A DNA stretch of 64,000 nucleotides from Nitrospira sp. GTDB taxonomy: Bacteria; Nitrospirota; Nitrospiria; Nitrospirales; Nitrospiraceae. This document shows positions 1 to 64,000 of this stretch, in pieces; the first letter of the stretch is position 1; each line of letters begins with the position of its first letter. The stretch is taken from the NCBI GenBank assembly GCA_016873515.1, contig VGXB01000002.1:1-64000 (forward strand), read 5' to 3'. The position numbers were made by a program, and so were the translations under genes. The notes beneath the pieces are model-generated. The model was not told where the DNA came from, searched no databases, and worked only from the letters and a program-made list of their open reading frames with translations.

Positions 1-829
1 TCGTCATGCGGCACAGCGGATGAATGGTGGCTGGTAATCAGCCACTGTGTGCCATTCCACTTGTAGGTGAACGTGTACCGCGCTTTGATTTTGGCTCCGG
101 TTTTCTGGAAGATGAAGGTGTAAAGCCCTGTGTCGATGGCGGTATTACAATCGATTTCGATCTCACGCGAGTCGATGCGCCCGACCGGGCGATTCTCAAG
201 AAAATGGAGGAAATAGTCCTCTTTGTCGGTGGCCGTGAGCCGAGGCCGGCTCGACACGGTCGGCAGGAATACTGACGTCGCCGCATAATTGGCGGACACC
301 TTGTGCACGTCGCCGGTTTGGAGGGACGCATTCCAGCGGTCGAACAGGCGGGCAATGTCCTCCTCCGTAGCTGCAATGCATAGCTCTGTATGTTGGGAAA
401 TCTCTTGGTGCACATGTTCCAGAGGCGCATCGTCATGCGGCACAGCGGATGAATGGTGGCTGGTAATCAGCCACTGTGTGCCATTCCACTTGTAGGTGAA
501 CGTGTACCGCGCTTTGATTTTGGCTCCGGTTTTCTGGAAGATGAAGGTGTAAAGCCCTGTGTCGATGGCGGTATTACAATCGATTTCGATCTCACGCGAG
601 TCGATGCGCCCGACCGGGCGATTCTCAAGAAAATGGAGGAAATAGTCCTCTTTGTCGGTGGCCGTGAGCCGAGGCCGGCTCGACACGGTCGGCAGGAATA
701 CTGACGTCGCCGCATAATTGGCGGACACCTTGTGCACGTCGCCGGTTTGGAGGGACGCATTCCAGCGGTCGAACAGGCGGGCAATGTCCTCCTCCGTAGC
801 TGCAATGCATAGCTCTGTATGTTGGGAAA
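1..829. repeat. Perfect direct tandem repeat, period 429 bp (1-400 identical to 430-829)
   Basis: Read directly; ORFs 24-275/453-704 and 196-381/625-810 are identical at offset 429. 429 = 143 codons, so the frame is preserved. Confidence 0.95.
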
Positions 830-929
830 GCGTGGAAGCGAGTTTTTGAGGAGTACCGGTTTGTGGTATCTCTGCGTAGCTCACGATGGGGGCTACGATC
901 ACTGCAAGGAGCAAGACCAATCTTCTCAT
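1..929 (-). CDS. Exported protein with tandem CaMKII association-domain / SgcJ-EcaC (SnoaL-like) domains, partial at the left window edge
   Basis: Manual minus-strand translation from ATG at 929: MRRLVLLLAVIVAPIVSYAEIPQTG... (signal peptide), then ...EEDIARLFDRWNASLQTGDVHKVSANYAATSVFLPTVSSRPRLTATDKEDYFLHFLENRPVGRIDSREIEIDCNTAIDTGLYTFIFQKTGAKIKARYTFTYKWNGTQWLITSHHSSAVPHD repeated in frame. No stop before base 1, which probably explains its absence from the ORF track. Confidence 0.8.
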   Translation of the reverse strand, partial: MRRLVLLLAVIVAPIVSYAEIPQTGTPQKLASTLSQHTELCIAATEEDIARLFDRWNASLQTGDVHKVSANYAATSVFLPTVSSRPRLTATDKEDYFLHFLENRPVGRIDSREIEIDCNTAIDTGLYTFIFQKTGAKIKARYTFTYKWNGTQWLITSHHSSAVPHDDAPLEHVHQEISQHTELCIAATEEDIARLFDRWNASLQTGDVHKVSANYAATSVFLPTVSSRPRLTATDKEDYFLHFLENRPVGRIDSREIEIDCNTAIDTGLYTFIFQKTGAKIKARYTFTYKWNGTQWLITSHHSSAVPHD

Positions 930-1195
930 AAAAGATCCTCTTTCTGGTGCTTAATGCCTACGACAACCGATATGGCAACGCACGGGCAAGTTTGTCGTAG
1001 GTATGCGAGGGGAGCATTCTACGACGCACTTGCCCCTAGTTTGATAGTATAGAGGGGGGGGAAAAATCTTTCAAGTGATCAAATCGGGCAATCCCGGATG
1101 CTGTCATGGGACATTGTTTCCCCACGGCTCCATGGTTATAGCCTGGAAAGGCTCGGAAGAACGCAGGGATCAGCCTGTCATATTCAAGCGTGCGG

Positions 1196-1501
1196 CTATT
1201 GAGGAAAGACGGACGAGTGATCGCTGGTAATCAGCCACTGGAAGCCGTCCCACTTGTACGTGAAGAAGTATCGGGCTTTGACGGTGGTCCTGGTCTTCTT
1301 GAAGATGAAGGAATAGAGGCCTTCATCGATCGCCCTATTGCACTCGAGTTCGATCGTACGAGAATCAATACGCCCTTCCGGCTGATTCTCACGGAAGTGA
1401 TGAAAATAGTCCTCCTTCTCGCTGGGCGTGAAACGCGGCTTACTGGACACGGTCGCAAGCAACACGGACTTGGTCGCGTAGTTTTCCACGACCTTGAGTT
1501 A
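1196..1501 (-). pseudogene. 5'-truncated third copy of the CaMKII_AD/SgcJ-like domain
   Basis: VENYATKSVLLATVSSKPRFTPSEKEDYFHHFRENQPEGRIDSRTIELECNRAIDEGLYSFIFKKTRTTVKARYFFTYKWDGFQWLITSDHSSVFPQ aligns with the repeat domain, but an in-frame TAA (1499-1501) precedes it and the N-terminal helix and signal peptide are absent. Confidence 0.75.
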
Positions 1502-1701
1502 GGGGCAATGTGCGTGTCCGATGTGACGGTCAGCCGGCGAGAGTATTTCGCGCCTCCCCCTCCAGGAAAAAATGAGCGGGCAGACTGTCCCAGGTGCGGA
1601 TGTCTGATGAATGGGGCAGGGACTCCCTGTACTTGTGATCTCCAGAACGATGCTTCTATACTCCCGAGTCGGTATGGTGGTTGGAGTAGGAACAGGACGC
1701 C

Positions 1702-2073
1702 ATGGAGAACGAACGGACTAAAGCCGAAATGGAGGTGGCGATCCGCAACGCCATCATCAAATTTGAGCAGGAATTCATGGGCCGGGGCCCGACGGACGTG
1801 CGGGCGTTCATTGTCCGGGATCTCGTTGTGGTGCGGCTCAAGGGGGTGCTCACTCCTGCGGAGCGGCAGTTGGCTAAGACTCCCGACGGCGTCGATATGG
1901 TCAAACGGGTCCGGCAGACCCTCATTGCCCAAGGCCGCGACCGGCTCATCGAACAGGTGAGTGATATTACCGGAGTAAGGGTCATGGCCCTCTTCATGGA
2001 CATCGACGCCCAAATCGGGGAGAAGGTGTTTGTCTTTACCGTCGAGCGGGACTTAGAACCCAGAGAGCGCTAA
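1702..2073 (+). CDS. DUF2294 domain-containing protein
   Basis: KAEMEVAIRNAIIKFEQEFMGRGPTDVRAFIVRDLVVVRLKGVLTPAERQLAKTPDG is the characteristic DUF2294 pattern. Confidence 0.85.
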   Translation: MENERTKAEMEVAIRNAIIKFEQEFMGRGPTDVRAFIVRDLVVVRLKGVLTPAERQLAKTPDGVDMVKRVRQTLIAQGRDRLIEQVSDITGVRVMALFMDIDAQIGEKVFVFTVERDLEPRER

Positions 2074-2142
2074 ATCGATCAACTGGTCCTCGGGCTTCCA
2101 AGATGTGTGCAGGTTCTGGCAGATTGGAACGATGACCGGACG

Positions 2143-2297
2143 TATTTTCGACCACCTTTTCTTCGACAACACCCACGCCGATTCAGGATTCCCCGTATCT
2201 CATCCAGACCAATCCCCAGGCAGCCGAGTTGATCAATCGCGATCCAGAGTAATTCGAGCGGCCAGGGTTTGCGACCCTCTTCTGGCGGAAGCGCGTT
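2143..2297 (+). pseudogene. Decayed 5' fragment of a second SelO (YdiU/UPF0061) gene
   Basis: FFDNTHA-(deletion/frameshift)-DSPYLIQTNPQAAELINRDPE*FERPGFATLF(+1 nt)GGS matches FDNTYAR...DEPYLVGFNPAAAALLDLDPAEAERPEFARLFGGS of the intact downstream gene. Confidence 0.75.
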
Positions 2298-2625
2298 AAC
2301 GGCCTGCATGCTGATTCGCGCGGCGCGAATCGTACCGCCTGACACGGATTTCTTTGGACCGGCGGCGCATGTGTTTCGTATCGTGCCATGCCTGCATCCG
2401 CAAGAGCGTTTCCATGTTCACCTGAAATGCCTTTTCAATGCGGAAGGCCATCTCAGGCGATAGTGCCGCACGCCCGTGCAACACATCCGAGAGGGTGGCC
2501 CGGCGCACGTCAAGCACGTCCGCTGCCTGGGTGATGCTCAAACCCAGTTCCTTTAGGATCTCATCACGGATAAACTCACCCGGATGCGGCGGTGTCATGC
2601 CGATCTTATGAAGTGTCTTGCTCAT
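2296..2625 (-). CDS. higA: HigA-family antitoxin (HTH XRE)
   Basis: MTPPHPGEFIRDEILKELGLSITQAADVLDVRRATLSDVLHGRAALSPEMAFRIEKAF is a typical HigA/VapI HTH. Confidence 0.88.
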   Translation of the reverse strand: MSKTLHKIGMTPPHPGEFIRDEILKELGLSITQAADVLDVRRATLSDVLHGRAALSPEMAFRIEKAFQVNMETLLRMQAWHDTKHMRRRSKEIRVRRYDSRRANQHAGR

Positions 2626-2729
2626 CAGACGTTACGGAGACGCTTGACCAGATCGGGGCGTAAACCCCGGCTGTCATTTTCTTCAAGAAAGCGGAGCAGA
2701 CCTCGATGCTGGACAGATCCAATCCGCAT
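2625..2729 (-). pseudogene. Truncated HigB/RelE-family toxin remnant (34 codons)
   Basis: MRIGSVQHRGLLRFLEENDSRGLRPDLVKRLRNV* resembles the HigB N-terminus (F.hkGL..ffe.gd..gi...ha.rLr). It ends in TGATG overlapping the higA start. Too short for the ORF track. Confidence 0.6.
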
Positions 2730-2855
2730 AAAACAGTGTACGGCCACACCGTACATGTGTCAACCACGCGCCCCTGGGGAATCAGCCATATCCTCTTATG
2801 ATGAACGGCGAGGGCCGTCTTGCCAGCGAAGGGTCTTCCCTGTCATGCTTCCTGC

Positions 2856-4331
2856 ATGCCGCAGCGATCGCTGGAACAGCTTTCCTTCGACAACACGTAC
2901 GCCCGACTGCCCGAGGCCTTCTACGCCAAGCTCAACCCAACGCCGTTCTCGGATGAGCCGTATCTGGTCGGCTTCAATCCCGCCGCCGCCGCGCTACTCG
3001 ATCTAGATCCCGCAGAAGCCGAGCGGCCTGAATTCGCCCGCTTGTTTGGCGGAAGTCTGCTTGTGCCGGGTATGGAGCCGCTGGCGATGCTGTACTCCGG
3101 CCATCAGTTCGGCGTCTATGTCCCGCAACTGGGCGACGGCCGTGCAATTCTCCTTGGAGAAGCAACAAACGAGCGGGGCGAGCGATGGGATTTGCATCTC
3201 AAAGGCGGTGGGCTCACGCCTTTTTCGCGTGACGGCGACGGGCGCGCGGTCTTGCGCTCGACGATCCGCGAATATCTCTGTTGCGCGGCTATGACAGGTC
3301 TCGGCATCCCGACGACGCAGGCGCTCTGTATTGTCGGGAGCGACCACAAGGTCTATCGTGAACAGGTTGAGACCGGCGCGACACTGGTCCGCATGGCGCC
3401 GTCGCATGTGCGATTTGGCACGTTCGAAATCTTCTACTACCGCAAACAGCATGAACACCTGAAAGTCCTGGCCGACTATGTGATCGCCCAGCACTATCCG
3501 CATCTCACGGTTGTGCCAACCAAGTATGCCCGCTTCTTTACCGAAGTCGTCGAGCGGACCGCCACCCTGATTGCGCAGTGGCAAGCGGTCGGGTGGTCTC
3601 ATGGGGTGATGAATACCGACAACATGTCGATCCTTGGTCTCACCCTGGACTACGGCCCTTACGGGTTTATGGACAACTACGACGCCGGTTTCATCTGCAA
3701 TCACTCCGATCACAACGGCCGCTATGCGTATAATCAGCAGCCGTACATCGGATTGTGGAATCTCAGCTGTTTGGCACAGGCCCTATTGCCGTTGGTGGAG
3801 AAAGAGGTCTTAAAGGCCGTGCTTGAGACCTATCAACCTTTCTATGAGCAGACGTATCTCACTCATATGCGGGCGAAGTTGGGATTACTAGAGGGGCGCA
3901 CGGAAGACGACTCCCTGATTCAAGACTTTCTGGGCCTGCTCCAGGAGAGTCACGCGGATTACACGAGGGTGTTCCGAGAGTTGAGCGTCTTCTCGCCAGC
4001 CGAGGGTACGACGAACGAGCGACTGCGCGAGCTCTTTCTCAACCGCGACCGGTTCGACGAATGGGCGGCGCGGTATCGAGATCGGCTGCGAAGCGAGCAG
4101 AGCCGCGATGGGGAACGACAGGCGCGGATGGACCGGGTCAATCCCAAGTATGTGCTCCGCAATTATCTCGCGCAGGTGGCGATCGAAAAAGCCCAACACA
4201 AGGATTTCTCCGAGGTCGAGCGGTTGTCCACCCTGTTGCAACATCCCTACAGCGATCAGCCCGGCATGGAGGCCTATGCGGCTCCGCCTCCCAATTGGGG
4301 CAAGCACTTAGCGGTCAGTTGTTCGTCCTAG
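2856..4331 (+). CDS. selO: Protein adenylyltransferase SelO (YdiU/UPF0061)
   Basis: LSFDNTYARLPEAFY..., GDGRAILLGE, HLKGGGLTPFSRDGDGRAVLRSTIREYL, GVMNTDNMSILGLTLDYGPYGFMDNYD, and C-terminal PYSDQPGMEAYAAPPPNWGKHLAVSCSS. Confidence 0.95.
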   Translation: MPQRSLEQLSFDNTYARLPEAFYAKLNPTPFSDEPYLVGFNPAAAALLDLDPAEAERPEFARLFGGSLLVPGMEPLAMLYSGHQFGVYVPQLGDGRAILLGEATNERGERWDLHLKGGGLTPFSRDGDGRAVLRSTIREYLCCAAMTGLGIPTTQALCIVGSDHKVYREQVETGATLVRMAPSHVRFGTFEIFYYRKQHEHLKVLADYVIAQHYPHLTVVPTKYARFFTEVVERTATLIAQWQAVGWSHGVMNTDNMSILGLTLDYGPYGFMDNYDAGFICNHSDHNGRYAYNQQPYIGLWNLSCLAQALLPLVEKEVLKAVLETYQPFYEQTYLTHMRAKLGLLEGRTEDDSLIQDFLGLLQESHADYTRVFRELSVFSPAEGTTNERLRELFLNRDRFDEWAARYRDRLRSEQSRDGERQARMDRVNPKYVLRNYLAQVAIEKAQHKDFSEVERLSTLLQHPYSDQPGMEAYAAPPPNWGKHLAVSCSS

Positions 4332-4590
4332 AAATCCTTCCGGCCTGGCATCGTCGATGCGCTCTCCATGAGCAGCCTCCCTCAGGGGGATCGCTCGACT
4401 CACGGTCTCGGTGGGTTCGTAGAGCGGTCCCCCGCCAACACCTACGCACACTCCCATCGCGGTGTTCAACCGAGCATCACCATCGCTTCACTCTCCGCAC
4501 CATCTATTGTACAGTGGCGATTCGTTTAGGCGGAGGACGCGCTCAGCGTGCTCGTGCTGGTGGAGGATCTACACTGGTGGCGGAACAACC

Positions 4591-5310
4591 GTGCGGCAGA
4601 CAACTCTAGGCGGATTGAAGGTCCGGCTTGCCGGCGGTACTGATGGGCGAGGAGGCGGGACTGGCCCGCTAGTGATCCTGCTCCATGGGTTCGGTGCGCC
4701 GGGGGATGATTTAGTTCCGCTCGCGGAGGTGATCGATGTTCCGGCAGGCACGCGATGGCTGTTCCCGGAAGGGCCTTTACCGCTCAGCCTGGGCTTCGGC
4801 GATGCGCGGGCTTGGTGGATCATCGACTTCGCGCGGATCCAGGCGGATCGCGAGGCCGGCCGCGTGCGCGACATGTCGATGGAGATGCCGAACGGCTTGG
4901 CTCTCGCGAGAAAGCATCTGGCAGGTTTTCTCAACGAACTGCCTCGATCTCTGCCGGTCGAATTCACGCACACGGTGATCGGTGGGTTCTCGCAAGGGGC
5001 GATGCTGACCTGCGACGCAGTCCTGCACGATACGGCTCCGTTTGCTGGGCTGGTCCAATTGTCCGGAAATCTCCTGGCGCAACCGGTCTGGAGCCCGCTC
5101 ATGCCTCAACGAAAGGGTCTGCCGGTCTTTCAGAGCCATGGTATTGAGGACGAGATCCTCGCTCACATCGGCGCCGAACGATTGCGCGATCTGTTGGCCC
5201 AAGCCGGCCTGGCCATTGAATGGCATAGTTTCAGGGGCGGGCATGAAATCCCTGAACTGGTTCTGAGGCGACTCGGTGTGTTTCTCACAAAGGTGCTGAC
5301 GAAATCATGA
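4591..5310 (+). CDS. Phospholipase/carboxylesterase-type alpha/beta hydrolase (start uncertain)
   Basis: VILLHGFGAPGDDLVPLA..., GGFSQGAML nucleophile elbow, GGHEIPE C-terminal His. Confidence 0.85.
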   Translation: MRQTTLGGLKVRLAGGTDGRGGGTGPLVILLHGFGAPGDDLVPLAEVIDVPAGTRWLFPEGPLPLSLGFGDARAWWIIDFARIQADREAGRVRDMSMEMPNGLALARKHLAGFLNELPRSLPVEFTHTVIGGFSQGAMLTCDAVLHDTAPFAGLVQLSGNLLAQPVWSPLMPQRKGLPVFQSHGIEDEILAHIGAERLRDLLAQAGLAIEWHSFRGGHEIPELVLRRLGVFLTKVLTKS

Positions 5311-6062
5311 GTGTGCATCAACCGTTTTTTCTCGCCGGCTCGGATGGCAAGCATATTCGGGGCGATCACGCCGTGGGACAGGGCCGCCAGATTCTCTTCA
5401 TCACCGGGTTTCTCTCCAAACGCTGGGGTAACAAGAGTAAGGCGTTGGCGCAGTGGTGTCACGAGCAGGGGTGGGGATTCTGTTGTTACGATGTACGCGG
5501 GTTCGGTGATTCCGAAGGCCAATTCACTGAGTACACACTGTCCGATTGGATTGCTGATGCCCAGACGGTGCTCGACTCCATCAAGTCTGGACCACCTGTC
5601 ACGATCGTCGGCAATTCGCTCGGCAGCTGGATTGCCTGGTTGGTCGCGCAGGAAAGTTCCATGGTGGACGAACTCCTCTTGATCGCTCCGGCGTTCAACA
5701 TGATGGGTAAGCGGGCGAAGAGCATCTCCAAGGAACGGTTGCATTACTGGCATACCGCCGGATGGATGCCGTGGAATGACGATCCGCTGCACAGGGATTG
5801 GCCCTTGTCCTGGAGGTGGGTGGAAGAGAGTGAATGGTATTGGGCCAGAACTTTCGATGTCGTTCGCCACGTGAAAACGACGATTCTGCATGGGTTGCAC
5901 GATACCGTCATTGCACCGGAAGGCAGCCAACAGTTCACCGACGAATTGCGCCGCCGCGTTCCAACAATTCCACTCGACCTGCAGCTGATTCAAGGCGATC
6001 ACCGGCTCAGCAGCCCGGAGCACCTAGAGTTGTTTCGACGATTGGTGATGAGGGAGATCTGA
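5307..6062 (+). CDS. Alpha/beta hydrolase
   Basis: FITGFLSKRWGNKSKALAQWCHEQGWGFCCYDVRGFGDSEGQ; VGNSLGSW; ATGA overlap with the upstream gene. Confidence 0.85.
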   Translation: MSVHQPFFLAGSDGKHIRGDHAVGQGRQILFITGFLSKRWGNKSKALAQWCHEQGWGFCCYDVRGFGDSEGQFTEYTLSDWIADAQTVLDSIKSGPPVTIVGNSLGSWIAWLVAQESSMVDELLLIAPAFNMMGKRAKSISKERLHYWHTAGWMPWNDDPLHRDWPLSWRWVEESEWYWARTFDVVRHVKTTILHGLHDTVIAPEGSQQFTDELRRRVPTIPLDLQLIQGDHRLSSPEHLELFRRLVMREI

Positions 6063-6229
6063 TGCTTGTTGTCATTCACAAAGAATGTGGCGGTCCGGCG
6101 CTGGAAGAATCCCCAGTCGGCGAAATCTGCGCCATTCCGATCGATCGTTTCCCCTTCCCGTGCTTTTCCTGCCTGGAAGAGATTCTCGACGAATCCGAAG
6201 TGCGGCTGTCAGAAGAGCTGGGGATATAG
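6062..6229 (+). CDS. Small Cys-containing hypothetical protein (55 aa)
   Basis: ATG at 6062 immediately after the hydrolase stop; MLVVIHKECGGPALEESPVGEICAIPIDRFPFPCFSCLEEILDESEVRLSEELGI. Confidence 0.5.
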   Translation: MLVVIHKECGGPALEESPVGEICAIPIDRFPFPCFSCLEEILDESEVRLSEELGI

Positions 6230-6481
6230 GTACCAACCGATTCAGCCGACCGGCTATAGGGAGGCCGGAGCGGACCTGTGTTGCCGAGCACGCGGAACAT
6301 CCAATATCATTCCGGTTGGCCCTCTCTCCAGAAAACAATCGCACAGCCGGTTCGTGTCAGAAAAGATGGGGTATTCGTGCTTAGAATAGCGTGTGACTCG
6401 GTTGTGATCGAAAAGGATTGTCTGCTATGGTGCCTGACTTCACCGCAGAAACCGTAAGAATCAGGGAGGAAAAGAGCGCTC

Positions 6482-8164
6482 ATGGCCACGAACGACAAGC
6501 AAGTCATTTTTTCATTAGTCAATGTTGGCAAGGTCTATCCGCCGAAAAAGCAGGTCCTGCGCGAGATCTATCTCGGCTTCTACTACGGCGCGAAAATTGG
6601 CGTGCTGGGGTTGAACGGGTCGGGCAAGAGTTCGCTGCTCAAGATCATCGCAGGTGTGGATCCCAATTACACGGGCGAGATCACCAGATCGAAAGGCTAT
6701 AGCGTCGGATTGTTGGAGCAGGAGCCGCAGCTCGATCCCAAGAAGACGGTCAAGGACGTTGTGGAGGAAGGGAAGAAGGAACTGGTTGCACTGCTGAAGG
6801 AATATGAAGACGTGAGCAACAAGATCGGCGAAGCCGATCCCGATACGATGGAAAAGTTGTTGGACAAGCAGGCGCAACTGCAAGAGAAGATCGAGGCGGC
6901 GAACGGCTGGGAATTGGAAAACGAGCTCGACATCGCGATGGACGCCTTGCGTTGCCCGCCGGCCGATCAGAAGATCGGGAATCTGTCCGGCGGCGAGAAA
7001 CGGCGTGTCGCGCTCTGCCGGCTCATGATTCAGGAGCCGGATATTCTTTTGCTCGACGAGCCGACGAACCATCTCGATGCCGAGTCTGTCCAATGGCTGG
7101 AACAGCATCTCCAGCAATATAAGGGCACGGTCATCGCCGTAACCCACGACCGCTATTTCCTCGACAATGTGGCCGGCTGGATTCTGGAATTAGATCGTGG
7201 TCACGGCATTCCCTTCCAAGGCAACTATTCCTCCTGGCTGGAGCAGAAGAAGGATCGTTTGGAAAAGGAAGAGAAGGCAGAGTCGAAACGGAAAAAGACC
7301 CTCGAACACGAGTTGGAGTGGATTCGCATGTCGCCCAAGGCTCGCCAATCCAAGGGGAAGGCGCGCTTGAACCGGTATGAGGAACTGGTCAATCAGCGGC
7401 AGGAATCGGTGGCGGAGGATTTGGAAATCTACATTCCGCCCGGACCTCGGCTGGGGGACGTGGTGGTCGAAGCCAAAGGGATCAGCAAGGGGTTCGCCGA
7501 CAAGCTGCTCTACGAACAGGTGAATTTCAGTTTGCCGAAAGGCGGGATCGTCGGCGTGATTGGGCCGAATGGGGCCGGTAAGACGACCATGTTTAGGATG
7601 ATCATCGGGAAGGACAAGCCGGATGCCGGGTTGATCAAGATCGGCGAGACGGTGAAGCTCGGCTACGTCGATCAAGATCGCAGCTTGGATGGCAACAAGA
7701 CCGTGTACGAAATCATTTCCGACGGCCAGGAGACGATCAAGCTCGGTAAGGCCGAGGTGAATGCTCGCGGCTATTGTGCGCGGTTCAACTTCGCCGGGAC
7801 GGATCAACAGAAGAAAGTGAAGGATCTGTCGGGTGGTGAACGCAATCGCGTCCATCTGGCCCGTATGTTGAAAGAAGGCGCCAACCTCATCATTTTGGAC
7901 GAGCCGACGAACGATTTGGATGTGAATACGCTCCGTGCCCTCGAGGAGGGGTTGGAAAGCTTTGCTGGCTGTGCGGTGATCAGCAGCCACGACCGTTGGT
8001 TCCTTGACCGAATCGCCACGCACATCTTGGCTTTTGAAGGCGACAGCAAGGTCGTGTGGTTCGAAGGAAACTACAGCGAGTATGAGGCAGACCGAAAGAA
8101 GCGGCTCGGCAAAGAAGCCGATCAACCGCACCGAATTCGGTACCGGAAGCTCACGCGAAATTGA
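6482..8164 (+). CDS. ettA: Energy-dependent translational throttle protein EttA (ABC-F)
   Basis: Two ABC domains ([74 protein letters not shown]) and ending ...[28 protein letters not shown]. Confidence 0.95.
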
Positions 8165-8287
8165 CCGGCCGGGAATCTTTGTCCCACTGCATTTGTTAGT
8201 CTTCAGCTTGCCCGCTGGACCATCTCGGGGACTGGTGGCTGCGCCTCAAGACTACTGTGAGGCCGGACGCTATTGTAGTGGATCCGC

Positions 8288-9279
8288 CATTATTCTGTCA
8301 GGATCTGCGCGTCCTTCAGCGTATCGAACAGGTCACCATCAAGGAACTGTGCCCGCATTTTTCCATTGAGCAATTTGATATACCCATTCTTCCAAGGGGA
8401 GCCCGGTTCGATATAGAGCGTTCTGGCACCTCCCGTTGCCAACCATGCCCGTAGCGCCTTAGCCGTAAACTCTGGACCGTTGTCCGAGCGGATGTGATCG
8501 GGAACGCCTCGCATGAGCATCACGTCCGCTAAGGTTTCGATCACTCCCTGCATCCTGGTGCTGTGTTCCACACGGATCGTCAAGGTTTCCCGGATGTATT
8601 CGTCGATGATGCAGGGCAGGCGCACCGGTCTGCCTCCATGCGTTCAGGTGGCCACGAAGTCATAGCTCCAGACGTGGTTCAGGCGCTCAGGGCGCAGACG
8701 GATGCAACTGCCGTTGTTCAGCCACAGTCGGTGCTGAGGCCGTTGCTTTCCAGGCACCTGCAGCGCCTCCCGGCGCTAGATGCGTTTCACCCGGTCGCGG
8801 CATACCCGCAAACTGCTGCGGTTCACCATGGCTGTGATCTGCCGGTAGCCGTAATGGCCATACTGACAGGCTAGACTGATGATGCACTGTGTGAGCCGGT
8901 TTTCAACCGGTCTGAGAATGGGCTGATAGCGTTGTGTGCCCTGAGGCTGGCTGAGGATACGGTAGACACGGCGCTGCGATACACCGTGGTGCTTGATGGC
9001 CTGCGCCACCGCCTACCGTCGCCGCTCGGAGCTTAGAAGTTTCCCTCAGCAGCGTCCGTGAGTAGGGCCTTCTCCAGCGCCAAGTCGGCCACCACGCGCT
9101 TCAGGTGCTGGTTCTCCCGTTCCTTTAGCCGCTGGGCCTGATCACCCTTCAGGTCGCTATACTCCTTGTGCCAGCGGTAGCAGGTGACATCCGTGATGCC
9201 CACGTCCTTGCAAACCAGGTGGATCGATTTGCCGCAGCTTCGCCACTGCCTGCTTCTGGCGATACTGTTTATTCGCCAT
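8288..9279 (-). mobile_element. Decayed IS3-family element (orfA frameshifted; orfB with in-frame stops and truncated)
   Basis: OrfA fragment HLVCKDVGITDVTCYRWHKEYSDLKGDQAQRLKERENQHLKRVVADLALEKALLTDAAEGNF; OrfB fragments HHGVSQRRVYRIL..., GVPDHIRSDNGPEFTAKALRAWLATGGARTLYIEPGSPWKNGY, with TAG after RVKRI, TGA after DFVAT, and no C-terminus. Confidence 0.88.
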
Positions 9280-9631
9280 CTATAGACTCCTTCTTCCGAG
9301 TTGAAAAATACAACATTCAGCCCGGCACAGAAAGAGTCAGTCAGGTCACAGTCGCGAGCAAGTCTCTGGCCGATACTCTGAATCGTTGGTTGTCCCAGGA
9401 CATCGTTCCTTCGGACACAGCATCACGGGCGGCGTAGCCCATCTTTGTTGCGCATTTTTCTCGGGTCTGACATCTTCCAACCATCAGCCTAACGTCGTAG
9501 AATCATCTCTCAATTGATCATGTGCCGCTTGCTGCTCGCGCATGCATGCTGGACAGCGGCGGTAGCCGGCATCTAGGGAAGGTGAGTCCGATAGACGTTC
9601 CCTGTCAGCCCGGCATGGCCATGGACATCTC

Positions 9632-10519
9632 ATGAAACTGCGTGTTGTCGTCACTGGGGCTGCGGGATTAATCGGGCAGTATGCCGTGAAGACGGCTGTT
9701 CGATGGGCGCCGCAATGGGAGATCCAGGCACTCACTCGTGCAGATCTCGATATAACGGACCACGTTGCCGCAGAACATGTCTTGCAACGCCTTCAACCCA
9801 GCGCAGTCATCCATTGCGCGGCCTTGAGCCGGACGAAGGATTGTGAGCGAGACCCCCAGCTGGCCCGTCGTATCAATGTGGACGCGACGGCTCATCTGGC
9901 TCGACTCTGCGCAGATATCCCCTTTATCTTCCTGTCTAGCGGTGAAGTGTTCGACGGCCGACGAGGGTGGTATCAGGAGGATGATCGTCCGGCGCCGATC
10001 AACGTGTATGGCAAGACCAAGGCTGAAGCCGAACAGGCTGTGCTGGAGAATTCGCGTCACACCGTAATTCGGATTGTCCTGACTGCCGGCACGTCTCGGA
10101 AGGGCGATCGAAGTTTTGTGGAAGATATGTGTCGGATGGCCAAGGCTGGGAAGAACGTGACGGTCTATGCGGACGAATTCCGCTGTCCGCTTCCGGCAGG
10201 GGTGATTGCGCGAGTCTTGTGGGAGCTTGTGCAACAAGATTGTCCGGGGCTCTATCATTTGGGCGGAAACGAACGCCTTTCACGCTGGGAGATTGGGGAG
10301 GCCTTGTTGCCCTGGTATCCAGAGCTGAACGGGCGATTAATCAAAGGTTCTTCACAGGATCACTGGGGCGCGCCTCGTCCCGCGGACCTTTCGTTGGCCT
10401 GCCAAAAAATCCAGCGACTCTTGTCGTTTCCCATTCCAGGTTTTCGAAGCTGGCTGGCTGACCCGATACGTCGAGATAGTGATCTCTGGGACTTTGAATT
10501 TAGCCCACCGTATTCATGA
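9632..10519 (+). CDS. RmlD-like NAD(P)-dependent sugar-nucleotide reductase / SDR
   Basis: VVTGAAGLIGQYAVKTA, DLDITD, VIHCAALSRTKDCERDPQLARRINVDAT, FLSSGEVFDG, YGKTKAEAE. Confidence 0.85.
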   Translation: MKLRVVVTGAAGLIGQYAVKTAVRWAPQWEIQALTRADLDITDHVAAEHVLQRLQPSAVIHCAALSRTKDCERDPQLARRINVDATAHLARLCADIPFIFLSSGEVFDGRRGWYQEDDRPAPINVYGKTKAEAEQAVLENSRHTVIRIVLTAGTSRKGDRSFVEDMCRMAKAGKNVTVYADEFRCPLPAGVIARVLWELVQQDCPGLYHLGGNERLSRWEIGEALLPWYPELNGRLIKGSSQDHWGAPRPADLSLACQKIQRLLSFPIPGFRSWLADPIRRDSDLWDFEFSPPYS

Positions 10520-10548
10520 ACACTTCTACTGCAACCGACGATACGCCA

Positions 10549-10690
10549 CTGCGACAAGCTTGGCCGCAAGCTTCGCGCGGCCAGCGGGCGGGCTTGCCCC
10601 TCGCGAGCTTGACGTACTGTTTCACGTACGCCTCGCCTTCTCAGGGCTTCCACGCGCTCGTCTCGCCTGGCGTCTGGGCGGTATCGTCAC
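10549..10690. repeat. Structured intergenic sequence, candidate dispersed (REP-like) repeat
   Basis: Inverted-repeat-rich: GGCCGC-aagcttcgc-GCGGCC and GACGTAC-tgtttca-CGTACG within a non-conserved intergenic block. Confidence 0.3.
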
Positions 10691-10751
10691 GAACTGTCAT
10701 GAATAATGGAGACTGACTCTCGTAAAGCATAAAGTCGGGTAAGGCGGAGGC

Positions 10752-11567
10752 ATGGTGGATCCACAAAGCGGCATGATGGCATCAGATCCGTTGCCCTTGA
10801 TCCTGACCGCCTATCTTGTGATGGCGGTGGTGATGGGGGGCTTGTGGGCGGTGCAACGAAACACGAGAAATGCCGCGATCGGCGATGTCGGCTGGTGCAT
10901 GGGGCTCATGGTCTCCGTATTGTGGTACACCACTTTGGCTGACGTCGGGATCGAGCGAGTGCTCCTCACGGCGATGTTGGTGGGGCTCTATGCGGGCCGG
11001 CTGGGGTTATACATTCTCTTCAACCGCGTCATGGGCAAGCAGGAAGATGCTCGCTATCGCCATCTGCGGGAAGAATGGGGCGAGTCGGAGCCGGTCAAGA
11101 TGTTCGTCTACTTTCAACTGCAAGCCGTGGCCGTCGCCGTGTTCTCCCTGCCATTTTTGGCGGTACTCTGGAATCCACGGCCTCCATCCTCGTTGGTCGA
11201 ACTGGTCGGACTCGTGATCTGGAGTGTAGCCATCTCCGGCGAAGCGAAGGCTGATCGGCAGCTAGCCCACTTCCGCGCTGATCCTCGGAATGAGTGCCGT
11301 GTGTGCCGGGAAGGGCTGTGGCGCTATTCACGCCATCCGAATTACTTCTTCGAATGGCTGCATTGGTGTTCGTATGTCGTCATGACCATGGGGGCGCCCG
11401 ATTGGCCGTTCACGTGGATTGGGCCGATCGGCATGGGATGGATGCTACTCAAACTGACGGGGATTCCGAGGACCGAGGCGCAGGCATTACGAACCCGTGG
11501 CGAGGAATACCGGGAGTATCAGCAGACAACCAGCGCGTTCTTTCCCTGGTTTCACCGGAAAGCGTAG
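10752..11567 (+). CDS. DUF1295 family membrane protein (steroid 5-alpha reductase-like)
   Basis: IGDVGWCMGLM..., GLWRYSRHPNYFFEWLHWCSYVV, LLKLTGIPRTEAQALRTRGEEYREYQQTTSAFFPWF. Confidence 0.9.
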   Translation: MVDPQSGMMASDPLPLILTAYLVMAVVMGGLWAVQRNTRNAAIGDVGWCMGLMVSVLWYTTLADVGIERVLLTAMLVGLYAGRLGLYILFNRVMGKQEDARYRHLREEWGESEPVKMFVYFQLQAVAVAVFSLPFLAVLWNPRPPSSLVELVGLVIWSVAISGEAKADRQLAHFRADPRNECRVCREGLWRYSRHPNYFFEWLHWCSYVVMTMGAPDWPFTWIGPIGMGWMLLKLTGIPRTEAQALRTRGEEYREYQQTTSAFFPWFHRKA

Positions 11568-11572
11568 ATCGG

Positions 11573-11791
11573 CTATTTCAAGTCTGCTAAGTGGGCTCGC
11601 GCGAGTTCAGCTTCTTTGCTGGACGGATAGGATCGGACAAGTTCTTCGTACAGCTCTTTGGCGTGGGGAATGTTCCCTTGGTTTTCTTCAAACGCAGCGG
11701 TCTCGAACAGCTCCTTGGCTTTATCGGAGCAGCCCAACAGCAAGAAAAGTCCAAGGACGCACCCTATCGATCGCATCGATATCTTGACCAT
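11573..11791 (-). CDS. Small lipoprotein with TPR-like repeat
   Basis: MVKISMRSIGCVLGLFLLLGC lipobox, then AFEENQGNIPHAKELYEELVRSYPSSKEAELARAHL. Confidence 0.7.
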   Translation of the reverse strand: MVKISMRSIGCVLGLFLLLGCSDKAKELFETAAFEENQGNIPHAKELYEELVRSYPSSKEAELARAHLADLK

Positions 11792-11852
11792 ACGTGGCTC
11801 CTTCCGGGCGGTATCCTACCCGCTTGAGGCATGGCTGTCCAGATGGGCCAAG

Positions 11853-12101
11853 TCATCTCGTGACTGAGTCGATGGTGTAGCGTGGAGCCGTGACCGCTTC
11901 ATTGCGGCACTTGGGACAGCGGCTGGGCCTGGTCAATTTCGCCCGATCACGAAACAGGAACCCGCAGTCGGAACAGACGGAGGGGTCCAGCACGAATCGC
12001 CGTGACCGGTCGCGCACCAGGTCTTTGATGACATGCGGCAGATGCTCTTTCACCCGGTGTTCCGGAATGCCGAGCAGTTGCGCCAATTGATAAGCCGACA
12101 A
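11853..12101 (-). CDS. HTH plus zinc-ribbon predicted transcriptional regulator (start unclear)
   Basis: LSAYQLAQLLGIPEHRVKEHLPHVIKDL...CSDCGFLFRDRAKLTRPSRCPKCRNEAV. The track start is a TTG. Confidence 0.75.
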   Translation of the reverse strand: MSAYQLAQLLGIPEHRVKEHLPHVIKDLVRDRSRRFVLDPSVCSDCGFLFRDRAKLTRPSRCPKCRNEAVTAPRYTIDSVTR

Positions 12102-12303
12102 GCGTGTTTCAGTTAGCAGTTCGATGATACGTTGGCGTACCGTACGCTAGGGTGGCAACATGGAGGCATGGTAAGCGAGTGCAAAGGGAAATGCCATGGG
12201 GGCAGGCCTCGCAGGGCTTCTCAAACGTTGCCGTCTTTGGTAGGCTGAGCGGCATCGTATGTGTTCAGAAGAGCATAACGAGCCTGCCATCCCGGAGGTA
12301 GCC

Positions 12304-12603
12304 ATGACGATATCCACGAGGTTCTTTGAAATGCTGCGCATGCTGGGCCGTCTGTGGGCCGACCTTCCGTCCCTGGTTCGTCTGCTCAGAGCATGGAAGA
12401 AGGGTAGCTATTCAGGCCTTTCCGTGCGCACACTTGCATCGTTGGCCGCGGCGCTGCTCTATCTACTGAGTCCGGTAGATTTGGTGCTGGATTTCATTCC
12501 CGGAGTTGGCTTGCTCGACGATGTAGTCGTGCTGGCGCTCCTGCTCCAGAGTCTGGCGCAGGATCTCGCGGCCTTCCGCGCCTGGGAACAAAACCGCCGC
12601 TGA
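12304..12603 (+). CDS. YkvA family protein (DUF1232)
   Basis: LLYLLSPVDLVLDFIPGVGLLDDVVVLALLLQSL. Confidence 0.85.
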   Translation: MTISTRFFEMLRMLGRLWADLPSLVRLLRAWKKGSYSGLSVRTLASLAAALLYLLSPVDLVLDFIPGVGLLDDVVVLALLLQSLAQDLAAFRAWEQNRR

Positions 12604-12666
12604 GTCCGGCAGGCCGCTGCTGAAGCCCTTTACTCTGTGTCAATGTAAAGACATGAGGGAGGCGTC

Positions 12667-12726
12667 TTGGCCGTCCAAAAGCTCAGCCGTAAAAATCAAA
12701 TTGTCATTCCGATAAAAGCCGCGTAG
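12667..12726 (+). pseudogene. AbrB/MazE-type antitoxin N-terminal remnant
   Basis: GAGGGAGG SD, then TTG: LAVQKLSRKNQIVIPIKAA*. (K)LS.KNQIVIP is the SpoVT-AbrB DNA-binding motif; TAG after 19 codons. Confidence 0.5.
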
Positions 12727-12836
12727 GCTTTTAATGCAAGATTTCCACTGAAGAAATGACTTTTACTGTCCAATCTACCGGAGCCACCTCTGTTGTTCGT
12801 GAGCTTTCGTGAGTCTATCCTGTTCATAAGATCACC

Positions 12837-13421
12837 ATGCACATATTCAATCAGGCGAGTCCCCCTAGGAATCATTGGCTCACGCTTGCGCTATTGAGCG
12901 GGCTACTTGGCGGCTGTGCAGGGATCGATTCGAGAGGGGATCTTCCTACAGTAGCCTCCGTCGATCTGACCCGCTATGCCGGGACTTGGTATGAGATCGC
13001 GCGGTTACCGATGTGGTTCCAGCGGCATTGTGTGGATTCAAAAGCGGTGTATGCAGTTCGATCAGATGGACGGGTCGGTGTGTATAACGAATGTGTGACC
13101 GACGACGGCGGGCTGGCTGCCGCTGATGGCGTGGCAACCGTGGTCGATACGAAGACAAACGCGCGGCTTATGGTGGTATTCGACAACTGGTTTGCGCGCT
13201 TGTTCGGGTCGTCCCGCGAGGGGAATTACTGGATTCTGGATCTTGATCCTGACTATCGCACGGCATTGGTGGGCACACCGGATCGACGGTATCTGTGGAT
13301 TCTGGCCCGCGCGCCACAGATCGATGACGTAATCTATCGGAACCTTGTGCAACTGGCGCGAAAGTTCGGCTATCCCGTCGAGAATCTCATCCGCGATCAG
13401 CGACCCGGTTCCCCCTGGTAA
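12837..13421 (+). CDS. blc: Outer membrane lipocalin lipoprotein (Blc-like)
   Basis: Lipobox LLGGC; SVDLTRYAGTWYEIARLPMWFQRHC; ILDLDPDYRTALVGTPDRRYLWILAR. Confidence 0.9.
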   Translation: MHIFNQASPPRNHWLTLALLSGLLGGCAGIDSRGDLPTVASVDLTRYAGTWYEIARLPMWFQRHCVDSKAVYAVRSDGRVGVYNECVTDDGGLAAADGVATVVDTKTNARLMVVFDNWFARLFGSSREGNYWILDLDPDYRTALVGTPDRRYLWILARAPQIDDVIYRNLVQLARKFGYPVENLIRDQRPGSPW

Positions 13422-13611
13422 GACACCGGGTACCGAGAAGGGATAGGGGGTCGCGTCTTGCAATCCAACATTGAGGAGACTCGGTAATGATCATGTGAAT
13501 TTCTGCGCGTGGCTCATGCTCTTTGGGTCTGTCATAGCGGAACTATCAGAGGGCGGGTGTTGAGAGCATGCTCCTCGATAAAGCATATGGGCCTGCACTA
13601 TGAAATGACCA

Positions 13612-14092
13612 TTGGCACCCCAATTGACGGCCGTCTGTAGTGTGGTCGATAAACTGGTGAGCGTCGACGACTGCATGGTGCTGCGTCCGGCCTTAGGGAT
13701 GACAGACGGTGAGGTCCTGAACGCCGGCAAATATCGATTCTGGTTTCTGCACACACTTCACGTATCACACTGCTGGGAAGCGGGACTGCTCTTTGAAGAA
13801 AATCATCGGACTCTCCTTTGCTCGGACCTGTTTCATCAGAATGGCGAGGTTGCGGCGACGACCCAATCGGATGTGGTGGGTCGTTCCAGACAGATGTTCG
13901 CGGAGCATCAGCAGGGCCTATCTGCCCTATTCGATGCTCACAGAGCGGACGTTTCAGCGACTGGCTGAGTTGCAGTCGAGGACGCTGGCGATGATGCACG
14001 GCTCGGTCGTTGTCGTTGACGGCGCCCGGGTGGTCCGCGATCTGGCAGTCATGTACAGAGAGGTCTTGGTTTCAGGGGCTGTTCCGCCTTGA
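13612..14092 (+). pseudogene. MBL-fold metallo-hydrolase pseudogene (N-truncated, frameshifted)
   Basis: WEAGLLFEENHRTLLCSDLFHQNGEVAATTQSDVVGRSRQMF in one frame; YLPYSMLTERTFQRLAELQSRTLAMMHGSVVVVDGARVVRDLAVMYREVL continues in another frame after about 13905-13920. Confidence 0.75.
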
Positions 14093-14236
14093 ACCGGAGA
14101 GGCTGCTCTGTCAGAATGTGGTTCTGCATAGGGGTTGCACCATCATTATCCGGTCGGTCGGCCCGGTATCACTAGATGTCCGCAGCGACGGTAGAGATTT
14201 AGGTCATACGGTGTGTCAACGGGGAGGTCTGAGGAG

Positions 14237-15787
14237 ATGAAGTTCCTCGCAGTGCATCCTGGTCCGCTCATGTATACGAAAATCTATCTGCGCTTGGAAC
14301 CCCTCGGCCTTGAGATGGTGGCACAGGCGGTGCGCCAAGCAGGGCACAACGTCCGTCTAATCGATCTACAGGCCGATACCTGGAAAGACTACGAAGCGCT
14401 CATTACGAGTTGGAAGCCAGATGCCGTGGCGTTCGGCTGTAACTACCTGGCGAATGTCCCGGAAATCGTCGATCTAGCAAAGTTGACGAAGAGCCTGCTC
14501 CCTAATGCGTTTGTGTTTGTTGGGGGCCATAGTGCGTCCTTTGTGGCGCAGGACTTTTTAAAACACGGCGACGGCGCGATCGATTGCGTGTTCAAGGGTG
14601 AAGGCGAAGTGGCTGCACCTAAGCTGCTGGAAGCCATCGAGCACGATCGCAAGGCCATTACCCAAGTGCCTGGAGTCATCACTCTCGATGGAGAAGGACC
14701 CCCTGCGCAGTTCATCGAGAATCTCGACGATATCCGTCCGGCACGCGATCTGCTTCAAAACCGGCGTAAGTATTTCATCGGGGTGCTGGACCCCTGCGCC
14801 TCGGTCGAGTTCGCACGAGGCTGTCCCTGGGATTGCTCCTTCTGCAGCGCCTGGACCTTCTATGGCCGCAGTTATCGGACGGTCAGTCCGGAGAAGGCCG
14901 TGGAGGATCTGGAACGAATCGAAGAACCGGGGATCTTTCTGGTCGACGATGTGGCGTTCATCCAGGGCAAGCAGGGGATGGAAATCGGTGAGGGCGTGGC
15001 ACGTCGCGGGATCAAGAAGCAGTACTATATGGAGACGCGCGGCGATGTCTTATTGCGCAATAAGGAAGTGTTCCAATTTTGGAAGACGTTGGGGCTCCAG
15101 TACATGTTTTTGGGCGTGGAAGCGATCGACGAAGAAGGGCTCAAGATGCACCGCAAGCGTATCTCGCTGGGCCGAAACTTCGAGGCGCTGGAGTTTGCGC
15201 GCTCACTCGGCATCACCGTTGCGATCAATTTGATCGCCGATCCGGACTGGGATCGTCGGCGATTTGAAGTCATCCGGCAGTGGTGTTTGGAAATTCCCGA
15301 GATTGTGAACATCAGCGTTAACACTCCGTATCCCGGCACCGAAAGCTGGGTCACCGAATCCCGTAAGTTTCAGACGCGAGATTACCGCCTGTTTGATATC
15401 CAACATTCCGTGTTGCCGACAAAGATGCCGTTACCGGAGTTCTACGAAGAACTGGTCAAGACGCAACAAGTCCTCAACAAGAAACATCTCGGTTGGGCCG
15501 CCCTCAAAGGGACGGCCAAGATCGCGGCGGGACATCTAATGCGCGGGCAGACCAACTTCATCAAGATGCTTTGGAAGTTCAACAGCGTCTACAATCCCAA
15601 GCTCCAAATCGCCGACCACCAACGCCCGGCGAAGTATGAGATGACGCTTCCATCGGCACCACAGGAAATCAAAAACGTGGATGCCAAGCAACTGTTTATC
15701 CTGCCGGCTAAGGGACGTCGAGGCCGCGCGCTCGACGAATCCAGCGAGCAATTTGTGGAAGCCACCCGCATGGGGACCAGCATTTAG
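14237..15787 (+). CDS. hpnR: B12-binding radical SAM protein, probable hopanoid C-3 methylase HpnR
   Basis: MKFLAVHPGPLMYTKIYLRLEPLGLEMVAQAVRQAGHNVRLIDLQ..., CNYLANVPEIVDLAK, FVGGHSASF, FARGCPWDCSFCSAWTFYGRSYR (CxxxCxxC). Confidence 0.82.
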   Translation: MKFLAVHPGPLMYTKIYLRLEPLGLEMVAQAVRQAGHNVRLIDLQADTWKDYEALITSWKPDAVAFGCNYLANVPEIVDLAKLTKSLLPNAFVFVGGHSASFVAQDFLKHGDGAIDCVFKGEGEVAAPKLLEAIEHDRKAITQVPGVITLDGEGPPAQFIENLDDIRPARDLLQNRRKYFIGVLDPCASVEFARGCPWDCSFCSAWTFYGRSYRTVSPEKAVEDLERIEEPGIFLVDDVAFIQGKQGMEIGEGVARRGIKKQYYMETRGDVLLRNKEVFQFWKTLGLQYMFLGVEAIDEEGLKMHRKRISLGRNFEALEFARSLGITVAINLIADPDWDRRRFEVIRQWCLEIPEIVNISVNTPYPGTESWVTESRKFQTRDYRLFDIQHSVLPTKMPLPEFYEELVKTQQVLNKKHLGWAALKGTAKIAAGHLMRGQTNFIKMLWKFNSVYNPKLQIADHQRPAKYEMTLPSAPQEIKNVDAKQLFILPAKGRRGRALDESSEQFVEATRMGTSI

Positions 15788-15946
15788 CTGCACCCCCGGC
15801 ACATTCATCACCGACGATCGAGACTGACAATCACGTTCTCTCATTAGGCAGCATCTTCTTGATGGAAGAATGCACGCTTCCGCGGTCCCTATTCTCATTC
15901 TATCCTGTTATACTGACCCTGTTCATTTTCCCCGGAGCCAACCGCC

Positions 15947-17404
15947 ATGGGGATTCCTTCCTGGGATGAATTTGCCGAGATCGCACTGAAACGGCTTACT
16001 GCGTCGGGCGCGGAGTATGGCGACATTCGCATCCAACAGAGCACGACGGAAAGTATCCAGGGCGAAGACCGCCGCATTGCATCCATCAGAAACATCGAAG
16101 ACTGCGGATTTGGCGTACGCGTGCTCTATCACGGCGCCTGGGGATTCGCCGCGAGTTCAATCCTGTCGTTAGAGGAGGTGCCCCGCGTTGCGGACCTTGC
16201 TGTGGAGATTGCGAAAGGCTCGGCATCGATCGCTGTTGAGAAAGTCCGGTTGGCCGAGGAGCCGGTGCATCGTGACTGTGTTCTAACCCCTTGCCAGATC
16301 GATCCGTTCAGCGTCTCGCTGGAGAAAAAAACCGACTTGCTGCTGACCACGATGGAAGCCTTGCATCGGCAGGCTGGGATTGTGCGCAGCAGTGCCAGTC
16401 TGTGGGCACGCCGGGACAGAAAGTTGTTCATGTCCACCGAGGGTGCACGCGTAGAGTTTGATCTCCTGGCCGGGCAGGGAGACTGTACCGCGACAGCCCT
16501 GCATAACGGCCGATTTGCGTCGCGCAGTTTCAATACGCCTCATCTTAGGAGGGGCTATGAACTGATTGAGGAAGCAGACTTTTTGCGCGAGGCGCCGCGT
16601 GTGGCAAACCAAGCGGTTGAAAAGATTCACGCTCCGATTGTTGATGCTGGAGTATATGACCTCATTCTCGATCCGGAACATCTATCCCTCACAATGCACG
16701 AATCCTGCGGCCATCCGAGCGAGCTGGACCGTGCGCTCGGCTACGAAGCCAATTACGCCGGAACGAGTTTTCTGACCACCGATAAGCAGGGCACATTTCG
16801 CTTTGGCTCTCCGCATGTGACGTTCGTGGCGGACAACACTGAGCCGGAGACGCTGGCCGCAACCGGCTATGATGACGACGGCGTGGCCTGCCAGCAATGG
16901 GATATCGTCCGTGATGGCATCTTCGTTGGGTACTGCACGAATCGGGAAGTGGCATCGAAGATCGGTGAAACACGGTCGCGCGGGTCGAATCGAGCAGACG
17001 GTTGGAACAGCGTGCCGATCGTGCGCATTGCCAATATTGGATTAGTCCCTGGCTCGGCGACACTTGATCAGCTGATCGGCGACGTTAAGCGGGGGATCTG
17101 TATCGAAGGCCATGGGTCCTACAGCATCGATCAGCGCCGCTATAACTTTCAGTTTGGCGGTGACGCCTTCTGGCTGATCGAGCATGGCCGGCGCACCCAT
17201 ATGCTGCGCGACGTGATCTATCATGGAATCACACCGGAATTCTGGAACAGCTGTGACGGTGTTGCCGACCGGTTATTTCGAAGACGCTATGGATTTATTA
17301 CCTGTGGCAAGGGCCAGCCTGGTCAATCAGGGTGGATGACCCATGCGGCGGCGCCCGCACGGTTTCGACAGGTCGCCGTCATCAGAGGAGAGAGCTCGGG
17401 ATGA
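15947..17404 (+). CDS. tldD: TldD/PmbA family metalloprotease (TldD-like)
   Basis: LTMHESCGHPSELDRALGYEANYAGTSF (HExxxH), GCV/CGKGQPGQ C-terminal region. Confidence 0.88.
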   Translation: MGIPSWDEFAEIALKRLTASGAEYGDIRIQQSTTESIQGEDRRIASIRNIEDCGFGVRVLYHGAWGFAASSILSLEEVPRVADLAVEIAKGSASIAVEKVRLAEEPVHRDCVLTPCQIDPFSVSLEKKTDLLLTTMEALHRQAGIVRSSASLWARRDRKLFMSTEGARVEFDLLAGQGDCTATALHNGRFASRSFNTPHLRRGYELIEEADFLREAPRVANQAVEKIHAPIVDAGVYDLILDPEHLSLTMHESCGHPSELDRALGYEANYAGTSFLTTDKQGTFRFGSPHVTFVADNTEPETLAATGYDDDGVACQQWDIVRDGIFVGYCTNREVASKIGETRSRGSNRADGWNSVPIVRIANIGLVPGSATLDQLIGDVKRGICIEGHGSYSIDQRRYNFQFGGDAFWLIEHGRRTHMLRDVIYHGITPEFWNSCDGVADRLFRRRYGFITCGKGQPGQSGWMTHAAAPARFRQVAVIRGESSG

Positions 17405-18744
17405 GTGTACTCGCCGCCAAGCCCTGCCCTAAGATGATAAGTCGCGAGGAGTTTCGGTTCCTCGCCGACCTCGTCCTCACCAGATCCTCCGGCGACCAGA
17501 CCATGGTCACGCTCCACGATCAGCATGGCGGCACGACCAGATTCGCGAACAACCAGGTGGTGCAGAATGTCAATACGCGGCGGGGGACGCTGACGGTGAC
17601 GGTGGCCGTCGGTCGGCGGTGTGGTACCGCCGCGACGACGGATTTTACGGCCGGCTCGGTGCAAGATACGCTGATGCGGGCCGAGCGAATCGCCCGTGTG
17701 TCGCCCGACGATCCGGAATATCTTCCGCCTCCGGAGCCGCAGCCGTTTGCCGCTCGTGAAACGGCCAGGCCGGAGACGATGACGGCAGGGCCGACGCGTC
17801 GCCTCGAGTATGCGAACGAAGCCATTGGTCAATGCCGTATGGAGAATCTCATAGCGGCCGGAATTGTCTCGTCGTCGGTCGCGTCGATCGGAATTGCCGC
17901 CAACAATGGGCTATTTGGCTATGAAACACGGACAGATGCGCGATTCAGCCTTACGGTGCAGGCGGGCGATGCGACGGGATGGAATGCGGCGGCGCATCGG
18001 TCGATCGACCATCTCAAAATTCAAGAACGGACGTTGGTGGCGATTCAGAAGGCGAAATGTGGGCGAGAACCGCGCGAACTCCCTCCGGGGCCATATCCGG
18101 TGCTGCTCGAACCAGCCGCGGTGGCTGGGCTTTGGGCCTGGGTGCTGTGGTCGCTCGACGCCAAATCGTATGAGAAAGGGACGAGCCCGCTTGCAGGCAA
18201 GTTAAGGGAACGGATGCTGGACAAGCGCCTGACCCTGACCAACGCCCCCGGCCATCCCGATTTGCTCGGCATAGGATTCACCTCAGAAGGATTGCCGAGC
18301 GAACCATCGACATGGATCGATCACGGCGTGCTTACGCAACTGGCGTATGACCGGTTCACGGCCCAGGCTCACGGCATAAAGGCCATCCCGACGTTGGAGG
18401 CCCCTGTTTTGTCTATCGACGGTGCGGCCTGCGGCACTGTGATGGATCTTGTCAAACAAGTTAATCGTGCGATCCTCGTGACGAATTTCTGGTACATCCG
18501 TTCCGTCAATCCCAGCGATCTGACGTTGACTGGTATGACTCGCGATGGAACGTTTCTGGTCGAAAAGGGAGAGATTGTGGCCGGGATTAAGAATCTTCGA
18601 TTCCACGACAGCCCCCTCCGAATCTTTCGGCAGATCGACGCCTGGACGATGCCGATGGAAACAGTCATTGCGGAAGCGGGGAAGATGCTGGCTCCGGCCA
18701 TCGCCCTACCTGGGTTGCATTTTTCAAGCGCCACCAGATTTTAG
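17401..18744 (+). CDS. tldE: TldD/PmbA family protein (TldE-like)
   Basis: TRFANNQVVQNVNTRRGTLTVTVAVGRR..., LVKQVNRAILVTNFWYIRSVNPSDLTLTGMTRDGTFLVEKGEIVAGIKNLRF. Start overlaps the tldD stop. Confidence 0.88.
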   Translation: MSVLAAKPCPKMISREEFRFLADLVLTRSSGDQTMVTLHDQHGGTTRFANNQVVQNVNTRRGTLTVTVAVGRRCGTAATTDFTAGSVQDTLMRAERIARVSPDDPEYLPPPEPQPFAARETARPETMTAGPTRRLEYANEAIGQCRMENLIAAGIVSSSVASIGIAANNGLFGYETRTDARFSLTVQAGDATGWNAAAHRSIDHLKIQERTLVAIQKAKCGREPRELPPGPYPVLLEPAAVAGLWAWVLWSLDAKSYEKGTSPLAGKLRERMLDKRLTLTNAPGHPDLLGIGFTSEGLPSEPSTWIDHGVLTQLAYDRFTAQAHGIKAIPTLEAPVLSIDGAACGTVMDLVKQVNRAILVTNFWYIRSVNPSDLTLTGMTRDGTFLVEKGEIVAGIKNLRFHDSPLRIFRQIDAWTMPMETVIAEAGKMLAPAIALPGLHFSSATRF

Positions 18745-18942
18745 AAGCTCAGAGAAAGCCCGTCAGCGGTCTGCAAGGTTTCTCGAGGGAAATCGAGAGA
18801 AAGCCATTGACTCTTTCTTTCGGCAGGCGTAGACAACAGGCAACCTCAGTATCAGGTGACAAGGCGCTCTGTGTGAGCATTTTCAGGCAGAGGATGACGG
18901 AGCTTCAGGCGGACAGGTGGTCGAGAACGGCGAGGAGAGAGC

Positions 18943-19608
18943 ATGGGGCGCCGATTCAATGATGAACCGATCAATTTGATCCACCGCATCCCGTCTGCCG
19001 AACAACTGGATGCCGCTCGTTCTGCCAAGCCCACGTTTGCGTGCATGCTCTCTCAGAATGGAGCAACGTTATTCCGCTCCGCGATCGACACGTTTTCTTC
19101 TTCACTCGAAATGGCGCGACGTTCCGAATCGCAGGCCAACCAGGCTGCGTCAAGCGACCAGGTCGATGAACAAGGATCGCATCGTGGGCCGAAATCGGAG
19201 TGCCGTTCAGATGAGAGATGTGCAGAGAGAGTAGAGCCATATGCGCAACACCCTGCTGCGCGTTCTCAGTCGGCCTGGGCGGCGATGTCTTCCCTGCAGT
19301 CTCTCTCCGGTGTTTCCCACGAAGAAGAAATTGGCGAGCTTAGGACGTCTCTCTTGAGGCAACAGCAGGATATCGTTTGTCTCACCGCTCAAATTCAAGA
19401 GTTGAAAGCTATCGTTCAGTCTCAGCAGCAAGTTCTTCTCTGCTTTGGGGAGAAATCGGAGCTGACGTCCGCTTCTTATAGGGAGGAGCGGGTCGCGTCC
19501 GCCGTGACCAAAGGAACCACCATGATTCGGATTCGCCCAAAGCCAGTCGTAAAAGATAAAGCACTGGCAAAGAAAGGCAACTCTATGCGAGCGTCACTGA
19601 ATCTCTGA
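18943..19608 (+). CDS. Hypothetical protein with predicted coiled coil
   Basis: Open frame with ATG after GAGGAGAG; EEEIGELRTSLLRQQQDIVCLTAQIQELKAIVQSQQQVLLCF. Confidence 0.5.
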   Translation: MGRRFNDEPINLIHRIPSAEQLDAARSAKPTFACMLSQNGATLFRSAIDTFSSSLEMARRSESQANQAASSDQVDEQGSHRGPKSECRSDERCAERVEPYAQHPAARSQSAWAAMSSLQSLSGVSHEEEIGELRTSLLRQQQDIVCLTAQIQELKAIVQSQQQVLLCFGEKSELTSASYREERVASAVTKGTTMIRIRPKPVVKDKALAKKGNSMRASLNL

Positions 19609-19673
19609 GACCTTACCGGAGTGTCACTGAGCGTGCGATCGTTTTATCCCCAGTTCAGCCGCATCCGTTCATC

Positions 19674-21347
19674 TTGGAACCCATGACAGATTTTGCAGCG
19701 CCGGCTAGCCGAATATTTAACGGATGTCTGTTATGCATTGCCGTGTGGGGGGGGGCTGACTCAATAGTCCATGCGGCCTCTCCTTCCGAGACGCGTTCAT
19801 TCGTTCCGCTCTTCGACAATCTCGGCACGCTGCACCACTCCATCACGACGTCCTCCAGCCTTGCCCAACGGTATTTCGATCAAGGTCTTCGGTTGGTCTA
19901 TGCCTTCAACCACGAGGAAGCCGTGTTGGCATTCAAAGAGGCGGCTGCCATTGACCCCTCCGCCGCCATGGCTTATTGGGGCATCGCCCTAGCGCTGGGT
20001 CCTAATATCAATGCGGCCATGAATAAGCCACGGGAACGCCGCGCGCTAGAAGCTCTCCACCAAGCACAGGCACGGAGTGCCCACGCTAGCATCGCTGAAC
20101 GACGGTATATCGATGCCTTGGGAAAACGGTACGCGGCCAAGGGCCGCACGCGAGCTACGCTCGACAAAGCCTATGCTGATGCCATGCGATTGGTGTGGCG
20201 AGAATTTCCCGAGGATCCCAATACTGGGGTATTGTTCGCCGAAGCCTTGATGGATCTGCGGCCCTGGGATTTGTGGACGTCCAAGGGGCAGCCGAGACCT
20301 GGAACCGAAGAGATCGTCTCGACGTTGGAAGCGATTCTTGCGCGGCATCCCGATCATCCCGGAGCCTGTCATTACTATATACATGCTGTCGAAGCCTCAC
20401 CCACACCGGAACGGGCTCTGTCCTGTGCAGAGCGGCTCCCTACGCTGATGCCGGGAGCTGGCCATTTGATGCATATGCCGGCTCACATTTACATGCGCGT
20501 GGGCAAATACCATCAAGCCGCGGAATGGAATGCACAAGCGGTCCATGTCGATCGGGGTTATCTGAGTGCTCGAAAAGTGGCGCAGGAGTATGCCGGCGGC
20601 TATTACCCGCATAATCTGCATTTTCTCTGGGCCGCACTAGCCATGGAAGGGCGGCGCGATGAGTCGCTGAAGGTCGCCCGTGAACTGGCCCACATGATTT
20701 CTGAGGAAGATGCCCGGAAGGATAAGGGGAAAGAAGCGTATCTCTTAGTGCCGCTATGGTCGATGATTCGATTTGGGCAGGGGCATGAATTGCTGCGGGA
20801 ACCGCCTCCGCGCAAGCATCTCCGCCTCCATCAAGGTATTTGGCGGCTGGGTCGAGGAATGGCGCTGGCGGGTACTGGCCATCTGCCCGGAGCCGAAGGT
20901 GAACATACGGTCTTGGCCGGGCTGGCGAAGCGGTTAGGACGAGACCGGACACCGGAGGAAAAGACGGAACGGGCCTTGCTCAAGATCGCGGAACGTCTGC
21001 TGGCCGGTGAACTCGCCGCTCGTCACAGAAGGTACGACGAAGCCATCACCTGCTTCAAGGATGCCGTCAAATTGGAGGATGGTCTTCCATATATGGAGCC
21101 TCCGTTCTGGTCGGTTCCGGTCCGCCACTACTTGGGTGACATTCTCTTAATTGCAGGACAACCGGCTGATGCCGAAGCAATTTACCGAGCGGATCTTGCG
21201 AAAAATGCCGACAATGGATGGGCATTATTCGGATTGATGCGCAGCCTTCGCGATCAGGGAAAAAGCAGCGAGGCGGATACGATCGAACAGCAGTTCAAGG
21301 CGGCGTGGACCAACGCGGAGGTCACCTTAACAGCGTCTCGTTTCTGA
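19674..21347 (+). CDS. Exported TPR-repeat protein
   Basis: RYFDQGLRLVYAFNHEEAVLAFKEAAAIDPSAAMAYWGIALALGPNIN..., HMPAHIYMRVGKYHQAAEWNAQAV, GELAARHRRYDEAITCFKDAV. Confidence 0.88.
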   Translation: MEPMTDFAAPASRIFNGCLLCIAVWGGADSIVHAASPSETRSFVPLFDNLGTLHHSITTSSSLAQRYFDQGLRLVYAFNHEEAVLAFKEAAAIDPSAAMAYWGIALALGPNINAAMNKPRERRALEALHQAQARSAHASIAERRYIDALGKRYAAKGRTRATLDKAYADAMRLVWREFPEDPNTGVLFAEALMDLRPWDLWTSKGQPRPGTEEIVSTLEAILARHPDHPGACHYYIHAVEASPTPERALSCAERLPTLMPGAGHLMHMPAHIYMRVGKYHQAAEWNAQAVHVDRGYLSARKVAQEYAGGYYPHNLHFLWAALAMEGRRDESLKVARELAHMISEEDARKDKGKEAYLLVPLWSMIRFGQGHELLREPPPRKHLRLHQGIWRLGRGMALAGTGHLPGAEGEHTVLAGLAKRLGRDRTPEEKTERALLKIAERLLAGELAARHRRYDEAITCFKDAVKLEDGLPYMEPPFWSVPVRHYLGDILLIAGQPADAEAIYRADLAKNADNGWALFGLMRSLRDQGKSSEADTIEQQFKAAWTNAEVTLTASRF

Positions 21348-21377
21348 TACGTGGCAATAGGGAATCAGGGAGGGGCC

Positions 21378-21920
21378 ATGCGGTTTATCGTGGGCGTAAT
21401 GGGACCAGCCAAAGCCAAGAAAAAAGATCTCGATCATGCACGGATGCTGGGAGAGCTGATCGCTCGGCGCGGATGGGTCGTCCTGACCGGCGGACGTGAC
21501 ATCGGTGTCATGGATGCGGCGTGCGAAGGTGCCAAGCGGGTGAGGGGAAGTTTGACGATCGGAGTTCTCCCGACGGCCAAGGACAAAATTTCGCGCCATG
21601 TCGATGTGCCGATTATCACGGAAATGGGCAGTGGTCGCAACAACATCAATGTGCTGACCAGTCACGTCGTCGTCGCCTGCGGGCTGACCGGATCAGGCAC
21701 CGTGTCAGAAGTCGCATTAGCCGTCAAAGCCGGGAGGCCGGTCATTCTGGTGGATGCTTCAGCGGAGGAGGTGGCGTTTTTTCGCAAATTAAACAAGCGG
21801 TTAGTCGTCTCCGCCTCGTCTCCAGAAGAGGCAATCGCGCTCATCATGAAGCAAGTGGAAGGCCACCGTAGGCACAGGCGGCATGCAGAATCCAATGAGT
21901 ATGATGTGTTGTTTATTTGA
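21378..21920 (+). CDS. SLOG/LOG-like family protein (TIGR00725-type)
   Basis: LGELIARRGWVVLTGGRDIGVMDAACEGAKRVRG, MGSGRNNINVLTSHVVVACG, SGTVSEVALAVKAGRPVILV. Confidence 0.85.
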   Translation: MRFIVGVMGPAKAKKKDLDHARMLGELIARRGWVVLTGGRDIGVMDAACEGAKRVRGSLTIGVLPTAKDKISRHVDVPIITEMGSGRNNINVLTSHVVVACGLTGSGTVSEVALAVKAGRPVILVDASAEEVAFFRKLNKRLVVSASSPEEAIALIMKQVEGHRRHRRHAESNEYDVLFI

Positions 21921-22031
21921 GGTAAGGCGAGAAGCCGGACGGTTGAGCGTACCTGCTCATTTGTATGTGTCCCAATGTAATGTAAGAGTGCTCCAGTTTC
22001 TGCAACAGAGTAGGCAGGGGAGGACATATCC

Positions 22032-22652
22032 ATGATTCTCATTCGCCATTCCATATCCGTCGTGCTGAGTCTCAGTTTATTGGGTAGTCTCACGTTCTGG
22101 TTGGCAAGTATCGATGCTAGAGCATCTGTTCCGGCGAAGGCCTATTTCGCCGGAGGGTGCTTCTGGTGCATGGAGGAAGCGTTTGAGCAAGTGGAGGGGG
22201 TAGTAATAGTCGTCTCAGGCTACATGGGCGGAACCGTGGCGAATCCCAGATACGAACAAGTTTCCGGGGGAAGTACCGGCCATGCGGAATCTGTCGAAGT
22301 CAGCTATGACCCAGCCAAAGTCAGTTATCAGAAATTACTCGATGCTTTTTGGCGCAATGTCGATCCCATCACGCCGAATGCCCAGTTCTGCGACCATGGC
22401 AATCAATACCGGTCCGCGGTGTTTTATGCGACGGATGAAGAACAGCGGCTGTCGGAGGAGTCGAGAGCGGCGATTGAACGGTCTAAGCGATTTTCCACCC
22501 CGATCGCCACACAATTGGTCAAAGCGTCCGTGTTTTATCCGGCAGAGGACTACCATCAGGACTACTACAAGAAGAATCCTCTCCGGTATAAACTGTACAA
22601 ACACAATTGCGGGCGGGCCCAGCGATTGGAATTGCTGTGGGGTAAACCCTAA
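22032..22652 (+). CDS. msrA: Exported peptide-methionine (S)-S-oxide reductase MsrA
   Basis: N-terminal signal; FAGGCFWCMEEAFEQVEGVV, GYMGG, GSTGHAESVEVSYDP, AEDYHQDYY. Confidence 0.93.
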   Translation: MILIRHSISVVLSLSLLGSLTFWLASIDARASVPAKAYFAGGCFWCMEEAFEQVEGVVIVVSGYMGGTVANPRYEQVSGGSTGHAESVEVSYDPAKVSYQKLLDAFWRNVDPITPNAQFCDHGNQYRSAVFYATDEEQRLSEESRAAIERSKRFSTPIATQLVKASVFYPAEDYHQDYYKKNPLRYKLYKHNCGRAQRLELLWGKP

Positions 22653-22970
22653 TCGGCCGTTCCTTTCCTGCTACGCTGCGCACCGGTCGAAACCATGATA
22701 CGCCTCAACAGGGCTGACAAAAGTGGCCAAGGTGTCCATCTCATGTCCTCATCCTGAAGCTTAGAAACAGCGCGGTGTGCTAAATAATTACATGTTTACG
22801 GATCAGTGCATCGGCATGCCTCTTGAGCAACTAGACGGTGACCCGGGTCCTTCCATGAAGCACGGAACGATCAGGTCACGATGTGGGGCTGACAAGACCG
22901 ATATGGCCGTTCAATTCTAAAACCGTTCCATTACGCTGTGCCCTTATTGTTATCCTTGCAGACGTGATGG

Positions 22971-23428
22971 TTGCGGCCACCCCTGTTCCCACTAAGCTGG
23001 ATTCGGAGGACCGGGTCCCCTTATTCTCAACAAGAAATTCGGCGTGCGATTACGTTTTATACCGACCAATACTGCCTGGATCCGGCATTGTTGCGTGCCG
23101 CGATCAAAACGGATTCGGATTTTCGTCAAGATACCGTGTGGCGAAAGGGAGCCTTTGGACTAATGCAGTTCACGTCGAATACCGCGGGGGCCCTGCGAGT
23201 TGCCGATGTCCGCGATTTTCTGCAAAGCATTCGAGGAGAGGCGAAGCAGCTGCGTCACCTGCTGAACCCCTATGAGAACGATTTGATTCTGGCCCTTGCT
23301 GCATATAATGCCGGGGTGCATCGAATCAAGGGAGGCAAGATTCCTTGAATCCGTGAAACGCGTTCGTATGTGCGGAAAGTGCTGCGGAATTACGAACGCT
23401 ATAGGCACCCACGCCCATGCGGACATTT
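22971..23428 (+). pseudogene. Lytic transglycosylase (SLT domain) pseudogene
   Basis: LLRAAIKTDSDFRQDTVWRKGAFGLMQFTSNTAGALRVADV...ENDLILALAAYNAGVHRIKGGKIP[TGA]IRETRSYVRKVLRNYERY: in-frame TGA at 23346-23348, frameshift from the signal peptide, expected catalytic Glu position is Asp. Confidence 0.75.
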
Positions 23429-23598
23429 AGCCCCTCACTCATCCTGTGATTCCGATGCTGTCTCGAAAGCATGAAGCGGGCCGACGCAGTTTCATACACG
23501 AGTGTGGACGGGCAGTTGGGATGCTATAGGGGAAGCTTGACGGGTCAGTGGATGTTTGCGAGAAAGGAGGCCGACAATCAACGGAGGGAGACGCCACT

Positions 23599-24759
23599 AT
23601 GACACGGACGATCAGTCGGCGGATGGCCAATTTAGCTCAGTCGGAAATTCGGGCGATGACACAAGCGTGCGCAAGCGCCAAAGGGCTCAACATGGCGCAA
23701 GGAGTGTGTGATACCCCGGTTCCCCCTATCGTGCTACAGGCCGCTGAGCGGGCGATTAAAGATGGGTACAATGTCTACACCCGCTTCGATGGGTTGCCGG
23801 AACTGCGGCAAGCCATCGCCGGAAAGCTGGCTGGCTACAATGGGATCAAGGCCGATCCCGAAAAAGAGATCGTCGTCAGCGCCGGAGCAACCGGGGCCTT
23901 CCATTGTGCCTGCGAGGCAGTTCTGAACCCTGGGGACGAAGTCATCTTGTTTGAACCGTACTATCAGTACCATATCAGTGCCTTGCTTGCGGTTGAGGCA
24001 GTTCCGGTGATTATGAATATGAGCACGCCAGGATGGACGTATATCCAGACACAACTGGAGCAGGCAATCACACCGAAGACCAAAGCTATTCTTGTCAATT
24101 CGCCCGGGAATCCATCCGGCAAGGTATGGACTCAAGTGGAGTTAGAGGTCATCGCGGAGCTTGCATGTCGGCATGATCTCTTTGTGTTCACCGACGAAAT
24201 CTACGAATACTTTCTGTACGATGGACGGCGGCACGTCAGTATAGCCACACTGCCGGGTATGACCGAGCGGACTATTACCATCGGAGGTTATTCCAAGACA
24301 TTCAGCGTGACAGGATGGCGCATTGGGTATTGTGTCGCGGCCGAACCGTGGGCGCAGGCGATCGGTGCCATGAGCGATTTGCTCTATGTGTGCGCTCCCG
24401 CCCCGCTTCAATTGGCCGTGGCGGTAGGGATCAATGAGTTGACTGCTGAGTTCTATCGAGATCTGGCGCACTCGTATCAAGCAAAACGAGATCAATTCTG
24501 CGGGGCCTTGGTCAAAGCCGGGCTGTGCCCGTCGATTCCAGAGGGCGCCTACTACGTGCTGGTCGATGTGTCTGCCCTGCCTGGCTCGACGGGAAAGGAC
24601 CGCGCGCTGTATCTCCTAGATAAGACCGGCGTAGCCGGTGTGCCTGGAGAGGCTTTCTTCTCAGACTCAACTGGTGCTGGCTTCATTCGATTCAGCTATG
24701 CCAAGACCGACGAGGATCTCGATATAGCCTGTGAACGGATCCAGCGGGTACACCAGTAA
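23599..24759 (+). CDS. Class I/II PLP-dependent aminotransferase
   Basis: GVCDTPVPPIVLQAAERAIKDGYNVYTRFDGLPELRQAIA, ILVNSPGNPSGKV, TIGGYSKTFSVTGWRIGY. Confidence 0.92.
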   Translation: MTRTISRRMANLAQSEIRAMTQACASAKGLNMAQGVCDTPVPPIVLQAAERAIKDGYNVYTRFDGLPELRQAIAGKLAGYNGIKADPEKEIVVSAGATGAFHCACEAVLNPGDEVILFEPYYQYHISALLAVEAVPVIMNMSTPGWTYIQTQLEQAITPKTKAILVNSPGNPSGKVWTQVELEVIAELACRHDLFVFTDEIYEYFLYDGRRHVSIATLPGMTERTITIGGYSKTFSVTGWRIGYCVAAEPWAQAIGAMSDLLYVCAPAPLQLAVAVGINELTAEFYRDLAHSYQAKRDQFCGALVKAGLCPSIPEGAYYVLVDVSALPGSTGKDRALYLLDKTGVAGVPGEAFFSDSTGAGFIRFSYAKTDEDLDIACERIQRVHQ

Positions 24760-24781
24760 CGCGTGAAGGCCATTCCGTGGT

Positions 24782-25183
24782 CTAACTAGGTCCAGAGTTC
24801 GAGCAGTCCATAGTTCCAATCCCACGCAGCAGATCGCGTGTCGTCAGAATACCGACGAGTCGGCGATGAGCATTCAGGAGCGGAACTGCGTGAATGCGCT
24901 CCTCCAGCATGAGACGGGCAATGTCTCTGACATTGGTGGTGGGGGCGGCGGAGACCACTTATCTGGTCATGAGGTCCGCCAAGTTTCGGTAAGCCACTTG
25001 GTTCTGGGAGGTTGTGATCATCAGTTCAGAGACCTGACGCAATGAATCTCGATCAGAGATAATTTCCGCGAGTATGCCATGGACTAACGTGATCGGGAGG
25101 AGACGAATACTCCTGCACGTCATTTCTGCCCAAGCCTCACTTGCGGTACTGTCCGAAGAACGCGTATAAACCGGTGAGGACAT
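24782..25183 (-). pseudogene. CBS-domain-pair protein interrupted by in-frame TAA
   Basis: MSSPVYTRSSDSTASEAWAEMTCRSIRLLPI...GILAEIISDRDSLRQVS...LADLMTR[TAA]VVSAAPTTNVRDIARLMLEERIHAVPLLNAHRRLVGILTTRDLLRGIGTMDCSNSGPS*. Confidence 0.8.
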
Positions 25184-25513
25184 GAGATCGTGGGCGAGAA
25201 GAGCCGCTTTCGCCTGTAGGTCTTGCTCGATCTGCTACTGGGAGGCGTTGTGCGTGGCTTTATAGTGGGTGGTCTGGCAGAGGCAGATGGTGGCTCTGGT
25301 CTCCCTGTGCCTCGATGGATTTCACATGCTCCAGCCGCTGAATGGTCGGCTTGACTGGATAGATCTCCGCGATACCACTGATTGCCGGAACGATGGGTAT
25401 TGGGTGGTTTCTCAACACGGGTATCGGACGTTCAGGCAAATACCTAACCCCATCTCGGCGATCGTGCTGCACCCGGTTGCACTGACCGGCAAGACCGGTG
25501 TAGCGTACGCCGC

Positions 25514-25990
25514 ATGAAGGATATCCGGTCTGTAGGTCGACAACTCGCAGCAAGCGTTCCTGGCCTATTTCGCGTCGTCGGACTGTTCGTTCTCGGCAGC
25601 ATAGTCGGCGCATGCCATGCTCCAGGATGGGATGGGTACTTTTCTAGCGGCCTCGACCAGCTGACACAAGACAAGGTCCTGGATAGGTTCGGCCCACCCC
25701 ACACGGCCAAAAACTCTGTCCTGGGTGGCGACAGTCTTTGGACGTACCGGATCGCGTTGGGTGAGAACGATTTGGATCGCTGGAGTCTGACCTTTCTGAC
25801 AGAGCTGTCCCAATCAATGGGCGCGCTGATGGGAAAACCGAACGAGCAGCCAAAGCCGACGCTGTACTGTTATCAGTACACGCTGACATTTAACGAGGCG
25901 CACATCCTCAAGGATTGGAAGCGTGATGAATGTGTGCCGGGCACCAGAGATTCGCTGAAGGCCAACACGTTGAGACCCGCTCAGGAATGA
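25514..25990 (+). CDS. Hypothetical lipoprotein
   Basis: Hydrophobic N-terminus with lipobox-like SIVGAC; DQLTQDKVLDRFGPPHTAKNSVLGGDSLWTYR. Confidence 0.65.
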   Translation: MKDIRSVGRQLAASVPGLFRVVGLFVLGSIVGACHAPGWDGYFSSGLDQLTQDKVLDRFGPPHTAKNSVLGGDSLWTYRIALGENDLDRWSLTFLTELSQSMGALMGKPNEQPKPTLYCYQYTLTFNEAHILKDWKRDECVPGTRDSLKANTLRPAQE

Positions 25991-26208
25991 CGGTGGGAGA
26001 ATCGCGGCCTGTGTTCGCTCGCGTAGGGAAATGGGGGTGAATCGGTTGCTTCCCTTTTTGCCCCTATGATATACATGCGGTCCGTATTGGCTATCGTAAT
26101 AGGCTCACGAAGAACGTGAACCATTCGAGGCTACAGGTCTATGATCCGCTCGACATCGAGCGATGGCCAGTGGCAATCACAGTCTGTTTCTTTCTGAGGG
26201 AGGTGGGA

Positions 26209-26688
26209 ATGGGCAAGATGATAAGGGCGGCATTTGTAGGCCTTGGGATGGTGGTGGCCGGAGCATCGGCGGCCCATGCGCTTCAGGCCGGTGGTGTTGA
26301 AGTCGGCAGTTTGGAAACCGGATCCGTTGTCGGGCAACCCTTCAAGGAACTGACGGTGGACGTATCATTCTATGCCATTGAAATCGGAGAGATGAAGACT
26401 TGGTATCCGCCGATGACCGTAATTGATTTTAAGACTCGTCCTGGATCGCCCGTTCTACTAAAGGTAACGAACAAAGCGACGGCGGAGCACGGTTTCCAGC
26501 TCAGCTCAACCGCGACGGACCGCACGACGCCGACTGTATTGGATACCAAATTGGTGCTCAAGCCGGGCGAAACGCAGTATATCGGTGTGCCTATCAGTGA
26601 CTTGTTCTATAGTGCAGGAACGGTGCTGGAGTATCGCTGCCATCTTCATCCAGGTCATGTGGGCGGCAAGTTGCTGATGTTGAAGTAG
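26209..26688 (+). CDS. Exported cupredoxin-like protein
   Basis: Signal peptide; VLLKVTNKATAEHGFQL..., VLEYRCHLHPGHVGGKLLMLK (Cys/His cupredoxin-type C-terminal loop). Confidence 0.75.
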   Translation: MGKMIRAAFVGLGMVVAGASAAHALQAGGVEVGSLETGSVVGQPFKELTVDVSFYAIEIGEMKTWYPPMTVIDFKTRPGSPVLLKVTNKATAEHGFQLSSTATDRTTPTVLDTKLVLKPGETQYIGVPISDLFYSAGTVLEYRCHLHPGHVGGKLLMLK

Positions 26689-26729
26689 CTGCCGGCCACG
26701 AAGAAAGAAAATTCAAGCGAGAATTAACG

Positions 26730-26754
26730 GCCTCAAGGACATGCTCCTTGAGGC
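26730..26754 (+). terminator. Intergenic hairpin, possible terminator
   Basis: GCCTCAAGGA-catgc-TCCTTGAGGC, perfect 10-bp stem about 40 bp after the cupredoxin stop. Confidence 0.55.
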
Positions 26755-26831
26755 TGTCGTATTTTCCGGGCGGTCCGTGAATTGGCTGTTGCAGTGTTCG
26801 GTCGCAGTGTTCGTTGGACCTCAAAAGCAGG

Positions 26832-26864
26832 AAGGCCTTGGTTTTGAGAAAAACCAAGGCCTTT
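26832..26864. terminator. Bidirectional intrinsic terminator between convergent genes
   Basis: AAGGCCTTGGTTTT-gaga-AAAACCAAGGCCTT inverted repeat between the cupredoxin (+) and ferredoxin (-) genes. Confidence 0.75.
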
Positions 26865-26890
26865 CTGCAACAACGGGAAGAGCGCTCGAA

Positions 26891-27265
<375 letters not shown>

Positions 27266-27454
27266 TTAGCTTGGCGATATTGACAACATGGTGCCGCCCT
27301 GACCATAGTGCGCAGAGCTGCGAACGATAGAGAAATATTCTATTCTATGCCTCTTTTCCACGTCAACAGAATGGAAATGGCGCAGAGGGCCTAGGTGGGC
27401 GCTGGAGAGAAATAGGCCGATGGGCCCATCGCAAACAGGAGCGGGGCAGCCACG

Positions 27455-27955
27455 ATGAAGTCGAGTCAGGGCCGGCCGAGCGGGTGGACGGAAAAGAAAA
27501 ATCGGATCGTCATGATGATCCTGCTCGCTATCCTCATGATGAGCCTGTCGATATTTATCGGTGAGCGGAAGGAGTCAAGCATCATCGTGGTCAAATTCCC
27601 CAGCGGGGCGGAGATTGAGGCCGAGGTGGCGGACACGCCGGAGAAGCAATTGTTCGGGCTCGCGTTCCGCGACGAATTGCCGCCGAATGGAGGAATGCTT
27701 TATATCTTCGAAGAAAACGGACTTCATCGGGTGCGGACAAAGGAATACCGATTTCCCGTCGATATCCTGTGGGTGGACGAAAGCCATCATGTCGTGCATA
27801 TGTTGGAACACGCAGATCCCTGCGCCAAAGACCCGTGCCCGCTCTTCGGTCCGCCGCCAGAGGCGGCCCGATATGTCATTGAAGCTGAAGAGGGATTTCT
27901 GAAGAGATCTGGAGTTGCGAAGAACGACGAGCTCACCTACACGCTTCGAATGTAA
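27455..27955 (+). CDS. DUF192 family membrane-anchored protein
   Basis: TM helix IVMMILLAILMMSLSIFI; EAEVADTPEKQLFGLAFRDELPPNGGMLYIFEENGLH...DILWVDESHHVVHM. Confidence 0.88.
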   Translation: MKSSQGRPSGWTEKKNRIVMMILLAILMMSLSIFIGERKESSIIVVKFPSGAEIEAEVADTPEKQLFGLAFRDELPPNGGMLYIFEENGLHRVRTKEYRFPVDILWVDESHHVVHMLEHADPCAKDPCPLFGPPPEAARYVIEAEEGFLKRSGVAKNDELTYTLRM

Positions 27956-28022
27956 ACATTGCCGGTCAATGTCTCGTTCGGAATCGCAGCGGGTCAGCCA
28001 CGGGAGGAACGGAGGAGCAAGC

Positions 28023-28340
28023 ATGAAGGAGTTTCAGAAGGTCGCGCAACTCGACGACCTCACTCCGGGGCGATCGAAAAAGGTGTCGGTCAACGGCCGG
28101 GCGATCGCCTTGTTCAACGTCGATGGGAAATTCTACGCGATCCACAATAGCTGTCCCCATGAAGGGGGACCGCTTGCCGAGGGGAGACTCAAAGGCTACG
28201 TTGTGGCCTGTCCCTGGCACGATCTTGCTTTCGATATTCGAAACGGGCAAGGCACGGACGGAGGCGGTTATTGTGTCGGAAGTTACGAAGTGCGGGTGGA
28301 GGGAACCGACATCTGGGTAGGCCCTCGGCGAAAGGTGTGA
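28023..28340 (+). CDS. Rieske [2Fe-2S] protein (NirD/non-heme type)
   Basis: FYAIHNSCPHEGGPLAEGRL...VACPWHDLAFDIRNG (C-x-H ... C-x-x-H). Confidence 0.9.
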   Translation: MKEFQKVAQLDDLTPGRSKKVSVNGRAIALFNVDGKFYAIHNSCPHEGGPLAEGRLKGYVVACPWHDLAFDIRNGQGTDGGGYCVGSYEVRVEGTDIWVGPRRKV

Positions 28341-28343
28341 CGG

Positions 28344-28739
28344 ATGCCAGTGGAATCTGAGCGGTCCGCGCAGTTGAATCCACTTAGGGGGCGCAGGACA
28401 ACGTTCAATCTGGACAGTTGTTCCATTTCGAAACTTCACGATTGTCGCGTGCTGGCAGTGATGGTCGGTCATCCATTTGTCATTCACTTATGGGAAGACC
28501 GAACCAAAGACGAGTTGTGGGTGCCTTTCTACGAAGTGGCATTGCTGGCCCTGCTCAGCGACAAATTCCTTGGCATCGCGAGTAATAATGCCGTGGAGAA
28601 TGGGCAGCGCACCTTCGAGTTTCAAGCTGTGACTCCCGGCAGTCATCGGCTGGTGTTTGAGAAACGCCTGAGGTGGAAGTTTACTGCCGAGGACCGGCGT
28701 GTGTTTCAGATTCAGGTGGTGAATCCGCCAAGGAGCTGA
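28344..28739 (+). CDS. Hypothetical protein, possibly chagasin-like (I42) fold
   Basis: Open frame between Rieske and aminotransferase genes; C-terminal FQAVTPGSHRLVFEKRLRWKFTAEDRRVFQIQV loosely resembles I42 inhibitors. Confidence 0.55.
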   Translation: MPVESERSAQLNPLRGRRTTFNLDSCSISKLHDCRVLAVMVGHPFVIHLWEDRTKDELWVPFYEVALLALLSDKFLGIASNNAVENGQRTFEFQAVTPGSHRLVFEKRLRWKFTAEDRRVFQIQVVNPPRS

Positions 28740-28744
28740 CTGAT

Positions 28745-29584
28745 ATGCCGGACATTGCTTTCGTCAATGGCCGTTTTCTTCCATGGAAAGACGCGACGGT
28801 TTCGATCGACGATCGGGGATTCCAATTCGGCGATGGCGTCTACGAAGTGATCAGGACTTATCGAGGTGTGCCATTCGAATTGGCGGCGCATCTGGCGCGG
28901 CTTGAACGGAGCGCGAAGGAACTGAATCTCATCCAGCCGTATTCCCGCGTCAAGTGGACGCAGTGGATTCAGCAGGGACTCAGCCAGGCCGGGTATCAGG
29001 AAGCCAAAGTCTACATTCAAATTACACGAGGTATGGCACCTCGCGACCATGCGTTCCCGTTGGGAATTTCACCGACCGTCGTTATGACGATCCGGGAACT
29101 ACATCCCTTGAGTGTCCAGATACGGCAGGACGGAGTGACAGCGCGGACCTGCGACGATCTGCGCTGGGGCCGTTGCGACATCAAGAGCGTGAACTTGCTC
29201 GGCAATGTACTGGCCCGTGAAGAGGCGCGAAAGGCCGGTGTGTTCGAAGCCATTCTGGTCAAAGACGGGCTAGTGACGGAAGGCTCGCTCAGCAACGTCA
29301 TGGCCATACAGTCCGGGACGGTCGTGACGGCTCCTGAAGGGCCGCGCATTCTCTCCGGCGTCACCAGGACGATGGTGCTGGAGTTGGCGCGGAAGGAGGA
29401 AATCCCGGTGGAAGAACGGTTCCTGTCGTTGGAGGCCCTCTATGGCGCGGATGAGGTGTTCTTGACCGGCACGACGCTGGAAGTCTTGGGGGTGGTCCGG
29501 ATCGACGGGAACACCATCGGGTCGGGGCGGCCGGGTTCGATCACCAAAACACTTGCGGCACGCTGGTCGATCTTGACCGGGTAG
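28745..29584 (+). CDS. D-amino-acid / branched-chain aminotransferase (class IV)
   Basis: FVNGRFLPWKDATVSIDDRGFQFGDGVYEVIRTYRG; DIKSVNLLGNVLAREEA; VTEGSLSNVMAI. Confidence 0.92.
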   Translation: MPDIAFVNGRFLPWKDATVSIDDRGFQFGDGVYEVIRTYRGVPFELAAHLARLERSAKELNLIQPYSRVKWTQWIQQGLSQAGYQEAKVYIQITRGMAPRDHAFPLGISPTVVMTIRELHPLSVQIRQDGVTARTCDDLRWGRCDIKSVNLLGNVLAREEARKAGVFEAILVKDGLVTEGSLSNVMAIQSGTVVTAPEGPRILSGVTRTMVLELARKEEIPVEERFLSLEALYGADEVFLTGTTLEVLGVVRIDGNTIGSGRPGSITKTLAARWSILTG

Positions 29585-29630
29585 CGCCCCTTGCTTTGCA
29601 CAGGGGTGCGTGGTATGGTGCTACCGCTGG

Positions 29631-29655
29631 AAGTGGGCTCAGGCCCACTTTTTTG
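29631..29655 (+). terminator. Terminator-like hairpin directly upstream of rimP
   Basis: AAGTGGGC-tcag-GCCCACTT followed by TTTTT. Confidence 0.65.
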
Positions 29656-29664
29656 TTTGAGCTG

Positions 29665-30231
29665 GTGCCGGTCGTTACCAGGGAAAGAGGGTTGATCATC
29701 GGGGAGCGTAGTGCGCAGTCGGTTGTCGACCGGGTGCAGAGTGTCATTTTGCCGATCCTCTGGGCGCTCGGGTTGGAGTTGGTCGAGGTGCAGTGCGTTG
29801 GGCAGAGAGCTCGCACCGTCGTCCGCGTGCTGATCGAGAAGCACGGCGGCGTCACCATCGCAGATTGTGAACAGGCGCACAAGGCACTGGGACCTGCATT
29901 GGACGTCGCGGATCCGTTTCCCCACGCCTATATTCTTGAAGTGTCATCGCCCGGTCTCGATCGGCCCTTCAAACGCCTTCAAGACTATCAGCGAGCGATC
30001 GGGAAAGAGATTAGCCTCAAGCTGCGACAGCCGCTGAACGGCCAATGGCGTGTGAACGGGTGGCTTCTGGAGGCGGATGAACGGATGGTGTCACTGGCCG
30101 TTTTTGTGGGGAAGACTGAGTCGCAGACGCTGCGGATGAATCAGGAGCAGATTGCAGAGGCCAAACTGGTTGTGAAAATACAAGCGACGGGGAGCACCCG
30201 TGGCCGTGGGAAATCCAATGCAGGAGCATGA
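29665..30231 (+). CDS. rimP: Ribosome maturation factor RimP (start uncertain)
   Basis: LGLELVEVQCVGQRARTVVRVLIEKHGGVTIADCEQAHKALGPALDV...YILEVSSPGLDRPFKRLQDYQRAIGK; upstream of nusA. Confidence 0.92.
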   Translation: MPVVTRERGLIIGERSAQSVVDRVQSVILPILWALGLELVEVQCVGQRARTVVRVLIEKHGGVTIADCEQAHKALGPALDVADPFPHAYILEVSSPGLDRPFKRLQDYQRAIGKEISLKLRQPLNGQWRVNGWLLEADERMVSLAVFVGKTESQTLRMNQEQIAEAKLVVKIQATGSTRGRGKSNAGA

Positions 30232-30234
30232 CGC

Positions 30235-31422
30235 ATGAACCGAGAGCTTATCAATGTGATCGACGAAATCGGCCGCCAGAAGGGAATCGATAAGGCACGA
30301 GTGATCGGCGCTATCGAGTCCGCATTGCAAACAGCCGCCAAGAAGCGTTTTGGTCAAGCCGAGAATATTCAAGTCGAGATCGATCCAAAGACAGGGGAAA
30401 TTTCCGTCGTATCCAAGAAAGTGATCGTCGACCAAGTCAGTAATCCTAAAGCGGAGGTTTCTCTTCAGGAAGCCCGCCAATACGACAGCGAAGCGGAGGT
30501 CGGCGATGAGATTGGGTCATTGATCGAGATGAACGAGCTGGGGCGGATTGCCGCGCAGACGGCGAAGCAAGTCATCTTCCAGAAAGTTCGTGAAGCCGAA
30601 TGGGAGGCGGTGCAGAAGGAGTATTCGACACGCCAGGGCGATCTAGTGAATGGCATCATCCTCGGCATGGAGCGCCGAAACTATTTGGTCGATCTCGGCA
30701 AGACGGAGGCGGTGCTCCCCATTCAAGAGCAAGTTCCCCGCGAGACCTACCGCCGCGGCGATCGGGTCAAAGCGATGTTGCTGGAGGTGCGCCGCACGCC
30801 GAAGGATGTTCAAGTTATTCTCTCCCGGAGCCACCACCAATTCGTGGCCAAGCTGTTCGAGCTCGAAGTCCCGGAGATCATGGAAAAGATCATCGAAATT
30901 AAATCGGTAGTCCGTGAGCCGGGTGATCGTACAAAGATCGCGGTGGTGTCACGGGAAAAAGCCGTGGATCCGGTCGGTGCTTGCGTGGGCGTCAAGGGAT
31001 CGCGCGTCCAGGCGGTTGTCCGCGAATTGCATGGCGAGAAAATCGACATCATCGCCTGGACTCAAGATCCGCGGGTGTTCATCGCCGAAGCGCTCAATCC
31101 GGCCACGATCGAAAAGGTTGGTATCGATGAAGAAAAGAAGTCGGCGCTGGTTGTCGCCGCCGATTCTCAATTGTCGCTGGCGATCGGCAAGAATGGGCAG
31201 AATGTTCGATTGGCCGCACGGCTGACAGGCTGGAAAATCGATATCATCAGCACGACCGAGTACGAGAAGGAAAAGGTTGAACGGGATAAGGAAATCAAGG
31301 CTGCCCTCGCGGAAGAAGCTGAAGCTCAGTGGTTGCAGGAAGAAGCTCGGCGGGTCGCCAAAGCTGAAGAAGTCGAGCAGACCGAAGAGACTCAAAAGTC
31401 CGAGGAGTCAGCCGCCAGCTAA
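30235..31422 (+). CDS. nusA: Transcription termination/antitermination protein NusA
   Basis: MNRELINVIDEIGRQKGIDKARVIGAIESAL..., GACVGVKGSRVQAVVREL, SLAIGKNGQNVRLAARLTGWKIDI. Confidence 0.97.
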   Translation: MNRELINVIDEIGRQKGIDKARVIGAIESALQTAAKKRFGQAENIQVEIDPKTGEISVVSKKVIVDQVSNPKAEVSLQEARQYDSEAEVGDEIGSLIEMNELGRIAAQTAKQVIFQKVREAEWEAVQKEYSTRQGDLVNGIILGMERRNYLVDLGKTEAVLPIQEQVPRETYRRGDRVKAMLLEVRRTPKDVQVILSRSHHQFVAKLFELEVPEIMEKIIEIKSVVREPGDRTKIAVVSREKAVDPVGACVGVKGSRVQAVVRELHGEKIDIIAWTQDPRVFIAEALNPATIEKVGIDEEKKSALVVAADSQLSLAIGKNGQNVRLAARLTGWKIDIISTTEYEKEKVERDKEIKAALAEEAEAQWLQEEARRVAKAEEVEQTEETQKSEESAAS

Positions 31423-31446
31423 CCAAGTGGGATACCGATCAGAATC

Positions 31447-34020
31447 ATGCGTGTGTACGAATTGGCCAAGAAACTTGGGATGGAGAATAAGGCGCTGCTG
31501 CTCGAGCTTACGAAGATGGGTGTGTCTGTTGCGTCCCATAGCAGCGCGCTGAATGACGATGTGGTGCAAAAGGTATTGAAGAAGTTTCTTCCTCACGTCA
31601 AGGATAGCCACATAGCCGGTGAGAGACCATCAGAACAGGAAGTGAAAGTGCCTAACATGGCCCATCCCAAAGCCGGTGCGATGAAGAGTCCGGTCATTGA
31701 GTTGCCTGCGAAACCCGACAAGCGACGTATTTTGATCAAGCGGAAGAAGGAAGACGAGCCGGCCGATGCCGTCATCCCCATGCAAATCAGCGAAATCGAG
31801 CCGCCCGCCGTGATTCCCCATCCGGCTCTCGCACCGGGTTCGGTCGTGTCGGCGATTTCTCCGTCAAGCGTAGAAACCGAACATATGTCTCATGTGGATG
31901 TGGCACTGCCGAGCCAGCCAGTCCCATCCACTTCGCCGGTTGCTGCTCCAATCGCCCTGGCGCCAGAGGCCATGGCTGCCAAACTGTCTCTCGGTACTCA
32001 GTCGAGCGCGGCTGCGACGGTGGAGGTAGTTGTCGGTAAAAAGAAAAGCATGGCATTCGAGGCGATCGCGGCCGAGGGGCAGCGAGATAAGCTCAAAAAG
32101 ACTCGGAAGCCCGGCCGGGTCAAGGACGAGGAGCACGACGTCAAGTTTCGCGAAGATGCCGCTCGCTGGCAAGATCTGCGGGCGATCCCCGTGCAGCGGC
32201 GCGACGATCGTTCGAAGCATCTGCACCACAGCGCGCCGAGCGAGATTACCAAGCCACGCAAAAAGAGCGTCAAGCTCACGTCTGGGACAACGGTCAAGGA
32301 GTTTGCCGAATCCATCGGCCAGCGGCCGGCGGACATCATCTGCAAGTTGATGGAGATGGGCCAAATGCGCACCTTCAATCAACCGATGAATCTGGACGCC
32401 GCCTTGATTTTCGCGGAAGAGAGCGGGGTGAAGATCGAGGTGGCGGTGGAAAAAGGCGGCGAGGAATTGCTGCAAGCCGCGATCGACATCAGCGGGGAAA
32501 CACGGCCAGAGCCGCGCCCACCCATCGTCACAATCATGGGCCACGTCGATCATGGCAAAACCTCGCTGCTCGACGCTATTCGGCAAACAAAAGTGGCTGA
32601 AGGAGAAGCCGGAGGCATCACGCAACATATCGGTGCTTATACGGTGCCGGTGTGCGGGAAGCAGGTGACATTTCTCGATACGCCGGGCCATGAAGCGTTC
32701 ACATCGATGCGCGCGCGCGGTGCGAAAGTCACCGATCTCGTCATTTTAGTTGTGGCTGCGGACGATGGTGTCATGCCGCAGACGATCGAAGCGATTCACC
32801 ACGCCAAAGCGGCCGGTGTCCCCATCATCGTGGCGATGAACAAGATTGATAAACCGGAGGCGAATCCTGATCGGGTGAAGAATGCGCTGTCCGAACACGG
32901 GCTCATTTCCGAAGCGTGGGGCGGTGACACGATCATGGTGGAAGTGTCTGCCAGACAAAAGATTGGACTCGATACCCTGCTCGAGATGATCCTGCTGCAA
33001 TCCGAAGTGCTGGAATTGAAAGCCGATCCTCACCGGCTGGCCAAGGGAACTGTCGTTGAAGCCAAGGTTGAGCGCGGCCGTGGCCCCGTGGCAACCGTCC
33101 TCGTTCAAAGCGGCACGCTGAAGGTGGGCGATGTGTATGTGGTCGGCACGCACAGTGGCCGAGTCAGGGCACTGATCGACGATCGGGGTGCGAAAGTACC
33201 CCAAGCTGGTCCGTCTATCCCGGTAGAAGTGCTTGGGTTGCCAGACGTGCCGTCCGCCGGCGATATCTTCCAAGTGGTGTTGGATGAACGAGTCGCTCGG
33301 GAGATTGCCGAAGAACGGACGCAGAAACGGCGGGCCGCTGAACTGGGTGATCCTGCCAAGGTGTCGCTCGACGATCTCTTCGCAAAGATTCAAGAAGGAT
33401 CAGTTAAGGAGCTGGCCATCGTCATTAAAGCCGATGTGCAAGGATCGTCTGAAGCTTTGGTCGGCGCGGTGGAAAAGCTCTCAACGGACGCCGTCAAGCT
33501 ACGAGTCATCCATAACGGCGTGGGCGGCGTCATGGAGTCCGACGTGCTGCTGGCCGCTGCGTCGCGTGCCATTATCATCGGGTTCAACATTCGGCCTGAG
33601 CCGAAAGCGGCTTCGTTGGCAGAGCAGCAAGGAGTTGATATCCGTTTGTATACGGTCATTTATGACGCCATTGCCGACATTAAGGCTGCGATGGAAGGAT
33701 TGCTCGAGCCGACGCTCAAGGAACGTACGCTGGGGCGGGCCGAGGTACGGCAGGTGTTCATGATTCCCAAGGCGGGAGCCGTGGCTGGGTCATACGTCAT
33801 CGACGGCATGATTCCTCGCACCAGCGCCGGTGTGCGCGTGATCCGGGACAATGTCGTGGTCTACCAGGGCAAGCTGGCTTCGCTACGGCGGTTCAAGGAC
33901 GATGTGCGTGAAGTGCAGCAAGGTTACGAGTGCGGCTTGAGCATCGAAAACTTCAACGATGTGAAGGCCGGCGATATTATCGAGGCGTACGCGATTGATA
34001 AGATTGCCACGAAGCTCTGA
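31447..34020 (+). CDS. infB: Translation initiation factor IF-2
   Basis: [49 protein letters not shown]. Confidence 0.98.
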
Positions 34021-34037
34021 GCGGATGCGGGGCGGAC

Positions 34038-34319
34038 ATGGTGGTCGGTGTCTGTACCGTCGAACTGTTTATCGGGGAAAGCCAGTCGCTTAAGGATAAG
34101 CGGTAGGTGCTCCATAGCCCGAAAGACCAGCTGCACGGAAAGTTCAATGTGTCGATGGCCGAAGTGGACGGACACGATCTGTGGCAGAAGACGGTGTTGG
34201 AGATGGTGTGTGTGGCGAACGAGGGGGCCACGCCAGTCACGTGCTGGAGCAGGCGTTGCATGTGATTAAAGGCGTGCCCGTGATTGAAGTCGTCCGAACC
34301 AGGTTGGAATTGTTGTAGA
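34038..34319 (+). pseudogene. DUF503 (YlxP-like) pseudogene
   Basis: MVVGVCTVELFIGESQSLKDKR[TAG]VLHSPKDQLHGKFNVSMAEVDGHDLWQKTVLEMVCVANEGA, then frame change near 34225 to SHVLEQALHVIKGVPVIEVVRTRLELL*. Lies between infB and rbfA. Confidence 0.85.
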
Positions 34320-34325
34320 GGCGGC

Positions 34326-34790
34326 ATGATGCTCGTCACCGGCCTCATCAAAGTAACGGATCCACGCATGCCCAAGATGACCTACAAGCGTGCCGACCGA
34401 GTGGCCGATCAAATTCGGATGGAAGTCGCGGATATTTTGATGCGGAAGATCAAGGACCCGCGCGTGCATTCAGTGACGGTGACGGGGGTTGAGATGACGG
34501 CGGATTTGCGTATCGCTCATGTCTTTGTCACGACGATGGAGACGGGGCAGGCCGAGCAGGAGATATTTGCCGGGTTGTCCAAGGCCAGCGGATTCGTGCG
34601 GGCAGAATTGGGCCGGCGTCTCACGTTACGATATTTGCCTGAAGTGAGGTTCAAAAAAGATGTCAGCGGTCTGCGCGGGGATCGCATCATGCGATTGCTG
34701 GAGGTGTTGCACGAGCACGTCGAACCGGAGGGTGCAACGCCGCCGTCGAATGTTCCGGATGTTTTGGATCAAGCAGGGTCGAAATCATAG
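34326..34790 (+). CDS. rbfA: Ribosome-binding factor A
   Basis: YKRADRVADQIRMEVADILMRKIKDPRVHSVTVTGVEMTADLRIAHVFV. Confidence 0.95.
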   Translation: MMLVTGLIKVTDPRMPKMTYKRADRVADQIRMEVADILMRKIKDPRVHSVTVTGVEMTADLRIAHVFVTTMETGQAEQEIFAGLSKASGFVRAELGRRLTLRYLPEVRFKKDVSGLRGDRIMRLLEVLHEHVEPEGATPPSNVPDVLDQAGSKS

Positions 34791-34796
34791 GCCGAT

Positions 34797-35753
34797 ATGG
34801 GTACCGTGACACACATGAGCCAACGAACCGCCGTGGTTGAGGGGGTGCTCGTGGTGAGCAAGGAAGCGGGTTGGACCTCCCACGATGTCGTTGCCAAGAT
34901 ACGCGGCCTGTTGGGTGGAGTGAAGGTCGGCCATGCGGGCACGCTGGACCCGGCGGCGACCGGAGTCTTGCCGGTGTTAGTCGGGCGCGCGACGCGTGTG
35001 GCGGAGTATTTGGTCGATTGGGATAAGGAATACCGTGCGGTGTTGCGACTGGGTGAAACCACCGATACCCAGGACTTGACCGGCAAAGTGCTCACACGAG
35101 CGGATCCGACGGTGGTTCGCGAAGAAGCGCTGCGCGAGGTGCTTGGTCGGTTTCGTGGCCCGCAGCGGCAGGTGCCGCCGATGTATTCGGCTGTGAAAGT
35201 CGGAGGACGGCCGCTCTACAAAGCAGCGAGGGCCGGTGAGACGGTTGAGCGGGCGGACCGGCCTATCATCGTGCATGAACTGGATATTCTTGCCGTTGAT
35301 GGCCGGGATGTGACTCTGCGCGTGGTGTGTTCAAAGGGTACCTACATTAGAACCCTGTGTGCTGATATCGGTCAAGCGTTAGGAGTTGGGGGCCATCTCG
35401 CTGCACTCGAGCGCTGTCGCGTGGGCCCTCTCTTCGTCGAACAGGCACTCACGGTTGATCAGGTTGCCGATCAGGTGGCCATCGGGACATTGCCACGGCA
35501 CCTGATTCCGCTGAATCGGGCGCTGGACCGGTTACCGGCCATGACCGTGACCGATGAGCAGGCCCGGTTGGTCTTACACGGAGGCGCGGTGTCTCCTGCC
35601 GGGACCGAGCAGTTGATCTCCTCAAGTGGGCCGGTCTCGATCCGTCTACTTGATAGGGAAGGCCGGTTGCTTGCGATTGGTGTGTATGGTGGGAAGACTG
35701 CCGATCTCGTCAGAATTCGTAAAGTATTAGCCGAGAATGAATCGCTGAATTGA
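34797..35753 (+). CDS. truB: tRNA pseudouridine(55) synthase TruB
   Basis: GVLVVSKEAGWTSHDVVAKIRGLLGGVKVGHAGTLDPAATGVLPVLVGRATR. Confidence 0.97.
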   Translation: MGTVTHMSQRTAVVEGVLVVSKEAGWTSHDVVAKIRGLLGGVKVGHAGTLDPAATGVLPVLVGRATRVAEYLVDWDKEYRAVLRLGETTDTQDLTGKVLTRADPTVVREEALREVLGRFRGPQRQVPPMYSAVKVGGRPLYKAARAGETVERADRPIIVHELDILAVDGRDVTLRVVCSKGTYIRTLCADIGQALGVGGHLAALERCRVGPLFVEQALTVDQVADQVAIGTLPRHLIPLNRALDRLPAMTVTDEQARLVLHGGAVSPAGTEQLISSSGPVSIRLLDREGRLLAIGVYGGKTADLVRIRKVLAENESLN

Positions 35754-35773
35754 ACTAGGAAGAGGAGCAGATT

Positions 35774-36043
35774 ATGGCGTTACTCAAAGAAGCGAAGACA
35801 GTATTGATCACGCAGCATCGGCGTCATGAGACGGACTCAGGGTCGCCGGAGGTCCAGATTGCAGTGTTGACCACCCGCATTACGTATCTGACCGAACACT
35901 TCAAGACACACAAAAAGGACCATCACTCGCGGCGCGGATTGTTGCAATTGGTGGGACGGCGCCGGCGGTTGCTGGATTATCTCCGCGGCATCAACGATGC
36001 GCGGTATCGGGCGGTGATCGATCGTCTCGGTATCCGTAAGTAA
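35774..36043 (+). CDS. rpsO: 30S ribosomal protein S15
   Basis: [52 protein letters not shown]. Confidence 0.98.
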
Positions 36044-36172
36044 GCCGGCTGCATGCGGCTGTGCGTGTCCGCGCGCGGCGCAAAAATCACCCGTCACACA
36101 GGTGAACACGGACATAGGCTCAACGGGAGCAGGTGTGAGTGATAAGGACTGAGTTTTTGATTTTTTCGGTCG

Positions 36173-36202
36173 ACTCAGCACTCAAGACTCGACACTCAGC
36201 AC
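36173..36202. repeat. Direct repeat ACTCAGCAC x2 in the rpsO-pnp intergenic region
   Basis: ACTCAGCAC at 36173-36181 and 36194-36202. Confidence 0.7.
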
Positions 36203-36259
36203 GACTTAATGAGCCTATCTCTGTGGGCATCTGTGGGACTCACGAGAAGGAGACCAGAG

Positions 36260-38377
36260 ATGGTACATACTGTTGAACTCGACATCGCGGGGCGCCCGCT
36301 CCGGCTGGAAACCGGCCGCATCGCCAAGCAGGCGGATGGAGCGATCTGGGCCTCGTACGGCGAGACGGTTATCTTGGCAACTGCCGTATCCGCACAGACC
36401 GCAAAGCCGGGCACTGATTTTCTTCCGTTGACGGTCGATTATCAGGAGAAGACTTATGCCGCCGGCAAGATTCCTGGTGGTTACTTCAAGCGGGAAGGAC
36501 GGCCGTCCGAGAAAGAAGTACTCACCAGCCGCCTGATTGATCGCCCGTTGCGGCCGCTGTTTCCCGAAAACTATTACTTTGAAACACAGGTGATTGCGTC
36601 GGTCCTCTCCGTCGACAAGACCGGTTTGTCCGACGTCATTGGCATCACCGCAGCGTCGGCTGCCTTGGCCATCTCGAATATTCCTTTCCAGGGGCCAGTG
36701 GCCGGCGTCAAGATCGGTCGAGTGAATGGGCAATTTGTCGTCAACCCCGATCTTGAGACCATGGCCAAGAGTGAATTGCATCTAGTCGTGGCGGGGACCT
36801 CGGATGCCGTCATGATGGTTGAGGCGGGAGCCAACGAGTTGTCGGAGGCCATCATGCTTCAGGCGCTTGAGCTGGCGCATGTCGAGATCAAGAAGATCGT
36901 CGCTAAGATCAATGAATTGGCAAAGAAGGTTGGGAATAAGAAGCGCGAAGTGAAGGCTGAATCGATCGATTCCACTCTGGCGGCACAGGTGAAAGCCATG
37001 GTCGCCCAGCCAATCCGCGATGCGATCATGATCCCCAATAAGACTGCGCGCCAGGAGCGATTGGATCAGGTCATGGCGGAGGCGGTGGCGAAGTTCAAGA
37101 ATCTGGATCAGCCCACAAGCGAGCGGCACATCAAGATTGTCTTCCATGGTTTAGAATACACGGAAGTCCGGAACATGATTCTGGAAAAGGGCTCGCGCGC
37201 GGATGGACGCGGACCGACTGACATTCGCCCGATTACCTGCGAAGTGGGAGTGTTGCCGCGCACACATGGTTCCGCGGTTTTCACGCGCGGTGAAACGCAG
37301 AGCCTTGCCGTCGTCACTTTGGGTACTACTGACGATGAACAGCGCATCGACGCGCTGGAGGGGGAATACACTAGAACGTTCATGCTCCATTACAATTTTC
37401 CGCCGTTCAGCGTGGGTGAGGCGAGGCCGCTTCGGTCTCCCGGCCGGCGAGAGGTGGGCCATGGGGCACTGGCGGAACGAGCTTTGAAGCCGGTCATTCC
37501 TGGCAAGGACGCCTTTCCCTACACACTGCGTCTCGTGTCGGAAATTCTGGAGTCGAATGGGTCGTCCTCCATGGCGACGGTCTGCGGGGGCACGCTGGCC
37601 ATGATGGATGCGGGTGTGCCGATTAAGGAGCCGGTTGCCGGCATCGCCATGGGGCTCATCAAGGAGGATGAGCGTGTGATGATTCTGTCCGACATTCTCG
37701 GGCTTGAAGACCATTTGGGCGACATGGATTTCAAGGTGTGCGGAACCAAAAATGGCGTCACGGCGTTGCAGATGGACATCAAGATCAGTGGGATCACGAC
37801 AGCCCTCATGCAACAGGCGTTGGAACAAGCCCGGTTGGGCCGTCTCCACATTTTAGGGCATATGGCCAAGGCCCTCACGGGTGCACGGACCGATCTGTCG
37901 CCGTTCGCGCCTCGGATCTACACGATGAAGGTCAAGCAGGACAAAATTCGCGACATTATCGGCCAGGGTGGGAAAACCATCCGTGGCATCCAGGCTGATT
38001 TTGGCGTCAAGATCAATGTTGAGGATACGGGCATCGTCACCATCGCCTCATCCGACGGCGAGTCGCTGCAGAAAGCCAAAGACATCATCAGCCGGCTGAC
38101 AGAGGAAGTCGAGGTCGGCAAGATCTATACGGGTACGGTCAGGAAAATCATGGATTTCGGCGCATTCGTCGAAGTCTTGCCAGGTACCGATGGGCTGGTG
38201 CACATCTCGCAGCTCGCGCATCATCGGGTCAAGGCCGTGTCCGATGAAGTGGCCGAAGGCGATCAGATTCTTGTGAAGGTGTTGGAGATCGACAGGCAGG
38301 GCAAAATTCGGCTCAGCCGGAAGGAAGTGTTGCCGGCACCGGCTGCGAGTGGGGCCAAGGACTCCGCGGAAGGGTAA
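36260..38377 (+). CDS. pnp: Polyribonucleotide nucleotidyltransferase
   Basis: MVHTVELDIAGRPLRLETGRIAKQADGAIWASYGETVILATAV..., KH GQGGKTIRGIQADFGVKI, S1 GKIYTGTVRKIMDFGAFVEVLPG. Confidence 0.98.
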   Translation: MVHTVELDIAGRPLRLETGRIAKQADGAIWASYGETVILATAVSAQTAKPGTDFLPLTVDYQEKTYAAGKIPGGYFKREGRPSEKEVLTSRLIDRPLRPLFPENYYFETQVIASVLSVDKTGLSDVIGITAASAALAISNIPFQGPVAGVKIGRVNGQFVVNPDLETMAKSELHLVVAGTSDAVMMVEAGANELSEAIMLQALELAHVEIKKIVAKINELAKKVGNKKREVKAESIDSTLAAQVKAMVAQPIRDAIMIPNKTARQERLDQVMAEAVAKFKNLDQPTSERHIKIVFHGLEYTEVRNMILEKGSRADGRGPTDIRPITCEVGVLPRTHGSAVFTRGETQSLAVVTLGTTDDEQRIDALEGEYTRTFMLHYNFPPFSVGEARPLRSPGRREVGHGALAERALKPVIPGKDAFPYTLRLVSEILESNGSSSMATVCGGTLAMMDAGVPIKEPVAGIAMGLIKEDERVMILSDILGLEDHLGDMDFKVCGTKNGVTALQMDIKISGITTALMQQALEQARLGRLHILGHMAKALTGARTDLSPFAPRIYTMKVKQDKIRDIIGQGGKTIRGIQADFGVKINVEDTGIVTIASSDGESLQKAKDIISRLTEEVEVGKIYTGTVRKIMDFGAFVEVLPGTDGLVHISQLAHHRVKAVSDEVAEGDQILVKVLEIDRQGKIRLSRKEVLPAPAASGAKDSAEG

Positions 38378-38382
38378 TCCCC

Positions 38383-39645
38383 TTGTATCATAAAATCGTT
38401 CTCGACAACGGCGTCCGCTTGGTTACCGAGCAGATTCCGACGCTCAAGTCCGTCACCGTCGGTATGTGGGTCAATGCCGGATCCCGGGACGAAAGTCCTG
38501 AGCAAGCGGGATACTCCCACTTCATTGAGCATATGTTCTTCAAGGGGACGGCCATTCGGTCGGCCACGGACATCTCCCGCGAGATCGATGCGCTCGGTGG
38601 TGAGATGAACGCCTTCACTACGCGCGAAACGACCACATTCTACGTCAAGGTGCTCGACCAGCATTTGCCGAAAGCACTGGATCTGCTCGCAGACCTCTTA
38701 CATCACTCCCGTTTGGGACCGAAAGAAATCACAAAAGAAAAGCAAGTCGTGCTCGAAGAAATCCGCATGGTGCAGGATGATCCTGAGGACTTGGTCCAGG
38801 AACTTCATGCAGGACTCGTCATGGGGCGGCATCCCCTGAGCCGGCCCATTCTTGGACAGGCCAAGACGATCGCCCGGCTGCGTCGACAAGATCTCTTCGA
38901 CTATATCAACACGCACTACCGTCCGCAGGAAATGGTGCTGGCTGTCGCGGGTAATTTCGATCGGCGCCGGCTCGAACGGACCATGGCCCGCACGTTTGGT
39001 GCCCGTCGTGCGAGCGTACGCGCCGAATCTCGCAAACGGTGGCCGGCGGATGTGTGCGGCGGTGTGCGATTGCAACAAAAACCGTTGGAGCAAGTTCATC
39101 TCTGTGTAGGGCTCAAGGGTCTTCCCGCCGGGCACAAAGACCGGTATGCGGCGTATGTGCTGAACAGTGTGCTGGGGGGAAGCGTGAGCTCCCGCCTCTT
39201 TCAGGAAGTGCGTGAAAAGCGGGGATTGGCCTACTCAATCTATTCATTTTTGTCTGGTTATTCGGACGGCGGCACGGTCACGATTTATGCGGGCACTCGC
39301 GCGCGTGAAGTAGAGCGTGTGCTGGATCTGATTCGGCGTGAGGTCAGACAGATGGCGAAGCGCGGGATCAAACGTGAGGAGCTCACGCGAACCAAGGAGC
39401 AAATGAAGGGCAGTTTGATGCTGAGTTTGGAAAATTCCCACAGCCGTATGAACAAGTTGGCGAAGGACGAGCTGATTACCGGAGCGCATACAACTTTGGA
39501 AGAAATGCTCTCGGATATCGATGCCGTCACGGAGCAACAAGTCGCCCGGGTGACGCAGGAATTGTTCGCACCGGAAACAATGGCGATCACCGGATTGGGC
39601 CCACTTTCGTCCTCACAGATTGCCGCTGTGAAGGCCATGCAATAG
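38383..39645 (+). CDS. M16 family zinc peptidase
   Basis: GYSHFIEHMFFKGT (HxxEH), EIDALGGEMNAFTTRETTTFY, VLNSVLGGSVSSRLFQEVREKRGLAYS. Confidence 0.95.
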   Translation: MYHKIVLDNGVRLVTEQIPTLKSVTVGMWVNAGSRDESPEQAGYSHFIEHMFFKGTAIRSATDISREIDALGGEMNAFTTRETTTFYVKVLDQHLPKALDLLADLLHHSRLGPKEITKEKQVVLEEIRMVQDDPEDLVQELHAGLVMGRHPLSRPILGQAKTIARLRRQDLFDYINTHYRPQEMVLAVAGNFDRRRLERTMARTFGARRASVRAESRKRWPADVCGGVRLQQKPLEQVHLCVGLKGLPAGHKDRYAAYVLNSVLGGSVSSRLFQEVREKRGLAYSIYSFLSGYSDGGTVTIYAGTRAREVERVLDLIRREVRQMAKRGIKREELTRTKEQMKGSLMLSLENSHSRMNKLAKDELITGAHTTLEEMLSDIDAVTEQQVARVTQELFAPETMAITGLGPLSSSQIAAVKAMQ

Positions 39646-39899
39646 CCCTCTGTTCTCAGAGCAGGATTATGCCAGATGGGTTGTGCCAAGCGTCCACCCA
39701 AGCTCTAACGCAACAAATTGATTTCTTTAATCTTCTGGCCGCATAGTGTGAACAGTTTGAGCGGTTGGGAAACATTTTCTTGACATAAAATGGTGGTTTC
39801 AGTACCGTTTCTCGGTTATCGGTCTTGAGTGCAGTGTCGATCAAGGCCTGTAGTCTTGGAAAACCATAATTAAACGACGAGAACAATCCACTATGAGAC

Positions 39900-39915
39900 T
39901 TACGTCACAACGTAA
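39900..39915. promoter_or_regulatory. Inverted repeat TTACGT-caca-ACGTAA, possible operator
   Basis: Read directly; a related TTACGTAA palindrome sits at 39999-40006 just upstream of the 40020 gene SD. Confidence 0.4.
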
Positions 39916-40019
39916 TTTGATTGCTATAGCCGTAATCATCCTTAGATGAACGATCTTGTTCGTCAGGGTGAAGTTGTGCTTGACCGGTTTATTGTCTGTT
40001 ACGTAAGGAGGGACGAGGT

Positions 40020-40535
40020 ATGAAGAGGCAAGTTGTACTAGCTGCCACCGCGTTCTTGATGCTCGGGTTATCCCAGGCCGGATTTGTGTCAGCTGATGAA
40101 GGCGGTGCCAAGGCAGGAGGGGGAGCTGCTGAAGCGATTGCGGGCGGAAAGTTACTCAAGGCCGAAGCGATCAAGACGCTGCAAGGGCGTGTCTGGTCGC
40201 AGTGGGCCGATAATCCCGACGGGGAATTGCTGTTCGGCATACAATTTTGGAATAGCGGAGAGCCGGCCTCAGGAGCCAACGGTGGCCGCTCGTCCACGAT
40301 GATCGATGTCAAGCCGCCGGATCCTTTACTCACGTGCTGTGCGTGGGGATTCACCGGCGGGACCGAGAAGAATGGTGCTTATTCGGGATGGTACCATGCT
40401 GCGACGACCGTCCGTCTCGCGGTGAAGGATAAAGCCTTGATGGATCAGATTATCAAGGCCTCCCAGGAACTCGTCGCCATGGAAGTGACCTTGGATGGCC
40501 GGACCATCACCGGTTTCAAAGTGATCAAAGAGTAG
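40020..40535 (+). CDS. Exported hypothetical protein
   Basis: AAGGAGGG SD; MKRQVVLAATAFLMLGLSQAGFVSA signal peptide; no family recognised. Confidence 0.75.
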   Translation: MKRQVVLAATAFLMLGLSQAGFVSADEGGAKAGGGAAEAIAGGKLLKAEAIKTLQGRVWSQWADNPDGELLFGIQFWNSGEPASGANGGRSSTMIDVKPPDPLLTCCAWGFTGGTEKNGAYSGWYHAATTVRLAVKDKALMDQIIKASQELVAMEVTLDGRTITGFKVIKE

Positions 40536-40578
40536 TCCCCATCAATTTTCACTCTTGAATGCGTTGAAGGAGGACGTG

Positions 40579-41232
40579 ATGATGACGCTGAAGAAGCAAG
40601 GTGGAATCGCCCTCGCGGCCATGGCGCTGGTCGCCGGTGTCGCATCCACCACGTTGGCGATTGAATCGTTCCAAGAGCGGTTTGAATGGGGAGATATGAG
40701 CAAGCCCACGACGATTCAGGGCCGGGTGATCGTGCTGGATCCCTACGATGAAGCGGTCTGGATCAATGTGGCTGTCTATGGCGGCAACGCTGAAAGCGGA
40801 TTGTGGTGGCAAAAGTCCCATCCGGGTAAGACCCTGAAGTTTTATGCCGAGAAGGGAGCGTGGGAAGATTTGAAGAAGATGGGCCGTCCTCATTCAGGAC
40901 CGACTGCCGCCAAGGAGGTGCCTCCGGGTAGCACCACGGATCTGATCGAGTTCATTGCCGTGGAAACTGAGCAGAACCATCGGGTGATTTCTTCGATCAA
41001 GAAACTTCCCGAAATCTCCGGCTCCATCGGCAAGCCGTTGAGCATTGCCGGACTTCGTTTTAAGGAATGCGCGGGCAAGCACGAGTTTGAATCAGGCTGT
41101 GCGATGGCCAAGACCGCGCAGAACGACGCTCCGGCGGGAGAGCCAGGCATGCAATACGATGTCATGGCTCCGGGTGGCAAGGCTCTTGGTGGATTGATCC
41201 CCTGGACTTCGAAGTACAATCGCGCTCACTGA
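40579..41232 (+). CDS. Exported hypothetical protein
   Basis: Signal peptide LKKQGGIALAAMALVAGVASTTLA; ...TTIQGRVIVLDPYDEAVWINVAVYGGNAESGLWWQ; tandem with the 40020 gene. Confidence 0.75.
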   Translation: MMTLKKQGGIALAAMALVAGVASTTLAIESFQERFEWGDMSKPTTIQGRVIVLDPYDEAVWINVAVYGGNAESGLWWQKSHPGKTLKFYAEKGAWEDLKKMGRPHSGPTAAKEVPPGSTTDLIEFIAVETEQNHRVISSIKKLPEISGSIGKPLSIAGLRFKECAGKHEFESGCAMAKTAQNDAPAGEPGMQYDVMAPGGKALGGLIPWTSKYNRAH

Positions 41233-41251
41233 ACGCACGGACCGGTAGCAC

Positions 41252-41284
41252 AAAGGCGGCGCCTCCGATCGGAGCGCCGCCTTT
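41252..41284 (+). terminator. Intrinsic terminator after the exported-protein pair
   Basis: AAAGGCGGCGCCTCCGA/TCGGAGCGCCGCCTTT hairpin followed by TTGTTGTTT. Confidence 0.75.
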
Positions 41285-41319
41285 GTTGTTTCCGGAGTGC
41301 TGCGCGAAATCCTTCGTCG

Positions 41320-43977
41320 CTACGAGCGCTGCGATTCATCCGTCTGAGCCCTGCGCTGCCATTCTGCTAGACGGTTAAGGGCATCGAGAGGCGTCATTGA
41401 AAACAAGTCGATCTGTTTGACTTCCTCAATCAGGGGGTGAGGCTGAGGAAGGGGAGGAGTGAGGGATGGAGTCAATTCCTTCGGCTGATCGAGGAGTGGC
41501 TCTCTGACTGAAGAGTCTGGTTGTTCTAACTGGGCCAGCACTGAGCCCGCCCGTTCAATGACACTATCAGGGATCCCCGCCAGTTTGGCAACATGAATGC
41601 CATAGCTGCGATCCGCTCCTCCCGCCATGATCTTCCGGAGAAACACGATTTCGCCATCCCGCTCGTGGACGGCAACCCGATAGTTTGCGATTCCATCTCG
41701 CTGCCGCTCCAACTGGGCTAGTTCATGATAATGCGTGGCGAATAATGTACGGGCGCCGATACGGGTCCGATCATGAATATGTTCTGCCACTGCCCACGCA
41801 ATACTGAGCCCGTCGTAGGTGCTGGTCCCGCGCCCGATTTCATCCAGCAGAATCAAGCTGCGCGAGGTTGCGCTGTTTAAGATGTTTGCCGTTTCCACCA
41901 TCTCCACCATGAACGTGCTGAGGCCTCTGGCCAAATTGTCGGAAGCGCCCACACGGGTAAAAATACGGTCGACCAACCCAATTCGCGCATCAGCCGCAGG
42001 GACAAAGCTCCCGATCTGTGCCATCAGCACGATCAGCGCAACCTGTCGAAGATAGGTACTTTTCCCTGCCATGTTGGGACCGGTCAAGATCACCAGGCGC
42101 TGGCCCTCAGTATCTAGCTCCGTGTCATTGGGCACGAATGATGTGTCGCGAAGCCGTTCAACAACCGGATGGCGGCCGTCACGGATAGAGATCATGCCGG
42201 ATTCATTGACGATAGGCCTGGTGTATTGATTCAGCGCCGCGGTCTCGGCGAGGCCGGCTACGACATCGATCACCGCGAGAGCTCGCGCGATCGCGTCCAG
42301 GCGCTGAATTTCCCGGGCGAGACGGTTTCTGACATCGGCGAAGACCTCCTGCTCAAGTGCCAACAGCTTAGCGTCGGCTCCGGTGACACGTTCTTCAAGT
42401 TCTTTCAATTCGACGGTCATATAGCGCTCGGCGTTGGCGAGCGTTTGTTTGCGAATATAGTCGGACGGGACGCGCGTCAGATTGGCTTTCGTCACTTCAA
42501 TGTAGTAGCCGAACACCTGGTTGTAGCGGACCTTGAGTGAGTCGATCCCGGTGCGCTCCCGCTCTTGATTCTCGAGCCCTGCGATCCAGAGTTTCCCTTC
42601 CTTGGAGGTCTTGCACAGCTCGTCAATGCCGGCATGGTATCCCTCTTTGATGACGTGACCGTCACGCACGACCAGCGGTGCGTCGGGATGAATGGATTGC
42701 TCGATGATCTCGAACATGTCGCGTCCGTCATCCCACGACGAACGGATCTCGGCGCACAGGCGGTTCTCAAGTGACTGGAGATGCGTGCCGACTTCAGGCA
42801 AAGCGGCCAGGGAGTGTTTGAGTGCGAGCAGTTCACGCGGGCCGGCATACCCCAACACAATGCGGCTGCCCAACCGTGCCATGTCTTGCACGTTTCGCAA
42901 TGCTGCTCGCAAGGCGACTCGTATCTGCTGCCGGTCCTTCAGCTCTCCAACCGCATCCAGTCGCGCTTGGATGGGGACACAATGAATCAAGGGTCTGACC
43001 AGCCACTGCCGTAGCAGCCGGCTACCCATAACCGTGACAGCGCGATCCAGCACGGATGCCAGGGTGGAGGATGGCGAGTCCGATCGACCATCCGCCGATG
43101 TCATGGGTTTCAAGAGTTCAAGATCTCGAATCGTGATGCCGTCCAGATTCATGGCATCGCCGATCTGGCGGACGTAGAGACGGCGAATGTGGTCAAGCGG
43201 TACAGCCGGCTGAGTTTCCCGGAAATAGCCCAGCACTGCCCCGGCAGCCTCAAGGCCGACTGTCAGTTCTCGGCATCCGAACCCATCGAGTGTCTGCACG
43301 CGGAACTGGTTTTCCAGCATCTGTCTGTTCTTGTCGTACTCGAACGAATCGGCCGGACGCGCACACAGCCGAGTGTCTGTGATCTGGTTGAGCCATGCGG
43401 CGGTGTGTGGCGGTAATCCGACGGGATACAAGACTTCGCGTGGGTCGAGCCTGGTCAATTCATCCAGGATGCGCGATTCGGCTAGTGCCCCGCTGAACTC
43501 TATCGCCCAGAACTCGCCCGTCGAGACTTCGAGCGCTGCCAGTCCGATCAGGGCCGATCCAGATGCCGATGGACGGAACGATAGGGCTGCGAGGTGGCTG
43601 GATTCAACTGGAGAAAGGAATTCCGTCTCGACCAGCGTGCCTGGCGTGTACAGCCGGACCACTTCGCGGCGTACCAACCCCTTAGCAAGCTTGGGATCTT
43701 CAACCTGTTCGCAGAGTGCGACGGTTTGTCCGGCTTTAAGGAGTTTGGCGATATAGCCGGTCGCGGCATGATAGGGGACGCCGCAAAGCGGAACGGGGTC
43801 CGGACTCTGTTTGTCTCGGGACGTGAGCGTGATGGATAGGAGCCGGGAGGCTTCCTGAGCGTCCTCATAGAACATCTCGTAGAAATCGCCGACCCGGAAA
43901 AACAGGATCGCTTGCGGATAACCCCGCTTGATGTCGCGATACTGGCGCATGAGGGGGCTCGCATTCAAATTAGTCAT
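41320..43977 (-). CDS. mutS: DNA mismatch repair protein MutS
   Basis: SPLMRQYRDIKRGYPQAILFFRVGDFYEMFYEDA; TGPNMAGKSTYLRQVALIVLMAQIGSFVPA; LILLDEIGRGTSTYDGLSIAWAVAEHIH. Confidence 0.98.
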   Translation of the reverse strand: MTNLNASPLMRQYRDIKRGYPQAILFFRVGDFYEMFYEDAQEASRLLSITLTSRDKQSPDPVPLCGVPYHAATGYIAKLLKAGQTVALCEQVEDPKLAKGLVRREVVRLYTPGTLVETEFLSPVESSHLAALSFRPSASGSALIGLAALEVSTGEFWAIEFSGALAESRILDELTRLDPREVLYPVGLPPHTAAWLNQITDTRLCARPADSFEYDKNRQMLENQFRVQTLDGFGCRELTVGLEAAGAVLGYFRETQPAVPLDHIRRLYVRQIGDAMNLDGITIRDLELLKPMTSADGRSDSPSSTLASVLDRAVTVMGSRLLRQWLVRPLIHCVPIQARLDAVGELKDRQQIRVALRAALRNVQDMARLGSRIVLGYAGPRELLALKHSLAALPEVGTHLQSLENRLCAEIRSSWDDGRDMFEIIEQSIHPDAPLVVRDGHVIKEGYHAGIDELCKTSKEGKLWIAGLENQERERTGIDSLKVRYNQVFGYYIEVTKANLTRVPSDYIRKQTLANAERYMTVELKELEERVTGADAKLLALEQEVFADVRNRLAREIQRLDAIARALAVIDVVAGLAETAALNQYTRPIVNESGMISIRDGRHPVVERLRDTSFVPNDTELDTEGQRLVILTGPNMAGKSTYLRQVALIVLMAQIGSFVPAADARIGLVDRIFTRVGASDNLARGLSTFMVEMVETANILNSATSRSLILLDEIGRGTSTYDGLSIAWAVAEHIHDRTRIGARTLFATHYHELAQLERQRDGIANYRVAVHERDGEIVFLRKIMAGGADRSYGIHVAKLAGIPDSVIERAGSVLAQLEQPDSSVREPLLDQPKELTPSLTPPLPQPHPLIEEVKQIDLFSMTPLDALNRLAEWQRRAQTDESQRS

Positions 43978-44314
43978 CGGCGAAACTCTGCGGTGATTCG
44001 GATGACGCGGGGGTGGCGGTCCGGTCGGTGGCTTTTTCGAGCGATTGGCGGAGGCGTTCCAGGTCGACATCAGCTTCCTGCAGGGCTTTCGTTTTACGCC
44101 GCAGTTCAATGCGACCGTGGATCCACGGCGGAAAGAGCAAGAGGCCCGCGACCAAGAGTCCGACGACAAAGCCGGCCATGATGGGCTTGTAGACGGGGGT
44201 TGACGCTTCGAGCAATCCGAAGAAGTACCGGAGCGTGACCTTTTGTTCCTGGTTTTGGAGAAAGAACGCCAGGGAGAGGAGTAAGAGGATGCCGACGAGA
44301 ATCAATCGAATCAT
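43970..44314 (-). CDS. LapA domain (DUF1049) membrane protein
   Basis: MIRLILVGILLLLSLAFFLQNQEQKVTLRYFFG...IMAGFVVGLLVAGLLLFPPWIHGRIELRRKTKAL. Confidence 0.85.
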   Translation of the reverse strand: MIRLILVGILLLLSLAFFLQNQEQKVTLRYFFGLLEASTPVYKPIMAGFVVGLLVAGLLLFPPWIHGRIELRRKTKALQEADVDLERLRQSLEKATDRTATPASSESPQSFADD

Positions 44315-44940
44315 CGAGCCGAATTCCTTCTCCGAGCAGGGTGCGCGGGTTTCCGTGATACTGATGCACGGCTGACTACCTGCCAGGCTCGTATGATCCG
44401 AGTCAAGAGCGTGGCCGATCGGGGGCCTTGCGCCGTGACCAGTGCGCCCCGTGTCGTCAGGGTCCGGTGGGCCAACTGCACCTCCAGTCTGTCCGCAGGG
44501 AGCCATTCGGGAAATCGGTCGGCCCACTCGATAGCGACAACCATCGAGCCGGCACGATAGTCGTCCAGCCCGATCGATTCGGCTTCCGTGACGGTACGCA
44601 ACCGATAGAGATCGATATGAACCAGGGGGACTCGGCCGTAATATTCATGGACCAAGACGAAGGTGGGACTACTGACTGATTCCGGCGGCACGTCGAGGCC
44701 CGCGGCAATACCTCGGACCAAGGCGGTCTTGCCAGCGCCGAGTGAACCGATCAACGCGAGCACCTCTCCACCGGTAAACATAGAGCCGATGATGTGTCCA
44801 AGGCGTTCGGTCTGGGAGTGGGATGAGAGGACCAACTCAAGGAGCTCGGCCGACGGACGGCATGACGCCTTCGATTGTCGTGTGACTTGAACGGGGCCGG
44901 AAGGTAGCTGACTAGGCTTGCTGGATGGTCTTAAGGGCAT
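44311..44940 (-). CDS. tsaE: tRNA threonylcarbamoyladenosine biosynthesis ATPase TsaE
   Basis: LALIGSLGAGKTALVRGIAAGL...SSPTFVLVHEYYGRVPLVHIDLYRL...GLDDYRAGSMVVAIEWADRF. Confidence 0.92.
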   Translation of the reverse strand: MPLRPSSKPSQLPSGPVQVTRQSKASCRPSAELLELVLSSHSQTERLGHIIGSMFTGGEVLALIGSLGAGKTALVRGIAAGLDVPPESVSSPTFVLVHEYYGRVPLVHIDLYRLRTVTEAESIGLDDYRAGSMVVAIEWADRFPEWLPADRLEVQLAHRTLTTRGALVTAQGPRSATLLTRIIRAWQVVSRASVSRKPAHPARRRNSAR

Positions 44941-46468
44941 AAGGTATCTGCTCAATCACATCTCCGGTAATGAGTCCTACTTGTCCCTTGTCAGCCGTAG
45001 CCAGGTCCCCAGCGTACCCATGCAGATAGGTGCCCGCGCAGGCCGCTTCCCAGGATGTCAACCCTTGCGCCAGCAGCCCAACGATGATTCCAGTCAAGAC
45101 GTCGCCTGTGCCGGCCGTGGCCATGCCTGGATTACCTGTGGGACAGATGGCCGCCGCTCCATCCGGCCTGGCCACGACGGTCCTGGCACCTTTCAGCACG
45201 ACGAACGTTCCTCGTTCCCGTGCAAACCGAACAGCGGTCCCGATGCGATCCGCGTTGATGCTCTGGGGGGTGGCATTGGTTTCTAGTCGAGCCATTTCTC
45301 CAGGATGAGGCGTGAGGATCGGCGGGGTCTTGCACGCGGTCAACACCGAGGCACGTCCGGCCAGCGCATTGAGCGCATCAGCATCCAGGACGGCCGGCCG
45401 ATCAAGATCTTTCATCAACGCTTGAACCAATTCGACTGTTTCCGGGTGGGTGGAGAGTCCGGGGCCAATCGCCACGGCGGTTCGAGCGGCGATGAAGGTT
45501 TTCAACCGGTCAAGTGCTAACCGAGAAAAGGTCCGTGCTTTTGTGTCCGGCATCGGGATTGTCATGGCCTCCAGCAGCTTTGATTCCAATACGTCGTTGA
45601 CGCCGGCGGGGGCGGCAACGGTGACGAGACCGGCTCCGATGCGAAGCGCGGCCTTGGCGGTCATAGCCGCTGCGCCGGTCTTGCCCACGGAGCCCGCGAT
45701 AATACCGACATGGCCAAACGTGCCTTTGTGGCTCACGGGCCTACGTGCTGGGAGAACGGCGCGTACGGAGGCCGGCGTCATCAGGGTTGTGTGGCTTGTG
45801 ACAGCCTCGATGTAGGCTGTAGGAATTCCGATATCAACAAGGTTGATCGATCCGGCAAGATCGATCCCATGATACTGATAGAGCCCCAATTTCGGGAGCC
45901 CGAACGTCACGGTCAGTGAGGCTCGGACGGCTCGACCGAGAATAGCACCGGTATCGGCATGAAGGCCCGATGGAAGGTCGGCGGCCACGACTAGGCGTCC
46001 CGCTTCATTGATACTGTCGATCGCGTCGGCGTAACGCCCAGTAACATCGGAGGAGAGGCCGGTTCCTAACAGCGCATCGATGATGAGGTCACTTTCACGG
46101 AGCAGCGGGGACATGTGGCTTTTGGAGGCATAGAGGTGCACGGCAGACTTGCCCGCCGTGCGGATGAATTGCCGGTACATCACGGCAGCGTCAGGGCTTA
46201 ATTCGGAGGCGGGCGACATCATGAAGACCTGGACCCGTGCCCGGCGGCGGTGGAGTAACCGGGCCGCGACAAGCCCATCGCCGCCGTTATTACCTTTTCC
46301 GCAGAGGATCATCATATGCTTTCCCTGTGCGGAACCAAAGGCTTGTTCAAGACAGGCCACAAGGCCTGAGCCGGCTCGCTCCATCAGCACTTTTGCCGGG
46401 ATGCGGGCTTCGCCGATCGTGCGGCGATCTAGCTGCTGCATCTGTGTGCCGGTGATGATTTTCGTCAT
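44912..46468 (-). CDS. nnrD: Bifunctional NAD(P)H-hydrate epimerase / ADP-dependent dehydratase
   Basis: MILCGKGNNGGDGLVAARLL; HPGEMARL; VLKGARTVVARPDGAAAICPTGNPGMATAGTGDVLTGIIVGLLAQG. Confidence 0.95.
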   Translation of the reverse strand: MTKIITGTQMQQLDRRTIGEARIPAKVLMERAGSGLVACLEQAFGSAQGKHMMILCGKGNNGGDGLVAARLLHRRRARVQVFMMSPASELSPDAAVMYRQFIRTAGKSAVHLYASKSHMSPLLRESDLIIDALLGTGLSSDVTGRYADAIDSINEAGRLVVAADLPSGLHADTGAILGRAVRASLTVTFGLPKLGLYQYHGIDLAGSINLVDIGIPTAYIEAVTSHTTLMTPASVRAVLPARRPVSHKGTFGHVGIIAGSVGKTGAAAMTAKAALRIGAGLVTVAAPAGVNDVLESKLLEAMTIPMPDTKARTFSRLALDRLKTFIAARTAVAIGPGLSTHPETVELVQALMKDLDRPAVLDADALNALAGRASVLTACKTPPILTPHPGEMARLETNATPQSINADRIGTAVRFARERGTFVVLKGARTVVARPDGAAAICPTGNPGMATAGTGDVLTGIIVGLLAQGLTSWEAACAGTYLHGYAGDLATADKGQVGLITGDVIEQIPYALKTIQQA

Positions 46469-46513
46469 GGTGAACCGAGGATGATGAACAGGCAGATTCA
46501 GTGGCCGATAGCG

Positions 46514-47227
46514 TTAACCGAGCAAGGCTTTCATTTCTTTCACAGCTTGCTTGAGGCCAACCAGTACGGCCCGCGCAATGATGCTATGCCCGATGTTGTA
46601 TTCGACGATTTCAGGAATATGCGTCAGGCGTTTCACATTACGGTAATTCAACCCGTGGCCCGCATTGACGCCGATCCCCAGCTTGTACGCGAACTTCGCC
46701 GCCTGGGTGATGGCCTCGAATTCGGCATCGGTCTCTTTGGAGCGGCTCGCATTCGCATAGCGGCCGGTGTGTAGCTCAACGAAATCCGCGGAAACTTTGT
46801 GCGCGGCCTTGATCTGAGTGAGATCTGGCTCGACGAAGAGGCTGACGGGAATCCCACCGTTGTGCAGCAACGTAATGATACCCTCGATACGATCGCGCTG
46901 GCCGGCAACGTCCAGCCCGCCCTCCGTGGTGAGTTCCTGCCGTTTCTCCGGGACCAGCGTGACGAGATCCGGTTTCACCGTGAGTGCGATCTTCGCCATG
47001 GTGTCATCTGCAGCCATTTCCAGATCGAGTTTGGTGCGGAGAATTTCGCGCAAGAGCCGGAGGTCTCGGTCTTGGATATGCCGGCGGTCTTCGCGCAGAT
47101 GGACGACCAGTCCATCTGCCCCGGCCAGTTCGACGAGGATGGCCGCGGCTAGAGGGTCCGGGTCGTTCTCTCCCCGTGCCTGCCGCAACGTCGCGACATG
47201 ATCGATATTGACGCCAAGCCGGGCCAC
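46514..47227 (-). CDS. pdxJ: Pyridoxine 5'-phosphate synthase PdxJ
   Basis: [54 protein letters not shown]. Confidence 0.97.
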
Positions 47228-47413
47228 TGATTCTCCCTTCAGCTCTCTCTGGGTGCCGAGGAAAACAGGACAACGAAATGATGTGGAATTGGGATCTATT
47301 AGTAACAGAAAGCCGGGAGGGGGAGCAAGGTCGAACTCCTTCGGTCGTGAGCTGAATAGGTGCAAAGGTGCCCGAGAGCAAGGATTCAGAACCCCACAGA
47401 ATCACAAGGCAAA

Positions 47414-47442
47414 TTGACTCGGTCAGGGCCCTCCATTACAAT
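47414..47442 (+). promoter_or_regulatory. Sigma70-like promoter upstream of the aspartate-family operon
   Basis: TTGACT - 17 nt - TACAAT. Confidence 0.6.
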
Positions 47443-47532
47443 AGACCCATCTCGATAGCCCCTGGAGAGCTGTGATCAGAATAGGGGACCGAGAAAACGG
47501 TTCGCATCTATCAAACAAGCCAGGGAGCGGTT

Positions 47533-48729
47533 ATGGGGCTGGGCGATGGGTTTTATCGAATCAAACGACTCCCTCCGTATGTCTTCGCGCAGGTACAATC
47601 GCTCAAGCTCGACGCTCGGCAACATGGTGAGGATATCATCGATTTCGGCATGGGGAATCCCGACCAGCCGACGCCGTCCCACATCGTCGACAAGATGATC
47701 GAGGCGGCCCGCAAGGGGAAGAATCATCGCTACTCCGCGTCGCGCGGAATTACCAAACTGCGCTATGCGATCTGTGGGTGGTACAAACGCAACTACGATG
47801 TCGATTTAGACCCGGAAACAGAAGCGATCGTGACGATCGGATCGAAAGAGGGTCTGGCACACCTGGCTTTGGCCATGATCGGTCCCGGCGACGTAGTGTT
47901 GACGCCGACCCCGACCTACCCAATTCATATGTACAGTTTCATCATCGCGGGTGGCGAGGTTCGTGGGATCGAACTGCATCAGGATAACGATTTTTTTGAA
48001 GATCTCACACGAGTCTATCGCCAGACGTTTCCACGGCCGAAGATCCTCGTCATCAATTTTCCGCACAATCCAACGACGGCCGTCGTGGATCTGGGATTCT
48101 TCAAAAAGATCGTTGCTTTTGCCAAGGAACACAACGTTATCGTCATTCATGATCTGGCCTATGCTGACCTGGTATTCGATGGTTACAAGGCGCCGAGCTT
48201 TCTTCAAGTCCCCGGTGCAAAGGACGTCGGGGTAGAGTTCTACACCCTCTCCAAGGCCTACAACATGCCGGGATGGCGCGTGGGGTTTTGTATGGGCAAT
48301 CGCGAGGTAGTGGGGGCGCTGGCGAAGATCAAGAGCTATCTGGACTATGGGATTTTCCAACCAGTTCAGATCGCCAGCGTGATTGCACTCAACGGGCCGC
48401 AGGACTGTGTCAAAGAGACGGTCCTGCGCTATCAGAAACGGCGCGATGTGCTGGTCGGCGGGCTGAATCGCATCGGGTGGAACGTGGCCAAGCCATTGGC
48501 CACGATGTTTGTGTGGGCCCGCATCCCCCTGCCCTATCGCCACATGGGTTCGCTGGAATTTTCAAAGCTGCTGCTCAAGGAAGCAAAAGTCGCGGTATCG
48601 CCGGGGATCGGTTTCGGCGAAGGCGGCGATGAATATGTGCGCTTCGGGTTGGTGGAGAACGAGCATCGCACCCGTCAGGCCGTCAGGGGCATCCGGAAAG
48701 CGCTGAAGCTCCATGGAGCCGAAGAATGA
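47533..48729 (+). CDS. alaC: Class I aminotransferase (AlaC/DapL-like)
   Basis: [63 protein letters not shown]. Confidence 0.9.
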
Positions 48730-50039
48730 CATCCCGTATCGGAGTCGGCATTATCGGGTTCGGCACGGTGGGCACCGGAACGGCGAAAGTGCTGCTCGAC
48801 AAGGCCGCGCTCATTCGCCGCCATGTCGGGGTGCCGATCGAGCTGATCCGCATCGCGGACCTCGACATCACACGAGACCGTGGCCTGTCACTTCCTCCCG
48901 GTGTCTTGACGACCGACGTGAAGCAGGTGCTCAACGATCCCGCTGTCGATATCGTCATCGAATTGATCGGCGGCTACGACATTGCCAAACGGGTCATCCT
49001 CGAGGCGATCGCCGCCGGCAAACACGTGATCACGGCCAACAAGGCTCTATTAGCGCTTCATGGAGAGGAGATTTTCGAGGCTGCGTCGCGCAAGGGTGTG
49101 GATGTGGGATTCGAGGCTAGCGTGGGTGGGGGTATCCCTGTCATTCGGGCGCTGACGGAAGGGCTGGTGGGTAATACGCTCCAATCCATTTACGGTATTA
49201 TCAACGGCACATCGAATTACATTCTGTCTCGGATGACACATGACGGCCATAGTTTCGAAGCCGTGCTCAACGATGCGCAGCAAGCCGGGTATGCTGAGGC
49301 GAACCCCGCCTTCGACGTGGAGGGCATCGATTCGGCGCACAAACTTGCGATTTTGGTAAACCTTGCCTATGGCACGCCCGTGAATTTCAAAGAGATCTAC
49401 ACGGAAGGGATTACCCACATCACGCCGACCGACATCGCCTATGCGAAACAGTTTGGCTTTACCATCAAGCTTCTGGGCATTGCCAAGCTCGTGGACGGTG
49501 AGGTAGAAGCCCGCGTGCACCCCACGATGTTGCCCTCGCGCTCCCCTCTCGCGCAAGTTGAGGGGGTCTACAACGCAATCCAATTGGTTGGCGATGCGGT
49601 CGGGGACGTGGTGTTCTATGGCCGGGGGGCCGGCTCGATGCCGACAGGAAGCGCTGTGGTGAGCGACGTGATCGCCATCGGACGGAATCTGCTCAAAGGC
49701 GCGGTCGGACGAGTGCCTCCCGCGTCGTTCCAACAGGACCAGCGGCGGCCGCTGCGCATGAAACCGATGGAGGAGATCAGTTCGCTCTACTATCTGCGAT
49801 TCATGGTGGTGGACCGTCCCGGGGTCTTGGCGCAAATCGCTGGAGAATTGGGCCGCTGCGGAATCAGTATCTCCTCGATGCTGCAGCAGGGACGCCGGGA
49901 AGAGCAAACGGTGCCGGTGGTTATCAAGACGCATATGGCCCAAGAGCGTGACATACAGACCGCACTCTGCGAGATCAACCGCAAACCCTTTGTGTCCGAA
50001 CCGGCGACGCTGATTCGGGTGGAAGGCAAAGACGAGTGA
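48726..50039 (+). CDS. hom: Homoserine dehydrogenase
   Basis: [46 protein letters not shown]-terminal ACT domain. Confidence 0.97.
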
Positions 50040-50054
50040 CAGGCAAGTGATCGA

Positions 50055-51113
50055 ATGAATCGCTGGCGCGGCATCATTGAAGAATATCGCAAGTTTCTAC
50101 CGGTGTCGGAGAAGACTCCGATCATCAGCTTAGCAGAGGGCAATACGCCGCTGATTCGTGCCGCGCGGCTGGCCAAGGCGATCGCGCCGGGCATCGATCT
50201 GTATCTTAAGTTCGAGGGGATGAATCCCACCGGTTCTTTCAAAGATCGCGGCATGACGCTGGCCATGTCGAAAGCGGCGGAGAACGGCGCGCGAGCCGTC
50301 ATGTGCGCCTCTACCGGCAATACGTCCGCGTCGGCGGCCGCCTATGGGGCCCACGCAGGGTTGGCCGTCTACGTCTTGATCCCAGCTGGGAAAATTGCGA
50401 TGGGGAAACTTTCCCAAGCAATGATGCACCAAGCGACGGTGATTCAAATCGAAGGAAATTTCGATCAAGCCTTGACGTTGGTCAAGGATCTTTCAGCCGC
50501 CTATCATATCGAGTTGGTGAATTCCTTGAATCCCTTCCGCATCGAGGGGCAGAAGACTGCCGCATTCGAAGTCTGCGATCAGCTTGGTGAGGCTCCGAAT
50601 CTCCACGTGCTGCCAGTAGGCAATGCTGGGAACATTACTGCCTACTGGAGGGGCTATCGCGAATACCGCCAGGCCAATCAAATTGCCAAGCTTCCCCGCA
50701 TGATGGGAGTTCAGGCGGCGGGGGCGGCTCCGATTGTGCTGGGCAAGGTTGTCGAGCAGCCGCACACTGTGGCCACGGCGATTCAGATCGGCAATCCGGC
50801 CAGCTGGTCCTCGGCTGTGACTGCGATCCAAGAATCTTCCGGTGCCATCGACGTGGTCACGGATGAGGAAATTCTTCAGGCCTACGCGGCGGTGGCGGCG
50901 GCAGAAGGCGTGTTTTGCGAACCGGCGTCCGCCGCATCAGTCGCGGGCGTGGTGAAGTTGCACCGGGCGGGTGCGCTGCGGGAAGGCGACACCGTGGTGT
51001 GCACGCTGACCGGGCATGGCCTAAAAGATGCTGATACCGCCATCGGTGTGTCGAAACCTCCCTTAACCGTCAAGGCGACGCGTGAGGATGTCGCTCGGCT
51101 GTTGCAGATATGA
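50055..51113 (+). CDS. thrC: Threonine synthase
   Basis: [18 protein letters not shown]...[22 protein letters not shown]. Confidence 0.97.
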
Positions 51114-51129
51114 GCATGGTGCAGTTCAG

Positions 51130-52338
51130 ATGAAATATGTGATCGTGCATGCCGGTGGAATGGCTGATCAACCCCGGCAAGAACTCGGCGGGCGCACTCC
51201 CCTCCAAGCCTCGCGCACCCCCCATCTCAATCGTCTGGCACAGGCGGGAGAACTCGGCCAGCTCGCGATTCCCTGTGACCGCGTGATACACGGCAGCGGC
51301 TTGAGCGGCACGGCTATCCTCGGATACGACCCCCAAAAGTACTATCAAGGTCCAGGTCCATTCGAAGCGGCGAGCTTAGGAGTGTCCGTGACAGAACATG
51401 ACGTGGTGTATCGCTGCACGATGGTAACACTGAAACCAGAAGGTGGAAAACCTGGCGACGACATCAAGAAATTAGGCCCGCATGTCGTCATGGACGATGC
51501 GACGGGAGGCTTGATCGAAACCGAAGACGCGCGAGAATTGATCGACGCAATCAATGAACAGCTCGGGTCCGAGACCATTCAATTTATTCCTGGAACCGGT
51601 CATCGTCATCTTATGGTGTGGGTGAATGGAAAACTGAAAACCCTCTGCGCTGATCCACGGACGGTGCTCGGCCGGTCCATCGCGGAGGCGTTGCCCAAGA
51701 TGGACGAAGCGAACATCCTTCGAAAGCTTATGGACGCTGCCTATTTGATTCTGCACGATCATCCGATCAACGATGACCGCCTGGCATCCGGCAAGAAGCC
51801 GGCCAATTGCGTCTGGCTGTGGGGTGAAGGGCGGGCCGTCATATGGCCGAGCCTGCCGGAAAAGTACCGTATCAAGGGTACGGTCGTGGCGACGAGCAAT
51901 GTGCTACGAGGCATCGGTATTTGCGCGGGACTCGATGTGGTGGATCCTGATCGGTTGGCTGATGGAGACTTCCTCGCGAAGGCGAACGCGGCGTTGGCGG
52001 AGTGCGCCAAGAAAGATTTCATCTATGTGCATGCGGGTCTAACAGACGACGTGATCCACAGCGCCGACATGAACGCGAAGGTGCGGGGCATCGAAGCGTT
52101 CGATCGAGATCTGGTTGGACCCTTGATCGAGGGATTGGCCAAACAGGGGCCGTATCGGTATTTGGTGGTGAGTGATCATGGCAAAGCGGAGGGGTTGCCC
52201 ATCTATGCGTTTGGAGAAGGCGGTAACCAAGGTTCTGCAACTGCCGGTCGGCGGTTTACGGAGTCCGACGCGCAGGCTTCGAACCTTCCGCCTCGTGACG
52301 CCACCAAATTCATCAACCGGCTCTTTGCAAAAGGGTGA
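51130..52338 (+). CDS. ApgM-like (2,3-BPG-independent phosphoglycerate mutase family, alkaline phosphatase superfamily), active site divergent
   Basis: [64 protein letters not shown]; within hom-thrC-X-lysC. Several expected catalytic residues are not present. Confidence 0.85.
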
Positions 52339-53567
52339 AATCGGTGGCCTTGATCGTCCAGAAATACGGTGGTACGTCCGTCGGATCAATCGAGAGGATT
52401 CACCGGGTCGCGGACCAGGTGTCGCGGACGCTACGGGAAGGGTATCAGACCGTTGTGGTGCTGTCCGCGATGAGTGGCGAAACGGACCGTCTGATCAAGT
52501 TGGCCCAACAAGCTACACCGACTCCAGACGAACGGGAAATGGATGTGCTGCTCTCCACCGGTGAGCGAGTCACCATCGCGCTACTGGCCATGGAGCTCCG
52601 TGGGCGAGGGATCAATGCGCGGTCGTATACGGGTCGGCAAGTCGGCATCATGACCGACAGTGCTCATACCAACGCGCGCATCGCGCGGGTTACGGCCGAT
52701 CGAATTCGCGAGGCGCTGGAGGAAGGGATTGTTCCCGTCGTGGCGGGCTTTCAAGGTATCAACGAGCAGTCCGACGTGACAACCTTGGGGCGCGGTGGGT
52801 CTGACTTGTCCGCTGTGGCGCTGGCCGCGGCGTTGAAGGCTGATCGGTGCATCATCTACACCGACGTCGATGGCGTCTACACGGCAGACCCGAACATCGT
52901 GCCGACGGCGACACGCATTGAGAAGATCTCCTACGAAGAGATGCTTGAAATGGCCAGCCTGGGCGCCAAAGTCCTCCAGGCTAGGTCGGTGGAGTTCGCT
53001 GCCAAATTCAAGGTGCCGGTGGAGGTGAACTCGAGCTTCAAAGAAGGAAAGGGAACCCTCGTGACGAAAGAAGATACGGATATGGAAGCAGCGGCAGTGG
53101 CCGGAGTCACTGGAGACCGCAATCAGGCGAAGATCACGATCGTCGGTGTGCCGGACAAACCGGGAGTCGCCGCGCGGATTTTCGGCACCGTGGCGGAAGC
53201 CCATATCAATGTGGACATGATCATTCAGAATATCAGCCAGACCGCCGCGACGGATCTCTCCTTCACAGTTCATAAAGCCGACTTAAAAAAAGCCGTGCCG
53301 ATTATCCAAGCCGTGGCCAAGGACATCGAGGCCAAGTCGGTGGCCGTGACCGAAGCGATCGCCAAAGTCTCTCTCATCGGGGTTGGGATGCGGTCCCATT
53401 CGGGTGTGGCAGCAAAGATGTTCGAAGTGCTCGCGCGGGAAGGCATCAACATCATGATGATCAGCACCTCTGAGATCAAAATTTCCTGCGTGATCGACGA
53501 AAAATATCTTGAGTTAGCCATGCGATCGCTGCATTCAGCAGTTGGACTCGATCAAATACAGTCTTGA
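52335..53567 (+). CDS. lysC: Aspartate kinase
   Basis: [46 protein letters not shown]; two C-terminal ACT repeats. Confidence 0.97.
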
Positions 53568-53655
53568 TACGTCTGGGCCGTGGTTAGTCATTTCGGTTTG
53601 CCCAGGACCTTGACATCTCGACATCCGAGCCTCGCGCCTGGTACCCTTTCGTCCT

Positions 53656-55305
53656 ATGGCTCGAAAATCCAAGCCCACTCAGTTGTCCCGCACTACACGC
53701 GAACGGCGTAGTTCTTCTGAATCGCTATTGCTTACCGACGGGCTTCCGGTGCTGGAAATCTATGACACGACGCTCCGCGACGGCGCGCAGGCGGAAGATG
53801 TTAGTTTTTCGGCAGAGGACAAGGTCCGCATCGCACAAAAGCTGGACGAACTCGGTGTCCATTTCATCGAGGGCGGGTGGCCCGGCGCCAATCCAAAGGA
53901 CATCGAATTCTTCCGGATGATCAAAACGGTTCCTCTGAAGCACGCGACCGTCATTGCCTTTGGTTCGACGAGAAAGGCAAGCCATTTCGTGCGCGAGGAT
54001 CCCAATCTTCAAGCCTTGCTCGCTGCGGAAACCAAGACGATTACGCTCTTTGGGAAAACCTGGTCTTTGCACGTCACTGACGCCCTCGGCATCTCTCTGA
54101 CTAAGAATCTCGAATTGATCGGTGATTCTGTCGCGTACCTTCGAAGCAAGGGACGCCGGGTGTTCTATGATGCCGAGCATTTTTTCGACGGATACAAGAC
54201 GAATCCAGAATACGCGCTCAACAGCATTAGAAAAGCGGTGGAAGCGGGTGCCGACCGGGTGATTCTCTGCGACACCAATGGTGGGACCATGCCCTGGGAA
54301 ATTAGGGAGATCTGCGAGGTTGTCCGCCAAGAATGTGCTGTGCCGTTGGGCATCCATGCGCACAACGATTGCGACATGGCGGTGGCGAACTCGCTGGTGG
54401 CGATCGAAACGGGGATTGTGCAGGTGCAAGGGACGATCAATGGCATCGGGGAGCGGTGCGGGAATGCGAATCTCTGTTCGATCGTGCCTAATTTGGAATT
54501 GAAGATGAAGCGGCCGGCACTAACGGACCGGCTCAGCCGTCTCAAGGAAGTCTCGGGGTTTGTCACGGAGATCGCTAATCTGATGCCCAACAAGCACCAG
54601 CCCTACGTCGGCGATTCGGCCTTCGCCCACAAAGGCGGGGTCCATATCCATGCCGTGCTCAAGAATTCGGCGACCTACGAACATATTAATCCAACTCAAG
54701 TGGGTAATCGGCAACGTGTGTTGGTCTCGGACTATGCCGGCCGCAGTGGCCTCTTGGACAAGATCGAAGCCTTCGGCATCAAGCTGTCGAAGGATCACTC
54801 CAAAGTTCAGGAGCTGGTGAACACACTCAAAGAACGGGAAAGTCAGGGATATCAGTTCGAGGGAGCGGAAGGTTCGTTTGAGCTGCTTATGCGGAAAGCC
54901 ATGGGGAGCCACAAGTCCTCGTTCCAGCTGTTGGGATTTCGGGTCATTGTCGAAAAGAAACAGGATGACGGCGCGCCGCTATCAGAAGCGACCGTGATGA
55001 TCAAGGTCGGCGATGTAATTGAACATACGGCGGCCGTTGGGGCAGGGCCGGTTAGTGCGTTGGATCATGCTCTGCGCAAATCCCTGGAAAAATTTTACCC
55101 GCAACTCATGGAAGTGAAATTGCTCGACTACAAGGTGCGAGTCTTGGCGGCAAATCAAGGTACAGGATCAAAAGTTCGAGTCTTGATCGAATCAGGCGAT
55201 CACAAAGATAAGTGGGGAACGGTGGGGGTTTCGGAGAACATTATCGAAGCAACATGGCAGGCCTTGGGCGACAGCATCGAATATAAGCTTTTGGCAAAAG
55301 AGTGA
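53656..55305 (+). CDS. cimA: (R)-citramalate synthase
   Basis: IYDTTLRDGAQAEDVSFSAEDKVRIAQKLDELGVHFIEGGWPGANPKD; GIHAHNDCDMAVANSL; HKGGVHIHAVLKN. Confidence 0.95.
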   Translation: MARKSKPTQLSRTTRERRSSSESLLLTDGLPVLEIYDTTLRDGAQAEDVSFSAEDKVRIAQKLDELGVHFIEGGWPGANPKDIEFFRMIKTVPLKHATVIAFGSTRKASHFVREDPNLQALLAAETKTITLFGKTWSLHVTDALGISLTKNLELIGDSVAYLRSKGRRVFYDAEHFFDGYKTNPEYALNSIRKAVEAGADRVILCDTNGGTMPWEIREICEVVRQECAVPLGIHAHNDCDMAVANSLVAIETGIVQVQGTINGIGERCGNANLCSIVPNLELKMKRPALTDRLSRLKEVSGFVTEIANLMPNKHQPYVGDSAFAHKGGVHIHAVLKNSATYEHINPTQVGNRQRVLVSDYAGRSGLLDKIEAFGIKLSKDHSKVQELVNTLKERESQGYQFEGAEGSFELLMRKAMGSHKSSFQLLGFRVIVEKKQDDGAPLSEATVMIKVGDVIEHTAAVGAGPVSALDHALRKSLEKFYPQLMEVKLLDYKVRVLAANQGTGSKVRVLIESGDHKDKWGTVGVSENIIEATWQALGDSIEYKLLAKE

Positions 55306-55336
55306 CCCCCAGAAGAAGGGTATCACCAAATTATTC

Positions 55337-55365
55337 TTGACATGATTCATAACTGTATGTAATAT
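55337..55365 (+). promoter_or_regulatory. Sigma70-like promoter upstream of ihfA
   Basis: TTGACA - 17 nt - TAATAT. Confidence 0.65.
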
Positions 55366-55442
55366 AAGATAAACTATCCGTATGAAGGTTGGGGATTTCG
55401 CAACAGGCCATAGAGATAGCAGTGGGCGCTTAAGGGGGATGT

Positions 55443-55718
55443 ATGAGGAAGGCTGATATTGCGAACGAAATTTTCAACCAGGTCGGCATCTCGAAAAATG
55501 AGGCGGCTGACATTGTTGAACTGGTGTTGAACATGTTGAAGTCCGTGTTGCACAAGGGGGAGTCGGTCAAGATTGCAGGATTCGGCAATTTTGTCGTCCG
55601 TAGCAAGGGGGCCCGCAAGGGCCGAAATCCTCGGACGGGAGAAGAGATTGGTATTACGCCCCGTCGTGTCGTGACGTTCCGTCCAAGCCAAGTGTTCAAG
55701 AAGTACGTCAATTCGTAG
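55443..55718 (+). CDS. ihfA: Integration host factor alpha / HU-family DNA-binding protein
   Basis: MRKADIANEIFNQVGISKNEAADIVELVLNMLKSVLHKGESVKIAGFGNFVVRSKGARKGRNPRTGEEIGI. Confidence 0.92.
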   Translation: MRKADIANEIFNQVGISKNEAADIVELVLNMLKSVLHKGESVKIAGFGNFVVRSKGARKGRNPRTGEEIGITPRRVVTFRPSQVFKKYVNS

Positions 55719-55794
55719 CAGGATGCTGAATACAACCACCCGCTTCCTCCTCGCATCCCTCACTAGTATTGTGAAACGTGACTGAGGGCCGGTC

Positions 55795-56145
55795 ATGGGA
55801 ACTGAGCCCAGACTGGGAAGCAAAATCTTCTATAAAATTGGGGAAGTGAGCCGGATGACCAAACTGCCGGCCTATGTGCTGCGGTTCTGGGAATCCGAAT
55901 TCAGTTTTCTCAAGCCGAAGAAAAGCAGAGGGAATCAGCGGTTGTACGTGCAGCGTGACATCGAAATCGTGCTAGAAATTAAGCGCATGCTCTATGCGGA
56001 AGGGCATACATTGGAAGGCGTGAAGCGATATTGGGCCAGGCGTGGGCGAGCTGCATCCCGGCCGTTACCGCTGAAGGAGATGGCAAAAAAACTCAGGGGC
56101 GATTTGCAAGCCATTGTGAAAATCATCGAGTCGCATGCACGGTAG
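55795..56145 (+). CDS. MerR-family transcriptional regulator
   Basis: FYKIGEVSRMTKLPAYVLRFWESEFSFLKPKKSRGNQRLYVQRDIEIVLEIKRMLYAEGHTLEGVKRYW. Confidence 0.92.
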   Translation: MGTEPRLGSKIFYKIGEVSRMTKLPAYVLRFWESEFSFLKPKKSRGNQRLYVQRDIEIVLEIKRMLYAEGHTLEGVKRYWARRGRAASRPLPLKEMAKKLRGDLQAIVKIIESHAR

Positions 56146-56224
56146 GGTACAAAGAACCTTCCCATTGCCTTTCCATCGTGCCGCAAGGGACAATAGCACC
56201 GAAATTGATAGAGGGAAGACATGT

Positions 56225-56301
56225 CGGGGCGTAGCGCAGCCTGGTAGCGTACTCGCTTGGGGTGCGAGTGGTCGTGGGTTCAAATCCCGCCGCCCCGACC
56301 A
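56225..56301 (+). tRNA. tRNA-Pro (anticodon GGG), CCA encoded
   Basis: CGGGGCG acceptor pairs with CGCCCCG; anticodon stem CTCGC-TTGGGGT-GCGAG; T arm GTGGGTTCAAATCCCGC; 3' ACCA. Confidence 0.95.
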
Positions 56302-56386
56302 ACTATAAGAAGTGCTGAGTATTTTGTGCTGAGACCGACGAGCAGATTTGGCGCTCGGTGATCAGTCCCGTGCTATGAGAAGGAGG

Positions 56387-56409
56387 AGCTGCACCAGGCA
56401 GCTTTTTTT
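56387..56409 (+). terminator. Terminator-like hairpin with T7 tract between the SD and ATG of surE
   Basis: AAGGAGG-AGCTGC-accag-GCAGCT-TTTTTT-ATG. Confidence 0.65.
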
Positions 56410-57180
56410 ATGCCGCCCGGACGCGTCCGAATCCTCGTCACCAATGACGACGGTATCCAGTCTGCCGGTCTGGCGGTCTTGGCATCCGCGCTTTCAAAAC
56501 TCGGTGACGTGTGGGTGGTCGCGCCGGATCGTGAGCGCACAGCGGTCGCACATGCGGTGACACTCCATAAGCCGCTGCGGGTTCATCATGCGGGGAGGCG
56601 CACCTATTCCGTCAATGGCACACCGGTAGATTGCGTCAACTTAGCGCTGTTCAAAATCATGCCCCAGCGCCCACATCTGCTCGTGTCCGGCATCAACAAG
56701 GGAGTGAATCTGGGTGACGATGTGCTGTATTCGGGTACGGTGTCGGCGGCGGTGGAAGGGACGATACTCGGCGTGCCGTCGATGGCTGTCTCCCAGGAAG
56801 GTCGGGAGCGGTTTCGCTTCGCCGTCGGCGCGCATTATGCCGTCCGGGTTGCGCGGCTCATTCTTGAACAAGGCTTGCCGGAAGAGACGCTGCTCAATCT
56901 CAATATCCCGAATCAGCCGTTGGGTGCGACGAGCGGCGTGCATGTGACCTGTCTGAGCCGTCGGCGATTCGACAATCCGATCGTCGGGAAAGTGGACCCT
57001 CATGGGCGCAACTACTATTGGATCGCTGGGACCCGCATTTCCTGGAGCCGCAGTAAAGATGCGGACCATGAGGCTATTGCTGGTGGTGCTGTGTCGCTGA
57101 CTCCCATCAGACTCGACAGTACGCATTACGAAGCATTAGATCGATTTAGAGCGTGGGAATCCTTGCTGCGCGCGAGATGA
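56410..57180 (+). CDS. surE: 5'/3'-nucleotidase SurE
   Basis: VRILVTNDDGIQSAGLAVLASALSKLGDVWVVAPDRERTAVAHAVTLHKPLRV; SGINKGVNLGDDVLYSGTVSAAVEG. Confidence 0.97.
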   Translation: MPPGRVRILVTNDDGIQSAGLAVLASALSKLGDVWVVAPDRERTAVAHAVTLHKPLRVHHAGRRTYSVNGTPVDCVNLALFKIMPQRPHLLVSGINKGVNLGDDVLYSGTVSAAVEGTILGVPSMAVSQEGRERFRFAVGAHYAVRVARLILEQGLPEETLLNLNIPNQPLGATSGVHVTCLSRRRFDNPIVGKVDPHGRNYYWIAGTRISWSRSKDADHEAIAGGAVSLTPIRLDSTHYEALDRFRAWESLLRAR

Positions 57181-57224
57181 GGCGCGGGCGGCTATTGGCC
57201 GCCGAGCCCGACGAAGGATTGGCG

Positions 57225-57872
57225 ATGAGCATGACCAACAGTGTGATCGAATGGATCATCACCGAGCTGAGCAAGTTCGTGATCAGCACGATCTCCTTAA
57301 TGGGCTACAGCGGAATTCTGCTGACGATGGCAATCGAAAGCGCCTGTATTCCGTTGCCGAGCGAGATCATTATGCCGTTTTCTGGCTATCTGGTGACGAC
57401 CGGACAGTTTACGATGCTGGGGGTCACGTTGGCGGGGGCCGTGGGCAACGTGCTTGGATCGATCGTCGCGTACTATGCGGGTGTGTGGGGCGGCCGCCCC
57501 TTCGTAGAGCGGTACGGGCGATATTTTCTCGTCTCTCATCATGATCTCAATGTCGCTGATCGGTGGTTCGCGAAGTATGGAGAAGCCGCCGTCTTTTTTG
57601 GCCGGCTGTTGCCGGTCGTACGGACGTTTATTTCGTTACCGGCGGGGATCGCGAGAATGAACTTTTCCCGATTCGTGATTTTTACCTTTGTCGGAGCCCT
57701 GCCCTGGTGTTATCTGCTAGCGTACATCGGTGTCCGCATGGGTGAAGAGTGGGACACTTTGCAGGGCTACTTCCATCAGTTCGATGTCGTCATCGGAATC
57801 GTGCTCGCGTTGGCCGTGGGCTACTTCCTCTGGTCTCACTGGTCGAGGCGGAGCGTCAATTCTCGATCGTAA
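57225..57872 (+). CDS. DedA family (SNARE-associated) membrane protein
   Basis: MAIESACIPLPSEIIMPFSGYLV...GRLLPVVRTFISLPAGIARMNFSRFVIFTFVGALPW. Confidence 0.92.
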   Translation: MSMTNSVIEWIITELSKFVISTISLMGYSGILLTMAIESACIPLPSEIIMPFSGYLVTTGQFTMLGVTLAGAVGNVLGSIVAYYAGVWGGRPFVERYGRYFLVSHHDLNVADRWFAKYGEAAVFFGRLLPVVRTFISLPAGIARMNFSRFVIFTFVGALPWCYLLAYIGVRMGEEWDTLQGYFHQFDVVIGIVLALAVGYFLWSHWSRRSVNSRS

Positions 57873-57876
57873 TCCC

Positions 57877-59310
57877 ATGCTCGAGCTCTTCAATACCCTC
57901 ACCGGTACGCGAGAACCCTTCGAGCCAATCGAGCCGAAGAAAGTTCGCATGTACGTGTGTGGGGTGACGGTCTACGACTATTGCCACATCGGCCATGCGC
58001 GCAGCGCCCTAGTGTTCGATGTGCTCCGCCGATACCTGGAATATAGCGGTTATCACGTGACCTTCGTGAAGAATTTCACCGATGTGGACGATAAAATCAT
58101 CAAGCGGGCCAATGAACAGGGTGTCTCTTGCGAGGCGATCACCGGCAAGTTTATCGATGCCTATCATGAAGATATGAGAAAACTGGGGATCGGGCGCGCA
58201 ACGGAAGAGCCGAGAGCCACGGCGCATATGACGGAGATCGTCAACTTGACAGAAGCTCTCATCACGAAAGGATTGGCCTACGCGATCGACGGCGATGTGT
58301 ATTTTCAGGTTGAGCAATATCCAGCGTACGGCCGCCTCTCAAAGCGCAAGATGGAAGACTTGCAAGCCGGGGCGCGTGTTGACATCGATGAGCGCAAACG
58401 GCATCCGATGGATTTTGCGCTATGGAAAAGCAGTAAACCGGACGAGCCGTCCTGGTCCAGCCCGTGGGGACTCGGCCGTCCAGGCTGGCATATCGAGTGT
58501 TCGGCCATGTCGATCAAACATTTGGGCGAGACATTCGACATTCATGGAGGCGGAATGGATCTCATTTTTCCACACCATGAAAACGAAATCGCCCAATCGT
58601 GCGGCGCGACCGGCAAGGAATTCGCGCGCTATTGGGTGCACAACGGTTTCGTGCAGATAAACAAAGAGAAGATGTCCAAGTCGCTGGGGAATTTCTTCAC
58701 AATCCGCGAAATCTTTGAGAAGTCAGAGTGGTCGGAGGAAGTCACAGGCGAAATTCTTCGGTACTTCCTCTTGTCTACTCACTATCATGGCCCGTTGGAT
58801 TTTTCGGATCAGGGGCTGAAAGAGTCAAAACAGGCGTTGGAGGGGTTTTATGACCTCTTCTATCGTTTAGGGGAATCCGACCTCCGTACAGTCGCTGATG
58901 AATCGTTGGGGCCCATGATTGAACGGACTATGTCGGTCTTTCAGCAGGCGATGGACAATGATCTCAATACCCCTGCGGCCATATCGGAATTGCAAAAGCT
59001 CCGCGGCGGCATCAACAAGCTAATCCAACAAGGGCTCTCAACCTCTGCGAGGAAGAGAGCTCGACAAGCATTTAAGTCTCTGGGTGCTGTGCTAGGGCTG
59101 TTCCAGGGGGATCAGTGGGAGTTCGGTGATAAGATCGCAGAATGCGACAAGCAGATCTCAGATCAGGAAGTTGAGATGAAGATTACGGAACGAGCTGCCG
59201 CCAAGAAACAGAAAGATTTCACACGTGCCGACTCGATCAGGAAAGAACTTAATGCGCTGGGGATCACAATCGAAGACAAACCCGACGGTACCAGTCGGTG
59301 GAAGCGATAG
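57877..59310 (+). CDS. cysS: Cysteinyl-tRNA synthetase
   Basis: YVCGVTVYDYCHIGHARSALVFDVLRRYLEY; GWHIECSAMS; KMSKSLGNFFTI. Confidence 0.98.
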   Translation: MLELFNTLTGTREPFEPIEPKKVRMYVCGVTVYDYCHIGHARSALVFDVLRRYLEYSGYHVTFVKNFTDVDDKIIKRANEQGVSCEAITGKFIDAYHEDMRKLGIGRATEEPRATAHMTEIVNLTEALITKGLAYAIDGDVYFQVEQYPAYGRLSKRKMEDLQAGARVDIDERKRHPMDFALWKSSKPDEPSWSSPWGLGRPGWHIECSAMSIKHLGETFDIHGGGMDLIFPHHENEIAQSCGATGKEFARYWVHNGFVQINKEKMSKSLGNFFTIREIFEKSEWSEEVTGEILRYFLLSTHYHGPLDFSDQGLKESKQALEGFYDLFYRLGESDLRTVADESLGPMIERTMSVFQQAMDNDLNTPAAISELQKLRGGINKLIQQGLSTSARKRARQAFKSLGAVLGLFQGDQWEFGDKIAECDKQISDQEVEMKITERAAAKKQKDFTRADSIRKELNALGITIEDKPDGTSRWKR

Positions 59311-60052
59311 GCCGCCAGAGATTCTGTATGGCCTGCATGCAGTCCGCGAGGCGCTCAAAGCCGGCACGCGTCCGCTTCAACGCCTGTTGGTTTTACGGAC
59401 TGATCGACAATTCGGGGATCTCGTCCAATCAGCGAAAGCGAAGCGTATCCCAGTCCATGTCGAACCGCCTGCAGCATTCGATCGGCTGGTTCCCCGAGGC
59501 AACCATCAAGGTATCGTCGCGATTGTCGCGGTCAAATCCTACAGCTCGATCGATGAGATTTTTGAACGGGCTCGGAAACGGGGCGAACCGCCGTTCGTGT
59601 TGATCCTGGACGGCGTCGAGGATCCCCACAACTTGGGTGCGGCACTGCGGACCGCCGAAGCGGCTGGAGTCCACGGGATATTCATTCCGGAGCGTCGTGC
59701 AACGGGGTTGACCTCGGTCGTGGCGAAGGTTTCAGCCGGCGCCATCGATCACATGCTGGTTGGGCGGGTCGTGAATGTGACCCATCTCATTAGAGAACTC
59801 AAGGAGCGTGGCCTGTGGATCTATGGAGTCGAGCCCTCCGCGTCACCGGTGTATACAAGCCTCGATATGACGGGGCCAACGGCTCTTGTGTTTGGGGGAG
59901 AAGGGGAGGGGATCAGGTCAGGTGTGCTGAAAGCGTGCGATGGACATATCAGCATTCCAATGAAGGGGCACGTTGGATCCTTGAACGTATCGGCAGCCGT
60001 AGCGGCTGTAGTGTTCGAAGCGGTGCGGCAGCGAGGCGACTCCAAAACCTAG
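59225..60052 (+). CDS. rlmB: 23S rRNA 2'-O-methyltransferase RlmB/TrmH family (start uncertain)
   Basis: ILYGLHAVREALKAG; LILDGVEDPHNLGAALRTAEAAGVHGIFIPERRA; LVFGGEGEGIRSGVLKACD. Confidence 0.92.
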   Translation: MPTRSGKNLMRWGSQSKTNPTVPVGGSDRPPEILYGLHAVREALKAGTRPLQRLLVLRTDRQFGDLVQSAKAKRIPVHVEPPAAFDRLVPRGNHQGIVAIVAVKSYSSIDEIFERARKRGEPPFVLILDGVEDPHNLGAALRTAEAAGVHGIFIPERRATGLTSVVAKVSAGAIDHMLVGRVVNVTHLIRELKERGLWIYGVEPSASPVYTSLDMTGPTALVFGGEGEGIRSGVLKACDGHISIPMKGHVGSLNVSAAVAAVVFEAVRQRGDSKT

Positions 60053-60327
60053 CGGATCTTGAGTACCCCACTTTGTATGACGGTCTTGAGCAGCTGCGCC
60101 ACGTTCGAGACCCGCAACTTTTTCATCATATTTGCCCGGTGGGCTTCGACTGTCTTCGCGCTGATTTTCAGCTGCTGGCCGATTTCCTTGTTTTTGAACC
60201 CGGCCCAAATCAATTCCAGTATTTCCTGCTCACGCGACGTCAGTAACTCCGGACGCTTGAGGCGTGGAGGCGGCTCAAGGCCCGCCAGGGACTTTCTGGC
60301 CGCGAGCTTTCCAGCTGATTTCTCCAT
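60049..60327 (-). CDS. LuxR-type HTH regulator (no receiver domain seen)
   Basis: LTSREQEILELIWAGFKNKEIGQQLKISAKTVEAHRANMMKKLRVSNVAQLLKTVIQSGVL. Confidence 0.88.
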   Translation of the reverse strand: MEKSAGKLAARKSLAGLEPPPRLKRPELLTSREQEILELIWAGFKNKEIGQQLKISAKTVEAHRANMMKKLRVSNVAQLLKTVIQSGVLKIR

Positions 60328-60553
60328 GATACCCGCCGCTCCTTTGCTTGGCAGGTAATTCAAGTATACTGGCAGTCGACTGCTGCGACCATCGATGCTC
60401 GGATGCCAAGGCTGCATTATAGGGGTATTCAGGGAAAGATGTAAATGGATGGCGTCGACCAGCATCAGGGACCGAAGTCATGAATCCAAACGGTTCGAGA
60501 GGCTCTAGGCCCACAAGAATGGCAGACCGATTGTTTTCCTTGAATAAGATCGC

Positions 60554-60679
60554 ATGCGTTCTATCTATCTGATCGTCGGCTTGTTCGGTGCGTTGATCGG
60601 CGCCTTTCTCGGTTGGAAGCCTGCGCTGATGACGATCATGGTGGGATCATTCCTTATCGGTCCAAGTCGTGCCATTTGA
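60554..60679 (+). CDS. Small membrane protein (41 aa), tentative
   Basis: MRSIYLIVGLFGALIGAFLGWKPALMTIMVGSFLIGPSRAI*; hydrophobic, below the ORF-track length cutoff. Confidence 0.35.
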   Translation: MRSIYLIVGLFGALIGAFLGWKPALMTIMVGSFLIGPSRAI

Positions 60680-60953
60680 TGGAGTGGGGAAAAGCGTCGC
60701 GGTCCGATCTGTCCCGATTCGTGCAGGGAACTCTCCATCGAGATTCCTGTCCGTTCTCATCCAGTCGATTGTCAACAACCGGCATGACTATCAAGTCCAG
60801 GCTGTAAACACTGAATCGGACTCCATCACCTTTTCGCTTGAAACGGCTCCATCCGGCATAACCATCGACGAGAGCAAGGGGGCTGTGTCCTGGTAGATTA
60901 CCCCGGCTCAGATTAGGATTCACAAAGTGCGGAATCTGGCCAAAGATAGTTAA
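60669..60953 (+). pseudogene. Ig-like/cadherin-like domain fragment with in-frame TAG
   Basis: YQVQAVNTESDSITFSLETAPSGITIDESKGAVSW[TAG]ITPAQIRIHKVRNLAKDS*; the homology-like pattern continues past the stop. Confidence 0.65.
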
Positions 60954-61060
60954 GGGGCCATTGCCTATCAGGATTGTGAGCACAATTTTACCCCTTTCCT
61001 GCCGACTGCTAAACCGATTAAGTCTTAGCTACGCATTTCTTTAAGAAGACCGCTTTCAGC

Positions 61061-61090
61061 TTGTCTCATCTTTTTCCAGTTTGCTAGAAT
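61061..61090 (+). promoter_or_regulatory. Possible sigma70 promoter upstream of phoH
   Basis: TTGTCT - 18 nt - TAGAAT. Confidence 0.4.
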
Positions 61091-61128
61091 AGCTGTGGTT
61101 TCATGCTGAGGAGGATCACCCCCCGCTC

Positions 61129-62181
61129 GTGCGTAAACTCAAACTCCGAGAAGGTACCAATACCGCCGTTCTGTTTGGTCATCATGACCGGCACTTGAAG
61201 TTAATCGAAGCAGAGTTGGGTGTACGGCTGTCGGCGAGAGGGGAAGAACTAACGCTGGACGGCCTCCCTGAAGCTGTTCGCCAAGCGGAACGTATCCTTC
61301 TCGAACTCGCCTCACTGACACAAGAAGGTGTCTCGCTGCATGCTGAGGATGTGACGCAGGCGCTGAACGCCTTACGCTATAGTCCCGATGCCTCCGTGAA
61401 AGACGTACTCAGCGGCCGGGCGGCGATCGTCACGAGCAAACGGTTCATCGGTCCCCAAACCCTCACGCAGAAATCCTACATTGACGCAATCGAGCAGCAC
61501 GATGTTGTCATTGCCATCGGGCCAGCCGGAACGGGCAAGACCTATCTTGCCATGGCGATGGCGGTGAGTGCGTTGATGAATAAAGAGGTGAGTCGGATCA
61601 TCTTAGCCCGGCCGGCAGTCGAGGCCGGCGAGAAGCTCGGCTTTTTGCCGGGCGACATTTACGAGAAGGTGAATCCCTACCTACGGCCGCTCTACGACGC
61701 GTTGTTCGACATGATGGATATGGAGCGGGTCAACCGCCTGATCGAACGGGGTGACATCGAAATCGCGCCGCTAGCGTTCATGCGTGGACGGACGCTAAAC
61801 GATTCATTCGTGATTCTGGACGAGGCGCAAAACGCCACGGCTGAGCAGATGAAGATGTTTTTGACTCGGCTAGGCTTTCACTCAAAAATCGTCGTGACGG
61901 GCGATATTACACAGGTAGACTTGCCGAGTGATCGGGTCTCTGGACTCATCGAAATCAAGGACATCTTGTGCGATATCGAGGGCATCACCTTCGTCTATTT
62001 CGACGAGACGGACGTGGTTCGCCATCGGCTGGTCCAGGAGATCATCAAAGCCTATGATCGTCATCAATCGAATGTCGACAGTGCCCCAAGACCAGCGGGA
62101 CGGCACGGGACTTCGTCTACCACTCACAAACCGTCCCCAGTTACGCCACCGCATCGAGACTCATCGAGCCAATCACACTAA
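61129..62181 (+). CDS. phoH: PhoH family ATPase
   Basis: VIAIGPAGTGKTYLAMAMAVSAL; RIILARPAVEAGEKLGFLPGDIYEKVNPYLRPLYDAL; VILDEAQNATAEQMKMFLTRLG. Confidence 0.97.
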   Translation: MRKLKLREGTNTAVLFGHHDRHLKLIEAELGVRLSARGEELTLDGLPEAVRQAERILLELASLTQEGVSLHAEDVTQALNALRYSPDASVKDVLSGRAAIVTSKRFIGPQTLTQKSYIDAIEQHDVVIAIGPAGTGKTYLAMAMAVSALMNKEVSRIILARPAVEAGEKLGFLPGDIYEKVNPYLRPLYDALFDMMDMERVNRLIERGDIEIAPLAFMRGRTLNDSFVILDEAQNATAEQMKMFLTRLGFHSKIVVTGDITQVDLPSDRVSGLIEIKDILCDIEGITFVYFDETDVVRHRLVQEIIKAYDRHQSNVDSAPRPAGRHGTSSTTHKPSPVTPPHRDSSSQSH

Positions 62182-62660
62182 TGGCTGTCTATCTTCGCGT
62201 ACGGCTTCGGCACGTCGCCAAACAGCAAGCCTCGTTGGTGCGCGCGGCGGAGTCCATCTTGACATCTGTAGGGGAGGCGCAAGCCGAATTGAGCCTGGAA
62301 TTGGTGGGCGACCGACGCATGCGACGATTGAACCACATGTACCGCAAGAGAGATCGCACCACAGACGTCCTGGCGTTTCCCATGCGGGAATCGCATAATC
62401 CCTATCCAATGTTGCTGGGTGACGTGGTGATCTCAGTACCGACGGCGCGTCGTCAAGCCAGCGCGTCCGGACGATCCTTGGGGGATGAACTGGCTGCTTT
62501 GCTGGTACACGGGGTGCTCCATCTGTGTGGGTATGACCACGAACGAAGCGCACGGGAGGCGGTGCGCATGCGCCGCCGCGAAACAGCGATCCTCAACATG
62601 TTGAATCCTGTGCCACGTCTCGTTATCCGCCGCACGGATCGGCGTGCAAGGACAAACTAA
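62181..62660 (+). CDS. ybeY: rRNA maturation RNase YbeY
   Basis: LNHMYRKRDRTTDVLAFPM; LLVHGVLHLCGYDHE (HGxLHLxGYDH). Confidence 0.95.
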   Translation: MAVYLRVRLRHVAKQQASLVRAAESILTSVGEAQAELSLELVGDRRMRRLNHMYRKRDRTTDVLAFPMRESHNPYPMLLGDVVISVPTARRQASASGRSLGDELAALLVHGVLHLCGYDHERSAREAVRMRRRETAILNMLNPVPRLVIRRTDRRARTN

Positions 62661-62662
62661 TC

Positions 62663-63598
62663 GTGGGATGGTTCCAGCAACTGAATGAAGGGCTCAGCAA
62701 GACCCGGTTTGCCGTGCGGCAATCGCTCGACCGATTCCTGGGACGCACGCCGGAACCGGCGTTGCTGGAAGAACTTGAAGCGGCGCTGCTGAACGCCGAT
62801 TTGGGCGGCCGCGTCGTTGATCGGCTGATGCGGCAGGTCAACGAGCAAGCGCGTGGCGAACATGCGGCAACCGTCCAGGGACTTCAGAACGTCCTGAGCC
62901 GCAGCCTGTACGACGTCCTTGTACAAGTCTCCGGCCCGTCGTTCGAGCAGCTGGTCAAACAGGGCCCCAAGCCATTCGTTACCTTGATTATTGGCGTGAA
63001 CGGAGTTGGAAAAACCACGACAATTGCCAAACTAGCGCAACGTCTGGTCCAGCGAGGGGGGCAGCCGCTGCTTGTAGCCGGTGACACGTTTCGGGCGGCG
63101 GCGATCGATCAATTGCAAGTCTGGGCTGATCGGATTGGTGTTCAGGTGATTCGCCAGCGGCACGGGGCTGATCCGGCGGCGGTGGCGTTCGATGGCATGG
63201 CAGCGGCCAAAGCGAGGTCGGCGGACATAGTGTTGATCGATACGGCCGGCCGCCTGCACACCAAGTCCAATTTGATGGATGAACTGCGCAAGGTCAAACG
63301 TGTGATCGAACGCGAACTGCCTGGGGCGCCGCATGAAGTTCTGCTGGTTTTGGACGCCACGGTCGGGCAGAACGCCTTGGCACAAGCTCGATTGTTTCAT
63401 GAGGCGGTGGGCGTTACAGGGCTGGTCTTGACAAAGCTGGATGGCACCGCACGCGGCGGTATCGTCGTGGCCATTGCCGAAGAGTTCAAGATCCCTGTCC
63501 GGTTGGTTGGGGTCGGCGAGGGGATCGACGATCTCCAAGATTTCAACCCCGAAGCGTTTGTCGCAGCACTGTTTGGACAATCCTCGGGCGGGTCCTAG
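62663..63598 (+). CDS. ftsY: Signal recognition particle receptor FtsY
   Basis: LIIGVNGVGKTTTIAKLAQRL; VAGDTFRAAAIDQLQVWADR; LIDTAGRLHTKSNLMDELRKV; LTKLDGTARGGIVVAIAEEF. Confidence 0.97.
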   Translation: MGWFQQLNEGLSKTRFAVRQSLDRFLGRTPEPALLEELEAALLNADLGGRVVDRLMRQVNEQARGEHAATVQGLQNVLSRSLYDVLVQVSGPSFEQLVKQGPKPFVTLIIGVNGVGKTTTIAKLAQRLVQRGGQPLLVAGDTFRAAAIDQLQVWADRIGVQVIRQRHGADPAAVAFDGMAAAKARSADIVLIDTAGRLHTKSNLMDELRKVKRVIERELPGAPHEVLLVLDATVGQNALAQARLFHEAVGVTGLVLTKLDGTARGGIVVAIAEEFKIPVRLVGVGEGIDDLQDFNPEAFVAALFGQSSGGS

Positions 63599-63703
63599 CC
63601 CTGTATTTTGCTTTTTGCTTTCTCTGGTCCATGCTATTCTTTTTCCGTCAGAGCTAGACCGGCTGGGTGTTCGGCCTCGGTTGAGCAAAGGGAATGGATG
63701 GCG

Positions 63704-63952
63704 ATGATGACGCTCTTGATCGTCGTTGACGATCAAATGAACTGCAATTTGCCCTAGAACATCTTTTCCCGCCATGAGTATCACGTGCTGTCTGCCACGA
63801 GCGGGATTGGTGGATTGAATCTATTTCGCAAACATATGCCGCGAGTTACCCTGTTGGACTTGTGCATGCCCGAAATGGATGGCTTGACGATGTTGAAAGA
63901 GATCCGTGCCATTGATCTGGGTTTCGGACCGCCATGCGAAAGAGCCGGGTGA
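63704..63952 (+). pseudogene. Response-regulator receiver pseudogene
   Basis: MMTLLIVVDDQM (frame 1), ELQFALEHL (shifted frame), SRHEYHVLSATSGIGGLNLFRKHMPRVTLLDLCMPEMDGLTMLKEIRAID (frame 1), then an unrelated tail to TGA. Confidence 0.7.
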
Positions 63953-64000
63953 GTTCAATGTCTTTGTTGCCGATTGGGTTCCCTAGAGGAGTGATGAGTG

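What the first reader, a model, noticed from the sequence alone, without database searches (positions are those of the whole stretch)
1..929. Perfect in-frame tandem duplication of an exported CaMKII_AD/SgcJ-like domain, hidden from the ORF track
Bases 1-400 and 430-829 are identical with period 429 bp (143 codons). Minus-strand reading from ATG 929 gives a signal peptide and two identical NTF2/SnoaL-like domains joined by the linker DAPLEHVHQEISQ. Total identity, including synonymous sites, implies very recent duplication, gene conversion, or an assembly artefact. The copy number beyond base 1 is unknown.
Basis: partly seen in the sequence, partly recalled or inferred. Interest (0 to 1): 0.7.

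Follow-up and report, generated by a model that had tools for sequence, protein, structure and literature searches.

The report
Two-domain exported iota carbonic anhydrase
The repeated gene at the window's edge encodes what looks like an exported carbonic anhydrase (an enzyme that interconverts CO2 and bicarbonate) built of two catalytic domains; the two-domain design is old and shared by related bacteria, but in this genome the two copies were recently made identical, and it is the only exported carbonic anhydrase recognised in this small genome.

Summary
The repeat is real: bases 1-400 and 430-829 are identical, in frame, period 429. Window base 1 is a contig start; the last 127 bases of contig C21 equal window 1-127 and complete a 310-residue protein ending VPHDE-stop. 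The domain is more than NTF2-like: it is an iota-class carbonic anhydrase (iota-CA), with the catalytic Thr/Tyr/Phe/Phe/His/Ser at exactly the spacing reported for the Thalassiosira enzyme, in both copies. The tandem is not a new duplication. Of 24 genus members with the gene, all but one are multi-domain (two or three), usually with diverged domains, and the linker here is homologous to theirs; so an old tandem was recently homogenised by gene conversion or unequal exchange. A second, sister gene survives here only as a fused, truncated remnant (1196-1495). In 16 of 24 genomes the gene lies beside DabA (inorganic-carbon uptake). This 1.98-Mb genome has no detectable DabA, alpha-CA or beta-CA, leaving this as its only recognised exported CA (a gamma-CA-like protein remains). 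Enzyme activity is inferred, copy number is at least two, and assembly smoothing could hide a few differences between copies. New variant of a known kind.

The parts
1..929 (-). gene A: exported two-domain iota-carbonic anhydrase; 309 of 310 residues lie in the window, the last residue and stop on contig C21
873..929 (-). putative Sec signal peptide MRRLVLLLAVIVAPIVSYA, cleavage after SYA
   Evidence: sequence; Ala19 invariant in 23 relatives; not run through SignalP
430..829 (-). repeat unit 1 (domain 1, residues 37-166); catalytic Thr81 687-689, Tyr96 642-644, His158 456-458, Ser160 450-452
393..431 (-). inter-domain linker DAPLEHVHQEISQ, homologous to linkers of relatives
1..400 (-). repeat unit 2 (domain 2); catalytic Thr224 258-260, Tyr239 213-215, His301 27-29, Ser303 21-23
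1..127 (.). 127-base exact overlap with the end of contig C21 (C21:26291-26417)
1196..1495 (-). remnant of sister gene B: one truncated domain, start B1-like (catalytic Thr kept), end B2-like (DHSS), no signal peptide

Best explanation
Window 1-929 (-) encodes a periplasmic iota-class carbonic anhydrase (CO2 + H2O to HCO3- + H+) with two catalytic NTF2-like (CaMKII_AD) domains on one chain. The two-domain layout was inherited from an ancestor within the genus. Recently, recombination between the adjacent units (gene conversion, or unequal crossing over through a three-unit intermediate like the one present in genome G017) made domains 1 and 2 identical over the whole homologous unit, leaving the non-homologous linker and flanks untouched. 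Shown: the identity, the ancestral linker, diverged domains in relatives, a three-domain concerted array in G017, collapsed forms, catalytic residues in both domains, and absence of DabA, alpha-CA and beta-CA matches in this genome. Inferred: enzyme activity, export, and a role in inorganic-carbon supply.
For: Exact repeat in frame and completed by C21. Solved relatives: 3h51 E=2e-28 and iota-CA 7c5x E=7.5e-13; the same two lead the fold search. Catalytic residues Thr/Tyr/Phe/Phe/His/Ser at spacings identical to T. pseudonana iota-CA in both domains. Two- or three-domain genes in relatives; homologous linker, 0 of 5000 shuffles as good. Position-specific A1 and A2 groups in nine relatives versus zero differences here; dS bound 0.033 against 0.83-0.97 to G017 and at least 0.9 between domains in other gene-A relatives. 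Locus shared with DabA in 16 of 24 genomes and with P-II and alpha-CA in G017.
Against: No activity data; the NTF2 fold serves many functions. Exact identity and copy number rest on one short-read-type assembly whose contig breaks inside the repeat. Grouping of the G000 copies with G017 is only 83/61, and the direction of conversion is unresolved. A gamma-CA-like protein remains in the genome, so it is not the only possible carbonic anhydrase.
Confidence: 0.83

Rival explanations
1. A one-domain gene was duplicated in tandem very recently in this lineage (the plain reading of the first reader's finding).
For: Total identity of the units; one genus member (G021) and PF08332 matches outside the genus in the phylum sample are single-domain.
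Against: The 13-residue linker is homologous to the linkers of nine relatives; recombination between units would delete it, so a one-domain stage followed by re-duplication would have to re-create it. All gene-A relatives have at least two domains.
Confidence: 0.07
2. Assembly artefact: the second unit, or its exact identity, was produced by the assembler.
For: The contig starts inside the repeat and overlaps C21 by exactly 127 bases, so the repeat was a loop in the graph; bubble removal can merge copies that differ at a few sites.
Against: The linker joining the units has homologues in other genomes, so two units must exist; relatives assembled independently have two or three. Only full identity and exact count remain open.
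Confidence: 0.1
3. The protein keeps the iota-CA fold but not the activity: a two-domain NTF2-like binding or scaffold protein.
For: The fold is functionally diverse; in sister gene B the second domain has lost the catalytic Thr in all 14 readable copies and often the His.
Against: All 23 gene-A domain copies keep T-Y-F-F-H-H-S-S, and neighbours in relatives are inorganic-carbon genes.
Confidence: 0.12

Closest known systems
Bacterial iota-CA of Burkholderia territorii (BteCA-iota, PMC7191908) and the X. campestris homologue 3h51
   Same: Exported, SgcJ/EcaC annotation, CaMKII_AD domain, HHSS motif; same fold (TM-score 0.74 normalised by 3h51, 43% identity)
   Different: Those have one domain per chain and are thought to act as dimers; here two identical domains sit on one chain
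Multi-domain iota-CAs of algae: T. pseudonana LCIP63 (four domains), B. natans Bn86287 (three, 7c5x)
   Same: Tandem iota-CA domains in one protein; same catalytic residues
   Different: Algal, organelle-targeted, with domains that differ moderately from each other; here bacterial, periplasmic, and the domains are identical
Concerted evolution of paralogues in prokaryotes (PMC6053082)
   Same: Copies more alike within a genome than between genomes
   Different: The units here are domains inside one reading frame, and a sister gene at the same locus diverged instead

Membership tests
iota-class carbonic anhydrase | CaMKII_AD / SgcJ-EcaC NTF2-like domain related to solved iota-CA structures | tested here: met
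iota-class carbonic anhydrase | Catalytic Thr, Tyr, His, Ser (mutagenesis, PMC8132391) and two Phe, at the T. pseudonana spacing (PMC8395977) | tested here: met
   T81 Y96 F97 F100 H158 S160 and the same in domain 2
iota-class carbonic anhydrase | C-terminal (H)HHSS motif (PMC8425729) | tested here: met
   SHHSS in both domains; only two His, allowed by '(H)HHSS'
iota-class carbonic anhydrase | CO2 hydration activity | not testable with these tools
   needs purified protein
iota-class carbonic anhydrase | Signal peptide / periplasmic location (bacterial members) | tested here: inconclusive
   N-terminus has the form of a signal peptide by eye; no predictor run
recent tandem duplication of a one-domain gene | Linker without homologues and one-domain closest relatives | tested here: not met
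concerted evolution of an old tandem | Copies more alike within the genome than between genomes while the duplication predates the species | tested here: met
   G000 and G017

The most novel reading that the evidence does not exclude
In this genus a tandem iota-CA locus evolves by repeated expansion, collapse and homogenisation: homogenisation keeps both domains of gene A catalytic while the second domain of sister gene B dies, and in this small genome the homogenised two-site enzyme has become the sole exported carbonic anhydrase, standing in for the lost DabA, alpha-CA and beta-CA.
Probability: 0.35. Interest if true: 0.62.

Novelty: new variant of a known kind. Interest (0 to 1): 0.5.

Why it matters
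Published accounts describe prokaryotic iota-CAs as single-domain (PMC8132391), mostly one domain (PMC8395977), or one to two (PMC8425729), and multi-domain forms as algal. A clade of bacteria with two- and three-domain iota-CAs, usually beside the DabA inorganic-carbon uptake gene, ties this enzyme class to carbon acquisition and offers natural comparisons (identical active pair, half-dead pair, three-domain, single-domain) for asking why iota-CA domains are repeated. A genome without DabA, alpha-CA and beta-CA makes the role of an exported iota-CA directly testable.

Tried and rejected
A mosaic origin of the unit (A1-like first half, A2-like second half) was dropped because both halves may be ancestral states; tree tests do not settle the direction of conversion. 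A P-II gene remnant at about 1505-1560 (+) was not supported by tblastn at 1e-3. 'Only carbonic anhydrase' was reduced to 'only exported one recognised' after a YrdA-type gamma-CA homologue was found. A 2026 survey of carbonic anhydrase genes (PMC13098186) held nothing on iota-CA repeats for the words searched.

Full report
Observation. Bases 1-400 and 430-829 are identical and in frame on the minus strand. The window begins at base 1 of contig C2. Contig C21 (26,417 bases) ends with exactly the first 127 bases of the window, which is what an assembly graph with k=127 leaves between neighbouring contigs. Read across that join, the frame continues into C21 with Glu and TAG, giving a 310-residue protein: signal peptide, domain 1, 13-residue linker, identical domain 2, stop. 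The genome holds no other copy of the unit except the remnant described below. A loop of this type requires at least two units but does not fix the number, and an assembler can merge units that differ at a few sites, so 'perfect identity' is an upper estimate.

What the domain is. Pfam gives CaMKII_AD (PF08332, E=1.5e-27) and NCBIfam SgcJ/EcaC (E=9.9e-17). The relatives with solved structures are 3h51 (Xanthomonas campestris) and 7c5x (iota-carbonic anhydrase of Bigelowiella natans) by sequence, and these two also lead by fold (AlphaFold mean pLDDT 72.6). Catalytic residues established by mutagenesis are Thr106, Tyr124, His197 and Ser199 in the Anabaena enzyme (PMC8132391); in Thalassiosira they are Thr62, Tyr77, His139, Ser141, with Phe78 and Phe81 (PMC8395977). 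The window protein has Thr81, Tyr96, Phe97, Phe100, His158, Ser160 and the same again at 224-303: every spacing is identical. This is a family assignment with the catalytic residues in place, not a measured activity.

The tandem is old. Of 79 genomes of the genus, 24 carry the gene; all but G021 are multi-domain, a few being cut by contig ends or a frameshift. Gene A (the gene here) has two domains in ten genomes and three in G017. Four genomes (G068, G092, G097, G102) carry two adjacent two-domain genes, B and then A. In nine relatives domains A1 and A2 form position-specific groups (A2 support 100/99). The linker here is homologous to theirs (56-69% nucleotide identity over 45 nt, 0 of 5000 shuffles as high). 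Recombination between the units deletes the linker, so its survival argues that the gene did not pass through a one-domain state in this lineage. In a phylum-wide sample, PF08332 matches outside the genus were single-domain.

The identity is new. There are 0 differences over 130 codons and about 92 synonymous sites, so dS between the units is below about 0.033 (95% bound). To G017, the most similar gene, dS is 0.83-0.97; between domains 1 and 2 of the other gene-A relatives it is 0.9 or more, often saturated. Homogenisation was therefore late, by gene conversion or unequal exchange. G017 shows the same process at three units: they group together (97/88) and are mosaic, domains 2 and 3 being 98.6% identical in the first half and 90.3% in the second. 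The direction of conversion here is not resolved.

Contrasting fates at one locus. The second domain of gene B has lost the catalytic Thr in every readable copy (Leu or Phe) and often the His (Asp), while its first domain keeps all residues; by the published mutagenesis it should be inactive. In the window gene B survives only as a fragment at 1196-1495 that starts like B1 (Thr kept) and ends like B2 (DHSS): a collapsed fusion that has also lost its N-terminus. Expansion, collapse and homogenisation are all visible.

Context and likely role. In 16 of 24 genomes the gene shares its locus with DabA; in G017 the neighbours include DabA, a P-II protein, a porin-like protein, DUF2490 and an alpha-carbonic anhydrase. 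In the window's genome (99.84% complete, 1.98 Mb) no DabA, alpha-CA or beta-CA is detected, against 74, 32 and 53 of 79 genus members. A gamma-CA-like YrdA homologue and a SulP-family transporter on C21 remain. The best-supported role is periplasmic CO2/HCO3- interconversion in support of inorganic-carbon supply; this is inferred from family, residues, N-terminus and neighbours. Most gene-A relatives have a lipoprotein-type signal, whereas this gene and that of G017 have a cleavable-type one, which would make the enzyme soluble rather than anchored.

Relation to the literature. Prokaryotic iota-CAs are described as single-domain (PMC8132391), mostly one domain (PMC8395977), or one to two (PMC8425729). 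A text search for carbonic anhydrase, Nitrospira and iota together found nothing specific. The genus is unnamed in these tools; that it is Nitrospira is my guess from genome relatives and gene content and is not needed for the argument. Overall: a known enzyme class in a bacterial multi-domain variant with recently homogenised domains.

Noticed in passing
window 2296-2760 (-): HigA-like antitoxin (HTH_3, E=3e-11) preceded by only a short HigB-like toxin fragment (…HRGLLRFLEENDSRGLRPDLVKRLRNV-stop): a toxin-antitoxin pair with the toxin decayed.
   Followed up: partly
window 2140-2250 (+): Short fragment resembling the N-terminus of SelO (SPYLIQTNPQAAELINRDPE-stop) just upstream of an intact SelO gene (2856-4331): remnant of a second SelO copy; 30-nt repeat 2150-2179 / 2874-2903.
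   Followed up: partly
gene A N-termini in relatives (L018, L047, L049 and others): Most gene-A relatives have a lipobox-type signal (AGCAGQ, MSCAEKP); this genome and G017 have SYAE / SHAE, suggesting a change from lipid-anchored to soluble enzyme.
   Followed up: partly
all domain copies; window Cys41 and Cys118: Two cysteines per domain are conserved in nearly all copies (positions 5 and 85 of the domain alignment), a possible disulfide.
   Followed up: no
window 954-1004: Inverted repeat (13-nt arms, 92% complementary, 25-nt loop) just upstream of the gene A start codon; role unknown.
   Followed up: no
window 1505-1560 (+): Peptide VSDVTVSRREYF resembles the C-terminus of the P-II protein next to DabA in relatives, on the opposite strand; not significant by tblastn at 1e-3.
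   Followed up: partly
L025 (G021) 4530-5033: Single-domain gene whose middle (LPLVSSKPRLTLDDKED, catalytic Thr to Leu) looks like second-domain sequence: likely a collapsed two-domain gene.
   Followed up: partly
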